Source of the DNA: Microtetraspora sp. NBRC 16547
GTDB taxonomy: Bacteria > Actinomycetota > Actinomycetes > Streptosporangiales > Streptosporangiaceae
DNA length: 64,000 nucleotides
Reading direction: 5' to 3'
Assembly (NCBI RefSeq): GCF_030268965.1
Contig: NZ_BSSE01000001.1
Coordinates: 507,796-571,795, forward strand
Below the pieces are notes generated by a model. That model saw only the letters and a program-made list of their open reading frames with translations. It was not told the origin of the DNA and ran no database searches. Positions 1 through 64,000 of this stretch are shown here, in pieces (positions within the stretch are counted from its first letter, which is position 1; each line of letters begins with the position of its first letter). Made by a program: the position numbers and the translations under genes.

Positions 1-724
1 TCATCGGCACGTGACCGCAACCGGTGAGGAGCTTGACGCGCTGCTGCGCCCAGCGCCCGGCGCGTACGGCCTGGCGCCGCGGCAGGAGCCGGTCGTGATC
101 ACCCCAGGCGATCGTGATCGGCACCTTCGGGGGCGCGGGAGGGGCCAGCCAGGTGAACGAGTCCAGCATCTCGTCGAAACCCGCCGCGTTCCGCAACGCG
201 TGCGCGCCGAGCAGCACTTCCTCATCGGCCATCCGGTTGGGATCGGCCACGAGCAGTCCCAGCGAGGCCGTGCGGCCCACGGCCGACGACATCAACGCGG
301 CTGCCGTCCCCTCGGACGTGACGCCCGCCGCCTTCCGCAGCATGCGCAACGCCGTACACGCGTACAGACACTCGGTCCGGGACCAGAATCCGGCCGGGGA
401 CAGCGCGACGGCCGTACGGACCACACCACGGGAGGCCATGTCGAGTGCCACATATCCGCCCAGCGAGTTGCCCGCGACGTGCGGCTGCGACAGGCCGAGC
501 CCTTCCCAGAACTCCTCGACCGCGAAGGCGGCCGTCTCCACGTTGTACGGCGTGTCCGGCGGGAACGGCGGCGAGGCGCCGAACCCCGGGAAATCAACCG
601 CGATCACATCATGCCGGTCCGCCAGCAGATCCAAGACGGGCGACCACGCCTGCCAGTGATGACCTATGCCGTGCAGCAGGACGAGGGGCGGCCCCGTCCC
701 CCGGCGCTCATACGTCAACTCCAT
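1..724 (-). CDS. alpha/beta hydrolase, 3' end cut by window edge
   Basis: The reverse strand reads an open frame from ATG at 724 to the window edge without a stop; about 241 residues are visible and only the extreme C-terminus is missing. The fold is alpha/beta hydrolase: an HGIGHHW oxyanion-loop motif near residue 19, the nucleophile elbow GNSLGG near residue 82, a WGDHDRLLP acid-residue motif and a GCGHVP motif with the catalytic His near the visible end. The exact substrate is not evident; homologues act on esters, C-C bonds or epoxides. It lies downstream of the SpoIIE-type gene on the same strand after a 43-bp gap. Confidence 0.85.
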   Translation of the reverse strand, partial: MELTYERRGTGPPLVLLHGIGHHWQAWSPVLDLLADRHDVIAVDFPGFGASPPFPPDTPYNVETAAFAVEEFWEGLGLSQPHVAGNSLGGYVALDMASRGVVRTAVALSPAGFWSRTECLYACTALRMLRKAAGVTSEGTAAALMSSAVGRTASLGLLVADPNRMADEEVLLGAHALRNAAGFDEMLDSFTWLAPPAPPKVPITIAWGDHDRLLPRRQAVRAGRWAQQRVKLLTGCGHVPM

Positions 725-767
725 ATCTGCGAGTCAAGCACCCGGGAGACGGGCCGTACAGGTCGCT

Positions 768-2993
768 TCAGCGGCCGCTCACCGGAATCTCGAACCAGAC
801 CGCCTTGCCCTCGCGGGTCGGGCGGGATCCCCAGCGCTTGGCGAGCTGGTCGACGAGGTAGAGGCCACGACCGCCCTCGTCGTTCTCCCCGGCGCTGCGG
901 ATGCGGGGCAGCCGCAGGTCCTGGTCGAACACCTCGACCCAGACGGACTCCACGCCGCGGCGCAGCCGGAGCGTGAACTCCTTGTCGCTGACGACCTCGT
1001 CCTCGAAGCCGGGCACGTCCCACGATTCGTCGAACGGCAGCGGCGGGCCGCCCATGATCAGGTCGCCACGCGGCACGCTGGCGCTGGCCGCATGCAGCAC
1101 CACGTTGGTGACGACCTCGGAGACCAGCAGACAGGCCAGCTCGGCGCGCTCCTCGGGGACCTGCCAGCGCTCGAACGCGTCGGACGCCATGCGCCGCGCC
1201 TCGCCCACCATGATCGGCTGGGCGGGGAACGTCTGCTCCTCGAACTGGAGCTCGGCGCCGACGGAGCGGATCACGAGGATCGCCATGTCGTCGTCGATCT
1301 CGCCGGGGATGGCGACCGTCGCCGCGTCGGCGATCCGCTCGACCGTGTCACCGGCGTGCTTGGCGATCTTGTTGCAGAGGAGGCGCAGCGTCTCGTCCTC
1401 GCTCGGCGGCGGCTCTTCCGAGTCGCGCGCCGGCCGCCGGTCGACCAGGCCGTCGGTGTAGAGCAGCAGGGTCGCGCCGGGCGGGAGGATGCGGATCTCC
1501 TCCTTGTAGAGCAGGTCGGCGTGCATGCCCTTGGTGTGGACCCCGAGCGGCTGGCCGACCTCGGTGATGTCCAGCTCGGTCACGTTGCCGTCGACGATCA
1601 GCAGCGGCGGGGCGTGACCGGCGTTGGCGAAGGAGAGCTGGCGGGACCAGGCATCGTAGACGAGGTACTGGCAGGTGACGATCGGCGGGTTGGTGATGTC
1701 CTCGCCGAAGTTGTCGCGTTCCGGCGCCGCGACGATCCTGGTCCACTCGTCGAGGCGGGCGAGGATGTCGGCGGGCGGCTTGTCGTCCTGGGCGAAGGCA
1801 CGCAGTGCGGCCCGGAGCTGCCCCATGACGGCGGCGGCCTTGGCCCCACGGCCCTCGACGTCGCCGATGACGATGCCGACCCGGCCCGCGGACAGCGGGA
1901 TCACGTCGTACCAGTCGCCGCCGACCTGGGTCTGGATGCCCTGGCCGTGCGAGACGAGCGGGGCGGCCGGGTAGTAACGGACCGCGATCTCCAGCCCGTC
2001 GAGCTTGGGCAGCTCACGCGGCAGCAGGTGCTTCTGGAAGGACTCGGCGGTGTGCCGCTCCTCCTCGAACAGCAGTGCGTTGTCGACCGCGATCGCCACC
2101 CGGGTGGCGATCGCGCCGACGAAGTCCCGGTCGAACGTGTCGTAGTGGGGCGAGCGCCGGTCGGTGAGGTTCGACAGGCCGAGGTACATCAGGCCAAGCG
2201 TCTCGCCACGAACGCACAGCGGGGCCACGATGGCGGAGGTCATCCCGATCTCACCGCAGATGCGGGCCGACCCCGCGCTCGGCACGGGATAGCTGACCTG
2301 GGAGAAGTCCTCGACGAGGATGGTCTCCTGGCGGCGCAGGGCCGATTCGGCGTAGTGACCGACGGGGTACCTGATCTCGCCACCGACGGGCAGCCACGAC
2401 TCCGGGGGCGGTGCCCAGCCGTTCACGTGGGTGGAGACCTTGCGGATCAGCCGGTCGCCCTCGACCAGCTCGATGAAGCAGTGGTCCGCGAACTGCGGGA
2501 CCAGCATCTCGGCGACCCGGTTGAGCGTCTCCTCGACGTACAGCGAGCCGGCCAGCCGCTCGCCGATGCGCTCAAGAAGGCCGAACCGGTCCTTCTCACG
2601 CTCGTTGCTGCGCATGGCCTCGCGCGCGGTGATCACGATGCCGGTGACAGAGCCCGACGGGTGCCGGAGCGGGACGGCCTGGGCCCGCACGTAGATCATC
2701 GTGCCGTCGGCGCGGACGATGTCGAAGGTGCCCTCCCAGACACCTCCCTTGAGCACGCTCTTGGCCAGCTCGGCGGTCAGCGGGTGGTCCTTCTCGGTGA
2801 TCCCGAGGGAGAGGAGCGACCCCTTCCCCTCTTCGCCGCCCGGCCGGCCGAACAGTCGCTCGGCGAACGGGTTCCAGTAGAGGACGTTACTGAACCGGTC
2901 GGTGACGACGACGGCCATCTCGGCCTGGTCCAGCACGGAACCGGCGGTGAGATGGTCGGCGCTGTCCTGCGAGAGGTCCCCCCAACGTTTCAT
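768..2993 (-). CDS. PAS-GAF-SpoIIE (PP2C) phosphatase with C-terminal HATPase domain
   Basis: A 741-residue cytosolic regulator. Order of domains: PAS (about residues 20-130, starting LDQAEMAVVVTD), GAF (about 145-310), a SpoIIE/PP2C Ser/Thr phosphatase domain (about 330-580, with GGDWYDV, IGDVEGRG and LLLYTDGLVD metal-binding motifs) and an RsbW-like ATPase domain (about 600-741, with VSEVVTNVVLHA and DEGGRGLYL). Such proteins dephosphorylate, and may also rephosphorylate, STAS anti-anti-sigma factors and so control an alternative sigma factor in response to a sensed signal. A stand-alone STAS gene lies 8 kb away (11011-11355). The partner is inferred, not shown. No transmembrane segment is seen. 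Confidence 0.9.
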   Translation of the reverse strand: MKRWGDLSQDSADHLTAGSVLDQAEMAVVVTDRFSNVLYWNPFAERLFGRPGGEEGKGSLLSLGITEKDHPLTAELAKSVLKGGVWEGTFDIVRADGTMIYVRAQAVPLRHPSGSVTGIVITAREAMRSNEREKDRFGLLERIGERLAGSLYVEETLNRVAEMLVPQFADHCFIELVEGDRLIRKVSTHVNGWAPPPESWLPVGGEIRYPVGHYAESALRRQETILVEDFSQVSYPVPSAGSARICGEIGMTSAIVAPLCVRGETLGLMYLGLSNLTDRRSPHYDTFDRDFVGAIATRVAIAVDNALLFEEERHTAESFQKHLLPRELPKLDGLEIAVRYYPAAPLVSHGQGIQTQVGGDWYDVIPLSAGRVGIVIGDVEGRGAKAAAVMGQLRAALRAFAQDDKPPADILARLDEWTRIVAAPERDNFGEDITNPPIVTCQYLVYDAWSRQLSFANAGHAPPLLIVDGNVTELDITEVGQPLGVHTKGMHADLLYKEEIRILPPGATLLLYTDGLVDRRPARDSEEPPPSEDETLRLLCNKIAKHAGDTVERIADAATVAIPGEIDDDMAILVIRSVGAELQFEEQTFPAQPIMVGEARRMASDAFERWQVPEERAELACLLVSEVVTNVVLHAASASVPRGDLIMGGPPLPFDESWDVPGFEDEVVSDKEFTLRLRRGVESVWVEVFDQDLRLPRIRSAGENDEGGRGLYLVDQLAKRWGSRPTREGKAVWFEIPVSGR

Positions 2994-3116
2994 CCGACGA
3001 CCACCCCTTGGGCGAAGGTGTTCGCAAAGCGGACCACTGGCGCTCCTGCCTGAACAGAGGCTGGGTTCTGACGGGAGAGGAGGGCCTCCCTGGTGGGACT
3101 CAACAAACGAATTCGA

Positions 3117-3821
3117 TCATCGTTTCGTGACGAAGACGTGCGCGGCGACGTCGCGCGGGAGTTCCGCAAGATTGATCTCCGCTTCTCCGTCACCCGTCAC
3201 CCGTACGCCGTCGTCGCTCGTAGCGAGCGTCACCTTGCGTCCGGGTTGTATCCCAACTTGCTTGAGTTTAAGCATCACAGCGGGATCACTTTGCACTTGT
3301 TCGCTAATTCGCCGCACTACAGCGGGTACCTCCCCGGGCCCGGCCAGATCGATCAAGGAGAGAACCTGCTCATCCTTGACCCGAGCGGACTCCTCGACGC
3401 CCAGCTCGCCGAGCCCCGGAATGGGGTTTCCGTGTGGGCATGCGGTCGGGTTGTCGAGGAGGCCGACCAGGCGTGTCTCGACCGCCTCGGACATCACGTG
3501 CTCCCAGCGGCACGCCTCGATGTGGACCTCTTCCCAGGGCAAGCCGATCACCTGGGTCAGCAGGCACTCGGCGAGCCGGTGCTTGCGCATGACGCGGATG
3601 GCGAGGGTGCGTCCGAGGTCGGTCATGCTCAGATGCCGGTCACCCTCGACCTTGACCAGACCGTCGCGCTCCATCCGCGCCACGGTCTGGCTGACAGTGG
3701 GGCCGCTCTGCTGAAGCCGCTCCGCGATGCGGGCGCGCAACGGAACGATGCCCTCCTCCTCCAGCTCGAAGATCGTGCGGAGGTACATCTCGGTGGTATC
3801 GATCAGGCCGTGTGCGGTCAA
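3117..3821 (-). CDS. ideR: iron-dependent repressor of the DtxR/IdeR family
   Basis: 234 residues, the usual IdeR length, when started at TTG 3821, which has GGGAGG four to five bases upstream; an in-frame ATG at 3905 would add 28 non-conserved residues. The N-terminal winged helix ([16 protein letters not shown], then [17 protein letters not shown]), the dimerisation/metal region (RKHRLAE and EACRWEHVM, carrying the His, Glu and Cys metal ligands) and a C-terminal SH3-like domain are all present. With Fe2+ the family binds 19-bp iron boxes and represses siderophore genes while activating iron storage. It is divergent from udgX with a 77-bp gap. Confidence 0.92.
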
Positions 3822-3898
3822 CGTTCCTCCCGTCCTGTAATCGATGCTACGAGCTTCCGATGTGTTCGCAGCCGACCCTATTGGGGAAGCGACATGGG

Positions 3899-4510
3899 AT
3901 GGCAAACATCGGTGCGGAACGGTTTCTTCCAGAGGAGATCAGCCTGCCCGCGCTCCGCGAGGCCGCCCGCCGCTGCCAGGGCTGCGATCTCTATGTGAAC
4001 GCCACGCAGACCGTCTTCGGGGAGGGTGTTCCCGACGCGCGCTACATGCTGGTGGGCGAGGAGCCAGGAGATCAGGAGGACCGCCAGGGAGCCCCGTTCG
4101 TGGGGCCGGCGGGCCGCCTGTTGGACCGGGCCCTGGAGGAGGCGGGCATCGACCGCGACGCCGTCTACGTGACCAACGCCGTCAAACACTTCAAGTTCCA
4201 GCCGCGCGGCAAGCGCAGGATCCACCAGAAGCCGACCGCGGCGGAGATCGACGCCTGCCATCCGTGGCTCGACGCCGAGATGCGCCTGGTGGACCCGGCG
4301 GTGACGGTGATCCTCGGCGCCACGGCCGGACGCGCGCTGCTCGGACCGTCCTTCCGGGTGACCCGGCAGCGCGGGCAGCCCATCCCCCGTGCGGAGGGCA
4401 GTTACTACGTCGCGACTTTGCACCCGTCGGCGATCCTCCGCGCGCCGGACAGGGACGCGGCCTACATCGGCTTCCTCTCCGATCTCAAGGTCGCCGCCGC
4501 GCTGCCCTGA
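3899..4510 (+). CDS. udgX: UdgX-type uracil-DNA glycosylase (covalent uracil-DNA binder)
   Basis: 203 residues from ATG 3899 (GGGGAAG about 9 nt upstream). The diagnostic UdgX insertion KRRIHQ is present with His at residue 109, the position of the covalent nucleophile in the mycobacterial enzyme. Motif A is GEEPG (residues 53-57), the C-terminal loop is HPSAILR, and Cys26 and Cys29 begin the Fe-S cluster ligands. UdgX excises uracil from DNA and stays covalently attached to the abasic site through the His, unlike ordinary family 4 enzymes. Residues are seen here; the covalent chemistry is known from the family. No obvious operon partner; it is transcribed away from ideR. Confidence 0.9.
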
Positions 4511-4551
4511 CCGGTTCCGGATATTTCTGGATATACGACATGTATAGCGAG

Positions 4552-5196
4552 TCAGGGCGCCAGGCGCTCCAGGACCCACGCGTCGCCGGTCCGCCGGTAG
4601 CGGAGCCGGTCGTGCATGCGGTCCGTCTGGCCCTGCCAGAACTCCATCTCCGTCGGGATGACGCGGAAACCGCCCCAGAAGTCCGGTGTCGGCGGATCCT
4701 CCGGCCAGCGCTCGGCCAGCGTCGCGAACCTCTCGTCCAGTTCTTCCCGGGACCGCACGACCGCCGACTGGCGCGAGGCCCACGCAGCGATGCGGGAGCC
4801 GTACGGACGGGACTGGAAGTAGGCGGAGGAGTCCTCGCGGGACACCCGTACGACGCGGCCTTCGACGCGGACCTGACGGCGGATGGGATGCCACGGGAAG
4901 AGAAGGCAGGCCCGGGGGTTCTCGCCGAGGTCGCGCCCCTTCCGCGACTCGTAGTTGGTGAAGAAGACGAAGCCGCGCTCGTCGAATCCCTTGAGGAGAA
5001 CGGTGCGCGCGGACGGCCGGCCGCCGGCGGAGGCGGTGGCGACGATCATGGCGTTGGGCTCGGGCAGTCCGGCCTCGACGGCGTCGCCGAACCACACCGC
5101 GAACTGCGTCACAGGGTCGTCGGCGAGGCCCGATTCGAGCAGGGGTTCGCCCTCGTAGCTGTGCCTGAGCCCGGGCAGATGAGAAGCGGTGTCCAC
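4552..5196 (-). CDS. pdxH: pyridoxamine 5'-phosphate oxidase
   Basis: FMN-dependent oxidase converting pyridoxine or pyridoxamine 5'-phosphate to pyridoxal 5'-phosphate. 214 residues from GTG 5196, matching the family length; an open frame extends 50 codons upstream but that part is not protein-like. Recognisable segments are the FMN-binding RTVLLKGFDERGFVFFTNY region, SRKGRDL, the PYGSRIAAWASRQS segment and the C-terminal FWGGFRV and DRMHDRLRYRR signature. No clear Shine-Dalgarno precedes the GTG; an imperfect TACCGT hexamer just upstream hints at a leaderless transcript. It is divergent from the citrate synthase gene. Confidence 0.92.
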   Translation of the reverse strand: MDTASHLPGLRHSYEGEPLLESGLADDPVTQFAVWFGDAVEAGLPEPNAMIVATASAGGRPSARTVLLKGFDERGFVFFTNYESRKGRDLGENPRACLLFPWHPIRRQVRVEGRVVRVSREDSSAYFQSRPYGSRIAAWASRQSAVVRSREELDERFATLAERWPEDPPTPDFWGGFRVIPTEMEFWQGQTDRMHDRLRYRRTGDAWVLERLAP

Positions 5197-5366
5197 GGAA
5201 CGGTATTGTTGCGCGCTTGACGGGGGACGTCCGCATTGCCCCCTACCAGGGGCAACGGCGTTTCCTGGGGACCGGCGGGAACCCACTGGAACCCTGCGGG
5301 TTAAATTGACCCGCCGGTATCTCGACATCAAGGCTTTTGACTTCACAAGAGAGGGAGGCGGCCGAA

Positions 5367-6473
5367 GTGTCCGACTTCAAACCCGGACTCGAAGGTGTGG
5401 TGGCTTTCGAGACCGAGATCGCGGAACCGGACAAAGAAGGGGGCGCCCTTCGCTACCGGGGCGTCGACATCGAGGAACTCGTGGGCCGTGTCTCGTACGG
5501 ACACGTCTGGGGCCTGCTGGTCGACAACGAGTTCCAGCCGGGACTGCCTCCGGCAGAGCCGTACCCCGTTCCTGTCCACTCCGGTGACATCCGCGTCGAC
5601 GTGCAGAGCGCGCTCGCGATGCTCGCCCCCGCCTACGGCTTCCGCCCGCTCCTCGACATCGACGACGCCCAGGCCCGCGACGATCTCGCCCGCGCCTCGG
5701 TGACCGCGCTGTCGTTCGTGGCACAGTCCTCCCGTGGCCTCGGCCTGCCGATGGTCCCGCAGAAGCGTGTCGACGAGGCCCAGAGCATCGTCGAGCGCTT
5801 CATGATCCGCTGGCGTGGCGAGCCCGACCCCAAGCACGTCAAGGCCATTGACGCGTACTGGACCTCGGCCGCCGAGCACGGGATGAACGCCTCCACGTTC
5901 ACCGCCCGCGTGATCGCCTCCACCGGTGCAGACGTCGCCGCCGCCCTGTCGGGCGCGGTCGGCGCCATGTCCGGCCCGCTGCACGGTGGCGCCCCCGCCC
6001 GCGTGCTGCACATGATCGAGGGCGTCGAGCAGGTCGGCGACGCCAAGAAGTACGTCCAGGCCGAGCTGGACAAGGGCCAGCGGCTCATGGGCTTCGGCCA
6101 CCGCGTCTACCGCGCGGAGGACCCCCGCGCCCGGGTGCTGCGCCGTACGGCCAAGGAGCTGGGTGCCCCGCGCTACGAGGTCGCCGCCGCCCTGGAGCAG
6201 GCCGCTCTGGAGGAGCTGCACGCCCGCAAGCCCGACCGGGTGCTCGCCACCAACGTGGAGTACTGGGCCGCCGTCGTCCTCGACTTCGCCGAGGTTCCGT
6301 CCCACATGTTCACCTCGATGTTCACCTGCGCGCGCACCGCCGGCTGGGCCGCGCACATCCTCGAGCAGAAGCGCACGGGCAGGCTGGTCCGCCCCAGCGC
6401 CAACTATGTCGGCCCTTCCCAGCGTTCGATCAACGACGTCCCCGGCGCGGCCGAGGTCGTCGGCAAGATCTGA
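5367..6473 (+). CDS. citA: citrate synthase 2
   Basis: Condenses acetyl-CoA and oxaloacetate to citrate. 368 residues from GTG 5367, with GGGAGG about 9 nt upstream; the in-frame ATG at 5337 would overlap the ribosome-binding site. Catalytic motifs: LHGGAPARVL and GFGHRVYRAEDPRA (both active-site His) and FAEVPSHMFTSMF (Asp region of the family is shifted here; the fold signature is clear). The shorter, type 2 form resembles actinobacterial CitA rather than the 430-residue GltA. A strong terminator follows at 6521-6545. Confidence 0.9.
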   Translation: MSDFKPGLEGVVAFETEIAEPDKEGGALRYRGVDIEELVGRVSYGHVWGLLVDNEFQPGLPPAEPYPVPVHSGDIRVDVQSALAMLAPAYGFRPLLDIDDAQARDDLARASVTALSFVAQSSRGLGLPMVPQKRVDEAQSIVERFMIRWRGEPDPKHVKAIDAYWTSAAEHGMNASTFTARVIASTGADVAAALSGAVGAMSGPLHGGAPARVLHMIEGVEQVGDAKKYVQAELDKGQRLMGFGHRVYRAEDPRARVLRRTAKELGAPRYEVAAALEQAALEELHARKPDRVLATNVEYWAAVVLDFAEVPSHMFTSMFTCARTAGWAAHILEQKRTGRLVRPSANYVGPSQRSINDVPGAAEVVGKI

Positions 6474-6520
6474 TCGTACGTCGCCGATATCCGTCGGACA
6501 TTTCCTGAAGTTTCTTGAAG

Positions 6521-6545
6521 CGGCCCGCACATCAGGTGCGGGCCG
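6521..6545 (+). terminator. intrinsic terminator after citrate synthase
   Basis: A perfect 10-bp GC-rich stem (6521-6530 with 6536-6545) closes a 5-nt loop and is followed by a T-rich run (tttcgctttcc). Confidence 0.8.
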
Positions 6546-6604
6546 TTTCGCTTTCCACCTTCGAGGGCGCACCAAGACGTCTCACATTCCGGACCTGGGG
6601 CTAG

Positions 6605-7759
<1,155 letters not shown>

Positions 7760-7818
7760 TTCGACGCTCGTCCGAGGCCGATCCGAGGCCGATCCGGGGC
7801 CGATCCAACGCCGTCACC

Positions 7819-7847
7819 GGGCCGGTACGCCGCACGCGTACCGGCCC
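7819..7847 (+). terminator. hairpin after serC
   Basis: A perfect 12-bp stem (7819-7830 with 7836-7847) around a 5-nt loop. No T-run follows, as is common in actinobacteria. Just upstream (about 7776-7806) a GAGGCCGATCCG-like unit is repeated three times. Confidence 0.6.
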
Positions 7848-7953
7848 GCGGCGTGTCCGGGCCCGCTCAGGCAGGCGAAGTTCGCATGCCAAAGAAGTCG
7901 CAAGATCTCCGTAAAGTTTCTCCCGCTACGGACGATTTGCGACAGGAGCAACG

Positions 7954-8508
7954 GTGACTTCGACCTCGGGGGTTCTACGGGCACGGCAGCGCGGCCTGGG
8001 CTATGTCATGTTCGCCAGCAGATGGCTGCAGGTGCCCCTCTACCTCGGGCTGATCGTGGCCCAGGGCGTCTACGTCTGGCAGTTCATGGTCGAGCTGTGG
8101 CACCTGCTCACCGGTGACTTCGCCGCCAGCGGCATGAACGTCGAGCAGTCCGTGATGCTCAGCGTCCTCGGGCTCATCGACGTCGTGATGATCTCCAACC
8201 TGCTCATCATGGTGATCGTGGGCGGCTACGAGACCTTCGTGTCGCGGATCAACCTCGACGGCCACCCCGATGAGCCCGAGTGGCTGTCCCACGTGAACGC
8301 GAACGTGCTCAAGGTCAAGCTCGCCACCGCCATCATCGGCATCTCCTCCATCCACCTGCTGCAGACCTTCATCCGGGCCCGCGAAATGAGCACCGACACG
8401 ATGCTGTGGCAGACGGTGATCCACGTGGTGTTCGTCCTGTCCGCTATCGGACTGGCCCTCATCGACCGGATGCTGAACACGTCCTCCGGCGAGCACGCGC
8501 ACGACTGA
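7954..8508 (+). CDS. UPF0114 (YqhA-like) integral membrane protein
   Basis: 184 residues from GTG 7954 with AGGAG 5 nt upstream. Four hydrophobic segments are visible: WLQVPLYLGLIVAQGVYVWQF, the stretch around VMLSVLGLIDVVMISNLLIM, a segment with KLATAIIGISSIHLL and a last one with VIHVVFVLSAIGLALIDRM. The FASRWLQVPLYLGL start and DVVMISNLLIMVIVGGYE are typical of the UPF0114/YqhA family. Function is unknown; the family sits in the cytoplasmic membrane. It stands alone between serC and the rhomboid gene. Confidence 0.85.
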   Translation: MTSTSGVLRARQRGLGYVMFASRWLQVPLYLGLIVAQGVYVWQFMVELWHLLTGDFAASGMNVEQSVMLSVLGLIDVVMISNLLIMVIVGGYETFVSRINLDGHPDEPEWLSHVNANVLKVKLATAIIGISSIHLLQTFIRAREMSTDTMLWQTVIHVVFVLSAIGLALIDRMLNTSSGEHAHD

Positions 8509-8683
8509 GGGACCCAAGCCGATCTGAACGCCCGCACCGGCGCGCCAGGAACGCCGGAGCGGGCTCTGCACGCCCGGACCCGACCTTGCCCCTGCGATAC
8601 ACGCCGGAGAGGGCTCCAGTGCGTCGTCAGGCGCTCCGGCCGCGACCGGTCGGCCGCCGCACGCCCGCGCGTGCCAGGTGCGG

Positions 8684-9313
8684 TCAGACCTGTCCCGGTA
8701 CGGCACGGCGGCGGAGCACCCACGCGGCGAGGATGCCGCCGATGAGGCCGAAGAGATGCCCCTGCCAGGAGATCCCGGGCTGGCTGGGCAGGGCTCCCCA
8801 CAGGATCGAGTAGTACAAACCGGCCACAACGACCCCGAGGAAGATGTCCAGGGCGCGCCGGTCGAACAGGCCGCGGGCGACGACATACCCGAAATAGCCG
8901 AAGACGAGGCCGCTGGCGCCGACCGTGAGCGTGCCCGGAGGGCTGGTCAGCCAGACCCCCGCGCCGCTGACCAGCGTGATGATGAGGCTCGCCCACAGGA
9001 AGCGGCCGACGCCGCGGATCGCCGCGACGAAGCCCAGGATGATCAGGGGCACCGAGTTGGCCATCAGGTGGCCGAACCCGTCGTGCAGGAACGGGGCGAG
9101 CAGGATCCCGGGCAGGGCCTCGGGATCGTGCGCCACGATGCCGTACCGGTCCAGGGCGCCGCCCTGGATGTAGTCCACGACCTCGACCGCCCACATGGCG
9201 CAGACGAGGACGGCTATGACGATCGCGCTGCCGAGAGCGCCGCTCAGGAGGCCGGCCACGCGGTCACGGGCCGACCGGCCGGTAGGAGGAACCGGTGCGC
9301 CGAAGTCGTTCAT
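8684..9313 (-). CDS. rhomboid-family intramembrane serine protease
   Basis: 209 residues with about six membrane segments. The catalytic Ser lies in GASGLVFGY and the catalytic His in the last helix motif GHLFGLIGG; the HLMANS motif of the second segment is also present, so the protease should be active. Rhomboids cleave single-pass membrane proteins within the bilayer. The short cytosolic N-terminus (MNDFGAPVPP) has no extra domain. A strong bidirectional hairpin lies upstream, between it and the enoyl-CoA hydratase gene. Confidence 0.9.
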   Translation of the reverse strand: MNDFGAPVPPTGRSARDRVAGLLSGALGSAIVIAVLVCAMWAVEVVDYIQGGALDRYGIVAHDPEALPGILLAPFLHDGFGHLMANSVPLIILGFVAAIRGVGRFLWASLIITLVSGAGVWLTSPPGTLTVGASGLVFGYFGYVVARGLFDRRALDIFLGVVVAGLYYSILWGALPSQPGISWQGHLFGLIGGILAAWVLRRRAVPGQV

Positions 9314-9362
9314 TTCTTCACGGTACGCACTCCGGACCGCGCGTGCGCCCCGCGCCGGCGCT

Positions 9363-9412
9363 CCCCCGTCCCCTCGGTGAGCATCTCGGTGAGCATTGCG
9401 AGGGGACGGGGG
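9363..9412. terminator. bidirectional 13-bp hairpin
   Basis: A perfect 13-bp stem (9363-9375 with 9400-9412). The loop holds a direct repeat of CGGTGAGCAT. It lies 6 bp past the end of the enoyl-CoA hydratase gene. Confidence 0.7.
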
Positions 9413-9418
9413 AAGCGG

Positions 9419-10183
9419 TCAGGCGCCCGTCCAGTTGGGCGCGCGCTTCTCGGCGAACGCGGCGGCGCCCTCCATGGCGTCGGCTGAGCTGAAGACCGGG
9501 TTGACGATCTCCCCCTGCTTCGCGAACATCTCGTCCCTCGACCAGTCGGCCGACTCGACGACGACCCTCTTGGTCGCGGCGAGCGCGAGGGGCGCGTTGG
9601 CCGCGATCGTGCGGGCCAGTTCCAGAGCGCCGGCGAGCGCCCCGCCCGCCGGAGTGACGCGGTTGACCAGGCCCAGCTCGTACAGCCTGGCCGTCGGGTA
9701 GTGATCACCGGTCAGGGCGATCTCCATGGCGACGTGGTACGGAATGCGCCGGGGCAGCCGCATGATCCCGCCCGCGGCGGCGACCAGGCCGCGCTTGGGC
9801 TCGGGCAGCCCGAACTTGGCCTCCTCGGACGCGACGACGACGTCGCACGAGAGCACCAACTCGAAACCTCCGGCGAGTGCGTATCCCTCGACCGCCGCGA
9901 CCAGGGGCTTCTTCGGCGGGTTCTCGGTGAGCCCGCCGAACCCGCGGCCCTCGACGACCGGCATGTCCCCGCTGAGAAATCCCTTCAGATCCATGCCGGC
10001 GCAGAACGTGCCGCCCGCGCCGGTAAGCACGATGGCCGAGACGTCCTTGCGCTCGTCCAGCTCGTCCATCGCGGCGGCGATGCCGCGCGCCACCGGGCCG
10101 TTGATCGCGTTCCTGGCCTGCGGCCGGTTGATCGTGACGACGGCGACACCGCCGTCGACCTCTACGAGAACCTCGTCAGACAC
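9419..10183 (-). CDS. enoyl-CoA hydratase/isomerase (crotonase) family protein
   Basis: 254 residues from GTG 10183. Crotonase fold: INRPQARNAI at the N-terminus, the CoA-binding/oxyanion motif GAGGTFCAGMDLK and the second oxyanion helix EGYALAGGFELVLSCD. The position of one hydratase Glu is occupied in the LPEPKRGLVAAAGG stretch. It starts 14 bp after the SDR gene stop, so the two form an operon of fatty-acid or related beta-oxidation type. Substrate is not determinable. Confidence 0.88.
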   Translation of the reverse strand: MSDEVLVEVDGGVAVVTINRPQARNAINGPVARGIAAAMDELDERKDVSAIVLTGAGGTFCAGMDLKGFLSGDMPVVEGRGFGGLTENPPKKPLVAAVEGYALAGGFELVLSCDVVVASEEAKFGLPEPKRGLVAAAGGIMRLPRRIPYHVAMEIALTGDHYPTARLYELGLVNRVTPAGGALAGALELARTIAANAPLALAATKRVVVESADWSRDEMFAKQGEIVNPVFSSADAMEGAAAFAEKRAPNWTGA

Positions 10184-10197
10184 GTGACCTCACCTGG

Positions 10198-10977
10198 CTA
10201 CTTGGGCTGGAAGCGGATGCCGCCGTCGAAGCGGATGACCTCGCCGTTCATGTAGTCGTTCTCGATCAGGCTGCGGACGAGCTGACCGAACTCCGAGGCC
10301 CGGCCCATGCGCTTGGGGAACGGCACGGGCGCGGCCAGCTTGGCCTTGAACTCATCGGCGTTCTTGTCACCGATCTTGCCGTAGATCGGGGTGTCGATGA
10401 TGCCGGGGGCGATGGTGAGCACGCGGACCCCGATGGCGGCCAGGTCACGGGCGGCGGGCAGGGTCATGCCGATGATGCCGCCCTTGGAGGCGGAGTAGGC
10501 CACCTGGCCGGTCTGCCCCTCGATGCCCGCGACGGACGCGGTGTTGACGACCACGCCGCGCTGGCCGTCGGCGTCCGCCGGCTCGGTCTTCGCCATCGCC
10601 GCCGCGCCGATGCGCATGAGGTTGAAGGTGCCGATCAGGTTGACGTCGATGACCTTGCGGTAGGACGCGAGGTCGTGCGGCGAGCCGTCCCGGTTGACCG
10701 TACGGCAGGCCCAGCCGATGCCGGCGCTGTTGATCACCGCGCGCAGCGGCTTGCCGGTGGCCACCGCGGCGTCGACCGCCGCCTGCACCGACGCCTCGTC
10801 GGACACGTCCGTCTGCGCGAACACGCCGCCGAGTTCGTCGGCGAGCGCCTTGCCCCGCTCGACGTTGAGATCGGCGATGACCACGGTCGCGCCGATGCCT
10901 GCCAGCTCGCGTGCCGTCGCCTCACCGAGGCCGCTGGCACCGCCCGAGATGATCGCTGCTGCTCCGTTGAGATCCAT
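10198..10977 (-). CDS. SDR-family 3-hydroxyacyl-CoA dehydrogenase-like oxidoreductase
   Basis: 259 residues. Short-chain dehydrogenase with the SGGASGLG nucleotide-binding loop, NSAG motif (INSAGIG), catalytic YSASK and the APGIIDTP loop. The whole pattern resembles type II 3-hydroxyacyl-CoA dehydrogenases (HSD17B10-like), which fits the downstream crotonase. NAD is the expected cofactor because ADLN follows the first alpha-beta unit. First gene of the two-gene operon. Confidence 0.88.
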
Positions 10978-11010
10978 AGCCGGACCTTAACGCGACAACC
11001 GAATGAAGTT

Positions 11011-11355
11011 CTACTCAGGGTGGGTCAAAATAGCCGTGTCCACGTCCGGGTAGACCTTTATCCGGCGATCGAGGCCGGTCGTCCGCAGGATGCGTGCCAC
11101 CGGCGGCTGCGGCGCGGCGAGGCAGACGCCCCCGCCCTCGCTCGTGGCGAGCCGCCACGCCTCGATCAGCACGCTCAGCCCGCTGGAGTCCATGAAGGAC
11201 AGGGCGGCGAGGTCCAGGACGATGGTCGCGCCGTCCTGCATGATCGCGTCGCGTACCTCGTCGCGCAGTATCGGCGCGGTGAACAGGTCGAGCTCTCCCG
11301 CGACCGCCACGACGACGGCGCCGGAGAGCGATCGACGCGCGAGCCGCAACTTCAT
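11011..11355 (-). CDS. STAS-domain anti-anti-sigma factor
   Basis: 114 residues from ATG 11355, chosen because AGGAGG lies 6 nt upstream; an in-frame start 8 codons earlier lacks this. A single STAS domain: GELDLFTAP near the start and the phosphorylation-site motif FMDSSGLSVL. These proteins sequester an RsbW-type kinase when their serine is unphosphorylated, releasing a sigma factor. A SpoIIE-type phosphatase (768-2993) is a candidate partner. The link is inference. Confidence 0.87.
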   Translation of the reverse strand: MKLRLARRSLSGAVVVAVAGELDLFTAPILRDEVRDAIMQDGATIVLDLAALSFMDSSGLSVLIEAWRLATSEGGGVCLAAPQPPVARILRTTGLDRRIKVYPDVDTAILTHPE

Positions 11356-11417
11356 GGTGGACCTCCTCAGCGACGCCACTTTACTTCGACATCACCGTGG
11401 GTGAAGTTCACGAACCT

Positions 11418-11469
11418 GATCTAAACGGCTGATCTGAACGGCTGATGTGAACGCCTGGTCTAAACGGCC
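11418..11469. repeat. 13-bp tandem repeat, four imperfect copies
   Basis: Units at 11418, 11431, 11444 and 11457 follow the pattern GATCTGAACGGCT. They fill the gap upstream of the STAS gene, and the last unit includes the cbiO stop codon. Confidence 0.75.
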
Positions 11470-12209
11470 GGAACCGCGAAGCCGTACGGCAACTCGAGCC
11501 GGTGGGCGGCGAGCAGGTCCGGATCGGACAGCAGCGCCCGGGTGGGGCTGTCGGCGGCGATCACGCCGCCGGACAGGATGAGCGACCGCTCGCACAGCTC
11601 CAGCGCGTACGGGAGGTCGTGCGTCACCATCAGCACCGTCACATCCAGACTTTTCAGGATCTCGGCGAGTTCGCGGCGTGCGGCCGGGTCGAGGTTGGAC
11701 GACGGCTCGTCCAGCACGAGGATCTCCGGCTCCATCGCGAGCACCGTGGCCACCGCCACCCGCCTCCGCTGGCCGAACGACAGGTGATGCGGCGGCCGGT
11801 CGATCGCGTCCAGCATGCCGACGCGTTCGAGGGCGACCCGCACCCTCCGGTCGAGCTCTGCGCCGCGCATCCCGAGGTTGGCCGGGCCGAACGCGACGTC
11901 CTCGCGGACGGTCGGCATGAAGAGCTGGTCGTCCGGATCCTGGAAGACCAGGCCCACCCTGCGCCGGATCTCCTTCATCGTGTCCGCCCGCACGGCCAGC
12001 CCCGCCACGCGGACCGAGCCGTGCCCGGCGGTCAGAATGCCGTTGAGGTGCATGACCAGGGTCGTCTTGCCCGCACCGTTGGGCCCGAGGAGGGCGACCC
12101 GCTCCCCCCGCCCGATCGTGAGGTCCACCCCGAACAGCGCCTGGGTGCCGTCCGGGTACGCGTAGGCCAGACCGCTGACCTCAAGCGAGGGAATGGGGTG
12201 AGATGTCAA
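11460..12209 (-). CDS. cbiO: ECF metal transporter ATPase (CbiO/NikO)
   Basis: 249 residues from TTG 12209. The start overlaps the cbiQ stop by four bases (TTGA), implying translational coupling. ABC ATPase motifs: Walker A GPNGAGKTT, Q-loop FQDPDDQLF, signature LSFGQRRR, Walker B ILVLDEPSSNLDP and H-loop VTHD. It powers uptake through CbiQ and the CbiM substrate-binding subunit. The operon order is cbiMN-cbiQ-cbiO. Nickel rather than cobalt is likely, because the promoter carries a Nur-type box and no B12 genes are nearby. Confidence 0.9.
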   Translation of the reverse strand: MTSHPIPSLEVSGLAYAYPDGTQALFGVDLTIGRGERVALLGPNGAGKTTLVMHLNGILTAGHGSVRVAGLAVRADTMKEIRRRVGLVFQDPDDQLFMPTVREDVAFGPANLGMRGAELDRRVRVALERVGMLDAIDRPPHHLSFGQRRRVAVATVLAMEPEILVLDEPSSNLDPAARRELAEILKSLDVTVLMVTHDLPYALELCERSLILSGGVIAADSPTRALLSDPDLLAAHRLELPYGFAVPAV

Positions 12210-12970
12210 GAAAGGCTCCAGGAGAGTACGGCCATCGCGGCGGCGAGACCGGGGAGCAGCCCCGCGACGCCCCACTGCCGAAGCGATGCCGACAGGTCAC
12301 GAATCATCGGCATCTCACCGGTATACCCGCGACTCAGCATCGCGAGGTGCACGCGCTCGCCCCGTTCGTAGGAGCGGATGAACAACGCGCCCGCCGACTT
12401 GGCCAGCACCGGGATCTGCCGGACGTCCCTGGCCACGAACCCGCGCGACTCGCGGGCGACCCGCATGCGACGCATCTCATCCATGATCACGTCCATGTAG
12501 CGCAGCATGAACATGGCGATCTGCACCAGGAGCTGGGGCAGCCGAAGCCGCTGCGCGCCGAGCAACATCATCCGCGGCTCGGTGGTGGCCGCGAGCAGGA
12601 TCGACGCGACCACGCCCAGGGTGGCCTTGGCCAGGATGTTCCACGCCGCCCACAGGCCCTCCGCGCTGAGCGACACGCCGAGGACCTCGACCCGCTCGCC
12701 CAGCCCGATGATCGGGATCGCGACGGCGAAGAGCACGAACGGCACCTCGATCACCATGCGGCGCAGGACGAAGCCCGGCGGCACCCGCCCGGCGGCGGCG
12801 ACCGCCGCCAGCATGAGCGCGTACGCGCCGAAGGCCCAGAAGCTCTCCCTCGGCGTGGCGACCACGGCGACGGCGAATCCGGCCGCCGCCAGCAGCTTGC
12901 ACTGCGGCGGCAACCGGTGCACCACCGTGTCGCCGGGCCGGTAGAGCTGGTGATGGTGGCCCGCGCTCAC
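12206..12970 (-). CDS. cbiQ: ECF transporter transmembrane T-component (CbiQ/NikQ)
   Basis: 254 residues from GTG 12970. Multiple hydrophobic helices and the coupling-helix signatures typical of the T-component: MRRMRVARESRG and a second Arg-rich segment ERGERVHLAMLSRGY, which contact CbiO. The N-terminal stretch MSAGHHHQLY is His-rich. It follows the CbiM-CbiN fusion after 58 bp and overlaps cbiO. Confidence 0.9.
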   Translation of the reverse strand: MSAGHHHQLYRPGDTVVHRLPPQCKLLAAAGFAVAVVATPRESFWAFGAYALMLAAVAAAGRVPPGFVLRRMVIEVPFVLFAVAIPIIGLGERVEVLGVSLSAEGLWAAWNILAKATLGVVASILLAATTEPRMMLLGAQRLRLPQLLVQIAMFMLRYMDVIMDEMRRMRVARESRGFVARDVRQIPVLAKSAGALFIRSYERGERVHLAMLSRGYTGEMPMIRDLSASLRQWGVAGLLPGLAAAMAVLSWSLS

Positions 12971-13028
12971 GGCCGGGCCGGCCCTGCCGTACGCCCTGCC
13001 GTACGCGCTGCCCGGCTCACGCGCGTGT

Positions 13029-14051
13029 TCACGCGGCGGCCTTCTCCCGGTTGCGTCGCCGCACCGTGGAGAAGACCGCGCCTCCGGCCAGGACGGTCAG
13101 CCCGACCCCGGCGACACCGGCGATGCCGAGGGACAGCCGCTCGTTCTCCATGCCCTTGACGCCGTAGTCCGCGAGCGGCCAGTGCCCCACGCCGCTCTCC
13201 TTCTCGTGGACGTCGAAGCCCTTGTCCGCGGCCACCCGCTCCAGACCGTCGGGCGAGCTGGAGGCGTAGAAGGACACCACACCGGCGAGCAGCACGGCGA
13301 TGAGACCGCCGCCGACCAGGATGGGCCGCAGGCCGCCCTTCGGCGCGGGAGCCGGCTCCTCGACCGGGACCTCGCCATCGGCGGTCCGCAGCACCAGGCG
13401 CCGGGCCAGTCCGGCGGCGCCGTACACCAGGTCGGGCCGCACGGCGAGGACGCTGCTGATGGTCAGCGCGGTGATCAGGCCCTCGCCGAGGCCGATCAGG
13501 ACGTGCACGCCGCCCATCGCCGCGGCCACCGCCGCGAGGTCGATCGGCGCGGTCCCGCCGATCCAGAACAGCGCGGTGAAGACGAGCGCCGACACCGGCA
13601 CGGACACCGCCGCCGCGACGAACGAGCCGACCACCACGGCGGTGCGGCTGCGCGGCGCGCTCCGCGTGATCAGGCGGAAGACCGCCCAGCCGACGACCGT
13701 CGTCACGATGGCCATCAGCGTGATGTTGATGCCGAGCGCGGTCAGCCCGCCGTCGGCGAAGAAGAAGCCCTGCACCAGCAGGACCACCGCCACGCATAGG
13801 ACCGCGGTGTACGGCCCGACGAGTATCGCGGCCAGCGCTCCTCCGAGCAGGTGTCCGCTGGTCCCGGCGGCGACGGGGAAGTTGAGCATCTGGACGGCGA
13901 AGATGAACGCCGCGACGAGCCCCGCCATCGGGGCCGTGCGGTCGGTCAGCTCGTTTCGTGCGCCCTTGAGGCAGACAGCCACGCCCGCGGCAGCGAAGAC
14001 CCCTGCCACGAGTGAAACGGGAGCGTTGAAGAACCCATCGGGTACATGCAC
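13029..14051 (-). CDS. cbiM: CbiM-CbiN fusion, substrate-binding component of a Ni/Co ECF transporter
   Basis: 340 residues. The mature N-terminus MHVPDGFF carries the metal-chelating His and Asp of CbiM/NikM. Six or more membrane helices follow (about residues 5-235), then a linker with PVEEPAPAP, one TM helix, a small extracytoplasmic domain (VSFYASSSPDGLERVA and the conserved ADYGVKG) and a last TM helix; this last part is the CbiN/PDGLE domain. Fusion of the two subunits is common in actinobacteria. Transcription should start from the promoter at 14082-14109. Confidence 0.9.
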   Translation of the reverse strand: MHVPDGFFNAPVSLVAGVFAAAGVAVCLKGARNELTDRTAPMAGLVAAFIFAVQMLNFPVAAGTSGHLLGGALAAILVGPYTAVLCVAVVLLVQGFFFADGGLTALGINITLMAIVTTVVGWAVFRLITRSAPRSRTAVVVGSFVAAAVSVPVSALVFTALFWIGGTAPIDLAAVAAAMGGVHVLIGLGEGLITALTISSVLAVRPDLVYGAAGLARRLVLRTADGEVPVEEPAPAPKGGLRPILVGGGLIAVLLAGVVSFYASSSPDGLERVAADKGFDVHEKESGVGHWPLADYGVKGMENERLSLGIAGVAGVGLTVLAGGAVFSTVRRRNREKAAA

Positions 14052-14081
14052 GGCAAGCCTCCGAAATGCGCGTCTGCCACA

Positions 14082-14120
14082 ACTTTAGGACATGGCCTAG
14101 CAGTTGCAAGCAATTCGCAT
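14082..14120 (-). promoter_or_regulatory. promoter of the cbiMQO operon overlapped by a Nur-type box
   Basis: Reading the minus strand, TTGCAA (14109-14104) is a -35 and TAAAGT (14087-14082) a -10, separated by 16 bp. On the plus strand, TTGCAA (14104-14109), five bases and TCGCAT (14115-14120) match the Nur operator form of two TTGCAA-like half-sites spaced by five. The box covers the -35, as expected for repression by nickel-bound Nur. The glycosyltransferase stop codon touches the box. Confidence 0.6.
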
Positions 14121-15916
14121 TAACGGCGGCGGAACAGCCTCCGAAGGACGGTGAACGGCGTCACAACGCGCACAGACGTGCTGAGTCTGCGGTTGACCGC
14201 CGTGGCGTAGGGCCGGGCGCTCCACCGGGCCAGGCCGCTCCACCAGGTCACCGGCGGCGGCAGATGCCCCAGATCGCCGATCTTGACGGGGAACCGGACG
14301 GGCGGCCCACCCACGTCGAGTTCGAGGTAGGCGTCCCAGGTCCCGGCAGCCGGCCACCGGATCACCGATCGAAACGTTCTCGGCCCTGTCGCCAGGGCCG
14401 TCGTGCGCCACTCCCGGCCCGACCGCCGCTCGCGCCAGATCAGGTGGCGCACGGTCATCGCGGCGGGCTCACCCGCCACCTCGACGACGCCGTCCACGCG
14501 GAGCCGGTCGCGCAGCCACCCCGTTCCCGCCAGCCTTACGGACGCGGGGACCCGGGCCGTGTGGCCCCCGATGTCCACGCTGAGGTTGCCGTACTGCCGG
14601 GTGAGGTACGGCAGGGCGACGACGCCGGAGGAGAACCGCGGCTCCGGGCGGTCCAGGCCGGGCACCCGCTCGCCCCCGAGCCGGGCGAGCCTCCGCACGC
14701 CCTCGCAGTCCACGGTGGCGTAGACGTCCCACATCCCACTCGGAAGCGCGGCCACCGGGATCGACACGCTGAACAGGTCGGCCACCCCGGTGATCGGAAC
14801 GCGCCGCTCACGGCGGGAGGTGCGCTCCCGCAGCAGGAGGCCGGCCTCCCCCTGGAGCCCGTCCAGAGCGACGTGCCCGCCGATCACCAGGCGGTCGCCG
14901 TCCCATTCCAGCGTGGTCAGGCGGTGGCGGAGGGCGGCGGTCTCGACGCGGGCCAGCCGTACGAGCCGGTCGAGGTCGTGCAGGGACTCGGCGCGCATCC
15001 GGTCGGTGGGCCCAAGGCGCTCGATCACGCCCTCGGTGAGCCATTCGGCGCAGATGTCGGCGGCCTCGATGGCGATCTTCTCGCGGTCGGCCGCGTCGGC
15101 GGCCAGGAGGGGGGCTCCGAGCTGGCCGAACACGTCGAGCCTGAAATGCCGCAACAGCAGGTGGTCGCGAAGGGGGCCGGGCGGGATGTGCCGGACCATG
15201 GTCCCGATGGGGACGCGGGCCATCCGCAGCCAGGCGAGCGGGTCGCGGCTCCCCACCTCCTGCATGACGCTGGTGCCGTCCGGCCGCGAGACCAGGTGAT
15301 AGCAGTCGTGGTCGGAGACGACCGAGATCACGTCAGCGTGACAGTAGGCGTGGGCCGTGAACACCATGTCCTCGCCCACACGCAGCGTCTCGTCGAACCG
15401 GATGCCGTGCCGGTCGATCATGTCGCGCCGGAAGAGCTTGAAGCAGAGCAGGCTGTTGTAGACCGTGCTCTCCAGCAGGGTGACCCGGTCGGCGTTCTCC
15501 CGGAACATCGACTCGGGCGCCCTGCGACCGTGGCCGACGATCTTGCCGAGGACGATGTCGGCCCCGTTGCGGTCGGCCGTCGCGAGCATCCGGCTCAGCG
15601 CCTCCGGCCCGAGGTAGTCGTCCGCGTCACAGAAGAAGACGTACCGGCCGCGAGCATGGGCGAGAGCGCGGTTGCGAGGGCTGCCGGGGGTTCCCGAGTG
15701 ATCCTGGTAGATCACCTTGATCACGTTCGGATGGTGGGCGGCGTACAGGTCCAGGAGCGATCGGGTGTCGTCGGCGGATCCGTCGTCGACGACGATGATC
15801 TCCTTGCTGACGCGCTGGATCAGCAGGGTGACGAGGCAACGGTCGAGGTACGCGCGGCAGTTGTACGTCGGCACCAGGATGCTGACGTCGACCGGGCACT
15901 CGCTCTCCGTTTCCAT
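14120..15916 (-). CDS. GT2-family glycosyltransferase with long C-terminal region
   Basis: 598 residues. Residues about 10-220 are a GT-A domain: VSILVPTYNCRAYLDRCL, the nucleotide-binding VVDDGSADDT and the metal motif FCDADD; VGEDMVF is the likely catalytic-base region. The remaining 370 residues are mostly beta-rich repeats resembling the accessory domains of TarP/TarS-like wall polymer glycosyltransferases. A role in decorating a cell-wall polymer such as teichoic acid is plausible but inferred. No signal peptide or TM helix is seen; the basic C-terminus (TVLRRLFRRR) could bind membrane. Confidence 0.8.
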   Translation of the reverse strand: METESECPVDVSILVPTYNCRAYLDRCLVTLLIQRVSKEIIVVDDGSADDTRSLLDLYAAHHPNVIKVIYQDHSGTPGSPRNRALAHARGRYVFFCDADDYLGPEALSRMLATADRNGADIVLGKIVGHGRRAPESMFRENADRVTLLESTVYNSLLCFKLFRRDMIDRHGIRFDETLRVGEDMVFTAHAYCHADVISVVSDHDCYHLVSRPDGTSVMQEVGSRDPLAWLRMARVPIGTMVRHIPPGPLRDHLLLRHFRLDVFGQLGAPLLAADAADREKIAIEAADICAEWLTEGVIERLGPTDRMRAESLHDLDRLVRLARVETAALRHRLTTLEWDGDRLVIGGHVALDGLQGEAGLLLRERTSRRERRVPITGVADLFSVSIPVAALPSGMWDVYATVDCEGVRRLARLGGERVPGLDRPEPRFSSGVVALPYLTRQYGNLSVDIGGHTARVPASVRLAGTGWLRDRLRVDGVVEVAGEPAAMTVRHLIWRERRSGREWRTTALATGPRTFRSVIRWPAAGTWDAYLELDVGGPPVRFPVKIGDLGHLPPPVTWWSGLARWSARPYATAVNRRLSTSVRVVTPFTVLRRLFRRR

Positions 15917-16005
15917 CGTGAATCATTATGTGACGACGGCCCGGTTCACGGGATGCCAATGGGCAGCTCTTGACCTTTCACCCCGAGTCTCACCCCGCAT
16001 CCCGT

Positions 16006-16262
16006 ACGGCGGGTCGCGCCCACAGTTCGTCCTCATCCACGTAACGGTGAAGAACATCGGCGACCAAGCCCGGCCGTTCGCCGGAGACGCGCAGAAACTC
16101 CTCGACGCCGCGGGCAAGGAGTACTCCGCCGACTCCGAGATGGCGATCCACCTCGGCAACTCCAAGAGTCTCTACGAGCAGGTCAACCCGGGAAACTCGG
16201 TACGCGGTGTCGCCCTGCTGACCTGCGGTGACGACTTCGCGGGTCCCCTGATTCGGCATTGA
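16006..16262 (+). pseudogene. DUF4352-like fragment
   Basis: From about 16006 the frame encodes FVLIHVTVKNIGD, DAQKLLDAAGKEYSAD and NPGNSVRGVALLT, matching the core of the DUF4352 immunoglobulin-like domain found in secreted actinobacterial lipoproteins. No signal peptide, lipobox or start codon with a ribosome-binding site precedes it, and the C-terminal strand is lost. It is read as a truncated remnant. Confidence 0.55.
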
Positions 16263-16394
16263 CGTCGAGAACCCTGTTTTGAGTGCGACCGAAACACCGC
16301 GGACACATGACCAGGCACTTTACGAACCCCCGACAAATGGGTCTTGACGGCGGAAATTCGATCATGACAAACTGCGCGGCAGTGCCCGTATCCC

Positions 16395-16400
16395 TATAAT
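16395..16400 (+). promoter_or_regulatory. consensus -10 hexamer for the 16.4-19.3 kb cassette
   Basis: A perfect TATAAT lies 26 nt before the ATG at 16427, with AGGGGAAAG as ribosome-binding site between. No convincing -35 is at 16-18 bp. The neighbourhood (16270-16420) is unusually AT-rich for this genome. Confidence 0.55.
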
Positions 16401-16426
16401 CCGGCCATCCGTTAGGGGAAAGTCAC

Positions 16427-17179
16427 ATGGCGCATTTATCAACGGTCCGCGCGATTGATGACACTCTCATCCAACTCGAAGTCGAAGGTGTCGAAAAAGA
16501 CATACTGAACTCATGGTGTGGCCACGTACGCTACATCCCGAAATACGGGAGCCGTAACACGACGGCCGACATGTGGGCACTCGAACTCGCCCCCATGTCC
16601 TCGCTCGGCTCGGGGGTGCACTCGGTCGGCGGGCGGGAACGTGAACGCTTCTCCCTGGCCGGTGGCGAGCTCGTCATCTACGACTGCACCGAACCCAACG
16701 ACGCCCGATGGGCCGCATGGCTCGGCCCGTGGCACATGGCGCACGGGATGTTCTACGCCCCCACGTGGGAGACGGCCGACATCGTCGAGGTCTTCAGCAG
16801 GGTGGCCTGGAACGACACGCCCGAGGGCATGACCGCCGACCCCGGGCAGCGATTCGACCTGTCGATGGCCATGTACATGCAGACCGTCGCGGGCGTCGGG
16901 ACCTTGGAGGTCCAGTCCAAGCGGACAGCCGCCGAACTGATCCCGAAGTGGCGCGGTTACGAGGCCACCGCGGGCGAGATCTGGCGGCTCGAGGCCGTGC
17001 CCGATGCCGAGGCGCAGCCGCTGCTCATGGTCACCGATTCCGCCGTGGTGACCCTGACCCCTTGGGACGCACCCCGGGAAGCACGGCCGGGCGTCTCGGT
17101 CCGCGCGGCCGGGATCGCGCCGGAGGATGCCGCGGCCACCTTCCTGACCAAGGTCAAGCGCCTCGACTGGAGGGCCTGA
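16427..17179 (+). CDS. unrecognised 250-residue protein, first gene of a redox/secretion cassette
   Basis: I do not recognise a family. The protein has no signal peptide or TM helix, one Cys in SWCGHVRYIP and another in VIYDCTEPND, and many Trp residues (MWALEL, RWAAWLGPWHMAHGMFY, EVFSRVAWND). Two halves show a loose internal similarity: IPKYGSRNTTADMWALELAP and IPKWRGYEATAGEIWRLEAV both contain a Lys/Tyr-Trp-x-Leu-Glu pattern, suggesting a duplicated domain. It is followed after 1 bp by the thioredoxin-like gene, so it is probably translated with it. Its place suggests a role in maturation or use of the exported Cys-rich protein. Confidence 0.7.
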   Translation: MAHLSTVRAIDDTLIQLEVEGVEKDILNSWCGHVRYIPKYGSRNTTADMWALELAPMSSLGSGVHSVGGRERERFSLAGGELVIYDCTEPNDARWAAWLGPWHMAHGMFYAPTWETADIVEVFSRVAWNDTPEGMTADPGQRFDLSMAMYMQTVAGVGTLEVQSKRTAAELIPKWRGYEATAGEIWRLEAVPDAEAQPLLMVTDSAVVTLTPWDAPREARPGVSVRAAGIAPEDAAATFLTKVKRLDWRA

Positions 17180-17180
17180 G

Positions 17181-17690
17181 GTGGATCCGACGTCGGCCGC
17201 GGTGATCGTGCTCGCCATCCTGGTCGCCCTGCTGTTCGCGGCCGGAGCGGGCCTCTATCGCCGGGTGCGTGAGCTGGAGCTGGCCACCTACAACGGCGTC
17301 GGCGTCCGCTTCGGCGCGGGGCAGGATGAGCAGGCGCGGTCCGCCGTCACGACGCCGGACGGCACGACTTTCGTCGTGAAGATCAACCGGCAGTGCCCGA
17401 TCTGCGACGAACTCCTGCTCGCCATCGGCAAGCTGGCTCCCGGGCTCCCCGCCGACCACTCCTTCGCCGTGGTCTCCGACGATCCGGGATTCGACAAGAG
17501 CCTCCCCAGCGAGGTCCGGGTCATCAAGGACCCCGCGATCTGGCGGTCGATCACCGTGCCCTACACGCCCGCTCTCCTCGTCGTCGGAGCGGATGGGCTG
17601 GTGGCGTTCACGACCCCGGTGGGGTCCGGCGACGCGCTGGTGGACGTCGTAGAACGAACAGTGGCGATACGAAGGGAAGTAAAGGCGTGA
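17181..17690 (+). CDS. membrane-anchored thioredoxin-like protein (MauD-like)
   Basis: 169 residues from GTG 17181. One N-terminal TM helix (AVIVLAILVALLFAAGAGLY) anchors a thioredoxin-fold domain with active site CPIC (QCPICDELL) and a cis-Pro loop VPYTPALLVV. The layout matches MauD, the disulfide-handling protein needed for methylamine dehydrogenase light chain. It lies directly before a gene for a Cys-rich exported protein and overlaps it by four bases (GTGA). It probably forms or isomerises that protein's disulfides. Confidence 0.8.
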   Translation: MDPTSAAVIVLAILVALLFAAGAGLYRRVRELELATYNGVGVRFGAGQDEQARSAVTTPDGTTFVVKINRQCPICDELLLAIGKLAPGLPADHSFAVVSDDPGFDKSLPSEVRVIKDPAIWRSITVPYTPALLVVGADGLVAFTTPVGSGDALVDVVERTVAIRREVKA

Positions 17691-18214
17691 CGATCATCGG
17701 TCAGGAGAAATCGATTTTCGACCAGATCCCGAGCGCGCAGGACAGGCCCGAAGAGGCGCTCCCGTCCCGCATGGCCACGCTCAACCCACGTTGGAGTCGC
17801 AGACGGATGTTCGGCATGGCGCTCGGCGCGGTGACGGCGGCCGGGCTCGGCGCCCTGGACCTGCTGCCGGGAGCCCGTCCGCGCAGCGCGGCTGCCGTGG
17901 TCTACACGAGCATCTGGACCGACAGCTGCCGCGGGTACGCCAACGCGAGCTCGGTCTGCAGTCCTTCCAGCGCGTTCTACGGTCCCGGCAACTGCACCAC
18001 CGGCAACTGGCACCGGGACAACGGCGACACCGGCACCTGTTACAGCGCCAAATACACCTCGAAATCGTCCACCTGCGACGGCCGCAACGCATGGCGCTGG
18101 AACGGCGGCAGCACCAGCAGCCTGAAGCGTAAATGCTCCGACGGCGAGTATTACTACATCAGCTGCGGCAGCACGGGCACCACCCGGTTCTCGATCTGCC
18201 GGACCGCGATCTAG
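17687..18214 (+). CDS. twin-arginine exported Cys-rich protein (MauA-like)
   Basis: 175 residues from GTG 17687. An N-terminal region ends in a twin-arginine signal (WSRRRMFGMALG, hydrophobic core AVTAAGLGALDLL, cleavage near ARPRSAAA). The mature part of about 110 residues is Gly/Ser/Thr/Tyr-rich and has eight Cys, an even number that could form four disulfides, plus four Trp. The twin-arginine export, the Cys content and the adjacent MauD- and MauE-like genes recall methylamine dehydrogenase light chain, but that has twelve Cys and its partner MauB and the TTQ-forming MauG are absent here. Function unknown. Confidence 0.75.
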   Translation: MTIIGQEKSIFDQIPSAQDRPEEALPSRMATLNPRWSRRRMFGMALGAVTAAGLGALDLLPGARPRSAAAVVYTSIWTDSCRGYANASSVCSPSSAFYGPGNCTTGNWHRDNGDTGTCYSAKYTSKSSTCDGRNAWRWNGGSTSSLKRKCSDGEYYYISCGSTGTTRFSICRTAI

Positions 18215-18382
18215 GTGCGTACCACGACGGCCTCCCTCCGCCTGCTCGCACCGGGCCTGGCCCTGATCGCGGCGGGGGAGGCGGCCGTGCTCGCGGCGCG
18301 GGCGCTCGGCGCCGGCACGACCGGCTTCACCTGGCTGGTCGCGGCCCTGGTCGCCGGGTTCTCGCTGTCGGGCTCTGTTTGA
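18215..18382 (+). CDS. two-helix membrane segment ending at an in-frame TGA
   Basis: 55 codons from GTG 18215, immediately after the TAG of the Cys-rich gene. It encodes two hydrophobic helices (LLAPGLALIAAGEAAVLAARAL and a second one ending AALVAGFSLSGSV) and stops at TGA 18380-18382. The reading frame continues after the TGA straight into the membrane protein at 18401-18943. The pair therefore looks like one gene split by a nonsense codon, or two separately translated subunits. Confidence 0.5.
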   Translation: MRTTTASLRLLAPGLALIAAGEAAVLAARALGAGTTGFTWLVAALVAGFSLSGSV

Positions 18383-18400
18383 AGCCTCAACAGCGCCTGG

Positions 18401-18943
18401 GTGCTGTCCTCGTCGGTCCGGCGGGGCTCTGACATTTCCGGTTTCATCCTCGGTCTTTTCGTGGGGGCGACGGCCACCACGTTCGCTTTCGTCGTGGTCG
18501 GCTCGATTATTCGAGCACCATTCCCATTCCTCGCGCTCCAGATCCTGGTCGCCCTCGCGGCGGTCATCCTGCTGCTTCAGGAACTCGGCGTGCTCAAATT
18601 CCCCATACTGCAGAACGCGCGCCTGGTCCCGCAGTTCGTCACTCGGATTCCATTCTGGGGGTCGGTGCAGTTCGGCATGGAAATGGGGACGGGAATGCGA
18701 ACCTACTCGCCGACCGCGCTACCGCACATCATGGCGATTTCCATCGTGTTTCTCGCCTCGTGGCCACAAGCGCTCATGGCGGGCGTCGGTTTCGCGCTGG
18801 GCAGGGCAGTGATGCTTCTGACGTTCGCCGCGGCCCGGAACAAGATGGCGGCCGACACCGCCTTCCACTTCGAGTTGCCCCGGCTGAGGCCGCTGTTCGC
18901 GATCCTGGCGATCCCGGTGATCGTACTGCTGGTGATCCCGTGA
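18401..18943 (+). CDS. polytopic membrane protein of the MauD/MauE-like cassette
   Basis: 180 residues from GTG 18401, the first start after the in-frame TGA at 18380. It has about four membrane helices (FILGLFVGATATTFAFVVVG, LALQILVALAAVILLLQEL, ALPHIMAISIVFLASWPQAL, LFAILAIPVIVLLVIP). No Cys is visible, so it is not itself a disulfide carrier. The frame is the same as 18215-18382, suggesting an original six-helix protein of about 242 residues. Its stop overlaps the MauE-like start (GTGA). Codon use is less GC-biased than neighbours. Confidence 0.65.
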   Translation: MLSSSVRRGSDISGFILGLFVGATATTFAFVVVGSIIRAPFPFLALQILVALAAVILLLQELGVLKFPILQNARLVPQFVTRIPFWGSVQFGMEMGTGMRTYSPTALPHIMAISIVFLASWPQALMAGVGFALGRAVMLLTFAAARNKMAADTAFHFELPRLRPLFAILAIPVIVLLVIP

Positions 18944-19320
18944 TCATCGTGCGATACGCCCTGGGGGTCGTCCTGGCTCTCGCCGTCGTCGGGAAGCTCC
19001 GTTCCTTCGGGGCTTTCCGCGACAGCCTGGCGAACTTCGGTCTCAGGCTTCGGATCGCGTCGGCGGCGGCCGGCGCGATCGTCGCCGTGGAGGCGCTGAC
19101 GGCCGCGGCGGTGTTCACCTCCGCGCCCGACCTGGCCGTGGGGGTCGCGGGAAGCCTGCTGGGCGTCGCGTTCACCGGAGCGCAGACCTACCTGCTGGCC
19201 GCGGGCAACCCGGCCTCCTGCCAGTGTTTCGGCGTACGCGAGACGGTGTCCGCGTGGACCTGGATCAGAGCGGCCCTGGTCCTGCTGATGGGCTTGGCGT
19301 TGCTCAGCGCGGCCGTCTGA
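18940..19320 (+). CDS. MauE/DoxX-like redox membrane protein
   Basis: 126 residues from GTG 18940, overlapping the preceding stop by four bases. Four membrane helices are seen, with the conserved Cys pair CQCFG near residue 92, typical of MauE-family proteins that pass electrons or oxidising equivalents to periplasmic thiol proteins. In methylotrophs MauE works with MauD to mature the light chain. Here it is the last gene of the cassette and probably recycles the CPIC protein at 17181-17690. Confidence 0.8.
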   Translation: MIIVRYALGVVLALAVVGKLRSFGAFRDSLANFGLRLRIASAAAGAIVAVEALTAAAVFTSAPDLAVGVAGSLLGVAFTGAQTYLLAAGNPASCQCFGVRETVSAWTWIRAALVLLMGLALLSAAV

Positions 19321-19356
19321 GCGCGTCGCTCCGCCGTACAGCCTTTCGCCGCACGG

Positions 19357-19452
19357 CCTTGCGCGGCGTCGCCCCTTCACGGCCTCGCCCCTTGCGCGGC
19401 CTCGACCCTTGCGCGGCGTCGCCCCTTCACGGCCTCGCCCCTTGCGCGGCCC
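19357..19452. repeat. 50-bp tandem repeat, about two copies
   Basis: A unit beginning CCTTGCGCGGCGTCGCCCCT starts at 19357 and again at 19407, nearly identical across the second copy. It fills the gap between the redox cassette and the sigma factor gene. Confidence 0.75.
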
Positions 19453-19516
19453 TCAACCTTTCGCGGGCGGCCAGAGTCTTCAATGATGACGCCGTCCAAC
19501 GGAGGGGCTGGACCGG

Positions 19517-20020
19517 GTGACCGACACTGAGAGTTTCCGAGAGTTCGTGGCGGCGCGCGGCCTGGCCCTGTCGCGGACGGCCTTTCTGCTCACCGGTGAT
19601 CACGGCCATGCCGAGGACCTGCTACAGGAGACGCTGGTCAAGGCGGCGGCCAAATGGCGCAAGGTCGCGACCGTCGGCGATCCTGAGGCGTACGTGCGCA
19701 AGATCATGCTCAACCAGTTGCGTACCTGGCGCCGCCCGAGGCGGCTGACCTTCTTCCCGACCGCCGACCTGCCCGAATCCCCGGCCCACGAGGACCAGGC
19801 CACGCAGACCGAACTCAAGATCATGCTGAGGAACGCGCTCGGCCTCCTCAGTCCCAAGCAGCGGATCGTGCTCTACCTGAGGTTCTACGAGGACCTCCCG
19901 GAGGCGGAGGTCGCCGCGCAGTTGGACTGCACCGTCGGGACGGTCAAGCGGCACGCGCACGACGCGCTCAAACGCCTGAGAACAGTGGCACCACACCTGC
20001 TGGAGAGGATGCATCCGTGA
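19517..20020 (+). CDS. SigE-family ECF RNA polymerase sigma factor
   Basis: 167 residues from GTG 19517. Region 2 (FREFVAARGLALSRTAFLLTGD, AEDLLQETLVKAAAKW) and region 4 (LLSPKQRIVLYLRFYEDLPEAEVAAQLDCTVGTVKRH) mark it as the actinobacterial SigE-like ECF group. Its stop overlaps the start of the next gene by four bases, which encodes the probable membrane regulator. Confidence 0.9.
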   Translation: MTDTESFREFVAARGLALSRTAFLLTGDHGHAEDLLQETLVKAAAKWRKVATVGDPEAYVRKIMLNQLRTWRRPRRLTFFPTADLPESPAHEDQATQTELKIMLRNALGLLSPKQRIVLYLRFYEDLPEAEVAAQLDCTVGTVKRHAHDALKRLRTVAPHLLERMHP

Positions 20021-21090
20021 ATCTCCGCGACACCTACCACCAGCTCGAAGAGGAAGCGCGCGACTACGCCGACGCGGACCGCGTGTTGCGCGTAATGCGC
20101 CGGCGCAGGGCCGTGCGAACCGCGGCGACAGTGACCTTCGCGGCGCTGGTGATCGCCGGTGGAGTCGGCCTCCAGCAGAGCCTGACCGGCCTCTCCGGCA
20201 ACACCATCACGGCGGTTCCGGCGGCGTCCGGCTCCGCGACGCCGTCGTCGGCCTACCCGGCGCTGCCCGCGCGCGGGCCGGTCGGGCAGGGCGCCGCGGT
20301 GTACACGCCGTGCAGATACGCCTGCCCCACGCTGCTGGCTCTCGCGGACGGCCGGCAGTACCTGCTCGGCGCGCACACCATCACCCCGCCGGGCAACATC
20401 ACGCTGTCCCCCGATGGCCGCTGGCTCGGCATGCCGACCGCGAGCGGTTACGAGCTCAGGGATCTGCTGGGTGACACAACGCGCCGCATCGCCTCTCCGG
20501 CGACCGGCGGAGCGGGCAGCGCCTACAGCCCATGGGCCTGGTCCGCCGACTCGCGGCGGTTGATCCTCGGATACCACGCGAGCGGGGATGTCAGCGCGTA
20601 CACCGATGTGGACCTCACCACCGGGCGGGCCACCACGCCGCACCTGCCCAAGGGATACGAGCCCGTCGGCATCCTGCCCTCGGGGGCCCTGTTCCTCCTG
20701 GACCAGTCACAGTACGACGGGAGCGCACGCAGGCAGGTGAGCCTGCGCACGGGCGGCTCGGCCGTGACGCTCCGGGCGACCGGAGCCGGAGTCTTCTCCG
20801 ATGCCGACCACGGCCTGTCAGTCCAGGTCAGCGGTGGCCGCATCTTCCTACTGGAATACACCGGAGACAAGATCGCGGTTCTGGAGTTCGACCAGAAGGG
20901 CACACTCGTGTCGCGCACGCCACTGGCGGACGGTGAGTATGCCCTCGGCCCGACGCCAGAGGGATATGCCGTCATCCAGCTTCCCCCCGACCAGCGGACC
21001 GGACGCCAGCGGCTGTTGTCCGCCGGCCGCCTCCTTCACGAGTTCCCGGGCGAGGCGGAGATCGTCATTCCCGGCGGTGCCCGGCACTGA
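20017..21090 (+). CDS. single-pass membrane protein, probable partner of the ECF sigma factor
   Basis: 357 residues from GTG 20017. The cytosolic N-terminus (about 40 residues, VLRVMRRRRAVRT) precedes one TM helix (AATVTFAALVIAGGVGLQQS) and a large extracytoplasmic domain with WD40/TolB-like beta-propeller repeats (LSPDGRWLGM, WSADSRRLILGY, TLADGEYALG). This is the layout of proteins encoded next to SigE-type factors. The N-terminal part lacks a recognisable zinc anti-sigma motif, so an anti-sigma role is inferred from coupling. Confidence 0.75.
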   Translation: MNLRDTYHQLEEEARDYADADRVLRVMRRRRAVRTAATVTFAALVIAGGVGLQQSLTGLSGNTITAVPAASGSATPSSAYPALPARGPVGQGAAVYTPCRYACPTLLALADGRQYLLGAHTITPPGNITLSPDGRWLGMPTASGYELRDLLGDTTRRIASPATGGAGSAYSPWAWSADSRRLILGYHASGDVSAYTDVDLTTGRATTPHLPKGYEPVGILPSGALFLLDQSQYDGSARRQVSLRTGGSAVTLRATGAGVFSDADHGLSVQVSGGRIFLLEYTGDKIAVLEFDQKGTLVSRTPLADGEYALGPTPEGYAVIQLPPDQRTGRQRLLSAGRLLHEFPGEAEIVIPGGARH

Positions 21091-21215
21091 CATGCCCGGC
21101 CGCCTCCGCCGCCGCGATCAGCCGCCCCCGTGACCGGCCTAGCGGCGTCCCCTCGGCCACCTACCGTCGTGGTGCTCGCCGGCCGGCCGTGCGCGGCGGG
21201 TGCCAGGCAGGCAGG

Positions 21216-21947
21216 TCAATCTCCTGCTGGGCGTTGGAACAGCGCGGCCAGGAGGAAGGGGGCGCCGAAGACGGGCGCGTCCGGCGACTGTTCCTCCATC
21301 TGGCGCATCTCGACCTCTGTGTAGTCGGCGAAGATCCAACGCAGTTCGTCGTAGGTGTACGCCAGGCCGCCGTGCAGGCGGCCTTCGCGGTAGAACTCCT
21401 TGTCGGGCAATTCGGAGCCCATGGCCCCGGCGGCGAAGCAGCTGAGCGCGAGGTGGCCGCCGGGGACCAGCAGCCGGTCCAGCAGATTCAAGTAGCTCAC
21501 CCTGCGGTGCGGCGGCAGGTGGTGCAGGCAGCCGGAGTCGTTGACCAGGTCGTACCGGCCGGGCTGGAGGTCGGCGGTGAAGGCGTCGCCGCAGTGGAAG
21601 CGGACATCGGCGCCCGCCTCCCGGGCACGCTCCTCGGCCCAGGCCACAGCCGTAGGGGAGAGATCGATGGCGTCGACCTCGAAGCCGAGCGAGGCCAGGT
21701 AGACGGCATTGCGACCCGGTCCGCAACCCAGATCCAGAGCGCGCCCCGGTTTGAGCACCCCCCGCTCGATGTACGACACAAGGCTCTCGTCCGGCTTGCC
21801 CACGAAGAAGGGGACCGGCTTTGAGCGGTCGGTATAGAAGTCGTCCCACCATGGCGACGCGTTCCCGCTCCATCGGTCCGCGCCCGGTGCGAAGAGCTGG
21901 TCGAGCAGGTCCATGACATCATCCATCGTGCGAATGGTTCGGTTCAC
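21216..21947 (-). CDS. class I SAM-dependent methyltransferase
   Basis: 243 residues from GTG 21947, which has GAGGG 7 nt upstream. Motif I is ALDLGCGPGRNAVYLASLG, followed by VDAIDLSPTAVAW and the post-motif YDLVNDSGCLHHLPPHRR, a TehB/UbiE-like fold. The FGAPFLLAALF C-terminus is common in small actinobacterial methyltransferases. Acceptor substrate unknown. Confidence 0.85.
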   Translation of the reverse strand: MNRTIRTMDDVMDLLDQLFAPGADRWSGNASPWWDDFYTDRSKPVPFFVGKPDESLVSYIERGVLKPGRALDLGCGPGRNAVYLASLGFEVDAIDLSPTAVAWAEERAREAGADVRFHCGDAFTADLQPGRYDLVNDSGCLHHLPPHRRVSYLNLLDRLLVPGGHLALSCFAAGAMGSELPDKEFYREGRLHGGLAYTYDELRWIFADYTEVEMRQMEEQSPDAPVFGAPFLLAALFQRPAGD

Positions 21948-22334
21948 TCGGTGTCCCTCAAGAGATGGTGGGCCGCGCGGCAGGCACTTCTGATCATATT
22001 TGGGATCCGCTATATCAGTGCTGGTCAGGCACGGTTTTCGCATCCCCTCCGGCAGTGGCGGAGACGGCTGTGGGGACACTCCGACACCGGTTGATCCACT
22101 CCCCCTAGGCACGCGGCCTCCACTCGGCAGCTCTCCCCTGAGGGGCGGCTACGGGGATCTCAGAAACGCCTCAGGACCGACGCACAGGAGCCGAAATGTG
22201 TCCTTGGTCACACTCGTCGAAGCGTGGCCGAGCTGCCGACGTCTTCGCCGGCTCCATGCGGGAGTCCCGCCTGGAAGGCATCCGAAGTCGGCCCCCTGCA
22301 CTTCTTCGCCAAAGGAACCGCGGGCACCCCGGGA
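21948..22334. other. intergenic stretch without a recognised gene
   Basis: 387 bp between the methyltransferase start and the end of the hydrolase gene. No reading frame here looks like a protein and no strong hairpin was found. It could hold the methyltransferase promoter. Confidence 0.5.
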
Positions 22335-23123
22335 TCAGGCGGTGATCGAGTCGAGGAACTCGCGGACGGCCTTGGCGAATCCGGCGGGGTCGCCGGCGTA
22401 GACGAAGTGGTCGGTGTCCAGCTCGACGAAGCTGGTGCGAGGACGTCGTCCCACCATGGCCTGGGCCTGGTCCGCGGGGATGGCGCCCCGGGCACCCCTG
22501 ATCAGGAGGGCGGGGCAGGAGCTGGCCAGCCAGTCGTTCCAGTGGTCGCCGTGGACCAAGTCCTCGGAGTCCACGATGTCCTGGGGATGGAAGGGCAGGC
22601 GCCATGTGCCGTCGGGATTGCGGCGCAGGGTGTCGGCGAGGAAGGGACCCGCCGGGCCGAGCCCGTCGATGAGCGCCTGGCGGGTGGGGGCCTGGGTGGG
22701 CAGGCCCAGGACGAAGGCCAGCGGGTTGGGACCGTGCAGGCCGAGCGAAACCGGGCCGTCGGTGTTGACGAAGGCCTCGACCCGATCGGGGTGACGGGCG
22801 GCGAATTGGTAGGCGTTGATGGCGCCCAGCGAGTGGCCCACGATCGCGATCCGCTCGATGCCGAGGTGGTCGAGCAACGCGAGGATGTCGGCCAGATAGC
22901 CCTCACGCGAGTAGTCGGCGGCCCGGTCGGAGTCGCCGTGGCCACGCTGGTCAAGGGCGATGACACGCCTGTCGGGGGCCAGCTCGCGAGCCAGGTCGGT
23001 GAAGCTGGCGCCTTCGGACATGTGACCGTGCAGGGCGAGCAGGGGACGCCCGGTGCCGCCGAAGTCGAGGTAGGACAGGCGGCGGCCGTCGATCCGCAGC
23101 TCGGAGCGGAGGGGGCTGGTCAC
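22335..23123 (-). CDS. alpha/beta hydrolase
   Basis: 262 residues from GTG 23123, with AAGGAG about 8 nt upstream. HGHMSEGASF oxyanion loop, DQRGHGDSD, nucleophile elbow GHSLGAINA, and the acid and His in GARGAIP and DTDHFVY regions. It resembles haloperoxidase/dehalogenase-like hydrolases. It is divergent from a TetR regulator, which is the usual arrangement for a repressor and its target. Confidence 0.85.
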   Translation of the reverse strand: MTSPLRSELRIDGRRLSYLDFGGTGRPLLALHGHMSEGASFTDLARELAPDRRVIALDQRGHGDSDRAADYSREGYLADILALLDHLGIERIAIVGHSLGAINAYQFAARHPDRVEAFVNTDGPVSLGLHGPNPLAFVLGLPTQAPTRQALIDGLGPAGPFLADTLRRNPDGTWRLPFHPQDIVDSEDLVHGDHWNDWLASSCPALLIRGARGAIPADQAQAMVGRRPRTSFVELDTDHFVYAGDPAGFAKAVREFLDSITA

Positions 23124-23178
23124 AGTGATTCTCCTTGGGGTCGTTCCTTGCGGCCTCCATGACCATACGCCGATTTGG

Positions 23179-23221
23179 GCGCTTGAACAAGACGTACGCC
23201 TAAGGCGCTTGCCTAAAGCGC
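23179..23221. promoter_or_regulatory. inverted repeats in the hydrolase/TetR divergent promoter
   Basis: GCGCTT, five bases, AAGCGC (23205-23221) is a perfect inverted repeat; CGCC-TAA-GGCG (23197-23207) overlaps it, and GCGCTTG occurs again near 23180. TAGGGT (23228-23233) is a plausible -10 for the TetR gene. Likely autoregulatory operator. Confidence 0.5.
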
Positions 23222-23241
23222 GCGAACTAGGGTCCGCTAGC

Positions 23242-23841
23242 ATGCCTGACATGGGAAACCGTGAAGATCTGCTTGCCGGAGCCCGGCGCTGTCTGGAAGA
23301 GAAGGGCTGGACGCGCACGACCATCCGCGACATCACGGCCGCCGCCGGCGGCGTCAGCATGGCCGCCATCGGCTACCACTTCGGGTCGCGGGAGGCGTTG
23401 CTGAACGCGGCACTCATCGAAGCCATCGACGAGTGGGGCACGGAAACCGGCCGCACCCTGGCGGAGTACGCAGAGCCGGGGGCCGACCCCGCCGAGCAGT
23501 TCGAGGCCATGTGGGAACGACTGATCGAATCGTTCACCACACACAGGCGCCTGTGGATCGCCTCATTCGAAGCACTGCTGCAGGCCGAGCACTACCCCGA
23601 ACTACGGGAGCATCTGGCCCGCGGCCAGACAGAGGGGCGTCGGGGCCTGGCAGCGATCTTGCAGGGCATCCCGGAGGACGCCGTCCAGGACGCCACGGCA
23701 CGCACTCTGGGCGCGGTGCAGATGGCCCTGATGAGCGGGGTCATGACCCAGTGGCTGATCGACCCCGACCGCGCTCCCTCCGCGGCCGAGGTGGTGGCCG
23801 GGCTCCGCAGCATCATGGCGACCGTCACTCCCGAGCCATAG
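23242..23841 (+). CDS. TetR-family transcriptional regulator
   Basis: 199 residues from ATG 23242 (a second ATG is at 23251). N-terminal HTH: LLAGARRCLEEKGWTRTTIRDI, GGVSMAAIGYHFGSREALL. The C-terminal ligand-binding domain contains EQFEAMWERLIESFTTHRRLW, matching TetR_C-type regulators. A -10 hexamer (TAGGGT) lies 8 nt before the ATG and no Shine-Dalgarno is visible. Probable repressor of the divergent hydrolase gene. Confidence 0.88.
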   Translation: MPDMGNREDLLAGARRCLEEKGWTRTTIRDITAAAGGVSMAAIGYHFGSREALLNAALIEAIDEWGTETGRTLAEYAEPGADPAEQFEAMWERLIESFTTHRRLWIASFEALLQAEHYPELREHLARGQTEGRRGLAAILQGIPEDAVQDATARTLGAVQMALMSGVMTQWLIDPDRAPSAAEVVAGLRSIMATVTPEP

Positions 23842-23949
23842 GTGCTGGCCGCCTGGGGACGTCCTGAGCAGGCCAACGTGGCCTGGGTGGCACTCCTGAT
23901 CGGCAGCATCGCCTTCGGCTGGCGCGCGATGGTCGCGCGGTCGGCTTAG
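23842..23949 (+). pseudogene. 35-codon membrane-protein remnant
   Basis: Directly after the TetR stop, an open frame from GTG 23842 encodes one hydrophobic helix (WVALLIGSIAFGWRAMV) and stops at TAG 23947-23949. It has no ribosome-binding site and looks like the C-terminus of a lost transporter gene. Weakly supported. Confidence 0.3.
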
Positions 23950-23952
23950 GTC

Positions 23953-24001
23953 GTGTCTGATAATCACGCCCTGCTGCGCGCGGGCAGCGTTTGTCAGACA
24001 C
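23953..24001. repeat. 49-bp inverted-repeat hairpin
   Basis: GTGTCTGATAA at 23953 pairs with TTGTCAGACAC at 23991, with further pairing towards the centre. The outer ends resemble transposon termini, but no transposase is present. It could be a miniature element or a terminator for the TetR gene. Confidence 0.55.
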
Positions 24002-24379
24002 TCCCTAGCAGTCGCACGGCGGTCATCTGCATCACATGGCGCAGCGTCACCACAGGTTTGCCCGCACCCTTTTCTTGACACTCACGATCGAGTTTAGGCT
24101 TACCCGCGCCGCGGAGTGGACGGCACAGCTTACATAGGGCTTTGCCTCGGCAATGTTTACGCGCACTTGCTGTCGACTATGGTAGTGAATGCGACGGTAT
24201 GGGATGTTTGATTACATCCGGCGCCGAGGGCATTGTGAATGCTCTGTCGCAGCGGCCCGCGGGCAGAGAATTCTCGCCGCCGACCACCCTATCGGGAATA
24301 TTCTTCGTTCAGGAGAGAGAGTCTTCTGCGTTCAAAATTCGAACCAGCGAGCAATACTGACGAAGAGGCGCTGTTCTCC
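24002..24379. other. low-GC intergenic stretch
   Basis: About 380 bp with clearly lower GC than the surroundings and no protein-like frame. TTGACA (24075-24080) followed by TAGGCT (24095-24100) could be promoter parts, but the 14-bp spacing is short. It may be acquired DNA along with the decayed gene and the haloperoxidase-like gene that follow. Confidence 0.45.
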
Positions 24380-24652
24380 ATGAAAAGAACAACGAGATTG
24401 CGGCTTTTAGTCGCGTCCTTTCGTTGCGGTGCTTTTCGCCATGACTGGAGCGGCTTCCGCAACCGAACCAGCGGTGCGCCGAGCACGTCCTGACGACGTA
24501 AACCCTACGAGCCGGCACGGTAACGACCGGCACGGCCGAGTCCCGACTGGGTTGAGGGCGACGGCCCCTGACACGGTGGGCGTTGGTCGTCGTAGAGACG
24601 CTGAAGTGGCCTGTCATCTTTCCTCTCTCCGCTATCTGACAGGAGGAGAATC
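24380..24652 (+). pseudogene. frameshifted gene for a small exported protein
   Basis: ATG 24380 begins a signal peptide (MKRTTRLRLLVASF) that continues in the +1 frame as VAVLFAMTGAASATEPAV, giving a complete n-region, hydrophobic core and ASA cleavage site. One extra base near 24420-24422 breaks the frame. Beyond the cleavage site the sequence is not clearly protein-like and runs to the haloperoxidase ribosome-binding site. Either a decayed secreted protein or a decayed first start of the next gene. Confidence 0.45.
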
Positions 24653-26443
24653 GTGAGGATTTTCGCGCTTCCAGAACCGCGGAGAACCCGGCGGCGGTCT
24701 GTGCTCGCGCTCGCGGTGGCCTTCTTGACACTCGGCCCCCAGTACGCCGCAGCACCCGCCGCCCATGCCGCCCCGCTCGGGACCGCGAACGTCGTCGCGC
24801 CCCCGGCCCGGGGCAACGTGGTGATCGAGTGGAATCGGACGCTGCTCGACATCGTGCGCAGTCCGCACGCAGAGCCGGGCACCATCCATCCCACCCGTAA
24901 CTTCGCCATCATGAGCGCAGCCGTCTATGACGCGGTCAACGCGATCAGCCGCGCTCATCCCCTCTACGGCTCCAACCTCGCCGCACCTCGGGACGCCTCC
25001 CGCCCCGCCGCGGCCGCGGCGGCCGCCCACGACACCCTCACCGCCCTGTACCCAGCGCATAAGGCCGACCTGGACCGCCAGTTGTCCTCCGATCTCGCCG
25101 GCATTCCCGACAGCCGCGCCAAGCAGGAGGGCGTCAAGGTCGGCACCCAAGCGGCCCGCGCCATTCTCGCCCTGCGCGCGCACGACGGCGCCGACGCCAC
25201 CCCGCCGCCCTACGCCACCACCGGCAAACCCGGCGACTACCGGCCGACCCCGCCCGCCTTCAAGGCACCGGAATTCACCCACTGGGGCCACGTCACCCCA
25301 TTCCTACTCCGTACCGGCCACCAGTTCCGTCCCGCCGCACCTCCGGCGCTGAGCAGCCCTGCGTACGCGGCCGCCATCAACGAGGTCAAGGTCATCGGCG
25401 CCGCCCACAGCACCACGCGTACGGCGGAACAGACCACGCTCGCCAAGCTCTGGACCGGCCCCGCTCAGAACTACTGGTACGACGTCGCCCAACAGGTCGC
25501 CCTCGCGCGCCACAGCGATCTCAACCAGTCGGCGGACATGTTCGCCCTGCTCAACCTCACCGTCGCCGATGCAACCATCGGCGTCTACGACGCCAAGTAC
25601 ACCTACCGGTTCTGGCGGCCGATCACCGCCATCCGCCTGGCCGCCGGCAACCCGGACGTCAAGCAAGATCCGAAATGGACCCCGCTTGTCACCACCCCTC
25701 CCGACCCGTCCTACCCAGGCATGCACAGCGACATCAGCACGGCCGCCGCGGCAGTACTCGCCCGCTTCTACGGCGACCGCAACACCTTCACCCTCACCTC
25801 ACCCGCCGCCGGTGGCCCCAGTCCCTACACCAAGCCCTATACCAGCTTGAGCGCCACCGCGACCGAAGCCGGGCTCAGCCGCATCTGGGGGGGCATACAC
25901 ACCCGGCTCGACCACAAGTCCGGCAACGAACTCGGCACCGCCATCGCCCGCTACGCGCTCGGCCAGTCGAAGCTCGCGCCAGCTGTCCCGAGTTCGCCGA
26001 CCGGAAAGACTCCGGCCGGGCACGCCAGCCCCGCCGGCGCCACCGTCGCGAACGCCACCGTCGCGAACGCCACCGTCGCGAACGCCACCGTCGCGGTCCG
26101 AGACTCCAAGCTCGGCAAGATCCTTGTCGACGGCCGAGGACGCACGCTGTACCTGTTCGAGGCGGACAAGGGCACCAGCTCGACCTGCTACAGCACGTGC
26201 GCGACCGCCTGGCCGCCCCTGACCACCACGGGCAAGCCGCAGGCCGGCAGTGGCGCATCACCCGCCTTGCTCGGCACCACCGCCAGGACCGACCACACCA
26301 CCCAGGTCACCTACAACGGCCACCCGCTGTACTACTTCGTCACCGACGTCAAGCCCGGCGACATCACCGGGCAGGGTGACGACTCCTTTGGTGCCAAGTG
26401 GTACGTGCTCGACCCGAAGGGCAACAAGATCGAAAAGCGCTGA
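24653..26443 (+). CDS. secreted vanadium-haloperoxidase-like phosphatase with C-terminal secreted-repeat domain
   Basis: 596 residues from GTG 24653 (GGAGGAG 6 nt upstream). A signal peptide (core LALAVAFLTLG, cleavage near AHAAP) is followed by a PAP2/vanadium-haloperoxidase-like domain (about 50-440) with KYTYRFWRPITAI, PSYPGMHSD and GGIHTRLDH, the Lys/Arg, His and His anion-binding positions. A linker with three VANAT repeats leads to a C-terminal secreted-repeat domain (about 470-596; LVDGRGRTLYLFEADK and CYSTCATAWPPL). Halogenating or phosphatase activity is inferred from motifs. It is exported and possibly wall-associated. Confidence 0.83.
   Translation: MRIFALPEPRRTRRRSVLALAVAFLTLGPQYAAAPAAHAAPLGTANVVAPPARGNVVIEWNRTLLDIVRSPHAEPGTIHPTRNFAIMSAAVYDAVNAISRAHPLYGSNLAAPRDASRPAAAAAAAHDTLTALYPAHKADLDRQLSSDLAGIPDSRAKQEGVKVGTQAARAILALRAHDGADATPPPYATTGKPGDYRPTPPAFKAPEFTHWGHVTPFLLRTGHQFRPAAPPALSSPAYAAAINEVKVIGAAHSTTRTAEQTTLAKLWTGPAQNYWYDVAQQVALARHSDLNQSADMFALLNLTVADATIGVYDAKYTYRFWRPITAIRLAAGNPDVKQDPKWTPLVTTPPDPSYPGMHSDISTAAAAVLARFYGDRNTFTLTSPAAGGPSPYTKPYTSLSATATEAGLSRIWGGIHTRLDHKSGNELGTAIARYALGQSKLAPAVPSSPTGKTPAGHASPAGATVANATVANATVANATVAVRDSKLGKILVDGRGRTLYLFEADKGTSSTCYSTCATAWPPLTTTGKPQAGSGASPALLGTTARTDHTTQVTYNGHPLYYFVTDVKPGDITGQGDDSFGAKWYVLDPKGNKIEKR
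26042..26086 (+). repeat. 15-bp tandem repeat, three identical copies, in coding sequence
   Basis: ACCGTCGCGAACGCC occurs three times in a row inside the haloperoxidase-like gene, encoding VANAT repeats in the interdomain linker. Copy number could vary by slippage. Confidence 0.9.
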
Positions 26444-26789
26444 GTGTCTGGCCACGATAGCCGCCATACGCACAACGTCGAGCGTGCTGTCGCAACCGCG
26501 CCGGCGGCCGGGATCGTGGGAGGGAGCAGACGGACGTGGGAGCCCCGCCGAGGATGTCACCCCGCCGGGCCCGGCTGCGGCTGGCGACAGCCGCCGGGCG
26601 CTGCTGGAGCACCGCCAGAGACCCCGCGATTCCAGAGTTCGAGAACGTGCACCTCGACGACGAGGGAATTTGGCGCACCACCCACATCACCGCACGACTT
26701 TCGGCACCCAGAGGCCGACAGGCTCCAGGCCGACCTTGGGTTAATCGCTGCTCTTCTATACGCTGCCTGGCCGGTGAGTACGGCCGGCA
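26444..26789. other. intergenic stretch, decayed or noncoding
   Basis: About 350 bp between the haloperoxidase-like gene and a miniature inverted-repeat element. An open frame spans it but its composition is not protein-like and no ribosome-binding site precedes a start. Confidence 0.45.
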
Positions 26790-26955
26790 CTAGTGCCGTG
26801 ACCGGCAAGGTTTGCCCGGAAGGAGCGGTGTCCAGGGCGGTGCATCGCAAGGCGGAGGAGGAGCTCGTAGCGGAGCCTACGAGCGACGACGACAACGCAG
26901 CGAGGTGCCGTCCTGGGCGACGCGACGGGGCAAAGATTGACGGGAGGGGCACTAG
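26790..26955. mobile_element. 166-bp MITE-like element with CTAG ends
   Basis: Both ends begin with CTAGTGCC when read inward; the terminal 30 bases match at about 22 positions, including a shared CAA..TTTGCCC block. The interior is itself a long imperfect palindrome with the hairpin GCTCGTAG/CTACGAGC at its centre. CTAG at both ends fits a 4-bp target duplication of the kind made by IS701-family elements. No ORF. The right end supplies the stop codon of the GH15 gene. Confidence 0.65.
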
Positions 26956-28706
26956 CTGAGCGCCAGGGCCGTATGGATCAGATGGAGGTGGGTGAACGCC
27001 TGAGGGAAGTTGCCCAGATGGCGCGCCTGGACGGGGTCGTACTCCTCGGCAAGCAGGCCCACGTCGTTGGTGAGGGTCAGCAGCCGCTCGAACAGGTCCA
27101 TGGCCTCGTCCTTGCGGCCGATGAGGAAGAGCGCTTCGGCCAGCCAGAAGCTGCAGGCGAGGAAGGCGCCTTCGGTTCCGGGCAGGCCGTCGATGTCGTT
27201 GCTCTCGGAGATCGGATAGCGCAGCACGAAACAGTCGGTCATCAGCTCGCGTTCGATCGCGTCGATCGTGCCGATGACCCGGGGGTCCTCAGGGGGCAGG
27301 AAGCCGACGATCGGGATGAGGAGCAGCGCCGCGTCGAGTTCGCGAGAGCCGTACGACTGGGTGAAGGTGCCGCGCTCGGGGTCGAAGCCCTTGTCGCAGA
27401 CCTCGGCGTGGATCCGGTCCCGCATGGCCCGCCAGCGCTTGAGGGGACCGGTGTGGCCGAGCTCTTCGATCACCCGTACCTGCCGGTCGGCCGCCACCCA
27501 CGCCATGACCTTGGAATGGACGAAATGCCGCCGCGGGCCGCGGATCTCCCACAGGCCCGCGTCGGGCTGGGCCCAGATGCGCTCCAGGAAGTTCATCAGC
27601 CTGGAAACTGCGGACCAGGCGTACTCGTCGGGCGGCATCCCCAGCTTGCGGGCCCGGTAGAAGCAGCTGAGCACCTCGCCGTAGACGTCGAGCTGAAGCT
27701 GGCTGGCCGCGCCGTTGCCGATCCGCACCGGCCGGGAGCCTTCGTAGCCGGGAAGCCAGTCGAGCGTCTGCTCTGGCAGGCGCCTTTCGCCTGCCACGCC
27801 ATACATGATCTGGAGGTCCTCCGGGCGGCCCGCGATGGCGCGGAGCAGCCAGTCAAGCCAGGCGTCCGCCTCGGTGATGTATCCGGATTCGGTCAGGGCG
27901 TCGAGTGTCATCGCCGCGTCGCGCAGCCAGCAATATCTGTAGTCCCAGTTACGCACCCCGCCGAGATGCTCGGGCAGCGACGTGGTGGGAGCCGCCACGA
28001 TGCCGCCGGTCGGGCTGTAGGTGAGCGCCTTGAGCGTGATGAGGGAGCGGACCACGGCGGCGCGGCAGCGGCCCGGGAGCCAGCAGCGGGACACCCACTC
28101 CTCCCAGAACCGGCTGGTCTCGGTGAGTTGCTCGCTGGGATCGATGCCGCAGGGTTCCGGCTGGTGCGAGGGATGCCATGTGAACACGAACGACCGGCGT
28201 TGCCCTTCGGCGATCGTGAAGGTGCCGGTGTGCCGGTCGCCGCTGCCCGTCAGGTGGAGGGGAGCGTCGATCCAGACCGAGTCGGGCCCGCCGATGGCGT
28301 GGAGGCGGCCGTCGAAGCGGCGGGCCCAAGGGATGATCCTGCCGTAGTCGAACCGGATGCTGATCTCTGTGGTCATGTCCACCGTCCCGGACACGCCCTC
28401 CACGATCCGGACCAGGGCGGGGTTGGCGTGCCGGGGAGGCATGAAGTCGATGACCTTGACGGTCCCTGTGGAGGTCTCCCATACGGTCTCGAGGATCAGC
28501 GTGTCGTTGGCGTACGCGCGTCGCGTGGCCATCTCATGCCCGGCGGGGGCCAGCCGCCAGAACCCGTTGGACTCGTCGCCGACTAGCTTGGCGAAGCATG
28601 CGGGGGAGTCAAACCGGGGAAGGCAGAGCCAGTCGATCGATCCGTCGCGACCGACGAGGGCGGCTGACTGCGTGTCCCCGATGAGGGCGTAGTCCTCGAT
28701 CCGCAT
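26952..28706 (-). CDS. glycoside hydrolase family 15 protein (trehalase/glucoamylase type)
   Basis: 584 residues from ATG 28706. An N-terminal beta-domain (MRIEDYALIGDTQSAALVGRDGSIDWLCLPRFDSPACFA) and an (alpha/alpha)6 catalytic barrel with VRNWDYRYCWLRDAAMTLDAL, LPGYEGSRPVRIGN and the region GLLAEEYDP carrying a catalytic Glu. Actinobacterial proteins of this form hydrolyse trehalose; others act on alpha-glucans, so the substrate is uncertain. No signal peptide, so cytosolic. The TAG stop is part of the CTAG at the edge of the miniature element. Confidence 0.88.
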   Translation of the reverse strand: MRIEDYALIGDTQSAALVGRDGSIDWLCLPRFDSPACFAKLVGDESNGFWRLAPAGHEMATRRAYANDTLILETVWETSTGTVKVIDFMPPRHANPALVRIVEGVSGTVDMTTEISIRFDYGRIIPWARRFDGRLHAIGGPDSVWIDAPLHLTGSGDRHTGTFTIAEGQRRSFVFTWHPSHQPEPCGIDPSEQLTETSRFWEEWVSRCWLPGRCRAAVVRSLITLKALTYSPTGGIVAAPTTSLPEHLGGVRNWDYRYCWLRDAAMTLDALTESGYITEADAWLDWLLRAIAGRPEDLQIMYGVAGERRLPEQTLDWLPGYEGSRPVRIGNGAASQLQLDVYGEVLSCFYRARKLGMPPDEYAWSAVSRLMNFLERIWAQPDAGLWEIRGPRRHFVHSKVMAWVAADRQVRVIEELGHTGPLKRWRAMRDRIHAEVCDKGFDPERGTFTQSYGSRELDAALLLIPIVGFLPPEDPRVIGTIDAIERELMTDCFVLRYPISESNDIDGLPGTEGAFLACSFWLAEALFLIGRKDEAMDLFERLLTLTNDVGLLAEEYDPVQARHLGNFPQAFTHLHLIHTALALS

Positions 28707-28920
28707 GTGAACCACGCTACTCGCCGGGCGGCGCGTCATCGCTCGGGCGTGTAACCGTAAGCGCCGGAAGGCTGACCGGCTCCGCCTCTCCCGTGAGCGC
28801 CCGTTGTAGGCCACCCCATCTGGCACGCCCGTGGCACGTGTCGAGTCGGCCTGTCGGTCGGGTTCGAATGGCAGTCAAAGCCTGGAACCGCCGACGAGGC
28901 CAGGCCAGAAGACCACACAC

Positions 28921-28940
28921 GACCCCAATTGCTTGGGGTC
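28921..28940. repeat. perfect 8-bp hairpin upstream of the TMEM175-like gene
   Basis: GACCCCAA/TTGGGGTC with a TTGC loop. It lies 48 bp before the TMEM175-like start and could end transcription from upstream. Confidence 0.6.
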
Positions 28941-28987
28941 ATCTGCCACAATGATCCGCGGTTGTCCCCCTTTATGTGGAGATCGTC

Positions 28988-29644
28988 ATGACGACGCCAG
29001 AGGTGCGTCCCGGGCTCACGCGTGAGCGTGTCAGTGCCTTCGCTGACGCCATCCTGGCGATCGCGATCACACTTCTCGCGCTGGAGCTGCCCCGGCCTGA
29101 GGCCGCGAACTTCCGGAATCTGAGCGGGTTCCTCGGGGACCACATAAGCACGTTCGTGGCGTTCGCCGTCGCTTTCTTGATGCTGTGGTCTGTCTGGCGG
29201 GTGCACCACTCCCTGTTCGACCAGCTCGACCGACTGTCACCGGCAGTGCTCGCATTGCATCTCCCGATGCTGCTCTCGGTGGTTCTCCTGCCGTACGCGA
29301 CATCAGTCTTCGGGCAGGCGAGCGCGCTGGCGGAAGACTCCCCGGGGGAGCATGCACTGGCGGTGGCGATGTTCGCCGCCACCGAGGCCGTTCTGCTGCT
29401 GTGCCAGGGAATCATGATCGTTCTGGTGCTCAGGCAGCGTCTATATCGACCGGACACCGACGTGGACCGCCTGGGTACCAACGCCTGGGTCTACCTGGGG
29501 ATCGGGATCTTCTGGGCCTTAACAGCCGCCATGAGCGCCTGGTCCGCCGAACTGGTCCCCTTCCTGTGGCTGGCGACCCCGCTCGTCGGCTCCGGCATAG
29601 CCAGGACCATCAGGATGCGGCGAACCCTCGCAGCACGTCCCTGA
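28988..29644 (+). CDS. TMEM175-family (DUF1211) potassium channel-like protein
   Basis: 218 residues from ATG 28988 (GGAGAT 7 nt upstream). The family signature of the first helix, RVSAFADAILAIAITLLALELPRP, is complete; the FAD variant of the FSD selectivity motif is present. About six membrane helices follow. Bacterial members form tetrameric K+-selective leak channels lacking the usual P-loop. No neighbouring partner; both sides are decayed sequence. Confidence 0.88.
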   Translation: MTTPEVRPGLTRERVSAFADAILAIAITLLALELPRPEAANFRNLSGFLGDHISTFVAFAVAFLMLWSVWRVHHSLFDQLDRLSPAVLALHLPMLLSVVLLPYATSVFGQASALAEDSPGEHALAVAMFAATEAVLLLCQGIMIVLVLRQRLYRPDTDVDRLGTNAWVYLGIGIFWALTAAMSAWSAELVPFLWLATPLVGSGIARTIRMRRTLAARP

Positions 29645-29689
29645 TTCCATCGACCCCGATTGCCCTCAATTGCCGACCGGCGCGCGTGC

Positions 29690-29889
29690 GGGCTGCCGTA
29701 GGCGACACCCGACACACCTGCGCCTCACTCCTGGCCGCGCTCGACGTGCACCCACGCGTGGCGATGCGCATCCCGAGCCACTCGCAGATCTCACTGACCA
29801 TGAACGTCTACACGCAGATCCCGTCGCGGGCCACTCGCAAGGCCCTCGATCGTCTAAGCCAGAGCCTCGACAGCCATTGTGATCAGTAG
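29690..29889 (+). pseudogene. tyrosine integrase C-terminal remnant
   Basis: A frame without a proper start encodes DTRHTCASLLAALDVHPRVA, IPSHSQISLTMNVYTQIPS and ATRKALDRLSQSL, recognisably the C-terminal catalytic part of a phage-type integrase. The usual LGHS is changed to IPSHS, and everything upstream of the second Arg motif is missing. A dead remnant of an older integration. Confidence 0.75.
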
Positions 29890-29967
29890 ACCTACAACGT
29901 CGACCTCTGGAGCTCGCTCCAGTGGGGGCCTGTCGTCATTCCCATGCTTTCTGCAATCCTGTGAGGG

Positions 29968-30210
29968 ATGTCCAGCCCACCGTGTCCCCACTGTTCCCGC
30001 AAAACCGTGCCGTTCCTGTTCGGCCTGCCTACTCCCGCCGCCATTAAGGCAGCCGAAGCGGGCGAGCTGCTCCTCGGCGGATGTGTCGTGTGGGAGGACG
30101 CCATCGAAGAGGGCTGGCAATGTCTCGGCTGCGGCCATCACTTCCAGGCAACAGACCGAGCCCTCTGGCTGAGCACCATCGAGAGCATCGTCTCCGGGCA
30201 CAGCGGATGA
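29968..30210 (+). CDS. small zinc-ribbon protein
   Basis: 80 residues from ATG 29968. Two Cys pairs, CPHC near the start and CLGCGHHF near residue 53, bracket a FLFGLPTPAAIKAAEAGELLLGGCVVWE segment. Similar short proteins of unknown function occur widely in actinobacteria. No enzymatic motif. The ribosome-binding site (GAGGG) abuts the start, which is unusual. Confidence 0.65.
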   Translation: MSSPPCPHCSRKTVPFLFGLPTPAAIKAAEAGELLLGGCVVWEDAIEEGWQCLGCGHHFQATDRALWLSTIESIVSGHSG

Positions 30211-30372
30211 TCGTTAGAGCGCATGACTCGCGCGCCCACCGGGCCGATCCCGACCACGGAACGATTGCCCTGTCGGACGTCGTCGGCGTCGTCATGTGAT
30301 TGATCCTCAGCGCGCCTCTTGAGCACGCCTTTAATGGAGCTGCCGCTGCGGTCCATGGTAGGTACTCTCGGC

Positions 30373-30921
30373 ATGGAGTTCCTCTGCTATCACCGCGATC
30401 GGCCTGACTCCGCCGCACTGCGCGACGAACTGCTGGAAGAGCACTGGTCCTACATGGACCGGTACGCGGCGGAGATGATCGCCCGTGGCCCGACCTTCGG
30501 CCGCTGCAGCGACACGGCCACAGGCAGCGTGCACATCGTCGACCTACCAGATCTCGCCACTGCGCGTGCGTTCGTCTTCGAAGAGCCCAACTACCAGGCC
30601 GGTGTATACCGGGACGTGATGTTGCGCCGATGGCGCAACGTGCTGGGGCGCACCATGTGGGATTTCCCTGGCGGCCGAGACGGCGGCAACCGGTATCTGG
30701 TGCTGGGCCTCGGCTCCGGGCAGGCTGCCGACCTTGTCCCGCCGCCCGACCGGGACGAGCTGATCGCGTATGGGCCGCTGCTGTCCGACAACGGCACCAC
30801 CTGGCTGGGTACGGCGCTGCTGGTCCGGGCGCCGGACCCGCATGCGGCACGCGCCGTCCTGACCCTGGACCGGTACGCCGACATCGAGGTCCACGATTGG
30901 GAGTTCGGCGGGCGGCGGTAA
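30373..30921 (+). CDS. YciI-like (YCII) dimeric alpha-beta barrel protein
   Basis: 182 residues from ATG 30373; an open frame continues upstream but TACTCT (30363-30368) four bases before the ATG suggests a leaderless start here. Two YCII-type units are visible: MEFLCYHRDRPDS..HWSYMDRYAAEMIARGPT..GSVHIVDLPDLATARAFVFEEPNYQAGVY and a second unit from about residue 105 (YLVLG..DRDELIAYGPLLSDNGTTWLGTALLV). Function of such proteins is mostly unknown. Confidence 0.75.
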   Translation: MEFLCYHRDRPDSAALRDELLEEHWSYMDRYAAEMIARGPTFGRCSDTATGSVHIVDLPDLATARAFVFEEPNYQAGVYRDVMLRRWRNVLGRTMWDFPGGRDGGNRYLVLGLGSGQAADLVPPPDRDELIAYGPLLSDNGTTWLGTALLVRAPDPHAARAVLTLDRYADIEVHDWEFGGRR

Positions 30922-31021
30922 TGAGCACTTGACCGTCGCCGAGGTGGGGCCAGTTCTCGCTCTTTGAAATCGCTGTGCCACTCCTCCCCTGCTCCCGCTA
31001 GCCGCCCATTTCCGGGACTGT

Positions 31022-31127
31022 CAGGCGGGTTCTGTCAAGGATGGCTTCGCTGTGTTCCATCAGCCGGTGACCTTCCGTCGTGCGCGGTTGTCCTACGTGC
31101 ACAGCCATCCTTGACAGGTTCCGCCTG
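31022..31127. repeat. 106-bp element with 25-bp inverted repeats
   Basis: Arms 31022-31046 and 31103-31127 match at about 22 of 25 positions (core CTGTCAAGGATGGCT). The 56-bp centre has no ORF. Likely a miniature element or the joined ends of a lost insertion sequence. Confidence 0.65.
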
Positions 31128-31259
31128 CCCCGGACATTCGGGCGGCGGGTGCAGGAAACCACGTACGGCGGGGGCGTGGCGCTGGGTCGGCGCGTTCGAT
31201 GGGTACGGCGGCGGCTTGTGCGACGGGCCAACCGCGCGCACCACCGCGCGAGTACGGCC

Positions 31260-31431
31260 CGTCTCCGAAGTCCTCGGGCATGCCAGCGTCGCGATCACCA
31301 AAGACGTCTACGGCCATCTCATGGAGGGCGACCGGCGGGCGGCGACAGAGGCCATTACCGGCGCTCTGCTGGGGCAACGGAAGCGGGCGGCTCCCAAGGT
31401 GGCCCTCAAAGACAGCGAAGAGACCGGATGA
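31260..31431 (+). pseudogene. C-terminal stub of a tyrosine integrase, just outside the left att repeat
   Basis: The frame VSEVLGHASVAITKDVYGHL, EGDRRAATEAITGALLGQ contains the LGHAS His motif and the catalytic Tyr (KDVYGHL). Nothing upstream of this resembles an integrase. It ends at TGA 31429-31431, 12 bp before the left 90-bp repeat, the same order seen for the intact integrase at the right repeat. This implies an older element inserted at the same tRNA. Confidence 0.75.
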
Positions 31432-31442
31432 CCCACACAATC

Positions 31443-31532
31443 ACAAGGCCCCTGACCGCGAAACCGCTGGCCAGGGGCCTTTCATGTGAGAGCCGCGTTG
31501 GGGAATCGAACCCCAGACCTTCTGTTTACAAG
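31443..31532. repeat. left att repeat (attL) with partial tRNA-Thr and integrase-type terminator
   Basis: The first 38 bp hold a hairpin (AAGGCCCCTG/CAGGGGCCTT). From 31498 a 35-bp block identical to the tRNA-Thr 3' half includes the T-arm. Only a 10-bp middle and one further base differ from the right copy. Confidence 0.85.
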
Positions 31533-31969
31533 GAGAATCGGCGATGTCCACAGGCGTCCACAGCTGGCGCAGAGCCCTGGTCAACGGCACCTCTGGGAAG
31601 GCACCCAGTCCACCCGCTTCCACGATCGTCCATGGCCGTTGTTAGCAACCGCGTTAGCAAGGTCGATCCCGTGACACCTTCGATGCGAACGCGGGAAAAG
31701 CGGTCGGTGCCGACTCAGCGGGTGCTGACTAGCACTCCCTCGTGCGGGTGTGATCTCGACTGCTGGCGCCCCAGACAGTCGGGTATCAGCAGGTTCGCTG
31801 ACTTTTCGCTGACTCGACTCGCCCCATGCTGATGCCTTGCATCAGTACCTGAGCTATCTCCGGGCACACCCGCGGGAGCTCGCCGACAGCAGCATCCCTC
31901 GCCTCCTGATCAGCGCTGATCCTGACAACAGACTGAGCAGATCCCCGTTCGAGGGCTTCGTGGGGCCTT
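31533..31969. other. left end of the integrated element, noncoding
   Basis: 437 bp with no protein-like frame. It contains paired GTTAGCAA sites (31641, 31653), an 11-bp-spaced direct repeat of TTCGCTGACT (31794, 31805) and a perfect CTGATGC-CTT-GCATCAG palindrome (31829-31845). These could be recombination or regulatory sites. Confidence 0.5.
31641..31660. repeat. paired GTTAGCAA sites, left arm
   Basis: GTTAGCAA at 31641-31648 and 31653-31660, 12 bp apart start to start. The same pair with the same spacing occurs at the right end (38509-38528). Candidate integrase arm-binding sites. Confidence 0.5.
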
Positions 31970-33500
31970 CTAGTACGACAGCAGTACTTCGAGATTGTTC
32001 ACGTTGAGTGATCTCGCGCATGCGAACGGCCGCCTCTAAGATCACGATCTTGTGAGAAACCAAGATCCCGAGACGGCCGTAGCGGCCATCGTAGAGCCCG
32101 AACTGCTGGAACGGAAGTTCACCGAGCTGACCAGCGCGATCGCGGGCGCATTCGGCCGGGTCGAGCCGCGCAAGGCAGCGACCGGCTACCTGCGTGGGCT
32201 GCTGTCGGAGATCCCCCGCAAAACCTGCTGGGACCTAAGTAAATACGCCGGGCACATGACCCCGGATGTGATGCAGCGACTGCTGTCGCGCGCTGTCTGG
32301 GACGAGGACACCGTCCGAGACGCGGTCCGCCGCTACGTGATCGGCCACCTGGCCAGCACTGATGCGGTGCTGGTTCTCGATGAGACCGGCCAGGAGAAGA
32401 AGGGGACCGCAACCTGCGGGGTGGGTCGCCAGTACACCGGCACCGCCGGCAAGGTCACCAACTGCATCGTCGCCGTCTATGCCACCTACGCCAGCCCGCT
32501 CGGCCACGCCCTGATCGACACCGAACTGTACGTGCAGCGCAAATACGTCGACCTGCCCGCGACCCGGGAGGCTATGGGCCTGCCCGCCGACTGGCGGTTC
32601 GCGACGAAACCGCAGCTCGCGCAGCGGATCGCGTCCCGCGTCTTGGCGGCGGGCGTCGAGGTTGCGTGGGCGGCGGGTGATGAGGTGTACGGTCGCGATC
32701 CCAAGCTGCGTGCCTTCCTCGAAGCACAGCGGATCGGGTACGTGCTGGCGGTCGGGGTGGACTTCCCCGTCCCCACTGCGGCCAGCTCGCACCGCGCCGA
32801 CCATCTGGCCGCGCTCGTCCCCGCCCGCGCCTGGGAGCGGCGCTCGTGCGGCGCGGGATCCAAGGGGCCGCGCGTCTATGACTGGGCGATGGTCGCCACC
32901 GTCGGCCCGCGGCATGTGCTACTGATCCGGCGTTCGGTCAGCACCCCTTCTGAGCTGGCGTTCTTCTACTGCCATGTGCCCGAGGGCCGCGCGTTGACGC
33001 TACCTGTCCTGGTCCGGGTCGCGGGCGTCAGGTGGGCGGTAGAGGAAGATTTCCAGCAGTCCAAGGGGCAGGTCGGGCTCGATCACACCCAGGTCCGCCG
33101 GTACCGGTCGTGGCGGCGGCATGTCATCTTGGCGATGGCCGCACTCGCGATCCTGGCTGTCGTCGTCGCCGTCGAGCGCCGCCGTCATCCCGCCCCCGTC
33201 GTGCCGTGTACCAGCCAGGACGCTCCGCCCGACGACTACGGGCTCATCGCGCTGACGGTGCCCGAGATCCGCCGCCTGCTCACCGTGTTCTCCCACGTCG
33301 GCACCGTAGTGACACCACGTGTCGCCGCCCTGCGGCGTGAGTTCGAGCTCCGCTGGAGCACTTGGCGGCGCCGCCATCAGGCCCGCGCCCGCTGGCACCG
33401 CTACCGCAGACGCCTGGCCCTCACATAATCCCAGCTCACGGCATCAGCCGACGATCGTCGAGGCGGAGGGCCAGATCACAAAGTACTGCTGTCGTACTAG
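31970..33500 (+). mobile_element. complete IS701-family insertion sequence
   Basis: 1,531 bp including perfect 20-bp inverted ends CTAGTACGACAGCAGTACTT (31970-31989) and its complement (33481-33500). CTAG at each end is the probable 4-bp target duplication. It encodes one intact transposase. The flanks rejoin to GGGGCCTTCTAGGCCCC, a palindrome, so the element landed in a hairpin sequence. Confidence 0.88.
32052..33428 (+). CDS. IS701-family DDE transposase
   Basis: 458 residues from GTG 32052. The IS701/DDE_5 signatures are present: LVLDETGQEKKG with the first Asp, the hallmark RQYTGTAGKVTNCIVAVY, AAGDEVYG with the second Asp, and WAVEEDFQQSKGQVGLDH with the Glu. No frameshift or stop interrupts it, so it may be active. 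It is the only ORF of the insertion sequence. Confidence 0.93.
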   Translation: MRNQDPETAVAAIVEPELLERKFTELTSAIAGAFGRVEPRKAATGYLRGLLSEIPRKTCWDLSKYAGHMTPDVMQRLLSRAVWDEDTVRDAVRRYVIGHLASTDAVLVLDETGQEKKGTATCGVGRQYTGTAGKVTNCIVAVYATYASPLGHALIDTELYVQRKYVDLPATREAMGLPADWRFATKPQLAQRIASRVLAAGVEVAWAAGDEVYGRDPKLRAFLEAQRIGYVLAVGVDFPVPTAASSHRADHLAALVPARAWERRSCGAGSKGPRVYDWAMVATVGPRHVLLIRRSVSTPSELAFFYCHVPEGRALTLPVLVRVAGVRWAVEEDFQQSKGQVGLDHTQVRRYRSWRRHVILAMAALAILAVVVAVERRRHPAPVVPCTSQDAPPDDYGLIALTVPEIRRLLTVFSHVGTVVTPRVAALRREFELRWSTWRRRHQARARWHRYRRRLALT

Positions 33501-33519
33501 GCCCCGTGTAAAACCACCT

Positions 33520-33548
33520 CGCCCCAGCACCTCTAGGAGGAAGGGGCG
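33520..33548. terminator. nested hairpin between the IS and the NACHT gene
   Basis: CGCCCC (33520-33525) pairs with GGGGCG (33543-33548) around an inner CCTC/GAGG stem. A smaller hairpin CTCTC/GAGAG lies at 33581-33594. These may block read-through from the IS into the NACHT gene. Confidence 0.5.
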
Positions 33549-33630
33549 GGGCAGATGTTGACGGAAAAGCCGACAATGTCCTCTCTGTGGAGAGATGATG
33601 CCTCCTGTACGGCAGACGGAGGGCAGCCCG

Positions 33631-36600
33631 ATGGCAATTGTGGAAGCTGCCGCAACTGCGGCGGGCAAGGCAGTGGCGACGAAGGCGGTACGTGAGTGGC
33701 TCCTCGCCCGGGCGTCTGCAAAAGATCTTGGGGCGGATCTTAAAGACCTGATCAGAAATAGCTATCGCGACCGCCTCGCTGTACGCAAGTTCGAAAACCA
33801 AATTGAGGGTGTAGCGCTGGCTATAGAGGCGCGCTTAAGTGCGCTTCTGGAACAGGAGTACCGAGGCCTTGCTGACAACGACCGTGCCGCCGTCCTGCAT
33901 GAGGTAGTAGCCACTCTGCAGGCTGCCGACTTATCTGACGCCGCGCTATTCAAGGCGGACGCGGACTCGGCTCGAGTAGCTGAGCAACTTATGGCTACCC
34001 TACCCTCACCTAAGCTTAGCGACGCCGAACAACAGCTATACATGGTACTACTGGCCGAGTGTGTGGATTGCTTGGTTGGGATGATGCGGGAACTTCCACA
34101 GTACCTGCCCCGAGCGGCCACCGAGACCTTAGCCAGGCTTACCGGATTGGCTGAGGGCGTGGAGCGGCTACTGGCAAGGATGCCAGTACGGACTCTCGAT
34201 GCACCCGAGGGCAGCCAAAACGACGAGGCCTTCGAGCGGCAATATCTCAGCTTCGTAAGCCGCACGATGGATGAGGTGGAATTGTTCGGCGTGCGTGTAG
34301 AGAGCTTTAGGCCGCGCACCTCACTGAGCGTCGCCTACATCAGCCTTAGCGTTAGCACCGAGGAAAGCAAGGCGCGAACGATGGCCGAGCGACTATCGAT
34401 CGCTTCGCTCACAGACCCAGTAGCGCCGGAGCCTGGCATGCTCCGCATCGAGTCGGCGCTCGGCCGCTCACGCCTGACGCTCGTGCGCGGTGATGCTGGG
34501 TCGGGCAAAAGTACGCTGCTTCGCTGGTTGGCGGTAACGGCTGCGTTTAAAGGTTTTTCGGGCGACCTGACGGAGTGGAACGGATGCGTGCCGCTGATAA
34601 TTAAGCTCCGCAGTCACTCCGATGGCCGCTTCCCGGCTCCTCCCGACTTTCTGAACGACGTAGCCCAGGAGCTGGCAGGACGCATGCCGCGCGGATGGGT
34701 GGAGCGAGTGCTTGATGCAGGTCGCGGCCTACTGCTGGTGGATGGAGTGGACGAGTTAGTAGTACGGCATCGACAAGCCGTACGCCAATGGCTGACTCGG
34801 CTACTCGCGGCATATCCGTCGATGAGGGTCATCGTGACATCGAGGCCAGCGGCGGCCGACGCCAAATGGCTAGCAGAGGAGGGCTTCACTGCCGCCCTAC
34901 TTGAGCCCATGACTTCGGAGGATCTACGAGAGTTGGTTCGGCAGTGGCATATTGCTATGCGCGACTGCCCCAGCCTGCCTTGTGCAGCTGACGAACTGCC
35001 CAGCTACGAGGGGGCGCTACTGGCTCGCCTCGAGAGCAGCGGACACCTGCGGACGTTAGCCTCGACACCTTTGCTTGCAGCGATGCTCTGTGCGCTAAAC
35101 CTCGACCGACGAACCCAGTTGCCCCGCAGCCGTATGGGCCTATACGACGCGGTTCTGGCGTTGCTGCTAGAGCGGCGAGACGCCGAGCGGGGAATTCGAG
35201 ATGATGTGATACTCGATCCCGAACAGAAAATCTGGATATTGAGAGATCTAGCGTGGCGGCTAGTCTCAATGGGTCGTTCGGAGCTGTCTCGGGCCACCGC
35301 TCTAAAGCGGATCGAGCAGAGGCTATCCTCTATGACACGTATGCCGTATACGGCGGAGATGGTGCTGGAACACTTGGTACGACGGAGCGGCGCATTGCGG
35401 GAGCCGGTACCAGGTCGAATTGATTTCGCACATCGAACGGTGCAGGAGTATCTGGCAGCTGAGCAGCTCGTCGAAGACGAGGACATGGAGGTAGTGGTCG
35501 AGCGGGCACATTTAGACCAATGGAGGGAGGTAGTAGTGATGGTGGCCGGGCACGCAACCGGAAGGCTACGGCGGGAGTTGCTGCAAGGATTGCTTAATCG
35601 GGCAGACTCGGGGGACCGACATGCACGAAAGCTCCGGATGCTGGTCGCTGCTTGCCTGGAGACCATTCAAGAGATCCCGGTCGAATTGAGGGGCAGCATC
35701 GAGACATGCCTCGCGACGGTCATACCACCTCGGAATGAGGACGAGGCGAGGATGCTGGCAGTGGTAGGCGAAGAAGTCCTACACCGGCTACCCGACAGCC
35801 TGTCGGGACTCACCGCCAAACAGGCTGGCATGACCGTGCGCGTAGCCTGGCTAATCAACGGGGCCGGCGCCATCGAGAAGTTAGCCGCCTACGCCAGCGA
35901 TTCACGTTCAAAGGTACAGGATCAACTTATCGCCGGATGGCTCTATTTCGACACAGAAACATACGCACGGGACGTTTTGGTCAAGGCGCCACTGAATACC
36001 CGTGTCTTTATCGATAACCACCGGCTACTACCCAGCCTTCGACATCTGAACAATTTGACCTACCTGTCCATATATACCGATAACGAGATCACGGACATTA
36101 GCTTTGCGCGAAACCTTTCCCGGCTGCTGTGGTTAGATTTAAATGGTCTCGACACGAATAATCTAGACCCGGTGGGGCAGCTTCGTAACCTGCGTCGGCT
36201 ATGGATTAGCATGAGTACCGAGCGACATGTCAGTATGGCCACGCTTGAAAACCTCGGCCACCTACAGGATCTCTGGTTGTGGAATGTCGAGCAAAGCGAC
36301 CTCACATTCCTCGACCGGCTCCCTCGACTGAAAGGCCTTGGGCTTGAGCTCCCGCGGGAGGATCACGATCTTTGGTACGAGCCACTATCTCGGCAGAACG
36401 AGCTGGTACGCCTGTCGCTAGGCACTTCGGGGCAGAAGATTAATCCGCTGACGTTCGCCCAGATGCGCCAACTAGAATCCCTTGCATTCTTTGGAACATG
36501 CGACACTAGCGGTATCCTAAACGTCCTCGCCGAAATCTCCGCTCCACTGACCTACCTAAGCGTCAGCAGCCCTAGACTCCAGGATCTGCAGACCTTACCA

Positions 36601-36963
36601 AGACTGCCGGTGGCCGATCTGCAGATAGACTCCTGTAGAACCTTCGAGGGTCTAGGCGATAATCCGAATCTGAAATCTCTCAAACTCGCTAATCTGCTAA
36701 TGAGTGACCTCGCACCACTGGCCAAGCTATCTAACCTTGAGAGCCTCGTTCTCAACTCGGCTCGCCAGGTCGCTGACCTTGCTCCGCTCGCGCACTGCCC
36801 AAATCTCAAATACCTTGAATTGCGCGATGTGGCGGTCAACGTCGACTTGGCCCCCCTTGCCAAAACAGGGCTCCATATCACGCTTGGTCAGACTCAGTCA
36901 GTTCGAAACGCGCATCTGCTGGATGACACAACGAAAATCGGTCGTGAGCGCATGGACTTCTAA
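33631..36963 (+). CDS. NACHT NTPase with C-terminal leucine-rich repeats (bacterial NLR-like protein)
   Basis: 1,110 residues from ATG 33631 (GGAGGG 7 nt upstream; an in-frame ATG at 33595 lacks one). Residues 1-200 are an all-helical domain of the NACHT N-terminal type (MAIVEAAATAAGKAVATKAV). The NACHT core has Walker A GDAGSGKST (286-294), Walker B LLLVDGVDEL (367-376) and sensor VIVTSRP; the helical lid ends with FAHRTVQEYLAAEQL (about 598-612). From about 800 to the end are roughly ten leucine-rich repeats. Bacterial NACHT proteins of this layout protect against phage; that role is inferred here. Lower GC than all neighbours shows transfer. Confidence 0.92.
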   Translation: MAIVEAAATAAGKAVATKAVREWLLARASAKDLGADLKDLIRNSYRDRLAVRKFENQIEGVALAIEARLSALLEQEYRGLADNDRAAVLHEVVATLQAADLSDAALFKADADSARVAEQLMATLPSPKLSDAEQQLYMVLLAECVDCLVGMMRELPQYLPRAATETLARLTGLAEGVERLLARMPVRTLDAPEGSQNDEAFERQYLSFVSRTMDEVELFGVRVESFRPRTSLSVAYISLSVSTEESKARTMAERLSIASLTDPVAPEPGMLRIESALGRSRLTLVRGDAGSGKSTLLRWLAVTAAFKGFSGDLTEWNGCVPLIIKLRSHSDGRFPAPPDFLNDVAQELAGRMPRGWVERVLDAGRGLLLVDGVDELVVRHRQAVRQWLTRLLAAYPSMRVIVTSRPAAADAKWLAEEGFTAALLEPMTSEDLRELVRQWHIAMRDCPSLPCAADELPSYEGALLARLESSGHLRTLASTPLLAAMLCALNLDRRTQLPRSRMGLYDAVLALLLERRDAERGIRDDVILDPEQKIWILRDLAWRLVSMGRSELSRATALKRIEQRLSSMTRMPYTAEMVLEHLVRRSGALREPVPGRIDFAHRTVQEYLAAEQLVEDEDMEVVVERAHLDQWREVVVMVAGHATGRLRRELLQGLLNRADSGDRHARKLRMLVAACLETIQEIPVELRGSIETCLATVIPPRNEDEARMLAVVGEEVLHRLPDSLSGLTAKQAGMTVRVAWLINGAGAIEKLAAYASDSRSKVQDQLIAGWLYFDTETYARDVLVKAPLNTRVFIDNHRLLPSLRHLNNLTYLSIYTDNEITDISFARNLSRLLWLDLNGLDTNNLDPVGQLRNLRRLWISMSTERHVSMATLENLGHLQDLWLWNVEQSDLTFLDRLPRLKGLGLELPREDHDLWYEPLSRQNELVRLSLGTSGQKINPLTFAQMRQLESLAFFGTCDTSGILNVLAEISAPLTYLSVSSPRLQDLQTLPRLPVADLQIDSCRTFEGLGDNPNLKSLKLANLLMSDLAPLAKLSNLESLVLNSARQVADLAPLAHCPNLKYLELRDVAVNVDLAPLAKTGLHITLGQTQSVRNAHLLDDTTKIGRERMDF

Positions 36964-37286
36964 GGATTCATGACGCATATCCGTATGTAGCGCCCACACC
37001 CTGATCTTCCCGTTTGCCGTCGTCCCACCGCGGAGCGGCAGCGGGCCGGCGACGGAGGCGCAAGCCCGGCCTCGCGTGTACGTCAACCCGGTCGTGGTTC
37101 CTCGGCCATTGAATGCCATCAGTCACGGCCAGGCTTGAGCCGTAGGAGCCGATCTGCTGGGCTTGCCTGGGGCGATGGCGCTCGGGACGATCAGGGCTCC
37201 CCGCCGCCAACTGACCTGGCTCTTGATCGGCGATCATCCCGGAGCCGGAGTGCCCCCGCCGGAGGCACAATGGACCTCGGCCCGCT
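36964..37286. other. gap between NACHT gene and integrase
   Basis: 323 bp. The excisionase or regulator usually found upstream of such integrases is not recognisable. A short frame ending at 37312 (MALGTIRAPRRQLTWLLIGD..) overlaps the integrase start and may be a remnant. Confidence 0.45.
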
Positions 37287-38501
37287 ATGACGCGCTCGCG
37301 TGGTCGCGGTGACTGGCGTCGTGTCCGTCCTGGTGGTTGCGTCTCGCGGCTGTCATGCGTCTGCCTGTACGGGAGCGGCTGGCATCCGCGCGTCAAGGAC
37401 CCGGAGACCGGCGAGAGCAAGCCGAAATGGGTGAGCGGCTTCGCCACTGAAGATGGCGCCAAGGCGGCCCGTGACGAGGCGCGGGTCAAGGCCCGGCGCG
37501 GCGAATACATCGACCGGAACGCGATCACAGTCGCGGAATACCTCGCCGAGTGGATCGAGGGCCACGCCGTGGAGATCAAGCCGAAGACGCTCGCCGGATA
37601 TCGCGTGATGATCCGCCTCTACATCGAGCCGAACATTGGCAGGGTACGGCTTCAGGCTGTACGCCCGGCCACCCTCACGAAGCTCTACCGGGATCTGCTG
37701 ACGGCCGGCCGTAGGAACGGCAAGGGCCTCGCCCCGAACACGGTCAAGAACGTGCACACCGTGCTCCGCAAGGCGCTCAGTGACGCTGTTCTCGTTGACG
37801 AGATCCTGCCCAGCAACCCCGCCGAACGCGCCAAGCTTCCGCGCGCCCAGGTCACTGAACCGGGCACCGTGTGGACTCCGGCACAGCTCCGCGGATTCCT
37901 CACCGCCGCGAAGACTCACCGGCTGTTCGCGTTCTTCCACCTCGCCGCTTACACGGGCGCCCGTCGTGGCGAGCTGTGCAACCTGCGGTGGGCTGATGTC
38001 GACCTGGACACGCCCCAGATCCGCGTGATGGGCTCCTCGGCCGTGGTCGAGGGCGAGAGGATCGAGGGCACCACCAAGGGCGGGCGGTCCCGCGCCGTCA
38101 GCCTGGACGCCGAGACCGTCGAAGTCCTCCGCGAGCATCGCAGGCGCCAGAAGGCTGACCGGCTCCGCCTCGGGGAGTCGTGGAGGGGCGCGGACGACTA
38201 CGTGTTCACCACCGGATGGGGAGAGCCGATCTATCCCGACACGGTCAGCTCTCTGATGCCCACCCTGATCAAGGCGTACAACGACACGAAGCCCAGCAAG
38301 CCGCTCCCCCACGCCCGGCTACACGACCTACGGCACATCCATGCGACCACACTTCTGCTCGCTGGTGTCCCCGTTCACGTCGTCGCGGCCCGCCTGGGCC
38401 ACTCCGACCCGGCGATCACTCTCCGGGTCTACGCACACGTGATCAACGAGCAAATGGCGAGCGCGGCCGACGTCTTCGCCAACGCGATCAAGGCCGCGTA
38501 A
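37287..38501 (+). CDS. tyrosine-type site-specific integrase
   Basis: 404 residues from ATG 37287. An N-terminal arm-binding part (VKDPETGESKPKWVSGFATEDGAK, RRGEYIDRNAITVAEYLAEW), a core-binding domain and a complete catalytic domain: Arg226 (TGARRGEL), a Lys in TTKGGRSRAV, His346-x-x-Arg349 (HDLRH), His372 (LGHSDP) and Tyr382 (RVYAHV). It ends 52 bp before the right att repeat and points at the tRNA, as in pSAM2-like actinomycete elements. The first 35 residues are atypical and the true start is uncertain. Confidence 0.9.
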   Translation: MTRSRGRGDWRRVRPGGCVSRLSCVCLYGSGWHPRVKDPETGESKPKWVSGFATEDGAKAARDEARVKARRGEYIDRNAITVAEYLAEWIEGHAVEIKPKTLAGYRVMIRLYIEPNIGRVRLQAVRPATLTKLYRDLLTAGRRNGKGLAPNTVKNVHTVLRKALSDAVLVDEILPSNPAERAKLPRAQVTEPGTVWTPAQLRGFLTAAKTHRLFAFFHLAAYTGARRGELCNLRWADVDLDTPQIRVMGSSAVVEGERIEGTTKGGRSRAVSLDAETVEVLREHRRRQKADRLRLGESWRGADDYVFTTGWGEPIYPDTVSSLMPTLIKAYNDTKPSKPLPHARLHDLRHIHATTLLLAGVPVHVVAARLGHSDPAITLRVYAHVINEQMASAADVFANAIKAA

Positions 38502-38508
38502 GCCCGCT

Positions 38509-38528
38509 GTTAGCAAGGGTGTTAGCAA
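38509..38528. repeat. paired GTTAGCAA sites, right arm
   Basis: GTTAGCAA at 38509-38516 and 38521-38528, just past the integrase stop, with the same 12-bp spacing as at the left end of the element. Confidence 0.5.
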
Positions 38529-38552
38529 GATCCCAGATTTGTCCGGACAAAG

Positions 38553-38642
38553 ACAAGGCCCCTGACCGCGAAACCGCTGGCCAGGGGCCTTACACATCCG
38601 AGCCGCCTTGGGGAATCGAACCCCAGACCTTCTGTTTACAAG
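38553..38642. repeat. right att repeat (attR), overlapping tRNA-Thr
   Basis: Matches 31443-31532. The first part is the integrase terminator hairpin (AAGGCCCCTG/CAGGGGCCTT); the last 35 bp (38608-38642) are the 3' half of the tRNA gene to the anticodon loop. Recombination probably occurs within those 35 bp. Confidence 0.85.
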
Positions 38643-38673
38643 ACAGATGCTCTGCCGATTGAGCTAAGGCGGC
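38601..38673 (-). tRNA. tRNA-Thr (anticodon TGT)
   Basis: 73 nt on the minus strand: acceptor GCCGCCT pairs with AGGCGGC, D-stem GCTC/GAGC, anticodon stem TCTGT/ACAGA with loop CTTGTAA (anticodon TGT), T-stem TGGGG/CCCCA with loop TTCGATT, discriminator T. CCA is not encoded. It is the intact copy at the integration site of the 7.1-kb element. Confidence 0.93.
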
Positions 38674-38722
38674 GTACCGCCCACGAGTTTAGTGGGCCGG
38701 AGGCGGTACCGTCACCGAGGAT

Positions 38723-39679
38723 TCACCGGCGACGCTGACGGGCGATCTCGTAGAGGGCGATGCCGGCGGCGACGCCCGCGTTGAGCGACTCGGCCGCGGC
38801 GTTCATGGGGATGCGAACGACCTGGTCACAGGACTCGCGGACCAGGCGGGACAGCCCCTTGCCCTCGGAGCCGACGACCACGACGAGCGGCTCGGCCGCC
38901 AGCTCGACATCGCCGACATCGATGGACGCGCCGCCGTCGAGGCCGATAACGAACAGCCCGCTCTCGCGGTACGCCTGCAACGTCTGGGTGAGGTTGGCGG
39001 CACGGGCGACGGGCAGGTTGGCCAGCGCGCCCGCCGACGTCTTCCAGGCCCCGGCCGTGACGCCCGCCGAACGACGGGACGGGACGAGCAGGCCGTGGGC
39101 GCCGAACGCGGTGGCCGACCTGGCGATGGCCCCGAGGTTGCGCGGGTCGGTCACGCCGTCGAGGGCGACGATCAGCGGCACCTCGGCGGCATCCTGTGCC
39201 CGCTCCACGAGCTCGGACGGGTGAGCGTACTCGTACGCCGGCAGCTGAAGCCCGATCCCCTGGTGAACGCCACCGTCGGTCAGCCGGTCGAGCTTGTCGC
39301 GCGAGACCTCCAGCAGCGCGATGCCCCGATCAGCGGCGATCTTGATGGCCTCGCGGACGCGGTCGTCGCTGTCGATGCGCTGCGCGACGTAGAGGGCGTT
39401 CGCGGGGACACCGGCGCGGAGCGCCTCAAGGACCGGGTTACGGCCGCCGATGACCTCCGGCGCGTCCTCGCGGCGCGCCTTGGACTGCGCGCGAGCGGGC
39501 CGCGCCACGCCGGCGGCCTCGCGTTCGATCCGCTCGGTGCGCGCCTTGTCCTTGAACCAGTGGCGCATGTGGGCCGGGGGCGTCGCGCCCCTGCCCGCGA
39601 GCGAACTGCGGCCCTTGCCGCCGGTTCCCCTGGTGGACCCCTGCTTCCGTGAGGGCTTCCCTGAAGCCTTTCCCGCCAT
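38723..39679 (-). CDS. rlmB: 23S rRNA (guanosine-2'-O-)-methyltransferase RlmB
   Basis: 318 residues. A basic, low-complexity N-terminus (first 75 residues, common in actinobacteria), a substrate-binding L30e-like domain (IGGRNPVLEALRAG) and a SPOUT domain with the trefoil-knot motifs ALDGVTDPRNLGAIARSA, VVGSEGKGLS and IPMNAAAESLNAGVAAGI. It methylates the ribose of G2251 (E. coli numbering). It follows cysS by 22 bp, the standard actinobacterial order. Confidence 0.92.
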   Translation of the reverse strand: MAGKASGKPSRKQGSTRGTGGKGRSSLAGRGATPPAHMRHWFKDKARTERIEREAAGVARPARAQSKARREDAPEVIGGRNPVLEALRAGVPANALYVAQRIDSDDRVREAIKIAADRGIALLEVSRDKLDRLTDGGVHQGIGLQLPAYEYAHPSELVERAQDAAEVPLIVALDGVTDPRNLGAIARSATAFGAHGLLVPSRRSAGVTAGAWKTSAGALANLPVARAANLTQTLQAYRESGLFVIGLDGGASIDVGDVELAAEPLVVVVGSEGKGLSRLVRESCDQVVRIPMNAAAESLNAGVAAGIALYEIARQRRR

Positions 39680-39701
39680 GGTCTCTAGGGTAGGGGCACC
39701 G

Positions 39702-41096
<1,395 letters not shown>

Positions 41097-41341
41097 GATG
41101 GCAAGGCTAATGCCTCACGCCGCACCACAGGCCGACTTGCGGGACCGTGAACGCGGTCCGTGTGAACTCACGTCTCCCACGTACCACTCATAAGGCCAGA
41201 AATCACTCAGCGGAGATATACCTTTAGCGGCTTCCGTCGGGCAACATCGCGCCATCCGGTGATCCTGGTCCGATACGCGGCTCATGTTACTTCTCGTCCG
41301 CGATCGGCGGGGCTGCTCCCATTCTGTAGGCTCGAAACGCC

Positions 41342-42652
41342 ATGGACGCCTCTCCCCCCGCGGCGGCAGGCACCGCCTCCCGCCCGCCAGAATCCCCATC
41401 CGCCAGACTCCCAACGGCGCTTCGCCGCCTCGCCGTCGGCATCGCGGGTCTCGCGGTCGCCCTGTTGGCCGCGGCGGCCTGCGTGCTCTCCTTCGACGAC
41501 CTGCGCGCTCTGGCGATCGCCGGTCAGGCGGAGCCGCGCTTCGCCTACCTGTACCCCGCCGCATTCGACGCGCTGCTGGTCGTCGCGCTGATCAGCGTGC
41601 CGCTGGTCCGCACCGGACGACCGCTGCTCCGGCTGCAGGCGGGCCTCATCCTGACCCTGCTGATGGCGGCCGCCGCCACCGCCACCGTCGCAACCGCCGT
41701 GGGCGCGACCCCCGACGTACGGCAGGCCGCCATCGTGGTGGCACTGCTCCCCTGGGTGATGTTGAGCGTCGGGCTCTGGCTACTGCTCCTCCTCGCCAAG
41801 CAGGCGCAGGGGCACTGGTCGGAGCAGGACTCTTTGACGGACGCGGCCGAGATCGTCCCCTTCGAGCGCGACGAACGGTCTCTTCCGCCCGGAGCCGCGA
41901 CGACCGCGGAACTCCCGGCCGTCTCTGCTCACGACGAAATCGCTGCGGACCCCGCCGTCTCCACGCAGGAGGAGGCCACTCCGGCAGCCACCGAGCCCAC
42001 TCCGACCCACGCGCCGGCCCGGCCCGTACGGCAGGCGCCCGCGCCGGATCCGGCCGAGGAGCCGTCGCCCACGGCGGTCGCGGAGATGCCCCAGGAGGAC
42101 GACACGACCCCCACGGACACCGAGACGTCTTCCACCACCGCGGACGCCGAACCCGCGAGCGGGCGACCCAACCGGCCGATCCAGTGGGGCGACCTCGTCC
42201 GGCCGCACGTCGGCGACGTCCTCGTCCACCCTCGTCCGCTAAGCGAGTCTCCCGCTCAGCCCGTCCAGGAAGCCGCCGCGCAGGCGAGCGCGGAGCCCGA
42301 CACACCGGCGGAGCGGCCCGAGCAGGCCACGCCGACGGACGCCGACCGGACCGAGGAGACCGAGCAGGACGAGCAGCACGAGCAGCACGAGCAGGACGAG
42401 GATCGACCTGCCGGACGGCGTGACGACCCGCACAGCGAGCCACGCGGGTCCGAAGCGGAGGTCGACACCCAGCCGATGCGCCGGCTTACCGATATCCCTG
42501 ATCCGGCCCACGAAACGGACGCAGCCGACGACGAGGAGATCGCAGAGGCCAGGCGGCGGCCGTACGGCACGGCGAAGGAGGCCGCGGACGAGCCGGTGCC
42601 GATGGACCCGCCCTCCGGGCGCATGCGCAGCACCCCGCTCCCGCCGGACTGA
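41342..42652 (+). CDS. DUF2637-like membrane protein with long acidic tail
   Basis: 436 residues from ATG 41342. Four N-terminal membrane helices (residues about 25-160: LAVGIAGLAVALLAAAACVL, AFDALLVVALISVPLV, LILTLLMAAAATATVATAVG, VALLPWVMLSVGLWLLLLL) match the DUF2637 pattern seen in SpdB-like proteins of actinomycetes. The remaining 270 residues are Pro/Glu/Asp/Thr-rich and probably disordered. No Shine-Dalgarno; TAGGCT ends 9 nt before the start. It is divergent from cysS and convergent with glsB-like. Function unknown. Confidence 0.75.
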   Translation: MDASPPAAAGTASRPPESPSARLPTALRRLAVGIAGLAVALLAAAACVLSFDDLRALAIAGQAEPRFAYLYPAAFDALLVVALISVPLVRTGRPLLRLQAGLILTLLMAAAATATVATAVGATPDVRQAAIVVALLPWVMLSVGLWLLLLLAKQAQGHWSEQDSLTDAAEIVPFERDERSLPPGAATTAELPAVSAHDEIAADPAVSTQEEATPAATEPTPTHAPARPVRQAPAPDPAEEPSPTAVAEMPQEDDTTPTDTETSSTTADAEPASGRPNRPIQWGDLVRPHVGDVLVHPRPLSESPAQPVQEAAAQASAEPDTPAERPEQATPTDADRTEETEQDEQHEQHEQDEDRPAGRRDDPHSEPRGSEAEVDTQPMRRLTDIPDPAHETDAADDEEIAEARRRPYGTAKEAADEPVPMDPPSGRMRSTPLPPD

Positions 42653-42692
42653 CCGCTCCCACCGAGATCGCCGCGAAGCCACGGCTCAAGCC

Positions 42693-42726
42693 CGATGCAC
42701 AGGCCCGGAAGCAGGCCTGTGCATCG
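42693..42726. terminator. 13-bp hairpin after the DUF2637-like gene
   Basis: CGATGCACAGGCC (42693-42705) pairs perfectly with 42714-42726 around an 8-nt loop, 41 bp after the stop. Confidence 0.7.
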
Positions 42727-42802
42727 CCCGGGAACACGACCCCGGAACAAGCGACACCGCGGACGGAACGGCCCCCTTGGGCGCACGCCGCGGAATGCGT
42801 GG

Positions 42803-42843
42803 AACGGCCCGCCCGACCCTTCTGAGACGTCGGGCGGGCTGTT
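42803..42843. terminator. 15-bp hairpin in the same convergent gap
   Basis: AACGGCCCGCCCGAC (42803-42817) pairs with 42829-42843 with one mismatch. It can serve transcripts arriving from either side of the convergent genes. Confidence 0.65.
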
Positions 42844-42950
42844 CCAGCTGGAGGGGCGGTCGCCCGCGCACAGGGCGTCCAGCGGCCATAGTGGGTCTCA
42901 AGGGAGATCACTACCCCGCCTATCGGAGATATTCCGTTACCCGGCACCCT

Positions 42951-43214
42951 TTACTGCTTGGTCCCCTTCAGCCGGGTGACCGTGTACACGCCGACGATGG
43001 CGAGGAGCAGCTGAATGAGATGCTCGGTCCAGTCGATGCCCTTCGTGTTCGCGACTCCGAGCACACTGGCGATCAGCGAGCCGATCAAAGCGGCCACGAT
43101 GCCGACGATGATCGTGAGTCCGATGCTGATGTTCTGGCGGCCCGGAAGTATCAGTCGCGCGAGCGCCCCGATGATGATGCCGATGATGATGGCACCGAAG
43201 ATCGCTCCGATCAT
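42951..43214 (-). CDS. GlsB/YeaQ/YmgE-family small membrane protein
   Basis: 87 residues from ATG 43214; the upstream open frame is not protein-like. Three Gly-rich hydrophobic helices (IGAIFGAIIIGIIIGALARL, GLTIIVGIVAALIGSLIASVL and LIQLLLAIVGVYTVTRL) with LILPGRQ after the first, the family signature. Called transglycosylase-associated or stress-inducible, but the biochemical role is not known. Confidence 0.85.
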   Translation of the reverse strand: MIGAIFGAIIIGIIIGALARLILPGRQNISIGLTIIVGIVAALIGSLIASVLGVANTKGIDWTEHLIQLLLAIVGVYTVTRLKGTKQ

Positions 43215-43425
43215 TACCAGCCCCCCGTCGAAGTGACGTATTTCACTTTCGACTTGGAGTTTTACCCGGCTGGCCGACAAATCATCAAAAATGGGGCGGC
43301 GACCCTTTCCGCGCCTGGATTCCGGGTCGCCACCCCCGTGCTGAATAGGACGCCGCTGCACCCATCTGGGTTTGCATGCCCCTTTGGAGTGGGCCGCCCT
43401 TTCTCGCGAGCCGAGCCCGCGAGGG

Positions 43426-43881
43426 TCAGCCGAAGACGATCGCGGTCGCGATCGCCGCGATGCCTTCTCCTCGTCCGGTGAGCCCCAGGCCGTCCGTGGT
43501 GGTGGCACTGACGCTCACAGGAGCCCCCACAGCGGCCCCGAGGGCCTTCTCCGCCTCCGTACGGCGAGGCGCGAGCTTGGGGCGGTTTCCGATGATCTGG
43601 ACCGCCACGTTGCCGATCTCGAAGCCGGCGGCCCTCACCTGGCGGGCCGCCTCCTCCAACAGGACGGCGCCCGAGGCTCCGGCCCAGCGTGGATCGGCGG
43701 TCCCGAAAAGGCCGCCGAGGTCCCCGAGACCGGCGGCGGAGAGGAGGGCGTCGCAGCACGCGTGGGCCGCCGCGTCCCCGTCGGAGTGTCCGGCGAGCCC
43801 GGTCTGCTCCGGCCAGTGCAGGCCGGCGAGGTGGAGTTCACGGCCGGATGCGAAAGGGTGGACATCGACGCCGATGCCCAC
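43426..43881 (-). CDS. ispF: 2-C-methyl-D-erythritol 2,4-cyclodiphosphate synthase
   Basis: Fifth step of the MEP isoprenoid pathway. 151 residues from GTG 43881, 17 bp after carD. Metal ligands in GVDVHPF (Asp6, His8) and a third His in HSDGD; the CDP/trimer motif [14 protein letters not shown] is intact. In many actinobacteria ispD lies between carD and ispF; here it is absent and must be elsewhere. Cotranscription with carD is likely. Confidence 0.94.
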
Positions 43882-43898
43882 CCTTGGTGATGTCGTGT

Positions 43899-44381
43899 TC
43901 AGGAGTTCAGCACCTCGTCGAGCAGTGCCTCAGCCTTGTCCTCGTTGGTCTTCTCTGCCAGCGCCAGCTCGCTGACAAGGATCTGCCGAGCCTTGGCGAG
44001 CATTCGCTTCTCACCGGCGGAGAGCCCGCGCTCCTTGTCGCGTCGCCACAGGTCGCGAACGACCTCGGCCACCTTGTTGACGTCACCGGACGCCAGCTTC
44101 TCCAAGTTGGCCTTGTAGCGGCGGGACCAGTTGGTCGGCTCCTCCGTGTGCGGCATCCGCAGCACGTCGAAGACGCGCTCGAGCCCTTCCTGGCCGACGA
44201 CATCACGAACACCGACGAGCTCGGCGTTTTCCGCTGGCACCTGGACGGTAAGGTCGCCTTTGTCGACCTTCAACACCAGGTAGGTCTTTTCCTCACCCTT
44301 GATGGTTCGGGTCGTGATGGCCTCGATCCGAGCAGCCCCATGGTGGGGGTAGACGACAGTGTCGCCGACCTGGAAAGTCAT
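43899..44381 (-). CDS. carD: CarD-family RNA polymerase-binding transcription factor
   Basis: 160 residues. The N-terminal RNA-polymerase interaction domain ([22 protein letters not shown]) and C-terminal helical DNA-binding domain ([31 protein letters not shown]) are complete. CarD stabilises open promoter complexes, notably at rRNA promoters, and is essential in mycobacteria. Ribosome-binding site AAGGGG lies about 11 nt upstream. A GTACTC-CA-GAGTAC palindrome (44403-44416) is just upstream of the gene. Confidence 0.95.
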
Positions 44382-44640
44382 GTGACAAGTACCCCTTCCG
44401 CTGTACTCCAGAGTACCACGCGCTCACAGGGCCCCGGAACAGTGAAATCAACATAACTGCAGGTCAAGACGTCATTTTAGGACTTGACAAGCAGTCGACT
44501 CTGTGAATGGCAAAGCGGGACATACTAGGTGACCTGCAAAACCAGGGGGCCCAGTACAACGAGGCCGGGTCCGTGACCGCTGCCGGGCGCGGATATGGTG
44601 TTTTCTGCTCATAAACGTGCTTACCAAGGAGATTCGAACC

Positions 44641-45291
44641 GTGAGCAGCACCAGCCGCCGCAGGGTGATCGCCGTTGCCGCGCTCCTCGCCGTCGCCCCT
44701 GCGTTGGCCGCGTGCGGCGCCGGGTTCGACGCCAACGTCAACGTCCCGTACGCCCCGACCGAGGCGGGTGTCCACATCAGCGGCACCGGCGTGGACAGCG
44801 AATACGGCCACAACGGTGTGAAGATCAGCCAGGCGTTCATCCTCGGGCCGGAATCCGGCGGCCAGATCGCGGCCGGCGGCTCCGCGCCTCTCTACCTGAC
44901 CATGGTGAACACCAACGCCGACGCCGACGCCCTCACCGCGATCGTGCCCGACAGTGGCCAGGCCACCTCCGTGGCGATCCCCAACGCGTTCCAGCTCACG
45001 CCCGACACGCTGACGAAGTCCGCGAACACCACCGTCGAGGGGCTCAAGCAGCGGCTGCTCGGCGGCGAGACCGTGAAGCTGACCCTCAAGTTCAAGAACG
45101 CGGGCGACGTGACGATGTCCGTTCCGGTGATCCCGCGCAGCCGCGAGTTCGCCACCCTGCCGCCCGCTGAGAACGCGCAGCCCCCGGCAGCGGACACCGC
45201 GACGGGCACTGCGACCGACGCCGCCACCGGCACCGAGACCGGCACCGAGACCGAGACCGGCACGGACACCGAGACGACGAGCTCCCACTGA
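44641..45291 (+). CDS. PCuAC-like lipoprotein
   Basis: 216 residues from GTG 44641 (AAGGAG upstream). The lipoprotein signal has SRRRVIAVAALLAVAPALAACG with the lipidated Cys in LAAC. The mature part is a beta-sandwich resembling the PCu(A)C/DUF461 family (VHISGTGVDSEYG, LYLTMVNTNADADALTAIVPD, ETVKLTLKFKNAGDVTMSVPV), but the Met/His copper ligands are not obvious. It ends in a Thr/Glu/Ala-rich tail with TGTETETGTDTETT repeats. Attached to the outer face of the membrane. Confidence 0.8.
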   Translation: MSSTSRRRVIAVAALLAVAPALAACGAGFDANVNVPYAPTEAGVHISGTGVDSEYGHNGVKISQAFILGPESGGQIAAGGSAPLYLTMVNTNADADALTAIVPDSGQATSVAIPNAFQLTPDTLTKSANTTVEGLKQRLLGGETVKLTLKFKNAGDVTMSVPVIPRSREFATLPPAENAQPPAADTATGTATDAATGTETGTETETGTDTETTSSH

Positions 45292-45334
45292 CGCAAGCGC
45301 ACTGACGCAAGCGCGCCGGCGCAGACGCGCTCAC

Positions 45335-45380
45335 ACGACGAAGAACCCCTTGCCTCGTACGAGGCAAGGGGTTCCGTCGT
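45335..45380. terminator. bidirectional terminator between the lipoprotein gene and regX3
   Basis: The 18-bp perfect stem GAACCCCTTGCCTCGT/ACGAGGCAAGGGGTTC plus outer ACGACG/CGTCGT pairs. It ends both convergent transcripts. Confidence 0.85.
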
Positions 45381-45388
45381 ATCCGGGG

Positions 45389-46078
45389 TCAGGCCTCCGC
45401 GGGGTCGAACTTGTAGCCCAGCCCGCGGACGGTGAGGATGCAGCGCGGGTTGGACGGGTCGGACTCGACCTTGGCGCGCAGCCGCTTCACATGGACGTCC
45501 AGGGTCTTCGTGTCGCCCACGTAGTCGGCGCCCCAGACCCGGTCGATGAGCTGGCCGCGGGTGAGCACCCTGCCGGCGTTTCGGAGCAGCACCTCCAGCA
45601 GCTCGAACTCCTTCAGCGGGAGCTGCACGTGCTCCCCGCGTACGGCGACGATGTGCCGGTCGACGTCCATCCGGACGGGGCCGACCGCGAGGATGGCCGA
45701 CTCCAGCTCCTCCACATCGCCCTGGCGCCGGAGCACCGCCCGGATGCGGGCCACCAACTCGCGCGAGGAGAAGGGCTTCGTCACGTAGTCGTCGGCGCCC
45801 AGCTCCAGGCCCACCACCTTGTCGATCTCGCTGTCCTTGGCGGTCAGCATGATGACGGGGACCTTGGAACGCTGCCGGAGCGTGCGGCACACCTCCGTAC
45901 CCGGCAGGCCGGGAAGCATCAGGTCGAGCAGGACGATGTCCGCGCCGTTGCGGTCGAAGGCCTCCAGCCCCTCCGGGCCGGTGGCCGCGACGGCCACCTC
46001 GAAGCCTTCCTTGCGGAGCATGTAGGAGAGGGCGTCCGAGAACGACTCCTCGTCCTCGACAACGAGTACTCGGGTCAC
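45389..46078 (-). CDS. regX3: OmpR-family phosphate response regulator RegX3/PhoP
   Basis: 229 residues from GTG 46078. Receiver domain with the phospho-acceptor Asp52 (VLLDLML), the Thr in MLTAKD and Lys in VTKPF; C-terminal winged helix (LPLKEFELLEVLLRNAGRVLTRGQLIDRVWG). It overlaps senX3 by four bases. With SenX3 it senses low phosphate and binds direct-repeat PHO boxes such as those at 47317-47345. Confidence 0.93.
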   Translation of the reverse strand: MTRVLVVEDEESFSDALSYMLRKEGFEVAVAATGPEGLEAFDRNGADIVLLDLMLPGLPGTEVCRTLRQRSKVPVIMLTAKDSEIDKVVGLELGADDYVTKPFSSRELVARIRAVLRRQGDVEELESAILAVGPVRMDVDRHIVAVRGEHVQLPLKEFELLEVLLRNAGRVLTRGQLIDRVWGADYVGDTKTLDVHVKRLRAKVESDPSNPRCILTVRGLGYKFDPAEA

Positions 46079-47244
46079 TTCGCGGCCTCCATGGGGGTCG
46101 ATGTGCTTTCTGCGGCCCCCGCCGTGCCGCCGAACGCGGGAAGGCGGAGGGTGAAGGTCGATCCGGAGCCTTCCTTGCTCCAGACCGTGACCTCGCCGCC
46201 GTGGGCGGCGGCGACGTGCTTGACGATGGCGAGCCCGAGGCCGGTCCCGCCGGTGGCCCGCGATCGGGCGGTGTCCACCCGGAAGAAGCGCTCGAAGATG
46301 CGCTCCTGGGCGAACTCGGGGATGCCGATGCCCTGGTCGCTGACGCTCACCTCTACCGAGTCACTCGCCGGCCGGACGCTGACCACGACCCTGGTGTGCT
46401 CGGGGCTGTAGGCCACGGCGTTGTCGATGAGGTTGTGCAGAGCGGTGACCAGCAGGTCCTCGTCACCCCATGTGCGCAACCCATCCCTGCCGCCGGCGAC
46501 GAGGGTGATGTTCTTGGAGGACGCCTTGGTGTTGCAGCGGTCGATCGCCTCGTGGACGACGTCGTCGACGAGCACCGCACCCGGCGTCGGGATGGGGTCG
46601 GCGCCCTGGATCCGGGAGAGCGTGATCAGGTCCTGCACCAGGTAGGTCAGCCGTGCCGCCTCGTGCTGCATCCGCCCCGCGAAGCGGGTCACCGCCTCGG
46701 GGTCGTCCGCCGCGTCCTGGATGGTCTCGGCGAGCAGACTGAGCGCGCCGACCGGCGTCTTGAGCTCGTGGCTGACGTTCGCCACGAAGTCGCGCCGGAC
46801 CGCCTCGACCCGGCGGCTCTCCGTCTGGTCCTCGGCCAGGACGAGCACCTGCCCGTGCGACCCCAGCGGGGCCACCCGGACGGCGAAGGTCGTCGACTCC
46901 TGGCCGAACCTGCGTCCCGCCGTCTCGATCTCGCTCTCGCGGATCTCTCCGTCCCTGCGGACCTTCCGGGCGAGGACGAGCAGTTCTGCGGCCATGAGGG
47001 ACTCACCGCGCACCAGGCCGAACGCGCGGGCGGCCGAGCTCGCGCGCAGCACCTTGTCGTCCCGGTCGAGGACCACGGCCGACGAGGGGAGTACCGCAAG
47101 GACGGAGGCCACACCGGACGAAAGCATGTCGTCGGGGGTCTCGCTCCGCTGTTCATGGTCCGACTGGCGGCTGATCGCCAGCATGACGACGGCCCCCAGG
47201 ATGAACCCCGCCATCGCCGCCAGGCTGGCCAGCAACTCGTTCAC
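46075..47244 (-). CDS. senX3: sensor histidine kinase SenX3/PhoR
   Basis: 389 residues from GTG 47244. One N-terminal membrane helix (LAAMAGFILGAVVMLAISR), a PAS domain (about 45-140), a HisKA domain with His159 (FVANVSHELKTPVG) and an HATPase domain (LVTALHNLIDNAVAYSP, SDQGIGIPEFAQERIFERFFR, GTGLGLAIVKHV). No second TM helix is seen, so it senses through PhoU and the Pst system rather than directly. It is divergent from phoU. Confidence 0.93.
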   Translation of the reverse strand: MNELLASLAAMAGFILGAVVMLAISRQSDHEQRSETPDDMLSSGVASVLAVLPSSAVVLDRDDKVLRASSAARAFGLVRGESLMAAELLVLARKVRRDGEIRESEIETAGRRFGQESTTFAVRVAPLGSHGQVLVLAEDQTESRRVEAVRRDFVANVSHELKTPVGALSLLAETIQDAADDPEAVTRFAGRMQHEAARLTYLVQDLITLSRIQGADPIPTPGAVLVDDVVHEAIDRCNTKASSKNITLVAGGRDGLRTWGDEDLLVTALHNLIDNAVAYSPEHTRVVVSVRPASDSVEVSVSDQGIGIPEFAQERIFERFFRVDTARSRATGGTGLGLAIVKHVAAAHGGEVTVWSKEGSGSTFTLRLPAFGGTAGAAESTSTPMEAAK

Positions 47245-47316
47245 GGTTCCAAATGTAGGCGGCCTTTCTCGCCCTGTATCCTCCTAGACAGGGCGTGACC
47301 ATGGCTTTTCCGGAAA

Positions 47317-47345
47317 CGTTCATCTGACGGTCGAGGTTCGTTCAC
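47317..47345. promoter_or_regulatory. PHO-box-like direct repeats between senX3 and phoU
   Basis: GTTCATC (47317), GGTCGAG (47328) and GTTCACG (47339) occur at exact 11-bp intervals, the arrangement of PhoP/RegX3 direct-repeat units in actinomycetes. The last repeat lies just upstream of the phoU -10 (TAGCGT, 47357-47362), where an activator would replace a -35. Confidence 0.65.
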
Positions 47346-47369
47346 GAAATCCCGCGTAGCGTGATCCGC

Positions 47370-48017
47370 ATGCGCGACGCCTACCACGATGAGCTGGAAG
47401 CCCTGACCGACCGCCTGGTGGAGATGACCCGGCTTGTTCGCTCCGCCATGTCGCGGAGCACCACCGCACTGCTGGACGCCGATCTCCAGCTCGCGGAGAG
47501 CGTGATCTCCCGCGACGAGGAGGTCAACCGCCTCTACGCCGAGATCGAGACCTCCATCTACGAAGTGATGGCCACCCAGCAGCCCGTGGCCGTCGACCTG
47601 CGCACCGTCATCACCGCGCTGCGGATGGCCTCCAACCTGGAGCGCATGGGCGACCACGCCGAGCACATCGCGAAGGTGGCCCGGATGCGCCACCCCGAGT
47701 CGGCGATCCCGGCGGAGCTGCGCGACTCCTTCGTGGAGATGGGCGCGATCGCCGAACGCCTGATCGTCAAGACCGGGAGCTGCATCGTCTCCCGCGACGT
47801 CGAGACGGCCAAGGAACTGGAGAGCGACGACGACGCGATGGACCGGCTGCACCGCCGGCTCTTCCGCGTGCTGCTCGACAAGGGGTGGGCGCACGGCGTC
47901 GAGGCCGCGATCGACATCACCCTCGTGGGGCGGTACTACGAGCGGTACGCCGATCACGCGGTCAGCGTCGCGCGCGACGTCGTCTACCTCGTCACCGGCT
48001 CGCGGAGCGCCGACTGA
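47370..48017 (+). CDS. phoU: phosphate signalling regulator PhoU
   Basis: 215 residues from ATG 47370; TAGCGT ends 7 nt upstream with no Shine-Dalgarno, indicating a leaderless mRNA. Two three-helix PhoU repeats are clear: MRDAYHDELEALTDRLVEM, ITALRMASNLERMGDHAEHIA and the second repeat ending GRYYERYADHAVSVARDV. PhoU keeps the SenX3-RegX3 pair off when phosphate is sufficient. Confidence 0.93.
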   Translation: MRDAYHDELEALTDRLVEMTRLVRSAMSRSTTALLDADLQLAESVISRDEEVNRLYAEIETSIYEVMATQQPVAVDLRTVITALRMASNLERMGDHAEHIAKVARMRHPESAIPAELRDSFVEMGAIAERLIVKTGSCIVSRDVETAKELESDDDAMDRLHRRLFRVLLDKGWAHGVEAAIDITLVGRYYERYADHAVSVARDVVYLVTGSRSAD

Positions 48018-48030
48018 CGTTCATCCCGTG

Positions 48031-48062
48031 ACGGCGCGGCAGGACATCCTGCCGCGCCGTTT
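48031..48062 (+). terminator. terminator after phoU
   Basis: ACGGCGCGGCAGG (48031-48043) pairs perfectly with 48048-48060 around a 4-nt loop, followed by TTT. Confidence 0.8.
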
Positions 48063-48110
48063 CGCGTCCGGCGCCCGCGGGGGCGGTACGGCCCGCGGGC
48101 GGTACGGGGA

Positions 48111-48854
48111 TCAGCGGCCCTGGTTGGCGACGGCCTCGATGGCGGCCGCGGCCGCGGTGGGGTCGAGGTAGTCCCCGCCCGGGTTCAGCGGACGGAAGTT
48201 CTCGTCCAGTTCGTACCGCAGCGGGATGCCGGTCGGGATGTTGAGCTTCGCGATGGACGCGTCGTCGATGCCGTCGAGGTGCTTGACCAGCGCCCGCAAG
48301 GAGTTGCCGTGCGCGACGACCAGCACGGTGCGTCCCGCCGCCAGGTCGGGGACGATCCGGTCGTACCAGTACGGAAGCATCCGCTCGACGACGTCCTTGA
48401 GGCACTCGGTCCGCGGCATGATCTCCGGCGGGAGCAGGGCGTACCGCGGGTCGCCGATCTGCGAGTACTCATCGTCGTCGGCGATCGGCGGCGGCGGCGT
48501 GTCGTAGGAGCGGCGCCAGAGCATGAACTGCTCGTCGCCGTACTCCGCGCGGGTCTGGGCCTTGTCCTTGCCCTGGAGCGCTCCGTAGTGACGCTCGTTC
48601 AGCCGCCACGAGCGATGCACGGGCAGCCAGAGCAGGTCGGCCACTCCCAGCGCGAGGTTGGCCGTCCGGATGGCCCGGGTCAGGAGCGAGGTGTGCACCA
48701 CATCGGGGCGGACGCCGGCGTCGAGCAGGAGCTGCCCGCCGTGCCGCGCCTCCTTCTCGCCCGCCGGGGAGAGCGTGACATCCACCCACCCGGTGAACAG
48801 GCCCTTGACGTTCCACTCGCTCTCGCCATGCCGCAGCAGCACCAAAGTCGCCAT
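48111..48854 (-). CDS. gpmA: 2,3-bisphosphoglycerate-dependent phosphoglycerate mutase
   Basis: 247 residues from ATG 48854. Catalytic phospho-His in LRHGESEWN (His9), the [15 protein letters not shown] segment and the second His in [11 protein letters not shown]. Glycolytic interconversion of 3- and 2-phosphoglycerate. TAAGCT ends 8 nt before the start and there is no Shine-Dalgarno. The order phoU, gpm, ybjN-like, mshA is typical of actinobacteria. Confidence 0.94.
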
Positions 48855-48879
48855 AGCCCGAAAGCTTAGTCCGTAAGGC

Positions 48880-49377
48880 TTATGCGGGGTCCCTCGCCGG
48901 ATCGGCGAACCTCGCGAAGGCCTGCAGGTTGGCGAGGGACTCACCGCGCTTGACCCGCCACTCCCACTCCTTGCGGATGGAGGAGGCGAACCCGAGTTCG
49001 AGCGCGCGGTCGAAGGACTCGTCGGAGTAGGTGAGGACGCATCCGAGCACCCGGTCGATCTCGGCCTCGGTCACCGCGTCGAAGGGCACCCGGCCGACGA
49101 GATGGACGTCGCCCTCCGGATCGAGGGCGAAGTGGACGCCGTACATCGAGCCGTTCTTGGTCAGCAGCCACCGGTAGAACTCGGCGTGGTTCTCGTCCGG
49201 CTGACGGCAGAAGAACGCCTCCACGTTGAGCGCCTGGTCGCCGAGGACGAGCCAGGTCATGGTGGCGAGCTTGTGCTGGCCGGGCAGCCTGACCAGGAAC
49301 GCGCCCGGCCGCGGCCGCTCGTAGGCGAGGTCGGCGGCCTTCAGCGCTCCGTCGATCACGCCTTCCAGATCACTCAT
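48880..49377 (-). CDS. YbjN-domain protein
   Basis: 165 residues. A single YbjN / type III chaperone-like alpha-beta domain: [48 protein letters not shown] and the last helix region. In actinobacteria this gene regularly lies between mshA and gpm, but no mycothiol role is established. It follows mshA by 103 bp. Confidence 0.85.
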
Positions 49378-49480
49378 GTCTCCTCCTCGCCGGGCGGGGC
49401 CGTGCTCCCCTGCCCCGCCGTCCGGGGCGCGAACCCCGGCGTCGCCGGTTTTCCCCAGATTAGGCCGAGCCCGCCGGGGC

Positions 49481-50764
49481 TCAGGAGTTGACGGCGATCG
49501 GGACGCGGTGCAGCCGGGACATCGCTCCGGCGTACACGTCGGCGAGCCGGGCGGCCGTCGCCGACCAGCCGAAGGCCTCCGCGTGCCGTACGGCGTTGCC
49601 GGAGAGGTGGTCCAGCCAGGTGGGACGGCCGAGGAGGCGGCGCAGCGCCACCGCCCATTCGTGGGGGTCGTGCCCGTCCACGAGGATGCCGGACACGCCG
49701 TCCTTCACGGCCGTGCGGAGGCCGCCGACGGACGCCGCCGCGACCGGGGTGCCGCACGCCTGGGACTCCAGGGCGACGAGCCCGAAGGATTCGTTGTGCG
49801 AGGGGACGACGGTCACGTCCGCCGCCCGGTACCAGTCGGCCAGCTCCTGCTGCGGCGCGGGCGGCGACAGCCGTACGACGTCGGTGATGCCGAGCTCTCC
49901 GGCGAGATCGGTGAGCAGGGACGGACGGGCCAGGCCGTTGCCGCTCGGGCCGCCGACGAAGGCCACGACGAGCCGGGAGCGGAGCGACGGGTCCTCCGCG
50001 AGCATGCGGGCGACCGCCTTCATGAGCACGTCGGGCCCCTTCAGCGGCTGGATCCGGCCGACGAAGAGCAGCACGTGGGCGTCCTGCGGGAGGCCCAGGC
50101 GGTGCCGGGCCGCCCCTTGGGACGCGGGCTGGAAGACGCCGAGGTTGACGCCGGGATTGACGACGGCGACCCGGTCTTCGGGCGCGTCGTACAGCTCGAT
50201 CAGCTCGCGCGCCTCGGCGGCGGTGTTGGCCACCAGGCGGTCGGCGACGCCGACGACCTGCTCCTCGCCGAAGACGCGGACGGTGGGCTCGGGCCGGTCG
50301 CCTTCGGCGAGCAGCAGGTTCTTCACCTTGGCCATGGTGTGCATGGTGTGCACGAGGGGGATGCCCCAGCGCTCCTTGGCGAGCCAGCCCACCTGCCCGG
50401 AAAGCCAGTAATGGGAGTGGATGACGTCATAGCGGCCCGGCTCGTACATCGCCTCGGTGCGCAGGACGCCGGACAGGAAGCCGCAGAGCTGGGCGGGAAG
50501 GTCCGCGCGGTCCAGCTCCTCGTACGGCCCGGCGGTGACGTGCCGGACCAGGACGCCGGGAGCGATCTCGGCCGTCGGCGGCAGGTCCCGCGCGGTCTGC
50601 CGGGTGAAGATCTCGACCTCGATCCCGAGGGCGGCGAGCCTCTTGGCCGCCTCGACGACGTACACGTTCATCCCGCCGGCGTCGCCCGTACCGGGCTGGT
50701 CCAGCGGCGACGTGTGCATGCTGATCGTCGCCACCCGATTGACCCGACGCCGTCTGAGCGTCAC
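49481..50764 (-). CDS. mshA: D-inositol-3-phosphate glycosyltransferase MshA
   Basis: 427 residues from GTG 50764, preferred because GGAGGT is 7 nt upstream; the GTG three codons earlier overlaps that site. First step of mycothiol synthesis: transfers GlcNAc from UDP-GlcNAc to inositol 3-phosphate. GT4 fold with the N-terminal [52 protein letters not shown] and the [10 protein letters not shown] donor-binding motif. Divergent from an SDR gene. Confidence 0.94.
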
Positions 50765-50900
50765 CCGAACCACCTCCAGATGGGTAACAACCCTGAGAAA
50801 CCTGACAAGATTCCCGAATCGCTCCGGTTCCGCAGCCTTTCAGAGCGCCTGGAAAGATGAGTACTCCGCCCAAGGTTTGGAAACCCGGTTTGGAGCAGCG

Positions 50901-51638
50901 ATGACGAAGACGGCAGTGGTGACCGGAGCCAGCAGCGGCATCGGCGCGGCGACGGCCCGGCGGCTCGCGGCCGAGGGCTTCGACGTCGTGGCCGCGGCCC
51001 GGCGGCGCGACCGGCTGGACGAGCTGGCCGCCGAGGTGCCCGGCATCCGCCCGGCGACGCTCGACGTCACCTCGCAGGAGTCCGTCGACGCCTTCGCCGC
51101 CGAGCTGGCGCGGTGCGACGTGCTGGTCAACAACGCGGGCGGCGCGTTCGGTCTCGAACCGGTGGCCTCGGGCCTGGTGGACGACTGGCAGCGCATGTAC
51201 GACGTCAACGTGATCGGCTCGCTGCGGATGACCCGGGCCCTGCTGCCCAAGCTGATCGCGTCCGGCGACGGCGTGCTGCTGATGCTCACCTCGGTCGCCG
51301 GCCTGGTGTCGTACGAGGGCGGCGGCGGCTACTGCGCGGCCAAGCACGCGCAGACGTCGATGACGGAGACGCTGCGGCTGGAGCTGTGCGGCCAGCCGGT
51401 CCGCGTCGTCGAGATCGCGCCCGGCATGGTCCACACCGAGGAGTTCTCCCTGACGCGGTTCCGGGGCGACGCCGAGAAGGCCGCCAAGGTCTACGACGGC
51501 GTGCCCGACCCGCTCACCGCCGACGACGTGGCCGACGTGATCGCCTTCGCCGTCACCCGCCCCGCGCACGTCAACATCGACCGACTGGTGATCCGGCCGC
51601 GCGCGCAGGCCGCCCAGCACAAGGTCCACCGGGTCTGA
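50901..51638 (+). CDS. SDR-family oxidoreductase (classical, YdfG-like)
   Basis: 245 residues from ATG 50901 (GGAG 5 nt upstream). TGASSGIG nucleotide-binding motif with AARRRDRL after beta-2, indicating NADP preference; NNAG; the catalytic Tyr in YCAAKHA and the APGMVHTEEF loop. Similar proteins reduce serine/3-hydroxy acids or aldehydes. It is followed after 1 bp by a methyltransferase gene. Confidence 0.88.
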   Translation: MTKTAVVTGASSGIGAATARRLAAEGFDVVAAARRRDRLDELAAEVPGIRPATLDVTSQESVDAFAAELARCDVLVNNAGGAFGLEPVASGLVDDWQRMYDVNVIGSLRMTRALLPKLIASGDGVLLMLTSVAGLVSYEGGGGYCAAKHAQTSMTETLRLELCGQPVRVVEIAPGMVHTEEFSLTRFRGDAEKAAKVYDGVPDPLTADDVADVIAFAVTRPAHVNIDRLVIRPRAQAAQHKVHRV

Positions 51639-51639
51639 C

Positions 51640-52464
51640 GTGCGCTTCGCTGTCCGGCCTGACGTACGGTCTGACGTGCGCAGACCCGTCGGCGAGATCA
51701 CCCGCGGCACCACCGGGCACAACCGGCTCCGGCGGTCCGACCGCTGGATCGCCGCCGTCCACGCTCCGCTGCTCCGCTCGGCTCCGGTGGCGCCGCTCAT
51801 CGTCGACCTCGGTTACGGCGCCTCGCACACCACCACCCTGGAGCTGTTCGTACGGCTCCGCGCCGTCTGCCCGCGCGTCGAGGTCACGGGCGTCGAGATC
51901 GATCCCGCTCGGGTCGCGGCGGCCCGGCCGTACGAACGGGACGGGCTCACGTTCGTCAGGGGCGGCTTCGAGCTCCCGGTGCCGCGGCCGCCGCGGATCG
52001 TACGGGCCTTCAACGTGCTCAGGCAGTACACCGAGGCCGACGCCTGGGCGTACTGGGACCTGCTGCGGTCACGGATCGACCCCGACGGCCTGATCGTCGA
52101 GGGCACCTGCTCGGAGATCGGCCACCGCGCGGTGTGGGCGGCGCTCGGGGCCGAGGGGCCGCGCACGCTGACGTTCGCCGCCAGATTCGGCGGGTTCGAG
52201 CGCCCGTCGGACCTGGCGGAGCGGCTGCCCAAGACGCTGATCCATCGAAACGTCCCCGGCGAGCCCATCCACGACTTCCTCCGCCAGTGGGACCGCGCCT
52301 GGGCGACCTGCGCCCCCTTCGCGCCGTACGGCTCCCGCCAGCGCTGGATCAGGACGGCGGAGCTGCTGGCGCGAGACTGGCCGGTGGTGCGCACGCCTCC
52401 CCTGGGCGGGCCGTCCCGCTGGCGTCTCGGCGAGCTGACGATCCCCTGGTCCGCGATCGCCTGA
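51640..52464 (+). CDS. class I SAM-dependent methyltransferase
   Basis: 274 residues from GTG 51640. SAM motif I is VDLGYGASHTTTLEL, motif II VTGVEIDPARV and post-I VRGGFELPVP; the conserved N-terminal TTGHNRLRRSDRW and the RAFNVLRQY, FVR regions recur in actinobacterial homologues. Acceptor unknown. The first 15 residues come from a TGACGT-rich repeat and may not be needed. It is coupled to the SDR gene. Confidence 0.75.
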   Translation: MRFAVRPDVRSDVRRPVGEITRGTTGHNRLRRSDRWIAAVHAPLLRSAPVAPLIVDLGYGASHTTTLELFVRLRAVCPRVEVTGVEIDPARVAAARPYERDGLTFVRGGFELPVPRPPRIVRAFNVLRQYTEADAWAYWDLLRSRIDPDGLIVEGTCSEIGHRAVWAALGAEGPRTLTFAARFGGFERPSDLAERLPKTLIHRNVPGEPIHDFLRQWDRAWATCAPFAPYGSRQRWIRTAELLARDWPVVRTPPLGGPSRWRLGELTIPWSAIA

Positions 52465-52492
52465 TCACCTCAGCCGCTGAGCGCCCGGCCGC

Positions 52493-52605
52493 TTCCACGC
52501 CGAGATTCCCGGGCCTTCCGCCACAGCTTCCCCGGACGTTCCACGCCGAGGTTCCCGGGTCTTCCGAGACGGCTTCCCGGGCGTTCCGCACCAAAGTTTC
52601 CGCAT
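52493..52605. repeat. 46-bp imperfect tandem repeat, about 2.4 copies
   Basis: Units starting TTCCACGCCGAG at 52493 and 52539 and a diverged third at 52584. Fills the convergent gap between the methyltransferase and macro-domain genes. Confidence 0.7.
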
Positions 52606-52639
52606 GGGGCGGCAAACCCCCGGACTGGTTCCCGCCGAT

Positions 52640-53155
52640 TCACCCGAATTCTCGTAGAACGCGGTCGAAGACCTCATATGCTGCCAAGTCGAAGAGCACG
52701 AAACGCGCCTCGTCGAGATTCGACCCGGATCGCAGCACAGTGGTGACCGAGATGCGGGCGGCGTCGTCCATCGGCCAGCGGTAGACACCGGTCGAGACGG
52801 CGGGGAACGCGATCGTCGCCGCGCCGAGCGCGTCGGCGACCTTGAGCGACTCCCGGTAGCAGGAGGCCAGCAGGTGAGATCGGTCCTCATTTCGCGAGTA
52901 CACCGGCCCGACGGTGTGGATGACCCAGCGGGCGGGCAGCCGTCCCGCCGTGGTCGACACGGCCTGGCCCACCGGGAGGCCGCCGCCGTACCGGGACGCG
53001 CGCAGCGCCCGGCACTCCTCCAGGATCTCCGGACCGCCCTTCCGATGGATCGCGCCGTCCACCCCGCCACCGCCCAGCAGCGAGGAGTTGGCCGCGTTGA
53101 CGATCGCGTCCACGCGCTGCTCGGTGATGTCTCCTTGAACCAGCGTGAGCTTCAT
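52640..53155 (-). CDS. macro-domain protein, probable O-acetyl-ADP-ribose deacetylase
   Basis: 171 residues. A single macro domain of the YmdB/MacroD type: VQGDITEQRVDAIVNAANSS, the catalytic loop GGGGVDGAIHRKGG, HTVGPVYS and FPAVSTGVYRWP. It removes ADP-ribose esters or O-acetyl-ADP-ribose. It is divergent from a BlaI-type repressor with a 51-bp gap that contains a palindromic operator, so it may be in the same regulon. Confidence 0.9.
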   Translation of the reverse strand: MKLTLVQGDITEQRVDAIVNAANSSLLGGGGVDGAIHRKGGPEILEECRALRASRYGGGLPVGQAVSTTAGRLPARWVIHTVGPVYSRNEDRSHLLASCYRESLKVADALGAATIAFPAVSTGVYRWPMDDAARISVTTVLRSGSNLDEARFVLFDLAAYEVFDRVLREFG

Positions 53156-53177
53156 GACACGCGCCCCTCTACGACAC

Positions 53178-53199
53178 GTAGTACTACCCCGAGTAGGCT
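53178..53199 (+). promoter_or_regulatory. BlaI-type operator and -10 of a leaderless promoter
   Basis: GTAGTACTAC (53178-53187) is a perfect palindrome and resembles BlaI operators; TAGGCT (53194-53199) ends 7 nt before the BlaI GTG. The operator sits in the divergent gap with the macro-domain gene. Confidence 0.6.
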
Positions 53200-53206
53200 T
53201 GTTGGC

Positions 53207-53563
53207 GTGAAAGGACTTGGCGATCTTGAACGTAGCATCATGGACATCCTTTGGGCGCAGAGCACGCCCCTGACCGCACGCGAGGTCGGCCGCCTGATCG
53301 CGGACCGCGACCTAGCGCCCACCACCGTGATGACCGTACTCGACCGTCTTTCCCGCAAGGGGTTCCTCAATCGCACCCGGGACGGGCGCGCCTGGCGCTA
53401 CGAGCCCGCCGAGAGCCGTGACGCGTACGTCACCGAGCTCATGCTCGAGGCCCTGGACCTGACGGGAGACCGCAGCGCCGCGCTGACGCGCTTCGCCCAG
53501 GCGGTTTCCGGGTCGGAGGCCGAGATCCTGCGAAGAGCCCTCACGGAGCTGGAGGAGCAGTGA
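53207..53563 (+). CDS. blaI: BlaI/MecI-family transcriptional repressor
   Basis: 118 residues from GTG 53207. The winged helix is typical: LGDLERSIMDILWAQ, AREVGRLI, TTVMTVLDRLSRKGFLNRTRDGRAWRYEP, where the protease-sensitive dimerisation region follows. Its stop overlaps the M56 peptidase gene by four bases. In actinobacteria such pairs control cell-wall or respiratory stress genes and sometimes beta-lactam response. Confidence 0.92.
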   Translation: MKGLGDLERSIMDILWAQSTPLTAREVGRLIADRDLAPTTVMTVLDRLSRKGFLNRTRDGRAWRYEPAESRDAYVTELMLEALDLTGDRSAALTRFAQAVSGSEAEILRRALTELEEQ

Positions 53564-54474
53564 TCGCGGCGGCTGTCCTGGCGGCACTCGCCCTGGCATG
53601 CGCGGTCGGCGCCTGGCGTCTGACCTCCGCGCGTTGGACGTGGCGTGCCCCTCGCACGGCCATCCTGCTGTGGCAGTCCCTCGGAGTGACGTGGGGGCTC
53701 GCCACCACCGGAGCCCTCTTCGCGTATGCCCTGGCCCCCTACGGCGCCGGGGTCGTGCACGGGCTCTCCATTATGCTCACCCGCGCCGAGTTCAACGTGC
53801 GCGAGCCGCACGACGTGATCCGGCTCTGCGCGCTGCTCAGCGGCTTCACCCTGCTCGCGGTGCTCGTGGCGGTGCTCGTCGCGGCCGGCGTGCAGACGCT
53901 CCGCGCCCAGCGCCGCCACCGCATGCTGCTCTCGCTGATCGCGAGGGACGAGCCCGCCGTGCCGGGCGTCCGCGTGGTCGACCACCCCGGCGCGGCCGCG
54001 TACTGCGTGCCGGGGCTCAAATCGCAGGTCGTGATCAGCGCGGGCACGCTCGACCTGCTCTCCCAGGACGAGCTCGACGCGATGCTCGCGCACGAGATCG
54101 CGCACGCCCGCGAGCGGCACGACCTCGTGCTGCTGCCGTTCGGCGCACTGCTCCACGCCCTCCCCTGGTCGGGCGTGGTCCGAGACGCGCAGGCGTCCGT
54201 GGCGCTGCTGATCGAGATGGCCGCCGACGACCACGCCCGCCGCTTCTGCTCTCCGAAGCGGCTGGCCACAGCGCTCCTCCGCTTCGGCGCCGCCACCGCC
54301 GTCCCGACGCCGCACGGCGCGCTCGGGGCCACGTCGGGGCAGAACGTGATGGCGCGCGTCAACCGGCTCATCAAGCCGGATCTCGACCTTCCCGCGCATG
54401 TCCGGTACGGCATCCTGGCCGCGTCCGTGGCCCTGGCCGTCTCGGCCCCGTTGCTCTGGTTGCTCCCCGCCTGA
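53560..54474 (+). CDS. M56-family (BlaR1-like) membrane metallopeptidase
   Basis: 304 residues from GTG 53560. Several membrane helices flank the zinc motif HEIAH (LDAMLAHEIAHARERHD); no C-terminal penicillin-binding sensor domain is present, as in most actinobacterial M56 partners of BlaI. It probably cleaves the repressor when induced. Confidence 0.88.
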   Translation: MIAAAVLAALALACAVGAWRLTSARWTWRAPRTAILLWQSLGVTWGLATTGALFAYALAPYGAGVVHGLSIMLTRAEFNVREPHDVIRLCALLSGFTLLAVLVAVLVAAGVQTLRAQRRHRMLLSLIARDEPAVPGVRVVDHPGAAAYCVPGLKSQVVISAGTLDLLSQDELDAMLAHEIAHARERHDLVLLPFGALLHALPWSGVVRDAQASVALLIEMAADDHARRFCSPKRLATALLRFGAATAVPTPHGALGATSGQNVMARVNRLIKPDLDLPAHVRYGILAASVALAVSAPLLWLLPA

Positions 54475-54508
54475 CCTCTCCCCTGCTTGCAGGTGTTTCT
54501 CGTCGAGT

Positions 54509-54531
54509 TTGCAATTGCAAGCAGTTCGTGT
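54509..54531. promoter_or_regulatory. TTGCAATTGCAA palindrome and TTGCAAGCAGTTCGTGT motif before the HTH gene
   Basis: A perfect 12-bp palindrome (54509-54520) overlaps a 17-bp motif (54515-54531) that matches the cbiM promoter motif at 14104-14120 in 14 of 17 positions. Likely operator, either of this HTH protein or of Nur. Confidence 0.5.
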
Positions 54532-54545
54532 GCAGACTAGAGGGT

Positions 54546-54986
54546 ATGGAACTACCGAAGGTCGGCTCCATCGGCGAGTACATCCGCCAGCAGCGGCAGC
54601 AGGCGAAGATCTCTCTGCGCCAGCTCGCCGCGCAGGCGGGGATCTCGAATCCTTATCTGAGCCAGGTCGAGCGCGGCCTGCGCAAGCCGAGCGCGGAGAT
54701 CCTGAACCAGATCGCCAAGGGTCTGCACATCTCGGCGCAGGCGCTGTACGTGCAGGCCGGGCTGATCGAGGATCGCGAGCCGGACAGCGATGTGCTGACC
54801 GCGATCCGGGCCGACGTCACCATCACCGAGCGGCAACGCCAGGTGTTGATCGACATTTACGAGTCGTTCCGCAAGGAGAACCGTGCAGGGAGTCCGGAGG
54901 CCCAGCCGTCGCAACCGGCTGAGCCCCCGCCTGGTGACGCGGTTCATACGGAGAACACCGCCACACCGGATTCCAAGGAAGGTTAA
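54546..54986 (+). CDS. XRE-family HTH regulator (Rv0474-like)
   Basis: 146 residues from ATG 54546. One Cro/CI HTH (YIRQQRQQAKISLRQLAAQAGISNPYLSQVERGLRKPSAEILNQIAKGL) followed by a helical region and a Pro/Glu-rich tail. The order HTH, HbhA-like, DUF2516 matches Rv0474-Rv0475-Rv0476 of M. tuberculosis. It starts close behind a palindromic TTGCAA operator, so it may regulate itself and the HbhA-like gene 3 bp downstream. Confidence 0.88.
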   Translation: MELPKVGSIGEYIRQQRQQAKISLRQLAAQAGISNPYLSQVERGLRKPSAEILNQIAKGLHISAQALYVQAGLIEDREPDSDVLTAIRADVTITERQRQVLIDIYESFRKENRAGSPEAQPSQPAEPPPGDAVHTENTATPDSKEG

Positions 54987-54989
54987 CCG

Positions 54990-55418
54990 ATGACTCTCAC
55001 CACCGAAGTCAAGAAGATCACCGAATCCAAGCCGTTCTACGCGGTCGCGGGCGCCGGCGACTACGCCGTGGAGAAGCTGCGCGAGCTGCCCGACCAGCTC
55101 CAGAAGCTGCAGGCCCGCAGGGGCGAGCTGCGCGAGACCGCGAAGGACATCCCGGTGAAGGCCCGCGAGTACGCCACGACGTTCCAGGACAAGGCCGAGG
55201 CCGTCGCCAAGGACTTCCCGAGCAAGGCTCGCGAGTACGCCGACACGGCCGCCAGCCGGTTCACCGAGCTGTACGAGGAGCTCGCCGTGCGCGGCCGCAA
55301 GATCGTCAGCAAGGTGAGCGGCGAGGCCGCGATGGAGCTCGAAGAGGTCTCCAAGTCCGCCGGGGCCGCCTCCACCGAGCGGAAGCCCAGCCGTCCTCGC
55401 GCCACGCCCAAGGCCTGA
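54990..55418 (+). CDS. HbhA-like coiled-coil protein
   Basis: 142 residues. An amphipathic helical region (residues 20-115) with KLRELPDQLQKLQARRGELRET and YATTFQDKAEAVAKDFPSKAREYADTAASRF, then a Lys/Pro/Ala-rich tail (ERKPSRPRATPKA) like the heparin-binding tail of mycobacterial HbhA but much shorter. It starts 3 bp after the HTH gene. In mycobacteria HbhA is a surface adhesin and binds lipid inclusions; a role here is inferred. Confidence 0.78.
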   Translation: MTLTTEVKKITESKPFYAVAGAGDYAVEKLRELPDQLQKLQARRGELRETAKDIPVKAREYATTFQDKAEAVAKDFPSKAREYADTAASRFTELYEELAVRGRKIVSKVSGEAAMELEEVSKSAGAASTERKPSRPRATPKA

Positions 55419-55687
55419 GACGCCGCCTGAGACGCCGCCTGAGATGCCGCGACGCAGGCCCGCCACCGGCTCCGGCCGGGTGCGGGCCCGCGCCATGTCC
55501 GCCTTCGACCCGCCCCGGGATCGCCGGCCGGACCGGCGGCCCGACCGGCAACCCGACCAGCGGCCCGACCGGCGGCCGGGCCGACGCTGATCTGCGGTCG
55601 AATCGGCGGTTGGGCGGGCGGCGCCCGGCACGTCCCGTACCCCACTAGTCTGGGGGCGACAGAGACCGTGACCGCCTGGGAGAGTCC

Positions 55688-56029
55688 ATGTTCGGCCCCG
55701 TCAACAACATCCTCAGTCTCATCTTCTGGCTGCTGTCCATCGGGGCCTTCATCCTGTCGATCTCGGCGCTGATCCACGCGGTCCGCATCCCCTCGCGCGC
55801 CTTCCAGGCGGCGGGCAAGCAGACCAAGCAGCTGTGGATGATCATCCTGGGACTGGCGACACTGTTCACGTTCGCCGCCGCGGTCAACTACTTGGGCATA
55901 GGGATGGGCATGCCGGGCCTCCTCACCATCCTCTCGGTCATCGCGTCCGGCGTGTATCTCGCCGACGTGAAGCCCGCGGTCAACCAGTACCGCGGTGGCG
56001 GCAACCAGGGCCCGTACGGCCCCTGGTGA
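55688..56029 (+). CDS. DUF2516-family membrane protein (Rv0476-like)
   Basis: 113 residues from ATG 55688 (GGGAG 5 nt upstream). Three hydrophobic helices (IFWLLSIGAFILSISALIHAV, LWMIILGLATLFTFAAAVNYL, GLLTILSVIASGVYLADV) with the YRGGGNQGPYGPW end typical of DUF2516. Function unknown; it follows the HbhA-like gene after a 269-bp gap that holds CGGCCCGACCGG-type repeats. Confidence 0.85.
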   Translation: MFGPVNNILSLIFWLLSIGAFILSISALIHAVRIPSRAFQAAGKQTKQLWMIILGLATLFTFAAAVNYLGIGMGMPGLLTILSVIASGVYLADVKPAVNQYRGGGNQGPYGPW

Positions 56030-56047
56030 TCTGGATAGCCCCGGCCT

Positions 56048-56815
56048 TCAGGACGAGTGCGAGCCCCAGGACCACTCCGGGCCGGTCAGGGCTGAAGGGG
56101 CCGCCGAGTCACCGGCGAGACCCCGCGCCCGCAGGGTCCCCGCGAGCCAGTGCGCCAGCCTCAGGTGCCCGTACAGCGTGGGGTGGACGCCGTCGGACAG
56201 GAGCACCCTGGACCGGTCGCCCTTGATCCACTGCTGGGGCAGCGGGTCGAGGAAGGGCACCCCCGCCAACCAGGCCGCGCCCGCGATGGCGTCCCTGGTG
56301 CGGTAGGCCGCCTGCGGCGCGGTGTCGATCCAGATGGGGCCGACAAGCACGATCTTGGCCAGCGGCCAGCGTTCCCTGACCTCTCCCACAAGGCGGAGTA
56401 CGGCCTCGCGCACGGTTGAGGGCCGTGCCCGCCGGTCGTTGTGCCCGCCGGAGACGACGATCAGATCAGGGGTGGGCCGCCAGGCGAGCTGCCGGGCGAA
56501 GGACTGCTCGAACGTGCGGCCGACCCGGCCTCTGGCGACGTAGCCGGTGCCCGCGCCTCCCGCCGTGATCAGCTGCCAGCCCAGGGCCCTGGCCGTCCCC
56601 GCGGCGTACGTGTCCCACTCGGCGACCGGCCCGGAGCCGACCGTGAAGCTGTCGCCGAGGAACATCACCACCGGCGGCCTTCCCTCCGGGACCACCGCGC
56701 TGCTCTGCGCGGCGTGGCTCACCGCGTCGGCACATCCCGTGATCAGGGGGCAGATCGCCAGAACAGCGGCGGCGGAGGCCGTCAGGGGGCGCCGGACTTT
56801 CCTGGGCTCGCGCAT
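56048..56815 (-). CDS. SGNH/GDSL-family lipoprotein hydrolase
   Basis: 255 residues. Lipoprotein signal with lipobox LITGC at residues 24-28. SGNH blocks: GDSFTVGSG (nucleophile Ser), GGAGTGY, GGHND, and SDGVHPT with the catalytic Asp and His. Likely an extracytoplasmic esterase or acyl-hydrolase; substrate unknown. Convergent with the DUF2516 gene. Confidence 0.88.
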   Translation of the reverse strand: MREPRKVRRPLTASAAAVLAICPLITGCADAVSHAAQSSAVVPEGRPPVVMFLGDSFTVGSGPVAEWDTYAAGTARALGWQLITAGGAGTGYVARGRVGRTFEQSFARQLAWRPTPDLIVVSGGHNDRRARPSTVREAVLRLVGEVRERWPLAKIVLVGPIWIDTAPQAAYRTRDAIAGAAWLAGVPFLDPLPQQWIKGDRSRVLLSDGVHPTLYGHLRLAHWLAGTLRARGLAGDSAAPSALTGPEWSWGSHSS

Positions 56816-57221
56816 GACACCTCTGGGGCTTGACGTCCTCCCGCGGCCGGGAAGGCGGGGATTTCAGCGATTCGAGCGATTCCAGCGGCCGGCCTTCCGG
56901 TCGGGCCCGCCGGTCGGGAGTTCACCGGCCGGGCGTTCCCGAACCCTCCCATGCGGGCGACGGCACGCCCTGCCGCGCCTGGACGAGACCGGCACGTCCC
57001 GCGTGGCCGTCGCGGAACGACCAGGCCCGAAGTTTATCCAGCGGGGTGCGACCCGCCCCGCCGATCAGGGGATTCCGCTCCCGGGCCAGGGACCGTCGCG
57101 GGCTGTCGCCGTACCGGATGGGGTGGATTTCTCCGGAAATCCACTGCCGTCCCGGCCAGATTCGGCCGAGTTTCGGCTGTGCTCTAAACCAGATTTCGGG
57201 CCGCCCATTCGGCGGGGAGCA
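56816..57221. other. 406-bp gap with the corA terminator
   Basis: No protein-like frame. GTGGATTTC (57123-57131) pairs with GAAATCCAC (57136-57144) around a 4-nt loop and should end corA transcripts. The rest is CGGCCGG-rich and may hold the promoter of the GDSL gene. Confidence 0.55.
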
Positions 57222-58193
57222 TCAGAGCCAGTCGCGCCTGCGGAACGACCGGTACAGCAGGGCCGACACCAGCACGATGAGGAACGTGGACACCCAGAAC
57301 CCCCAGGCCCGCTCGAACCCGGGGAACGGGAGGTTCTGCCCGTAGAAGCCAGTGATCATGGTCGGCACGGCGATGATGGCGGCCCAGCCGGTCACCCTCT
57401 TCATGATCAGATTGAGCCGGTTGCCCTGCATGGTCAGATGCGCTTCACGGATGTTGGCGATGAGATCCCGAAGGGAGTCGGTCCACTCGGTGACCCGCAA
57501 CACGTGGTCGTACACGTCCTGGAAGTAGGGGAGCATCGCGCCGTCGACGAACTCGCCGTTCCGTCGCAGCAGCGTGTTCACGACCTCGCGCATCGGCATG
57601 ACGATCCGGCGGAGGAGCGCCAGGCTCTTGCGCATCTCGTAGGTGCGGCGCTGCTCGGCCGGACCGATCGGACGCTCCTCGAACAGCGTCTCCTCCAGCG
57701 CCTCGACCTGCTCGTCCATGGCCTCGACGGCGTCGAAGTGGCTGTCCACCACGTAGTCGAGCAGGCCGTGGAGCAGGTAGGCGACGCCGTACCTGGCCAG
57801 GCCCGCCGAGGAGTCCCAGCGCCGGACGACCTCGTCGATCGCGAACTCCTCGGACTTGCGCACAGTGACGAGGACGTTCCCCGTGACGAACGCCGACGCC
57901 TCGGCGACGTCCAGGCGGCCGGCCTCCTGGTCGAACGCCCCGGCGTAGACGCTGAGGAACATGTGGCTGTCGTAGACGTCGAGCTTGGGACGCTGCCGGT
58001 GCGTCAGCGCGTCCTCGACGGCCAGCTCGTGCAGGCCCAGCTCCTCGCTGATCTGGGCGAGGTCCTCCTCCGTCGGCGCGCACATGTCGAACCAGACGAC
58101 CGCCGACGGATCGCCCATATGGTCGGAGACCTCCTCGACCGGGAAGTCCTCCTCCTCCAGCACCCCGTTCCGGTACAACCGCGTACGCGCCAT
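57222..58193 (-). CDS. corA: CorA-type magnesium/cobalt transporter with GQN motif
   Basis: 323 residues from ATG 58193. N-terminal cytoplasmic funnel (VWFDMCAPTEEDLAQISEELGLHELAVEDAL, RPKLDVYDSHMFL), long stalk helix, and two C-terminal TM helices (AAIIAVPTMITGFYG and FWVSTFLIVLVSALLYRSF). The selectivity motif between them is YGQN instead of the usual YGMN. A -10 TAGTCT lies 8 nt before the ATG, so the mRNA is probably leaderless. Confidence 0.9.
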   Translation of the reverse strand: MARTRLYRNGVLEEEDFPVEEVSDHMGDPSAVVWFDMCAPTEEDLAQISEELGLHELAVEDALTHRQRPKLDVYDSHMFLSVYAGAFDQEAGRLDVAEASAFVTGNVLVTVRKSEEFAIDEVVRRWDSSAGLARYGVAYLLHGLLDYVVDSHFDAVEAMDEQVEALEETLFEERPIGPAEQRRTYEMRKSLALLRRIVMPMREVVNTLLRRNGEFVDGAMLPYFQDVYDHVLRVTEWTDSLRDLIANIREAHLTMQGNRLNLIMKRVTGWAAIIAVPTMITGFYGQNLPFPGFERAWGFWVSTFLIVLVSALLYRSFRRRDWL

Positions 58194-58253
58194 GACGTCA
58201 CAGACTAGCGAGCCCGACATCGGGACAAAGGAGGACCGATAAGGTGCTGGCTC

Positions 58254-59867
58254 ATGGTGGATCTCGCTCGCCGGATCGGTCTGGCAGTCCTGTTCGCGGT
58301 CCTCGCGCTCGGCGCGTTCGGCACTCCCGCGCACGCGGACCGGGTGTCGGTGACCAAGGACGACGTGACCATGGAGCTGCGCAAGAACGGCGTGCTGCAC
58401 GTCGTGGAGAAGATCACGCTCTCCGGCGCTCCGCTGCGCCGGACGCTGCCTACGCGGACGCGCTACGACGACGGCAACGACCGCGTCTACCGCATCTCCA
58501 ACCTCAGGGGCGCCTCCTTCGACGGCGATACGATCACCTTCCTCGACAGCGGCACGGTGGAGTACGACGTGACCGGCGCCGTCACACCCCTCAGCGGCGG
58601 CGAGGAGCTGCGCTGGTCCGCGGTGGCGGGACCGGCCGAGCATGTGACGGTGTCGGTGAGCGGCCCCGGCCGGGCGGAGAACCTCTCCTGCTTCGCCGGC
58701 GAGCCGGCCTCGGCGGTCGGCTGCACCGGCGCCTCGATCGACGAGACCGGGGCGACCGTCACGTTCGAGCAGCAGGGGTTGCGGGACAACGAGGTGCTGA
58801 CGATCGTCGTCGGCTACCCGAAGGGCGCGACGGGCGCAGGGCCGATCCTCGAGCACCGGTTCGAGCTGGCCAACGCGTTCACCCTGGACGCCGTGACCGG
58901 CGGCGCGCTGGCGCTGCTGCTGCTCCTGCTCGGCGGGGGCGTCGGGCTGCTCTACTGGACGCGCGGCCGGGACGCCCGGGTGGTCGGGGCCCAGTCCGGC
59001 GTGGTCATCGGGCACCGGAACGGCCAGTTCACGCCCCCGGACGACGTGCGGCCGGGCCAGATCGGCACACTGATCGACGAGCAGGCCGACGTGATCGACG
59101 TGACCGCCACCATCGTGGACCTCGCCGTCCGCGGCTACCTCAGGATCGACGAGCAGCCCCGGCAGGCGTACGACGCCCCTGACTGGCTCCTGGTCAGGTT
59201 GCCCTCAGCCCCGGTCGACTCCCTGCTCCCCTACGAGCGCGCGCTCTACGACTCCGTCTTCGACGGACGGGACGCCGTACTGCTGTCGCAGTTGCGCGGG
59301 TCGTTCACCGCCGGGCTCAGCAAGGTCCGGGACGAGCTCTACCGGGACGTGGTGACCCAGGGCTGGTTCGCCCGGCGGCCCGACTCGGTCAGGACCCACT
59401 GGACGACCGTGGGCGTCGCGGCGACCTTCCTGGGCGTCGCGGCGACGGTGGCGCTCGCCTGGTTCACGACGTACGCGCTGCTGGGCCTCGCGCTGATCAT
59501 CGCGGGAGCCGCGCTGGCCGTGGGAGGCCAGTACATGCCCGCGAAGACTGCCAAGGGCGCGGGGGCGCTCGCCCGCACGCTCGGCTTCCGCGAGCATCTC
59601 GCCACCGGGGAGATCGGGGACATCCCCCCGGCGCAGCGGATCGAGCTGTTCTCCCGCTATCTGCCGTACGCGGTGGTCTTCGACAGCGTGGACCGGTGGG
59701 CCCGCGTGGTGGCCACCATCCACGGCGACGGCCGCCCGGCGGACAACCTGTACTGGTACCAGGGCCCGGCGGAATGGGACCTGTCGAAGTTCGCCGACTC
59801 GATGCGGACCTTCACAATGACGACCTCCGGCGCGATCTCCGCCGCGCGCCTGTTCCGCTCGTTCTAG
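58254..59867 (+). CDS. DUF2207-family membrane protein
   Basis: 537 residues from ATG 58254. A signal peptide (LAVLFAVLALGAFGTPAHA) precedes the extracytoplasmic DUF2207 domain (about 30-200, VTMELRKNGVLHVVEKITL), a TM helix (ALALLLLLLGGGVGLLYW), a cytosolic or linker part (PPDDVRPGQIGTLIDEQADVIDVTATIVDLAVRGYL, the family signature), two more TM helices (about 380-430) and a terminal RSF motif. Function unknown. TAAGGT ends 8 nt before the start. Confidence 0.88.
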   Translation: MVDLARRIGLAVLFAVLALGAFGTPAHADRVSVTKDDVTMELRKNGVLHVVEKITLSGAPLRRTLPTRTRYDDGNDRVYRISNLRGASFDGDTITFLDSGTVEYDVTGAVTPLSGGEELRWSAVAGPAEHVTVSVSGPGRAENLSCFAGEPASAVGCTGASIDETGATVTFEQQGLRDNEVLTIVVGYPKGATGAGPILEHRFELANAFTLDAVTGGALALLLLLLGGGVGLLYWTRGRDARVVGAQSGVVIGHRNGQFTPPDDVRPGQIGTLIDEQADVIDVTATIVDLAVRGYLRIDEQPRQAYDAPDWLLVRLPSAPVDSLLPYERALYDSVFDGRDAVLLSQLRGSFTAGLSKVRDELYRDVVTQGWFARRPDSVRTHWTTVGVAATFLGVAATVALAWFTTYALLGLALIIAGAALAVGGQYMPAKTAKGAGALARTLGFREHLATGEIGDIPPAQRIELFSRYLPYAVVFDSVDRWARVVATIHGDGRPADNLYWYQGPAEWDLSKFADSMRTFTMTTSGAISAARLFRSF

Positions 59868-59916
59868 GAGTCATCCCCCGGAGTCGTCCTCCGGAGTCAG
59901 GGTCGGCGAGGGACGC

Positions 59917-60858
59917 TCAGGGACGGCGGACGCGGACCTCGCCGACCTCCCGGCCCCCTCCCAGCAGGGGCGAGACGGCCAGCGCGTCGAACTCCGGGGC
60001 GTCCAGGCCGAGGGCGCGGAGAGCGGCCACGGTCACGGGCACCCGCGCCCTGCCGCCGCCGTCCTCGATCTTGACGGCGGCGGCGCGGCCGTCCGTGAAG
60101 GCGACCGCGTCGAAAGCCTCCGCGCCGGCCTTCACCATGAGGCCGGGCACCGCGCGCATCAGCGCCGCCTCGGGCCGTGCCGTACCGCTGGTCCATTCGG
60201 GATGGGCGCGCATGGCATCGGCGATCCGGCGCTCGGGGGTGCCCTCGTCGGCGAGCGTGAGCCGCCGGAAGGCACGCACCACGCCCACCATGGAGACGAA
60301 GAACAGCGGGGCGCCGCAGCCGTCCACGCCGGTGGCCGCGACCCGCTCGCCGGTGAACTCCTCGACGGTGGAGCGGATGGCCTTCTGCAGCGGATGTCCG
60401 GGGTCGAGGTAACTCTGGACAGGCCAGCCGTTCACGACGCAGGTCGCCAGCATGGCCGCGTGCTTGCCCGAGCAGTTCATGAAGATCCTGCCGGGCTCGA
60501 CGTCCGCCCGGATCGCCCGATGCCGCGCGGCGGTGTCCTCAGGCAGGGCCTCGGGACAGCCGAGGGCGCTCTCGTCCAGCCCCGTCCCGGCCAGGATCTT
60601 CCGCACCCCCTCGACGTGGAAGTCCTCGCCCGCGTGGCTGGCGCAGGCGAGCGCGAGCAACTCGTCGTGCAGCGGGAGCCCCGACCGGACCATGCCGAGC
60701 GCCTGCAGCGGCTTCATCGAGGAACGCGGCGACACCAGGGCGGCCGTCTCGCCGTGACACATGACCGGGGACCCGGACGCGTCCACGGCGAGCACGCGTG
60801 CCCTGTGGACGGATTCCACGAACCCGGAGCGGACTACCTCGACGATCAGTTCGGACAT
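59917..60858 (-). CDS. L-asparaginase II-like (COG4448) protein
   Basis: 313 residues from ATG 60858; TACACT ends 6 nt upstream. The family signatures are visible: [64 protein letters not shown] and [14 protein letters not shown]. Actinobacterial and rhizobial proteins of this type hydrolyse asparagine and lack similarity to the E. coli enzymes. Convergent with the DUF2207 gene. Confidence 0.9.
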
Positions 60859-61004
60859 ACGGCGAGTGTACGCATTCTTCAGGATTAATCCGGCAAGCCC
60901 GATCTCTTCCGGATTCCCACCCCTCGCCCCCGATGCGCTCGGCCGCACGCGGAGTCCGCCGGGCGAAAGCGGACACGAAAGCGGACATGGCAGAATGCGG
61001 GGCC

Positions 61005-61430
61005 ATGCGTGCGGTAGTGCAGCGGGTCAGCTCCGCGTCGGTGGTGGTCGACGGTCAGGTCGTGGGGGCGATCGACGAGCCCGGGCTGCTCGTCCTGGTC
61101 GCGGCGACCCACACCGACGGGCCCGCCGAGGCGGCCCGGCTCGCCGGCAAGCTCTGGGGGCTGCGCATCCTGCACGGCGAGAAGTCGTGCTCGGACATCG
61201 GCGCCCCACTGCTCGTCGTGAGCCAGTTCACACTGTACGGCGACGCCCGTAAGGGGCGGCGGCCGACGTGGCAGGCGGCCGCGCCCGGCCCGGTGGCGGA
61301 GCCGCTGGTCGAGATGGTCGTCGACGAGCTCCGGTCGCTGGGCGCACACGTGGAGACCGGAGTCTTCGGAGCCGATATGAAAGTGTCGTTGACGAATGAC
61401 GGGCCGATCACCCTACTGATCGAGGTCTGA
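61005..61430 (+). CDS. dtd: D-aminoacyl-tRNA deacylase
   Basis: 141 residues from ATG 61005. Removes D-amino acids (and glycine) from tRNA. The two active-site motifs are intact: [10 protein letters not shown] (SQxxT) and [12 protein letters not shown] (GPxT cis-Pro). CAGAAT 8 nt before the ATG is a plausible -10 of a leaderless promoter. It is divergent from the asparaginase gene. Confidence 0.94.
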
Positions 61431-61440
61431 TCCTTTCGCG

Positions 61441-61587
61441 CCGGAGGCGGGACAAAACAACGCAGAGGGGCGCGGCGGTGACGTGAGAAGGAGCGAGCGG
61501 GCGAGGAACGAGTCCCGAGCGACGCCGAAGGTCATCGCCTCAAGGGCGCCCCTCGCCCGTCCCGCCGGAGGCGGGACAAAACAACGC
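61441..61587. repeat. 23-bp direct repeat flanking a 101-bp interval
   Basis: CCGGAGGCGGGACAAAACAA plus CGC occurs at 61441-61463 and 61565-61587. The interval contains GC-rich partial palindromes. This looks like a dispersed repeat between dtd and ygfZ. Confidence 0.65.
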
Positions 61588-61588
61588 G

Positions 61589-62623
61589 TCAGCGGATGCG
61601 ACGGCGCAGGGCGGGGTCGATCTGCACGTTGCGTCCCGCGTCCGGTGGGACGACGACCTCCTGCGTCGCGGCCACGCCGCCCGCGAGCAGGACCGAGTCC
61701 ACCGGGACGGTGCGCTTCACGACGGCCAGCGCGATCGGGCCCAGCTCGTAGTGGCGGGCGGCCGAGCCGACGAAGCCGATCTGCCCCGCCGCCTCCGGCG
61801 TCCCGTCCGCCTCCGCGCGCGGCGTCACCGGGTCGCCGTGCGCCGGCAGGGTGTCCACGCTGCCGTCCAGGTGCAGGAAGACCAGCCGGCGCGGCGGATG
61901 GCCCAGGTTGTGGACGCGGGCGACCGTCTCCTGGCCGCGGTAGCAGCCCTTGCCGAGATGCACCGCCTCCCCGATCCAGCCCACCTCGTGCGGGATCGTC
62001 TTGTGGTCGGTGTCGAATCCGAGGCGGGGCGCGTGCGCCTCGATGCGCAGCGCCTCGTAGGCCCACAGCCCGGCCGGGCGGAGCCCGAGGTCCACCGCCA
62101 CGGTCGCCAGCCGTACGCGCGGGATCAGCAGGTCGCCGCCGATCACGACGGTCCCCTCGGGCAGTCCGTCCGGCAGGCGTACGGCACCGCCCGGGGCGGC
62201 GACGGAGACGACGGCGTAGTCGGAGGTCACATCGGCGACCTCCACCCGCAGCATGAACCGCATCTTCTCCAGGAAGGCGACCAGTTCGGCGGCGGTGCCC
62301 GGTTCGACGTGCGCCCAGACCGCCTCACCGTCGTCAACCAGGACGAGATGGTGCTCGACCCGGCCCTGCGCGTCGAGGAACAGCGTCTCGGCGGGGCTGC
62401 CGGGCGCGAGGTTGTCGAGCTTCTGCGAGGTCAGGCTGTTGAGCCAGCTCAGCCGGTCGGGACCCGAGATGCGGACGACCTCGCGGTCGCTCCGGTCCAC
62501 GACGGCCTGACCGATCGCGAGCGCACGCTGCTCGGCGAAGGGCTCTCCGTAATGAGCGGCGACCGTCGCGTCAGGGGCGTCCGCGGCGACGGCTCCGGGT
62601 GTGTCCAGCAAAGGGCTGCGCAT
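61589..62623 (-). CDS. ygfZ: folate-binding YgfZ-family protein (Fe-S cluster factor)
   Basis: 344 residues. GcvT-like folate-binding domain with the invariant KGCYRGQE motif near residue 225, which distinguishes YgfZ from aminomethyltransferases, plus RISGPDRLSWLNSLTSQ. Supports assembly or repair of certain Fe-S enzymes. TAGCCT ends 6 nt before the ATG. It is divergent from the fur-type gene. Confidence 0.9.
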   Translation of the reverse strand: MRSPLLDTPGAVAADAPDATVAAHYGEPFAEQRALAIGQAVVDRSDREVVRISGPDRLSWLNSLTSQKLDNLAPGSPAETLFLDAQGRVEHHLVLVDDGEAVWAHVEPGTAAELVAFLEKMRFMLRVEVADVTSDYAVVSVAAPGGAVRLPDGLPEGTVVIGGDLLIPRVRLATVAVDLGLRPAGLWAYEALRIEAHAPRLGFDTDHKTIPHEVGWIGEAVHLGKGCYRGQETVARVHNLGHPPRRLVFLHLDGSVDTLPAHGDPVTPRAEADGTPEAAGQIGFVGSAARHYELGPIALAVVKRTVPVDSVLLAGGVAATQEVVVPPDAGRNVQIDPALRRRIR

Positions 62624-62677
62624 GCCTCAAGGCTATTGCCGCCCGCCGCTGTCGCGCGCCGCGGGAGCCGTACGGGA

Positions 62678-63088
62678 TCAGCGGCAGTCGCGGCAGCGGC
62701 CGAAGACGGTCAGGTGGCGGACGTCGGTGGCGAACCCGAGCTCCTCCTCCAGAGCGCCGACCAGACCCTGCACCAGCTCGGGCCGGACCTCGGTCACCTG
62801 GTCGCAGCCGCGACAGACGAGGTGCACGTGGTCCGCCTCGGAGGCCAGATGGTAGGTGGGCGCGCCGTGTCCCAGATGGGTGTGGGTGACCATGCCGAGC
62901 TCTTCCAGGAGCTCCAGCGTGCGGTAGACCGTCGAGATGTTGACGCCGCGCGCCGTCTCCTGAACCCGCGAGCAGATGTCCTCGGGCGTCGCGTGACCAA
63001 GCGCGGTGACCGCCTCCAGCACCAGTTGACGCTGAGGTGTGACCCGGTAGCCGCGTGCCCGCAACTCCTCGTGCCAAGTGTCGGTCAT
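62678..63088 (-). CDS. nur: Fur-family regulator, probable nickel regulator Nur
   Basis: 136 residues from ATG 63088 (TACACT 6 nt upstream; leaderless). N-terminal winged helix (RVTPQRQLVLEAV, ISTVYRTLELLEELGMV) and C-terminal metal-binding domain (HTHLGHGAPTYHL, DHVHLVCRGC, ending CRDC). THTHLGHG and DHVH hold the His sites used by Nur for nickel; the gene order ygfZ-fur matches the actinobacterial nur locus. It probably represses the cbiMQO operon (box at 14104-14120). Zur or FurA cannot be excluded by sequence alone. Confidence 0.85.
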   Translation of the reverse strand: MTDTWHEELRARGYRVTPQRQLVLEAVTALGHATPEDICSRVQETARGVNISTVYRTLELLEELGMVTHTHLGHGAPTYHLASEADHVHLVCRGCDQVTEVRPELVQGLVGALEEELGFATDVRHLTVFGRCRDCR

Positions 63089-63149
63089 GCACCGAGTGTA
63101 CGAGTCTCCGGCCCACCGATCGGCACAAATCCACCGCCGATTAATTCGC

Positions 63150-63178
63150 TTGCCGCGCTCCGGAGCGTCGCATAGCGT
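63150..63178 (+). promoter_or_regulatory. promoter of a short orphan transcript
   Basis: TTGCCG (63150-63155), a 17-bp spacer and TAGCGT (63173-63178). It would start RNA at about 63185, just before a very long Shine-Dalgarno and a 13-codon ORF. Confidence 0.65.
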
Positions 63179-63210
63179 ACGAGGCACGCAGAAAGGAGGT
63201 GGTCCAAACA

Positions 63211-63252
63211 ATGAGCGATCATTATCGGACTAGCGAGGTGGCTGTCCGCTAG
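63211..63252 (+). CDS. 13-residue mini-ORF behind a near-perfect anti-anti-Shine-Dalgarno
   Basis: ATG 63211 to TAG 63252 encodes MSDHYRTSEVAVR. The preceding AGAAAGGAGGTGGTCC (63190-63205) is complementary to the 3' end of 16S rRNA at 15 of 16 positions, far more than an ordinary ribosome-binding site. The peptide has no TM helix or repeated regulatory codon run. Its translation is inferred from the ribosome-binding site. Confidence 0.5.
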   Translation: MSDHYRTSEVAVR

Positions 63253-63319
63253 GACGCCGTCCATTCGGACCTCCGTCCGGATGTCGTACGACGTCCGGCG
63301 AATCCTCGACAGACACCGG

Positions 63320-63417
63320 AACCCCGGGCAGCCGGCGGCGTGGGACCCATCCCTCGCTTTGGTCCAGCCGGCCCGCCTCATCCTGAGGCGGAGCGCGCCC
63401 GGGGTTCTTTCTTTTTG
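63320..63417 (+). terminator. terminator of the short transcript
   Basis: A 10-bp outer stem (63320-63329 with 63397-63406) followed by a pyrimidine run with five consecutive T, the best rho-independent terminator of the window. The T-run fits plus-strand transcription only. Confidence 0.75.
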
Positions 63418-63443
63418 CCGGGTGGCCGGACGGTGCGGCGGGC

Positions 63444-63941
63444 CTACTCGTCCGGCGTGAAGTCGGCCACCTTCTTCAGCTCCGCCGAGGTGTGCGACTG
63501 CAGCGGGTGCCCCATGGCCGCCATGTCATAGGCGTACATGAGGTTGCCGTTGACCAGGCCGTAGAGCCGGTGGCCCGCGGCGTACTCCTTCGCGGTGTCA
63601 GTGCGGGCGACCATGTCGGTGCGCAGCTCGATCTTGTGGAAGACGACCTCGCCCAGGTAGATCTCGACGATGCCGGTCGGGTGCGCGAGGCAGACCTCGA
63701 TCTGGCGCCCGGGCTGGATCCGCCAGAAGCCCGACTCGGTCGACAGCGGCCGCACCTTGTCGCCCTTGTCGTCGAGCAGCCAGGTCCGGCTGTTGTACGT
63801 CAGGAACGGCTTGCCGTTGTGCCCGAAAACGACTTCCTGCCCGAAGTTCGCGCTCTCCATCGTGGGGTAGCCGACTACGCCGGCTCCCTCCCAGCGGCCG
63901 AGCAGGAAGGCGATCGGCTCAAGGTCAGGGTGTACGTCCAT
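63444..63941 (-). CDS. nitrobindin-like heme-binding (FABP-like, UPF0678) protein
   Basis: 165 residues. Beta-barrel with the N-terminal signature LEPIAFLLGRWEGAGVVGYPT and a C-terminal region HPLQSHTSAELKKV where nitrobindins carry the heme-ligating His. Such proteins bind heme and react with NO or peroxynitrite; the family is often listed as fatty-acid-binding-like. TAAGCT 8 nt before the ATG suggests a leaderless mRNA. Confidence 0.88.
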   Translation of the reverse strand: MDVHPDLEPIAFLLGRWEGAGVVGYPTMESANFGQEVVFGHNGKPFLTYNSRTWLLDDKGDKVRPLSTESGFWRIQPGRQIEVCLAHPTGIVEIYLGEVVFHKIELRTDMVARTDTAKEYAAGHRLYGLVNGNLMYAYDMAAMGHPLQSHTSAELKKVADFTPDE

Positions 63942-64000
63942 GGGACACGAGCTTAGGGTGTGTACCCAACTACCGCCGCTGCCGTCCAGCGCGCGCCGCA

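Follow-up and report, generated by a model that had tools for sequence, protein, structure and literature searches.

Within the window, i.e. the whole stretch of 64,000 nucleotides analysed, an integrated element occupied positions 31437-38642 and sat in the 3' end of a tRNA-Thr(TGT) gene. Its parts, and two remnants to the left of it, were as follows:

29703-29889, plus strand: older integrase C-terminal remnant, of which 29703-29874 is also present in congener G096
31330-31436, plus strand: remnant to the left of attL that resembles an integrase C-terminus by reading alone, adjoining tRNA-Thr in congener G061
31437-31532, no strand: left att repeat, comprising the tRNA-Thr 3' part and a terminator-like hairpin
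31641-31660, plus strand: left arm with a pair of GTTAGCAA repeats at a distance of 12 nt, which may be integrase arm sites
31671-31827, no strand: first of two halves of a segment of AICE origin, running opposite to AICE L196
31970-33500, plus strand: IS701-family insertion sequence, transposase at 32052-33428, CTAG at both ends
33595-36963, plus strand: NNH1-NACHT-LRR gene, the cargo, an ORF of 1122 aa with likely start at 33631
36999-37392, no strand: second half of the inverted AICE-derived segment, abutting the integrase
37287-38501, plus strand: tyrosine integrase ORF whose homology to AICE integrases is confined to the part from ~37389 onwards
38509-38528, plus strand: right arm with a pair of GTTAGCAA repeats at a distance of 12 nt
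38547-38642, no strand: right att repeat, direct-repeat partner of 31437-31532
38600-38673, minus strand: tRNA-Thr (TGT), the integration target

The direct repeats at tRNA-Thr proposed in an earlier note on this DNA were confirmed (the two copies being 92% identical over 96 nt), and their 22-nt core was found in two places only, up to three mismatches being allowed (0 expected). The 8-mer GTTAGCAA occurred four times in the 64 kb, twice in each arm, and at least one copy was present near the ends of all ten related elements (right side in 9, left side in 4). The empty site was found in congener G061, where the joined flanks of the window aligned ungapped across the junction (461 nt, 90% identity), an alignment that takes in 107 nt to the left of the window's att repeat. 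The element was present in one of the four genomes of the genus examined; the three congeners searched lacked the integrase (E 1e-60) and the full NACHT gene. The remnant at 31330-31436 gave no match in Pfam or in the comparison set of integrases; the older one at 29703-29889 gave a weak Pfam Phage_integrase match under the cut-off (E 0.0056) and none in the comparison set. The tRNA-Thr locus is best read as a hot spot of accretion.

The integrase ORF kept the core-binding and catalytic domains (Pfam) and was 64-74% identical to relatives at 20 loci, 18 of which adjoin tRNA-Thr (9) or tRNA-Arg (9). At L204, the single relative locus scanned by Pfam, RepSA, FtsK/SpoIIIE and HTH_17 genes were confirmed. 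The integrase belongs to the RepSA-type actinomycete integrative conjugative elements (AICEs) of tRNA-Thr or tRNA-Arg. Contrary to what had been supposed, it is not intact: the conserved N-terminal stretch was gone and homology started abruptly at ~37389. DNA homology to the 20 relatives began at 37389 in 15 of them, while in the remaining 5 it began at 37383-37418; protein alignments with 18 relatives began at 37317-37404, some extending slightly further via gaps, and in the 90 nt upstream of the homology start eight alignments were at chance level (z -1.06 to 1.49).

Among the features expected of an AICE, a tyrosine integrase with its att site in a tRNA 3' end was present, the start of the integrase being lost. 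When the core proteins of the integrase's AICE relatives were searched in 29001-38700, int alone was matched: their excisionases (Xis), FtsK/TraB-type transfer proteins (Tra) and Rep initiators (RepSA type) were unmatched in that region, and the PF20199 matches in the same genome all fell outside the window. Because relatives of Xis, Rep and Tra were not found, the element was regarded as an AICE remnant and not as a compact intact carrier. A rearranged AICE piece was also present, in inverted orientation (31687-31827 against L196 16508-16368, 74%; 36999-37386 against L196 16300-15910, 83%), and was split by a 5.2-kb stretch with the IS701 copy and the NNH1-NACHT-LRR gene. The IS701 transposase (NF033540, 1.7e-110) was enclosed by inverted repeats at 31970-31995 and 33475-33500. 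The description of the element as bearing one large gene was not confirmed, the IS701 transposase also lying inside; between the att sites, however, no large gene apart from the NACHT gene falls outside the mobility functions.

According to homologue starts, the NACHT gene likely begins at 33631 and not at 33595. Its product carried the motifs read earlier (Walker A GDAGSGKST at residue 299, Walker B LLLVDGVDEL at 379 and FAHRTVQEYLAA at 611) and matched NNH1 (3e-42), NACHT (3.3e-23) and LRR_4 (3e-08) in Pfam. The NACHT assignment (PF05729, 82.8 bits vs. a cut-off of 26.7) was accompanied by both Walker motifs, and that of the C-terminal LRRs (PF12799, above its own cut-off) by internalin-type LRR matches in the PDB; about ten repeats had been claimed, and ~13 LRR-type strands were counted manually in the predicted model (mean pLDDT 87.6, pTM 0.74). 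The first ten Foldseek matches of this model included NLRC4, NOD2 and NLRP3 (~930-1130 columns, lowest E 3.6e-18), so that most of the protein's length was aligned, with low TM-scores to animal NLRs (0.20-0.43 in the first 22 matches). The Pfam domains and a predicted three-part fold with animal NLRs as best matches over ~1000 columns, at low TM-scores, thus agree with the NLR-type architecture that had been suggested. In PDB sequence searches with the protein the LRR part alone was matched, among the matches listed, and the all-helical NNH1 searched alone had no match (best E 0.70); therefore, no effector activity was recognised. PADLOC models gave 0 families at E 0.001, and the NCBIfam antiphage match (HyoA) reached 18.4 bits vs. 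a cut-off of 1200.

The low GC of the gene was verified (0.58 vs. 0.69 for the rest of the window), with a GC3 of 0.63 and 10 TTA codons vs. a median of 1 in 80 homologues. A low-GC donor was not supported: the gene grouped in the tree with those of Nonomuraea zeae and Microtetraspora (support 95/84 and 99/97), with GC3 of 0.96 and 0.88. Mean identity to 53 homologues was 60% in NACHT and 26% in the LRR, and dN/dS (three pairs) was 0.12-0.13 before the LRR vs. 0.35-0.43 within it. The ORF was full-length and stop-free, and all residues invariant in 54 sequences were retained. The IS701 end lay ~130 bp upstream of the likely start; a scan of 31400-38700 for sigma-70-like promoters found none, although such scans say little in this phylum.

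Homologues were scanned for in genomes (the best 80 of 173 being kept), with gene calls at their neighbourhoods, at the hot spot and in the related elements made by an in-house codon-usage script that may miss genes. The homologue tree was mostly family-wise and presence was patchy; in genus g38 (read as Actinomadura) 33 of 60 genomes had one match each at E 1e-100. Neighbours were shared with kin at 10 of 19 Actinomadura loci, at 8 of 12 loci in Streptomyces, which were beside a roadblock/DUF742/GTPase-type operon (a G-protein-type neighbourhood), and at 4 of 6 in Micromonosporaceae, which were within an aro-gene cluster; operon and cluster were named by reading. Stable chromosomal sites of this sort are also expected of housekeeping or regulatory genes. 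No neighbour gene was common to more than 10 of the 80 loci and, therefore, no obligate partner shows; an XRE-type regulator family neighboured 9 of 80 loci, in several genera and at varying distance, and could hint at toxin-antitoxin or regulatory company.

The possibility that homologues are fixed in core loci without integrases was raised beforehand as an objection to mobility, and applies in part, given the group-specific shared sites and the 91 of 97 loci examined (seed search) without an integrase nearby. A second copy in G050 (L077), a 46% identical homologue, lies between the att copies of a tRNA-Pro element holding integrase, HTH_17 and FtsK genes. L100 has an integrase 3 kb from the NACHT homologue. 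Other candidates were discarded: in L076 (G107) the att-bounded stretch (copy 6554-6612) stops before the NACHT gene at 8322; L065, L067 and L088 have an integrase nearby, yet their neighbours are common to kin; two Listeria phage records matched the LRR part (815-1090) alone; and the 14 plasmid records all had identities below 60% and each spanned less than 80% of the query.

At the hot spot in the three congeners, gene prediction gave 28 genes in the stretch from the tRNA to the conserved left side, 19 of which were scanned with PADLOC (E 0.001). The three matches (one CARF, 21 bits; two mad1, 36 and 42 bits) were rejected as defence and read as regulator overlap, in MerR-like proteins in the case of mad1, leaving no convincing other defence gene among the 19. 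A lack of related defence genes at this tRNA, the other objection foreseen, thus holds within the genus as scanned but not in other genera: there, a type ISP restriction enzyme, an HsdR-like protein and two P-loop/TPR proteins are encoded on elements that have related integrases and sit at tRNA-Thr or tRNA-Arg.

These data can be read in several ways. In one, the protein has no anti-phage role: it would act as a switch in the regulation or development of mycelial actinomycetes, or would serve in allorecognition, its gene hitch-hiking on the element. The chromosomal sites shared by groups in Streptomyces and Micromonosporaceae, the single matches in the g38 genomes and the mostly family-wise tree point that way, but an LRR evolving about three times faster than the rest of the protein, patchy presence, the extra G050 copy on an att-bounded element and the antiphage role of characterised bacterial NACHT proteins (PMC12169576) argue against it, and this explanation is considered rather unlikely. 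It is a little less probable that the gene is a silent, decaying passenger, useful elsewhere but left unexpressed at this site, where IS701 and the rearrangement would have separated it from its promoter. The nearby IS701 end, the GC3 and TTA codons, and the pseudogenisation marks in many AICE cargo genes (PMC9513070) would fit; the full-length ORF without stops and the invariant residues kept would not, and neither would the low dN/dS before the LRR, though this mostly reflects history prior to capture.

A compact single-gene immune carrier that is still mobile would explain the one large non-mobility gene between att sites, the paired GTTAGCAA repeats kept in both arms and the retained catalytic integrase domain. 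It is very improbable with an integrase whose N-terminus was replaced upstream of ~37389, with relatives of Xis, Rep and Tra not found in 29001-38700, and with both integrase (E 1e-60) and full gene absent from the three congeners. Of the mobile single-gene NLR-type immune system proposed in the earlier note, the NLR architecture and the site-specific integration were upheld, and the mobility was not. A broader and speculative proposal, which has a small chance of being right, is that the NNH1-NACHT-LRR lineage is a built-in receptor which multicellular actinomycetes maintain at fixed chromosomal sites specific to each group. Copies whose LRRs have diverged would be acquired time and again by AICEs, as protection from phages or competing elements for the host colony or for the AICEs themselves.

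The explanation favoured, with moderate confidence, is that of a bacterial NLR, probably anti-phage, stranded on a decayed, integrase-only AICE remnant at tRNA-Thr. Its immune function, ligand and effector are inferred: the gene would be a STAND switch that needs no partner, and its fast-evolving LRR fan would bind a ligand, most likely a phage product, after which NACHT would swap nucleotide and oligomerise, and the assembled helical N-terminus (NNH1) would give a growth-arrest or death output limiting phage spread. Movement of the element by itself has probably ceased; the remnant could be carried in cis by a related AICE that integrates at this tRNA.

The family offers full-length, well-modelled NLR-like examples in high-GC actinomycetes, and a slow switch is combined with a fast LRR sensor, which puts ligand swaps and the mapping of escape mutants within practical reach. 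The locus shows an AICE decaying while its cargo gene remains full-length, which matters for counts of "mobile" defence genes. Were the core receptor with copies on AICEs to prove true, bacteria would offer a counterpart to NLR repertoires that are part core and part mobile.

The primary paper on bacterial NACHT-LRR proteins is reportedly that of Kibby et al. 2023. These proteins are termed "bona fide bacterial NLRs", and the characterised bacterial NACHT proteins antiphage, in PMC12169576. The window protein resembles them in having NACHT and C-terminal LRRs in one ORF and an NLR-like predicted fold, and differs in its N-terminus, which is NNH1 and in which neither a nuclease nor another enzyme was recognised. 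Among the papers listed by searches of an open part of the literature, none dealt with an AICE bearing an NNH1-NACHT-LRR gene, and nothing was found on a ligand of this family; a NACHT gene among Frankia AICE genes is already in print, likewise as AICE cargo, in a passage that gives neither the architecture of that protein nor its AICE. With RepSA/FtsK AICEs, as described in PMC3218068 and PMC9513070, the element shares a related integrase, the kind of tRNA target, arm repeats and attL-side cargo; unlike them, it has no rep, tra or xis found, a lost integrase start and an inverted piece. L077 of G050, from a genome of the same family, also has the homologue inside an att-bounded element, but this is larger (~36.6 kb to the nearest att copy), with another tRNA and integrase. 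NACHT-LRR proteins, NACHT on an AICE and AICE decay are thus already published and, the gene being of a family found across related bacteria, it belongs to a kind already known.

The earlier note had placed an integrated element at tRNA-Thr, and its coordinates proved right to within a few bases:

31437-31532 and 38547-38642: direct repeat, 96 nt, 92% identity between copies
38600-38673, minus strand: tRNA-Thr(TGT) (ARAGORN), overlapped by the right repeat copy
31641/31653 (left) and 38509/38521 (right): paired GTTAGCAA repeats, 12 nt spacing, just inside the element ends

This tRNA was the only one detected by ARAGORN in the 64 kb of the window, in which the 22-nt repeat core had no further copy (up to 3 mismatches allowed). 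The GTTAGCAA 8-mer was present in only four copies in the window (both strands counted), the two end pairs, and was found near at least one end in all ten related elements with both att copies (right side in 9, left in 4).

The integrase was matched at E 1e-60 in 37 of 150 family genomes, its own included, and the best 20 of the 36 other positive genomes were fetched for comparison. The integrase ended beside a tRNA in 18 of these 20 loci (tRNA-Thr in 9, tRNA-Arg(ACG) in 9). In 10, the stretch compared also contained a second att copy, and Rep-like genes were recognised by reading upstream of the integrase in 17 of the 18 gene-listed loci (all except L198). L204, the sole example scanned with Pfam, encoded RepSA (1.1e-165), FtsK/SpoIIIE (2e-23) and an HTH_17 excisionase-like protein. 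These integrase-relative elements are actinomycete integrative conjugative elements (AICEs). Ten ORFs from eight loci were scanned as putative AICE cargo, a status that rests on position in L198, L201 and L207, whose elements have no located left end. They comprised a type ISP restriction enzyme in L195 (PADLOC, 2245 bits), an HsdR-like protein in L201 (95 bits), two P-loop/TPR proteins with sub-threshold STAND matches in L204 and L207, and an ORF with a weak AAA match in L210; the five ORFs scanned from L198, L200 (three) and L206 showed nothing clearly defensive.

The window element is a rearranged remnant of this type. The integrase was the sole match to AICE core proteins in 29001-38700. 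In 15 of 20 comparisons its DNA homology started at 37389; the other five gave starts within 37383-37418. The run LRDGVMKRGxTWx(Y/F)VI, located just upstream of this start in all eight relatives shown, was absent from the window, and eight alignments of the sequence upstream of the start gave chance-level scores (z -1.06 to 1.49). Bases 36999-37392 matched the AICE locus L196 in inverted orientation (83%), and 31671-31827 matched the adjoining part of the same segment. The 5171 bases between these pieces (31828-36998) contained the NACHT gene together with the IS701 copy, with 67 bases of the L196 segment lost at the interruption; the NACHT gene is therefore embedded in a rearranged piece of an AICE. 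L196 itself (G012:C2) consisted of two AICEs side by side in opposite orientation, a pair containing the segment seen split and inverted in the window. RepSA was represented in the window's own genome by one full gene and five fragments, all outside the window, so AICE decay looks usual there. PMC9513070 describes both AICE decay and the accretion of elements at a single tRNA site.

Among the four genomes of the genus compared, the NACHT-LRR gene was present only in the window's own: at E 1e-10 nothing matched in G061 or G118, and in G096 there was no more than a partial match, to the NACHT part (32% identity). From about 16.2 kb to the tRNA, only short patches of the window were common to the four. 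A 560-nt string made by fusing the left flank (31231-31532) with the sequence beyond the right repeat copy (38643-38900) matched G061 over 461 nt, in one ungapped stretch (90%) spanning the junction, its informative part being the 107 nt that precede the repeat. The matches in G096 and G118 began only at the repeat, and were hence less informative. The empty site is present in G061. The segment 31330-31434, left of attL, directly adjoins the tRNA in G061 and reads like an integrase tail, an identity supported neither by Pfam nor by the integrase set compared. Another integrase-like tail (29703-29889), common with G096, gave a weak Pfam match below the cut-off (E 0.0056). The tRNA-Thr is probably an accretion site where elements were taken up more than once. 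A TMEM175-like potassium channel gene (28976-29644; PF06736, 4.8e-21) lies beside the old integrase-like remnant. Elsewhere in the same genome, contig C24 (about 108341-112166; L037, L048, L052) carries a further sequence resembling the tRNA-Thr at 84% and, at distances of 2.7 and 3.7 kb from it, two 31-nt att-like copies; this is perhaps another accretion site.

The gene product contained the Pfam domains NNH1, NACHT and LRR, and homologue starts suggested translation from M13 (33631). The AlphaFold2 model (54 sequences; mean pLDDT 87.6, pTM 0.74) consisted of a helical N-terminus, a linker, the NACHT, parts that we name winged-helix and helical, and a fan of LRRs with about 13 strands. NLRC4, NOD2 and NLRP3 were among the first ten Foldseek matches in the PDB (best E 3.6e-18; about 1000 columns); TM-scores were low (0.20-0.43 among the first 22 rows), which may reflect domain pose. 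PDB sequence searches recovered, among the matches listed, the LRR part only; NNH1 folded alone (pLDDT 81) had no PDB match below E 0.70, and PADLOC had no model matching the protein. Mean identity to 53 homologues was 60% in NACHT vs. 26% in LRR, and dN/dS in three pairs was 0.12-0.13 before the LRR vs. 0.35-0.43 within it, at near-saturated dS (1.5-2.0).

Some match at E 1e-10 was found in 60 of 150 family genomes, many to the NACHT part alone. In the genome collection, the best 80 of 173 loci were taken, all with actinobacterial names; none of their 573 neighbouring genes was common to more than 10 loci. Within these 80, one neighbour was common to 10 of 19 Actinomadura loci, five consecutive genes to 8 of 12 Streptomyces loci, and four neighbours to 4 of 6 Micromonosporaceae loci (functions named by reading). 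In the eight Streptomyces loci (L142, L132, L143, L144, L148, L152, L156, L161), the homologue lay 80-154 bp after a roadblock/DUF742/GTPase-type operon and was followed by a carboxylase-type gene (both identified by reading), a possible link to G-protein-like signalling; in the four Micromonosporaceae loci (L120, L130, L141, L151), it lay within a cluster identified by reading as aro (aromatic amino acid) genes. The widest cross-genus neighbour was an XRE-type regulator, at varying distance, in 9 of the 80 (L096, L108, L111, L116, L121, L129, L139, L145, L154), accompanied in 4 by a small DUF397-like gene (by reading).

At E 1e-100, one match each was found in 33 of 60 genomes of a genus read as Actinomadura (g38), and a Streptomyces query matched 24 of 61 genomes, only 5 of these 24 (the query's own included) at 55% identity or more. 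A seed search detected an integrase in 6 of 97 loci and Rep or Tra in 2, in a survey with some genomes twice, flanks up to 10 kb and seeds that may miss distant integrases. The family genome G050 offers a clear case of a homologue on an att-bounded element: an extra copy lay in the 36.6 kb that separate tRNA-Pro from the nearest att copy, accompanied by integrase, HTH_17 and FtsK genes; all three genomes of its genus compared also carry another copy (38-39% identity). The most far-reaching reading, that AICEs take their copies from a core actinomycete NLR lineage, seems improbable.

The tree was mostly family-wise with transfers, e.g. Lentzea within Actinomadura, and grouped the window gene with Nonomuraea zeae and Microtetraspora. 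Homologue GC was host-like (mean difference -0.011, n=80; more than 3 points below in 15). The window gene was 11 points below its surroundings, with only Lentzea L105 lower among the 80, and contained 10 TTA codons (33631-36960) vs. a median of 1, a count also reached by L105 (10) and L118 (14). Its codon usage was AT-rich, although its nearest relatives are GC-rich. The L105 copy (Lentzea pudingi), which branches inside the Actinomadura clade and is 13 GC points lower than its flank, was likely acquired by transfer.

Characterised bNACHT proteins, which protect against phage, combine an effector at the N-terminus, a NACHT switch and a sensor at the C-terminus (PMC12169576). By analogy, the LRR fan of the window protein would sense a ligand and NNH1 would signal, most likely; the domain anatomy is observed, while we infer the sensing, the oligomerisation and the output. 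The same paper presents NACHT modules with leucine-rich repeats encoded by bacteria as “bona fide bacterial NLRs”, and the Figure 7 legend of PMC3218068 includes “Nacht domain - NTPase” among Frankia AICE genes. Bacterial NACHT-LRR proteins and a NACHT gene among Frankia AICE genes are thus both already in print, and the window element combines a NACHT-LRR gene with AICE sequence.
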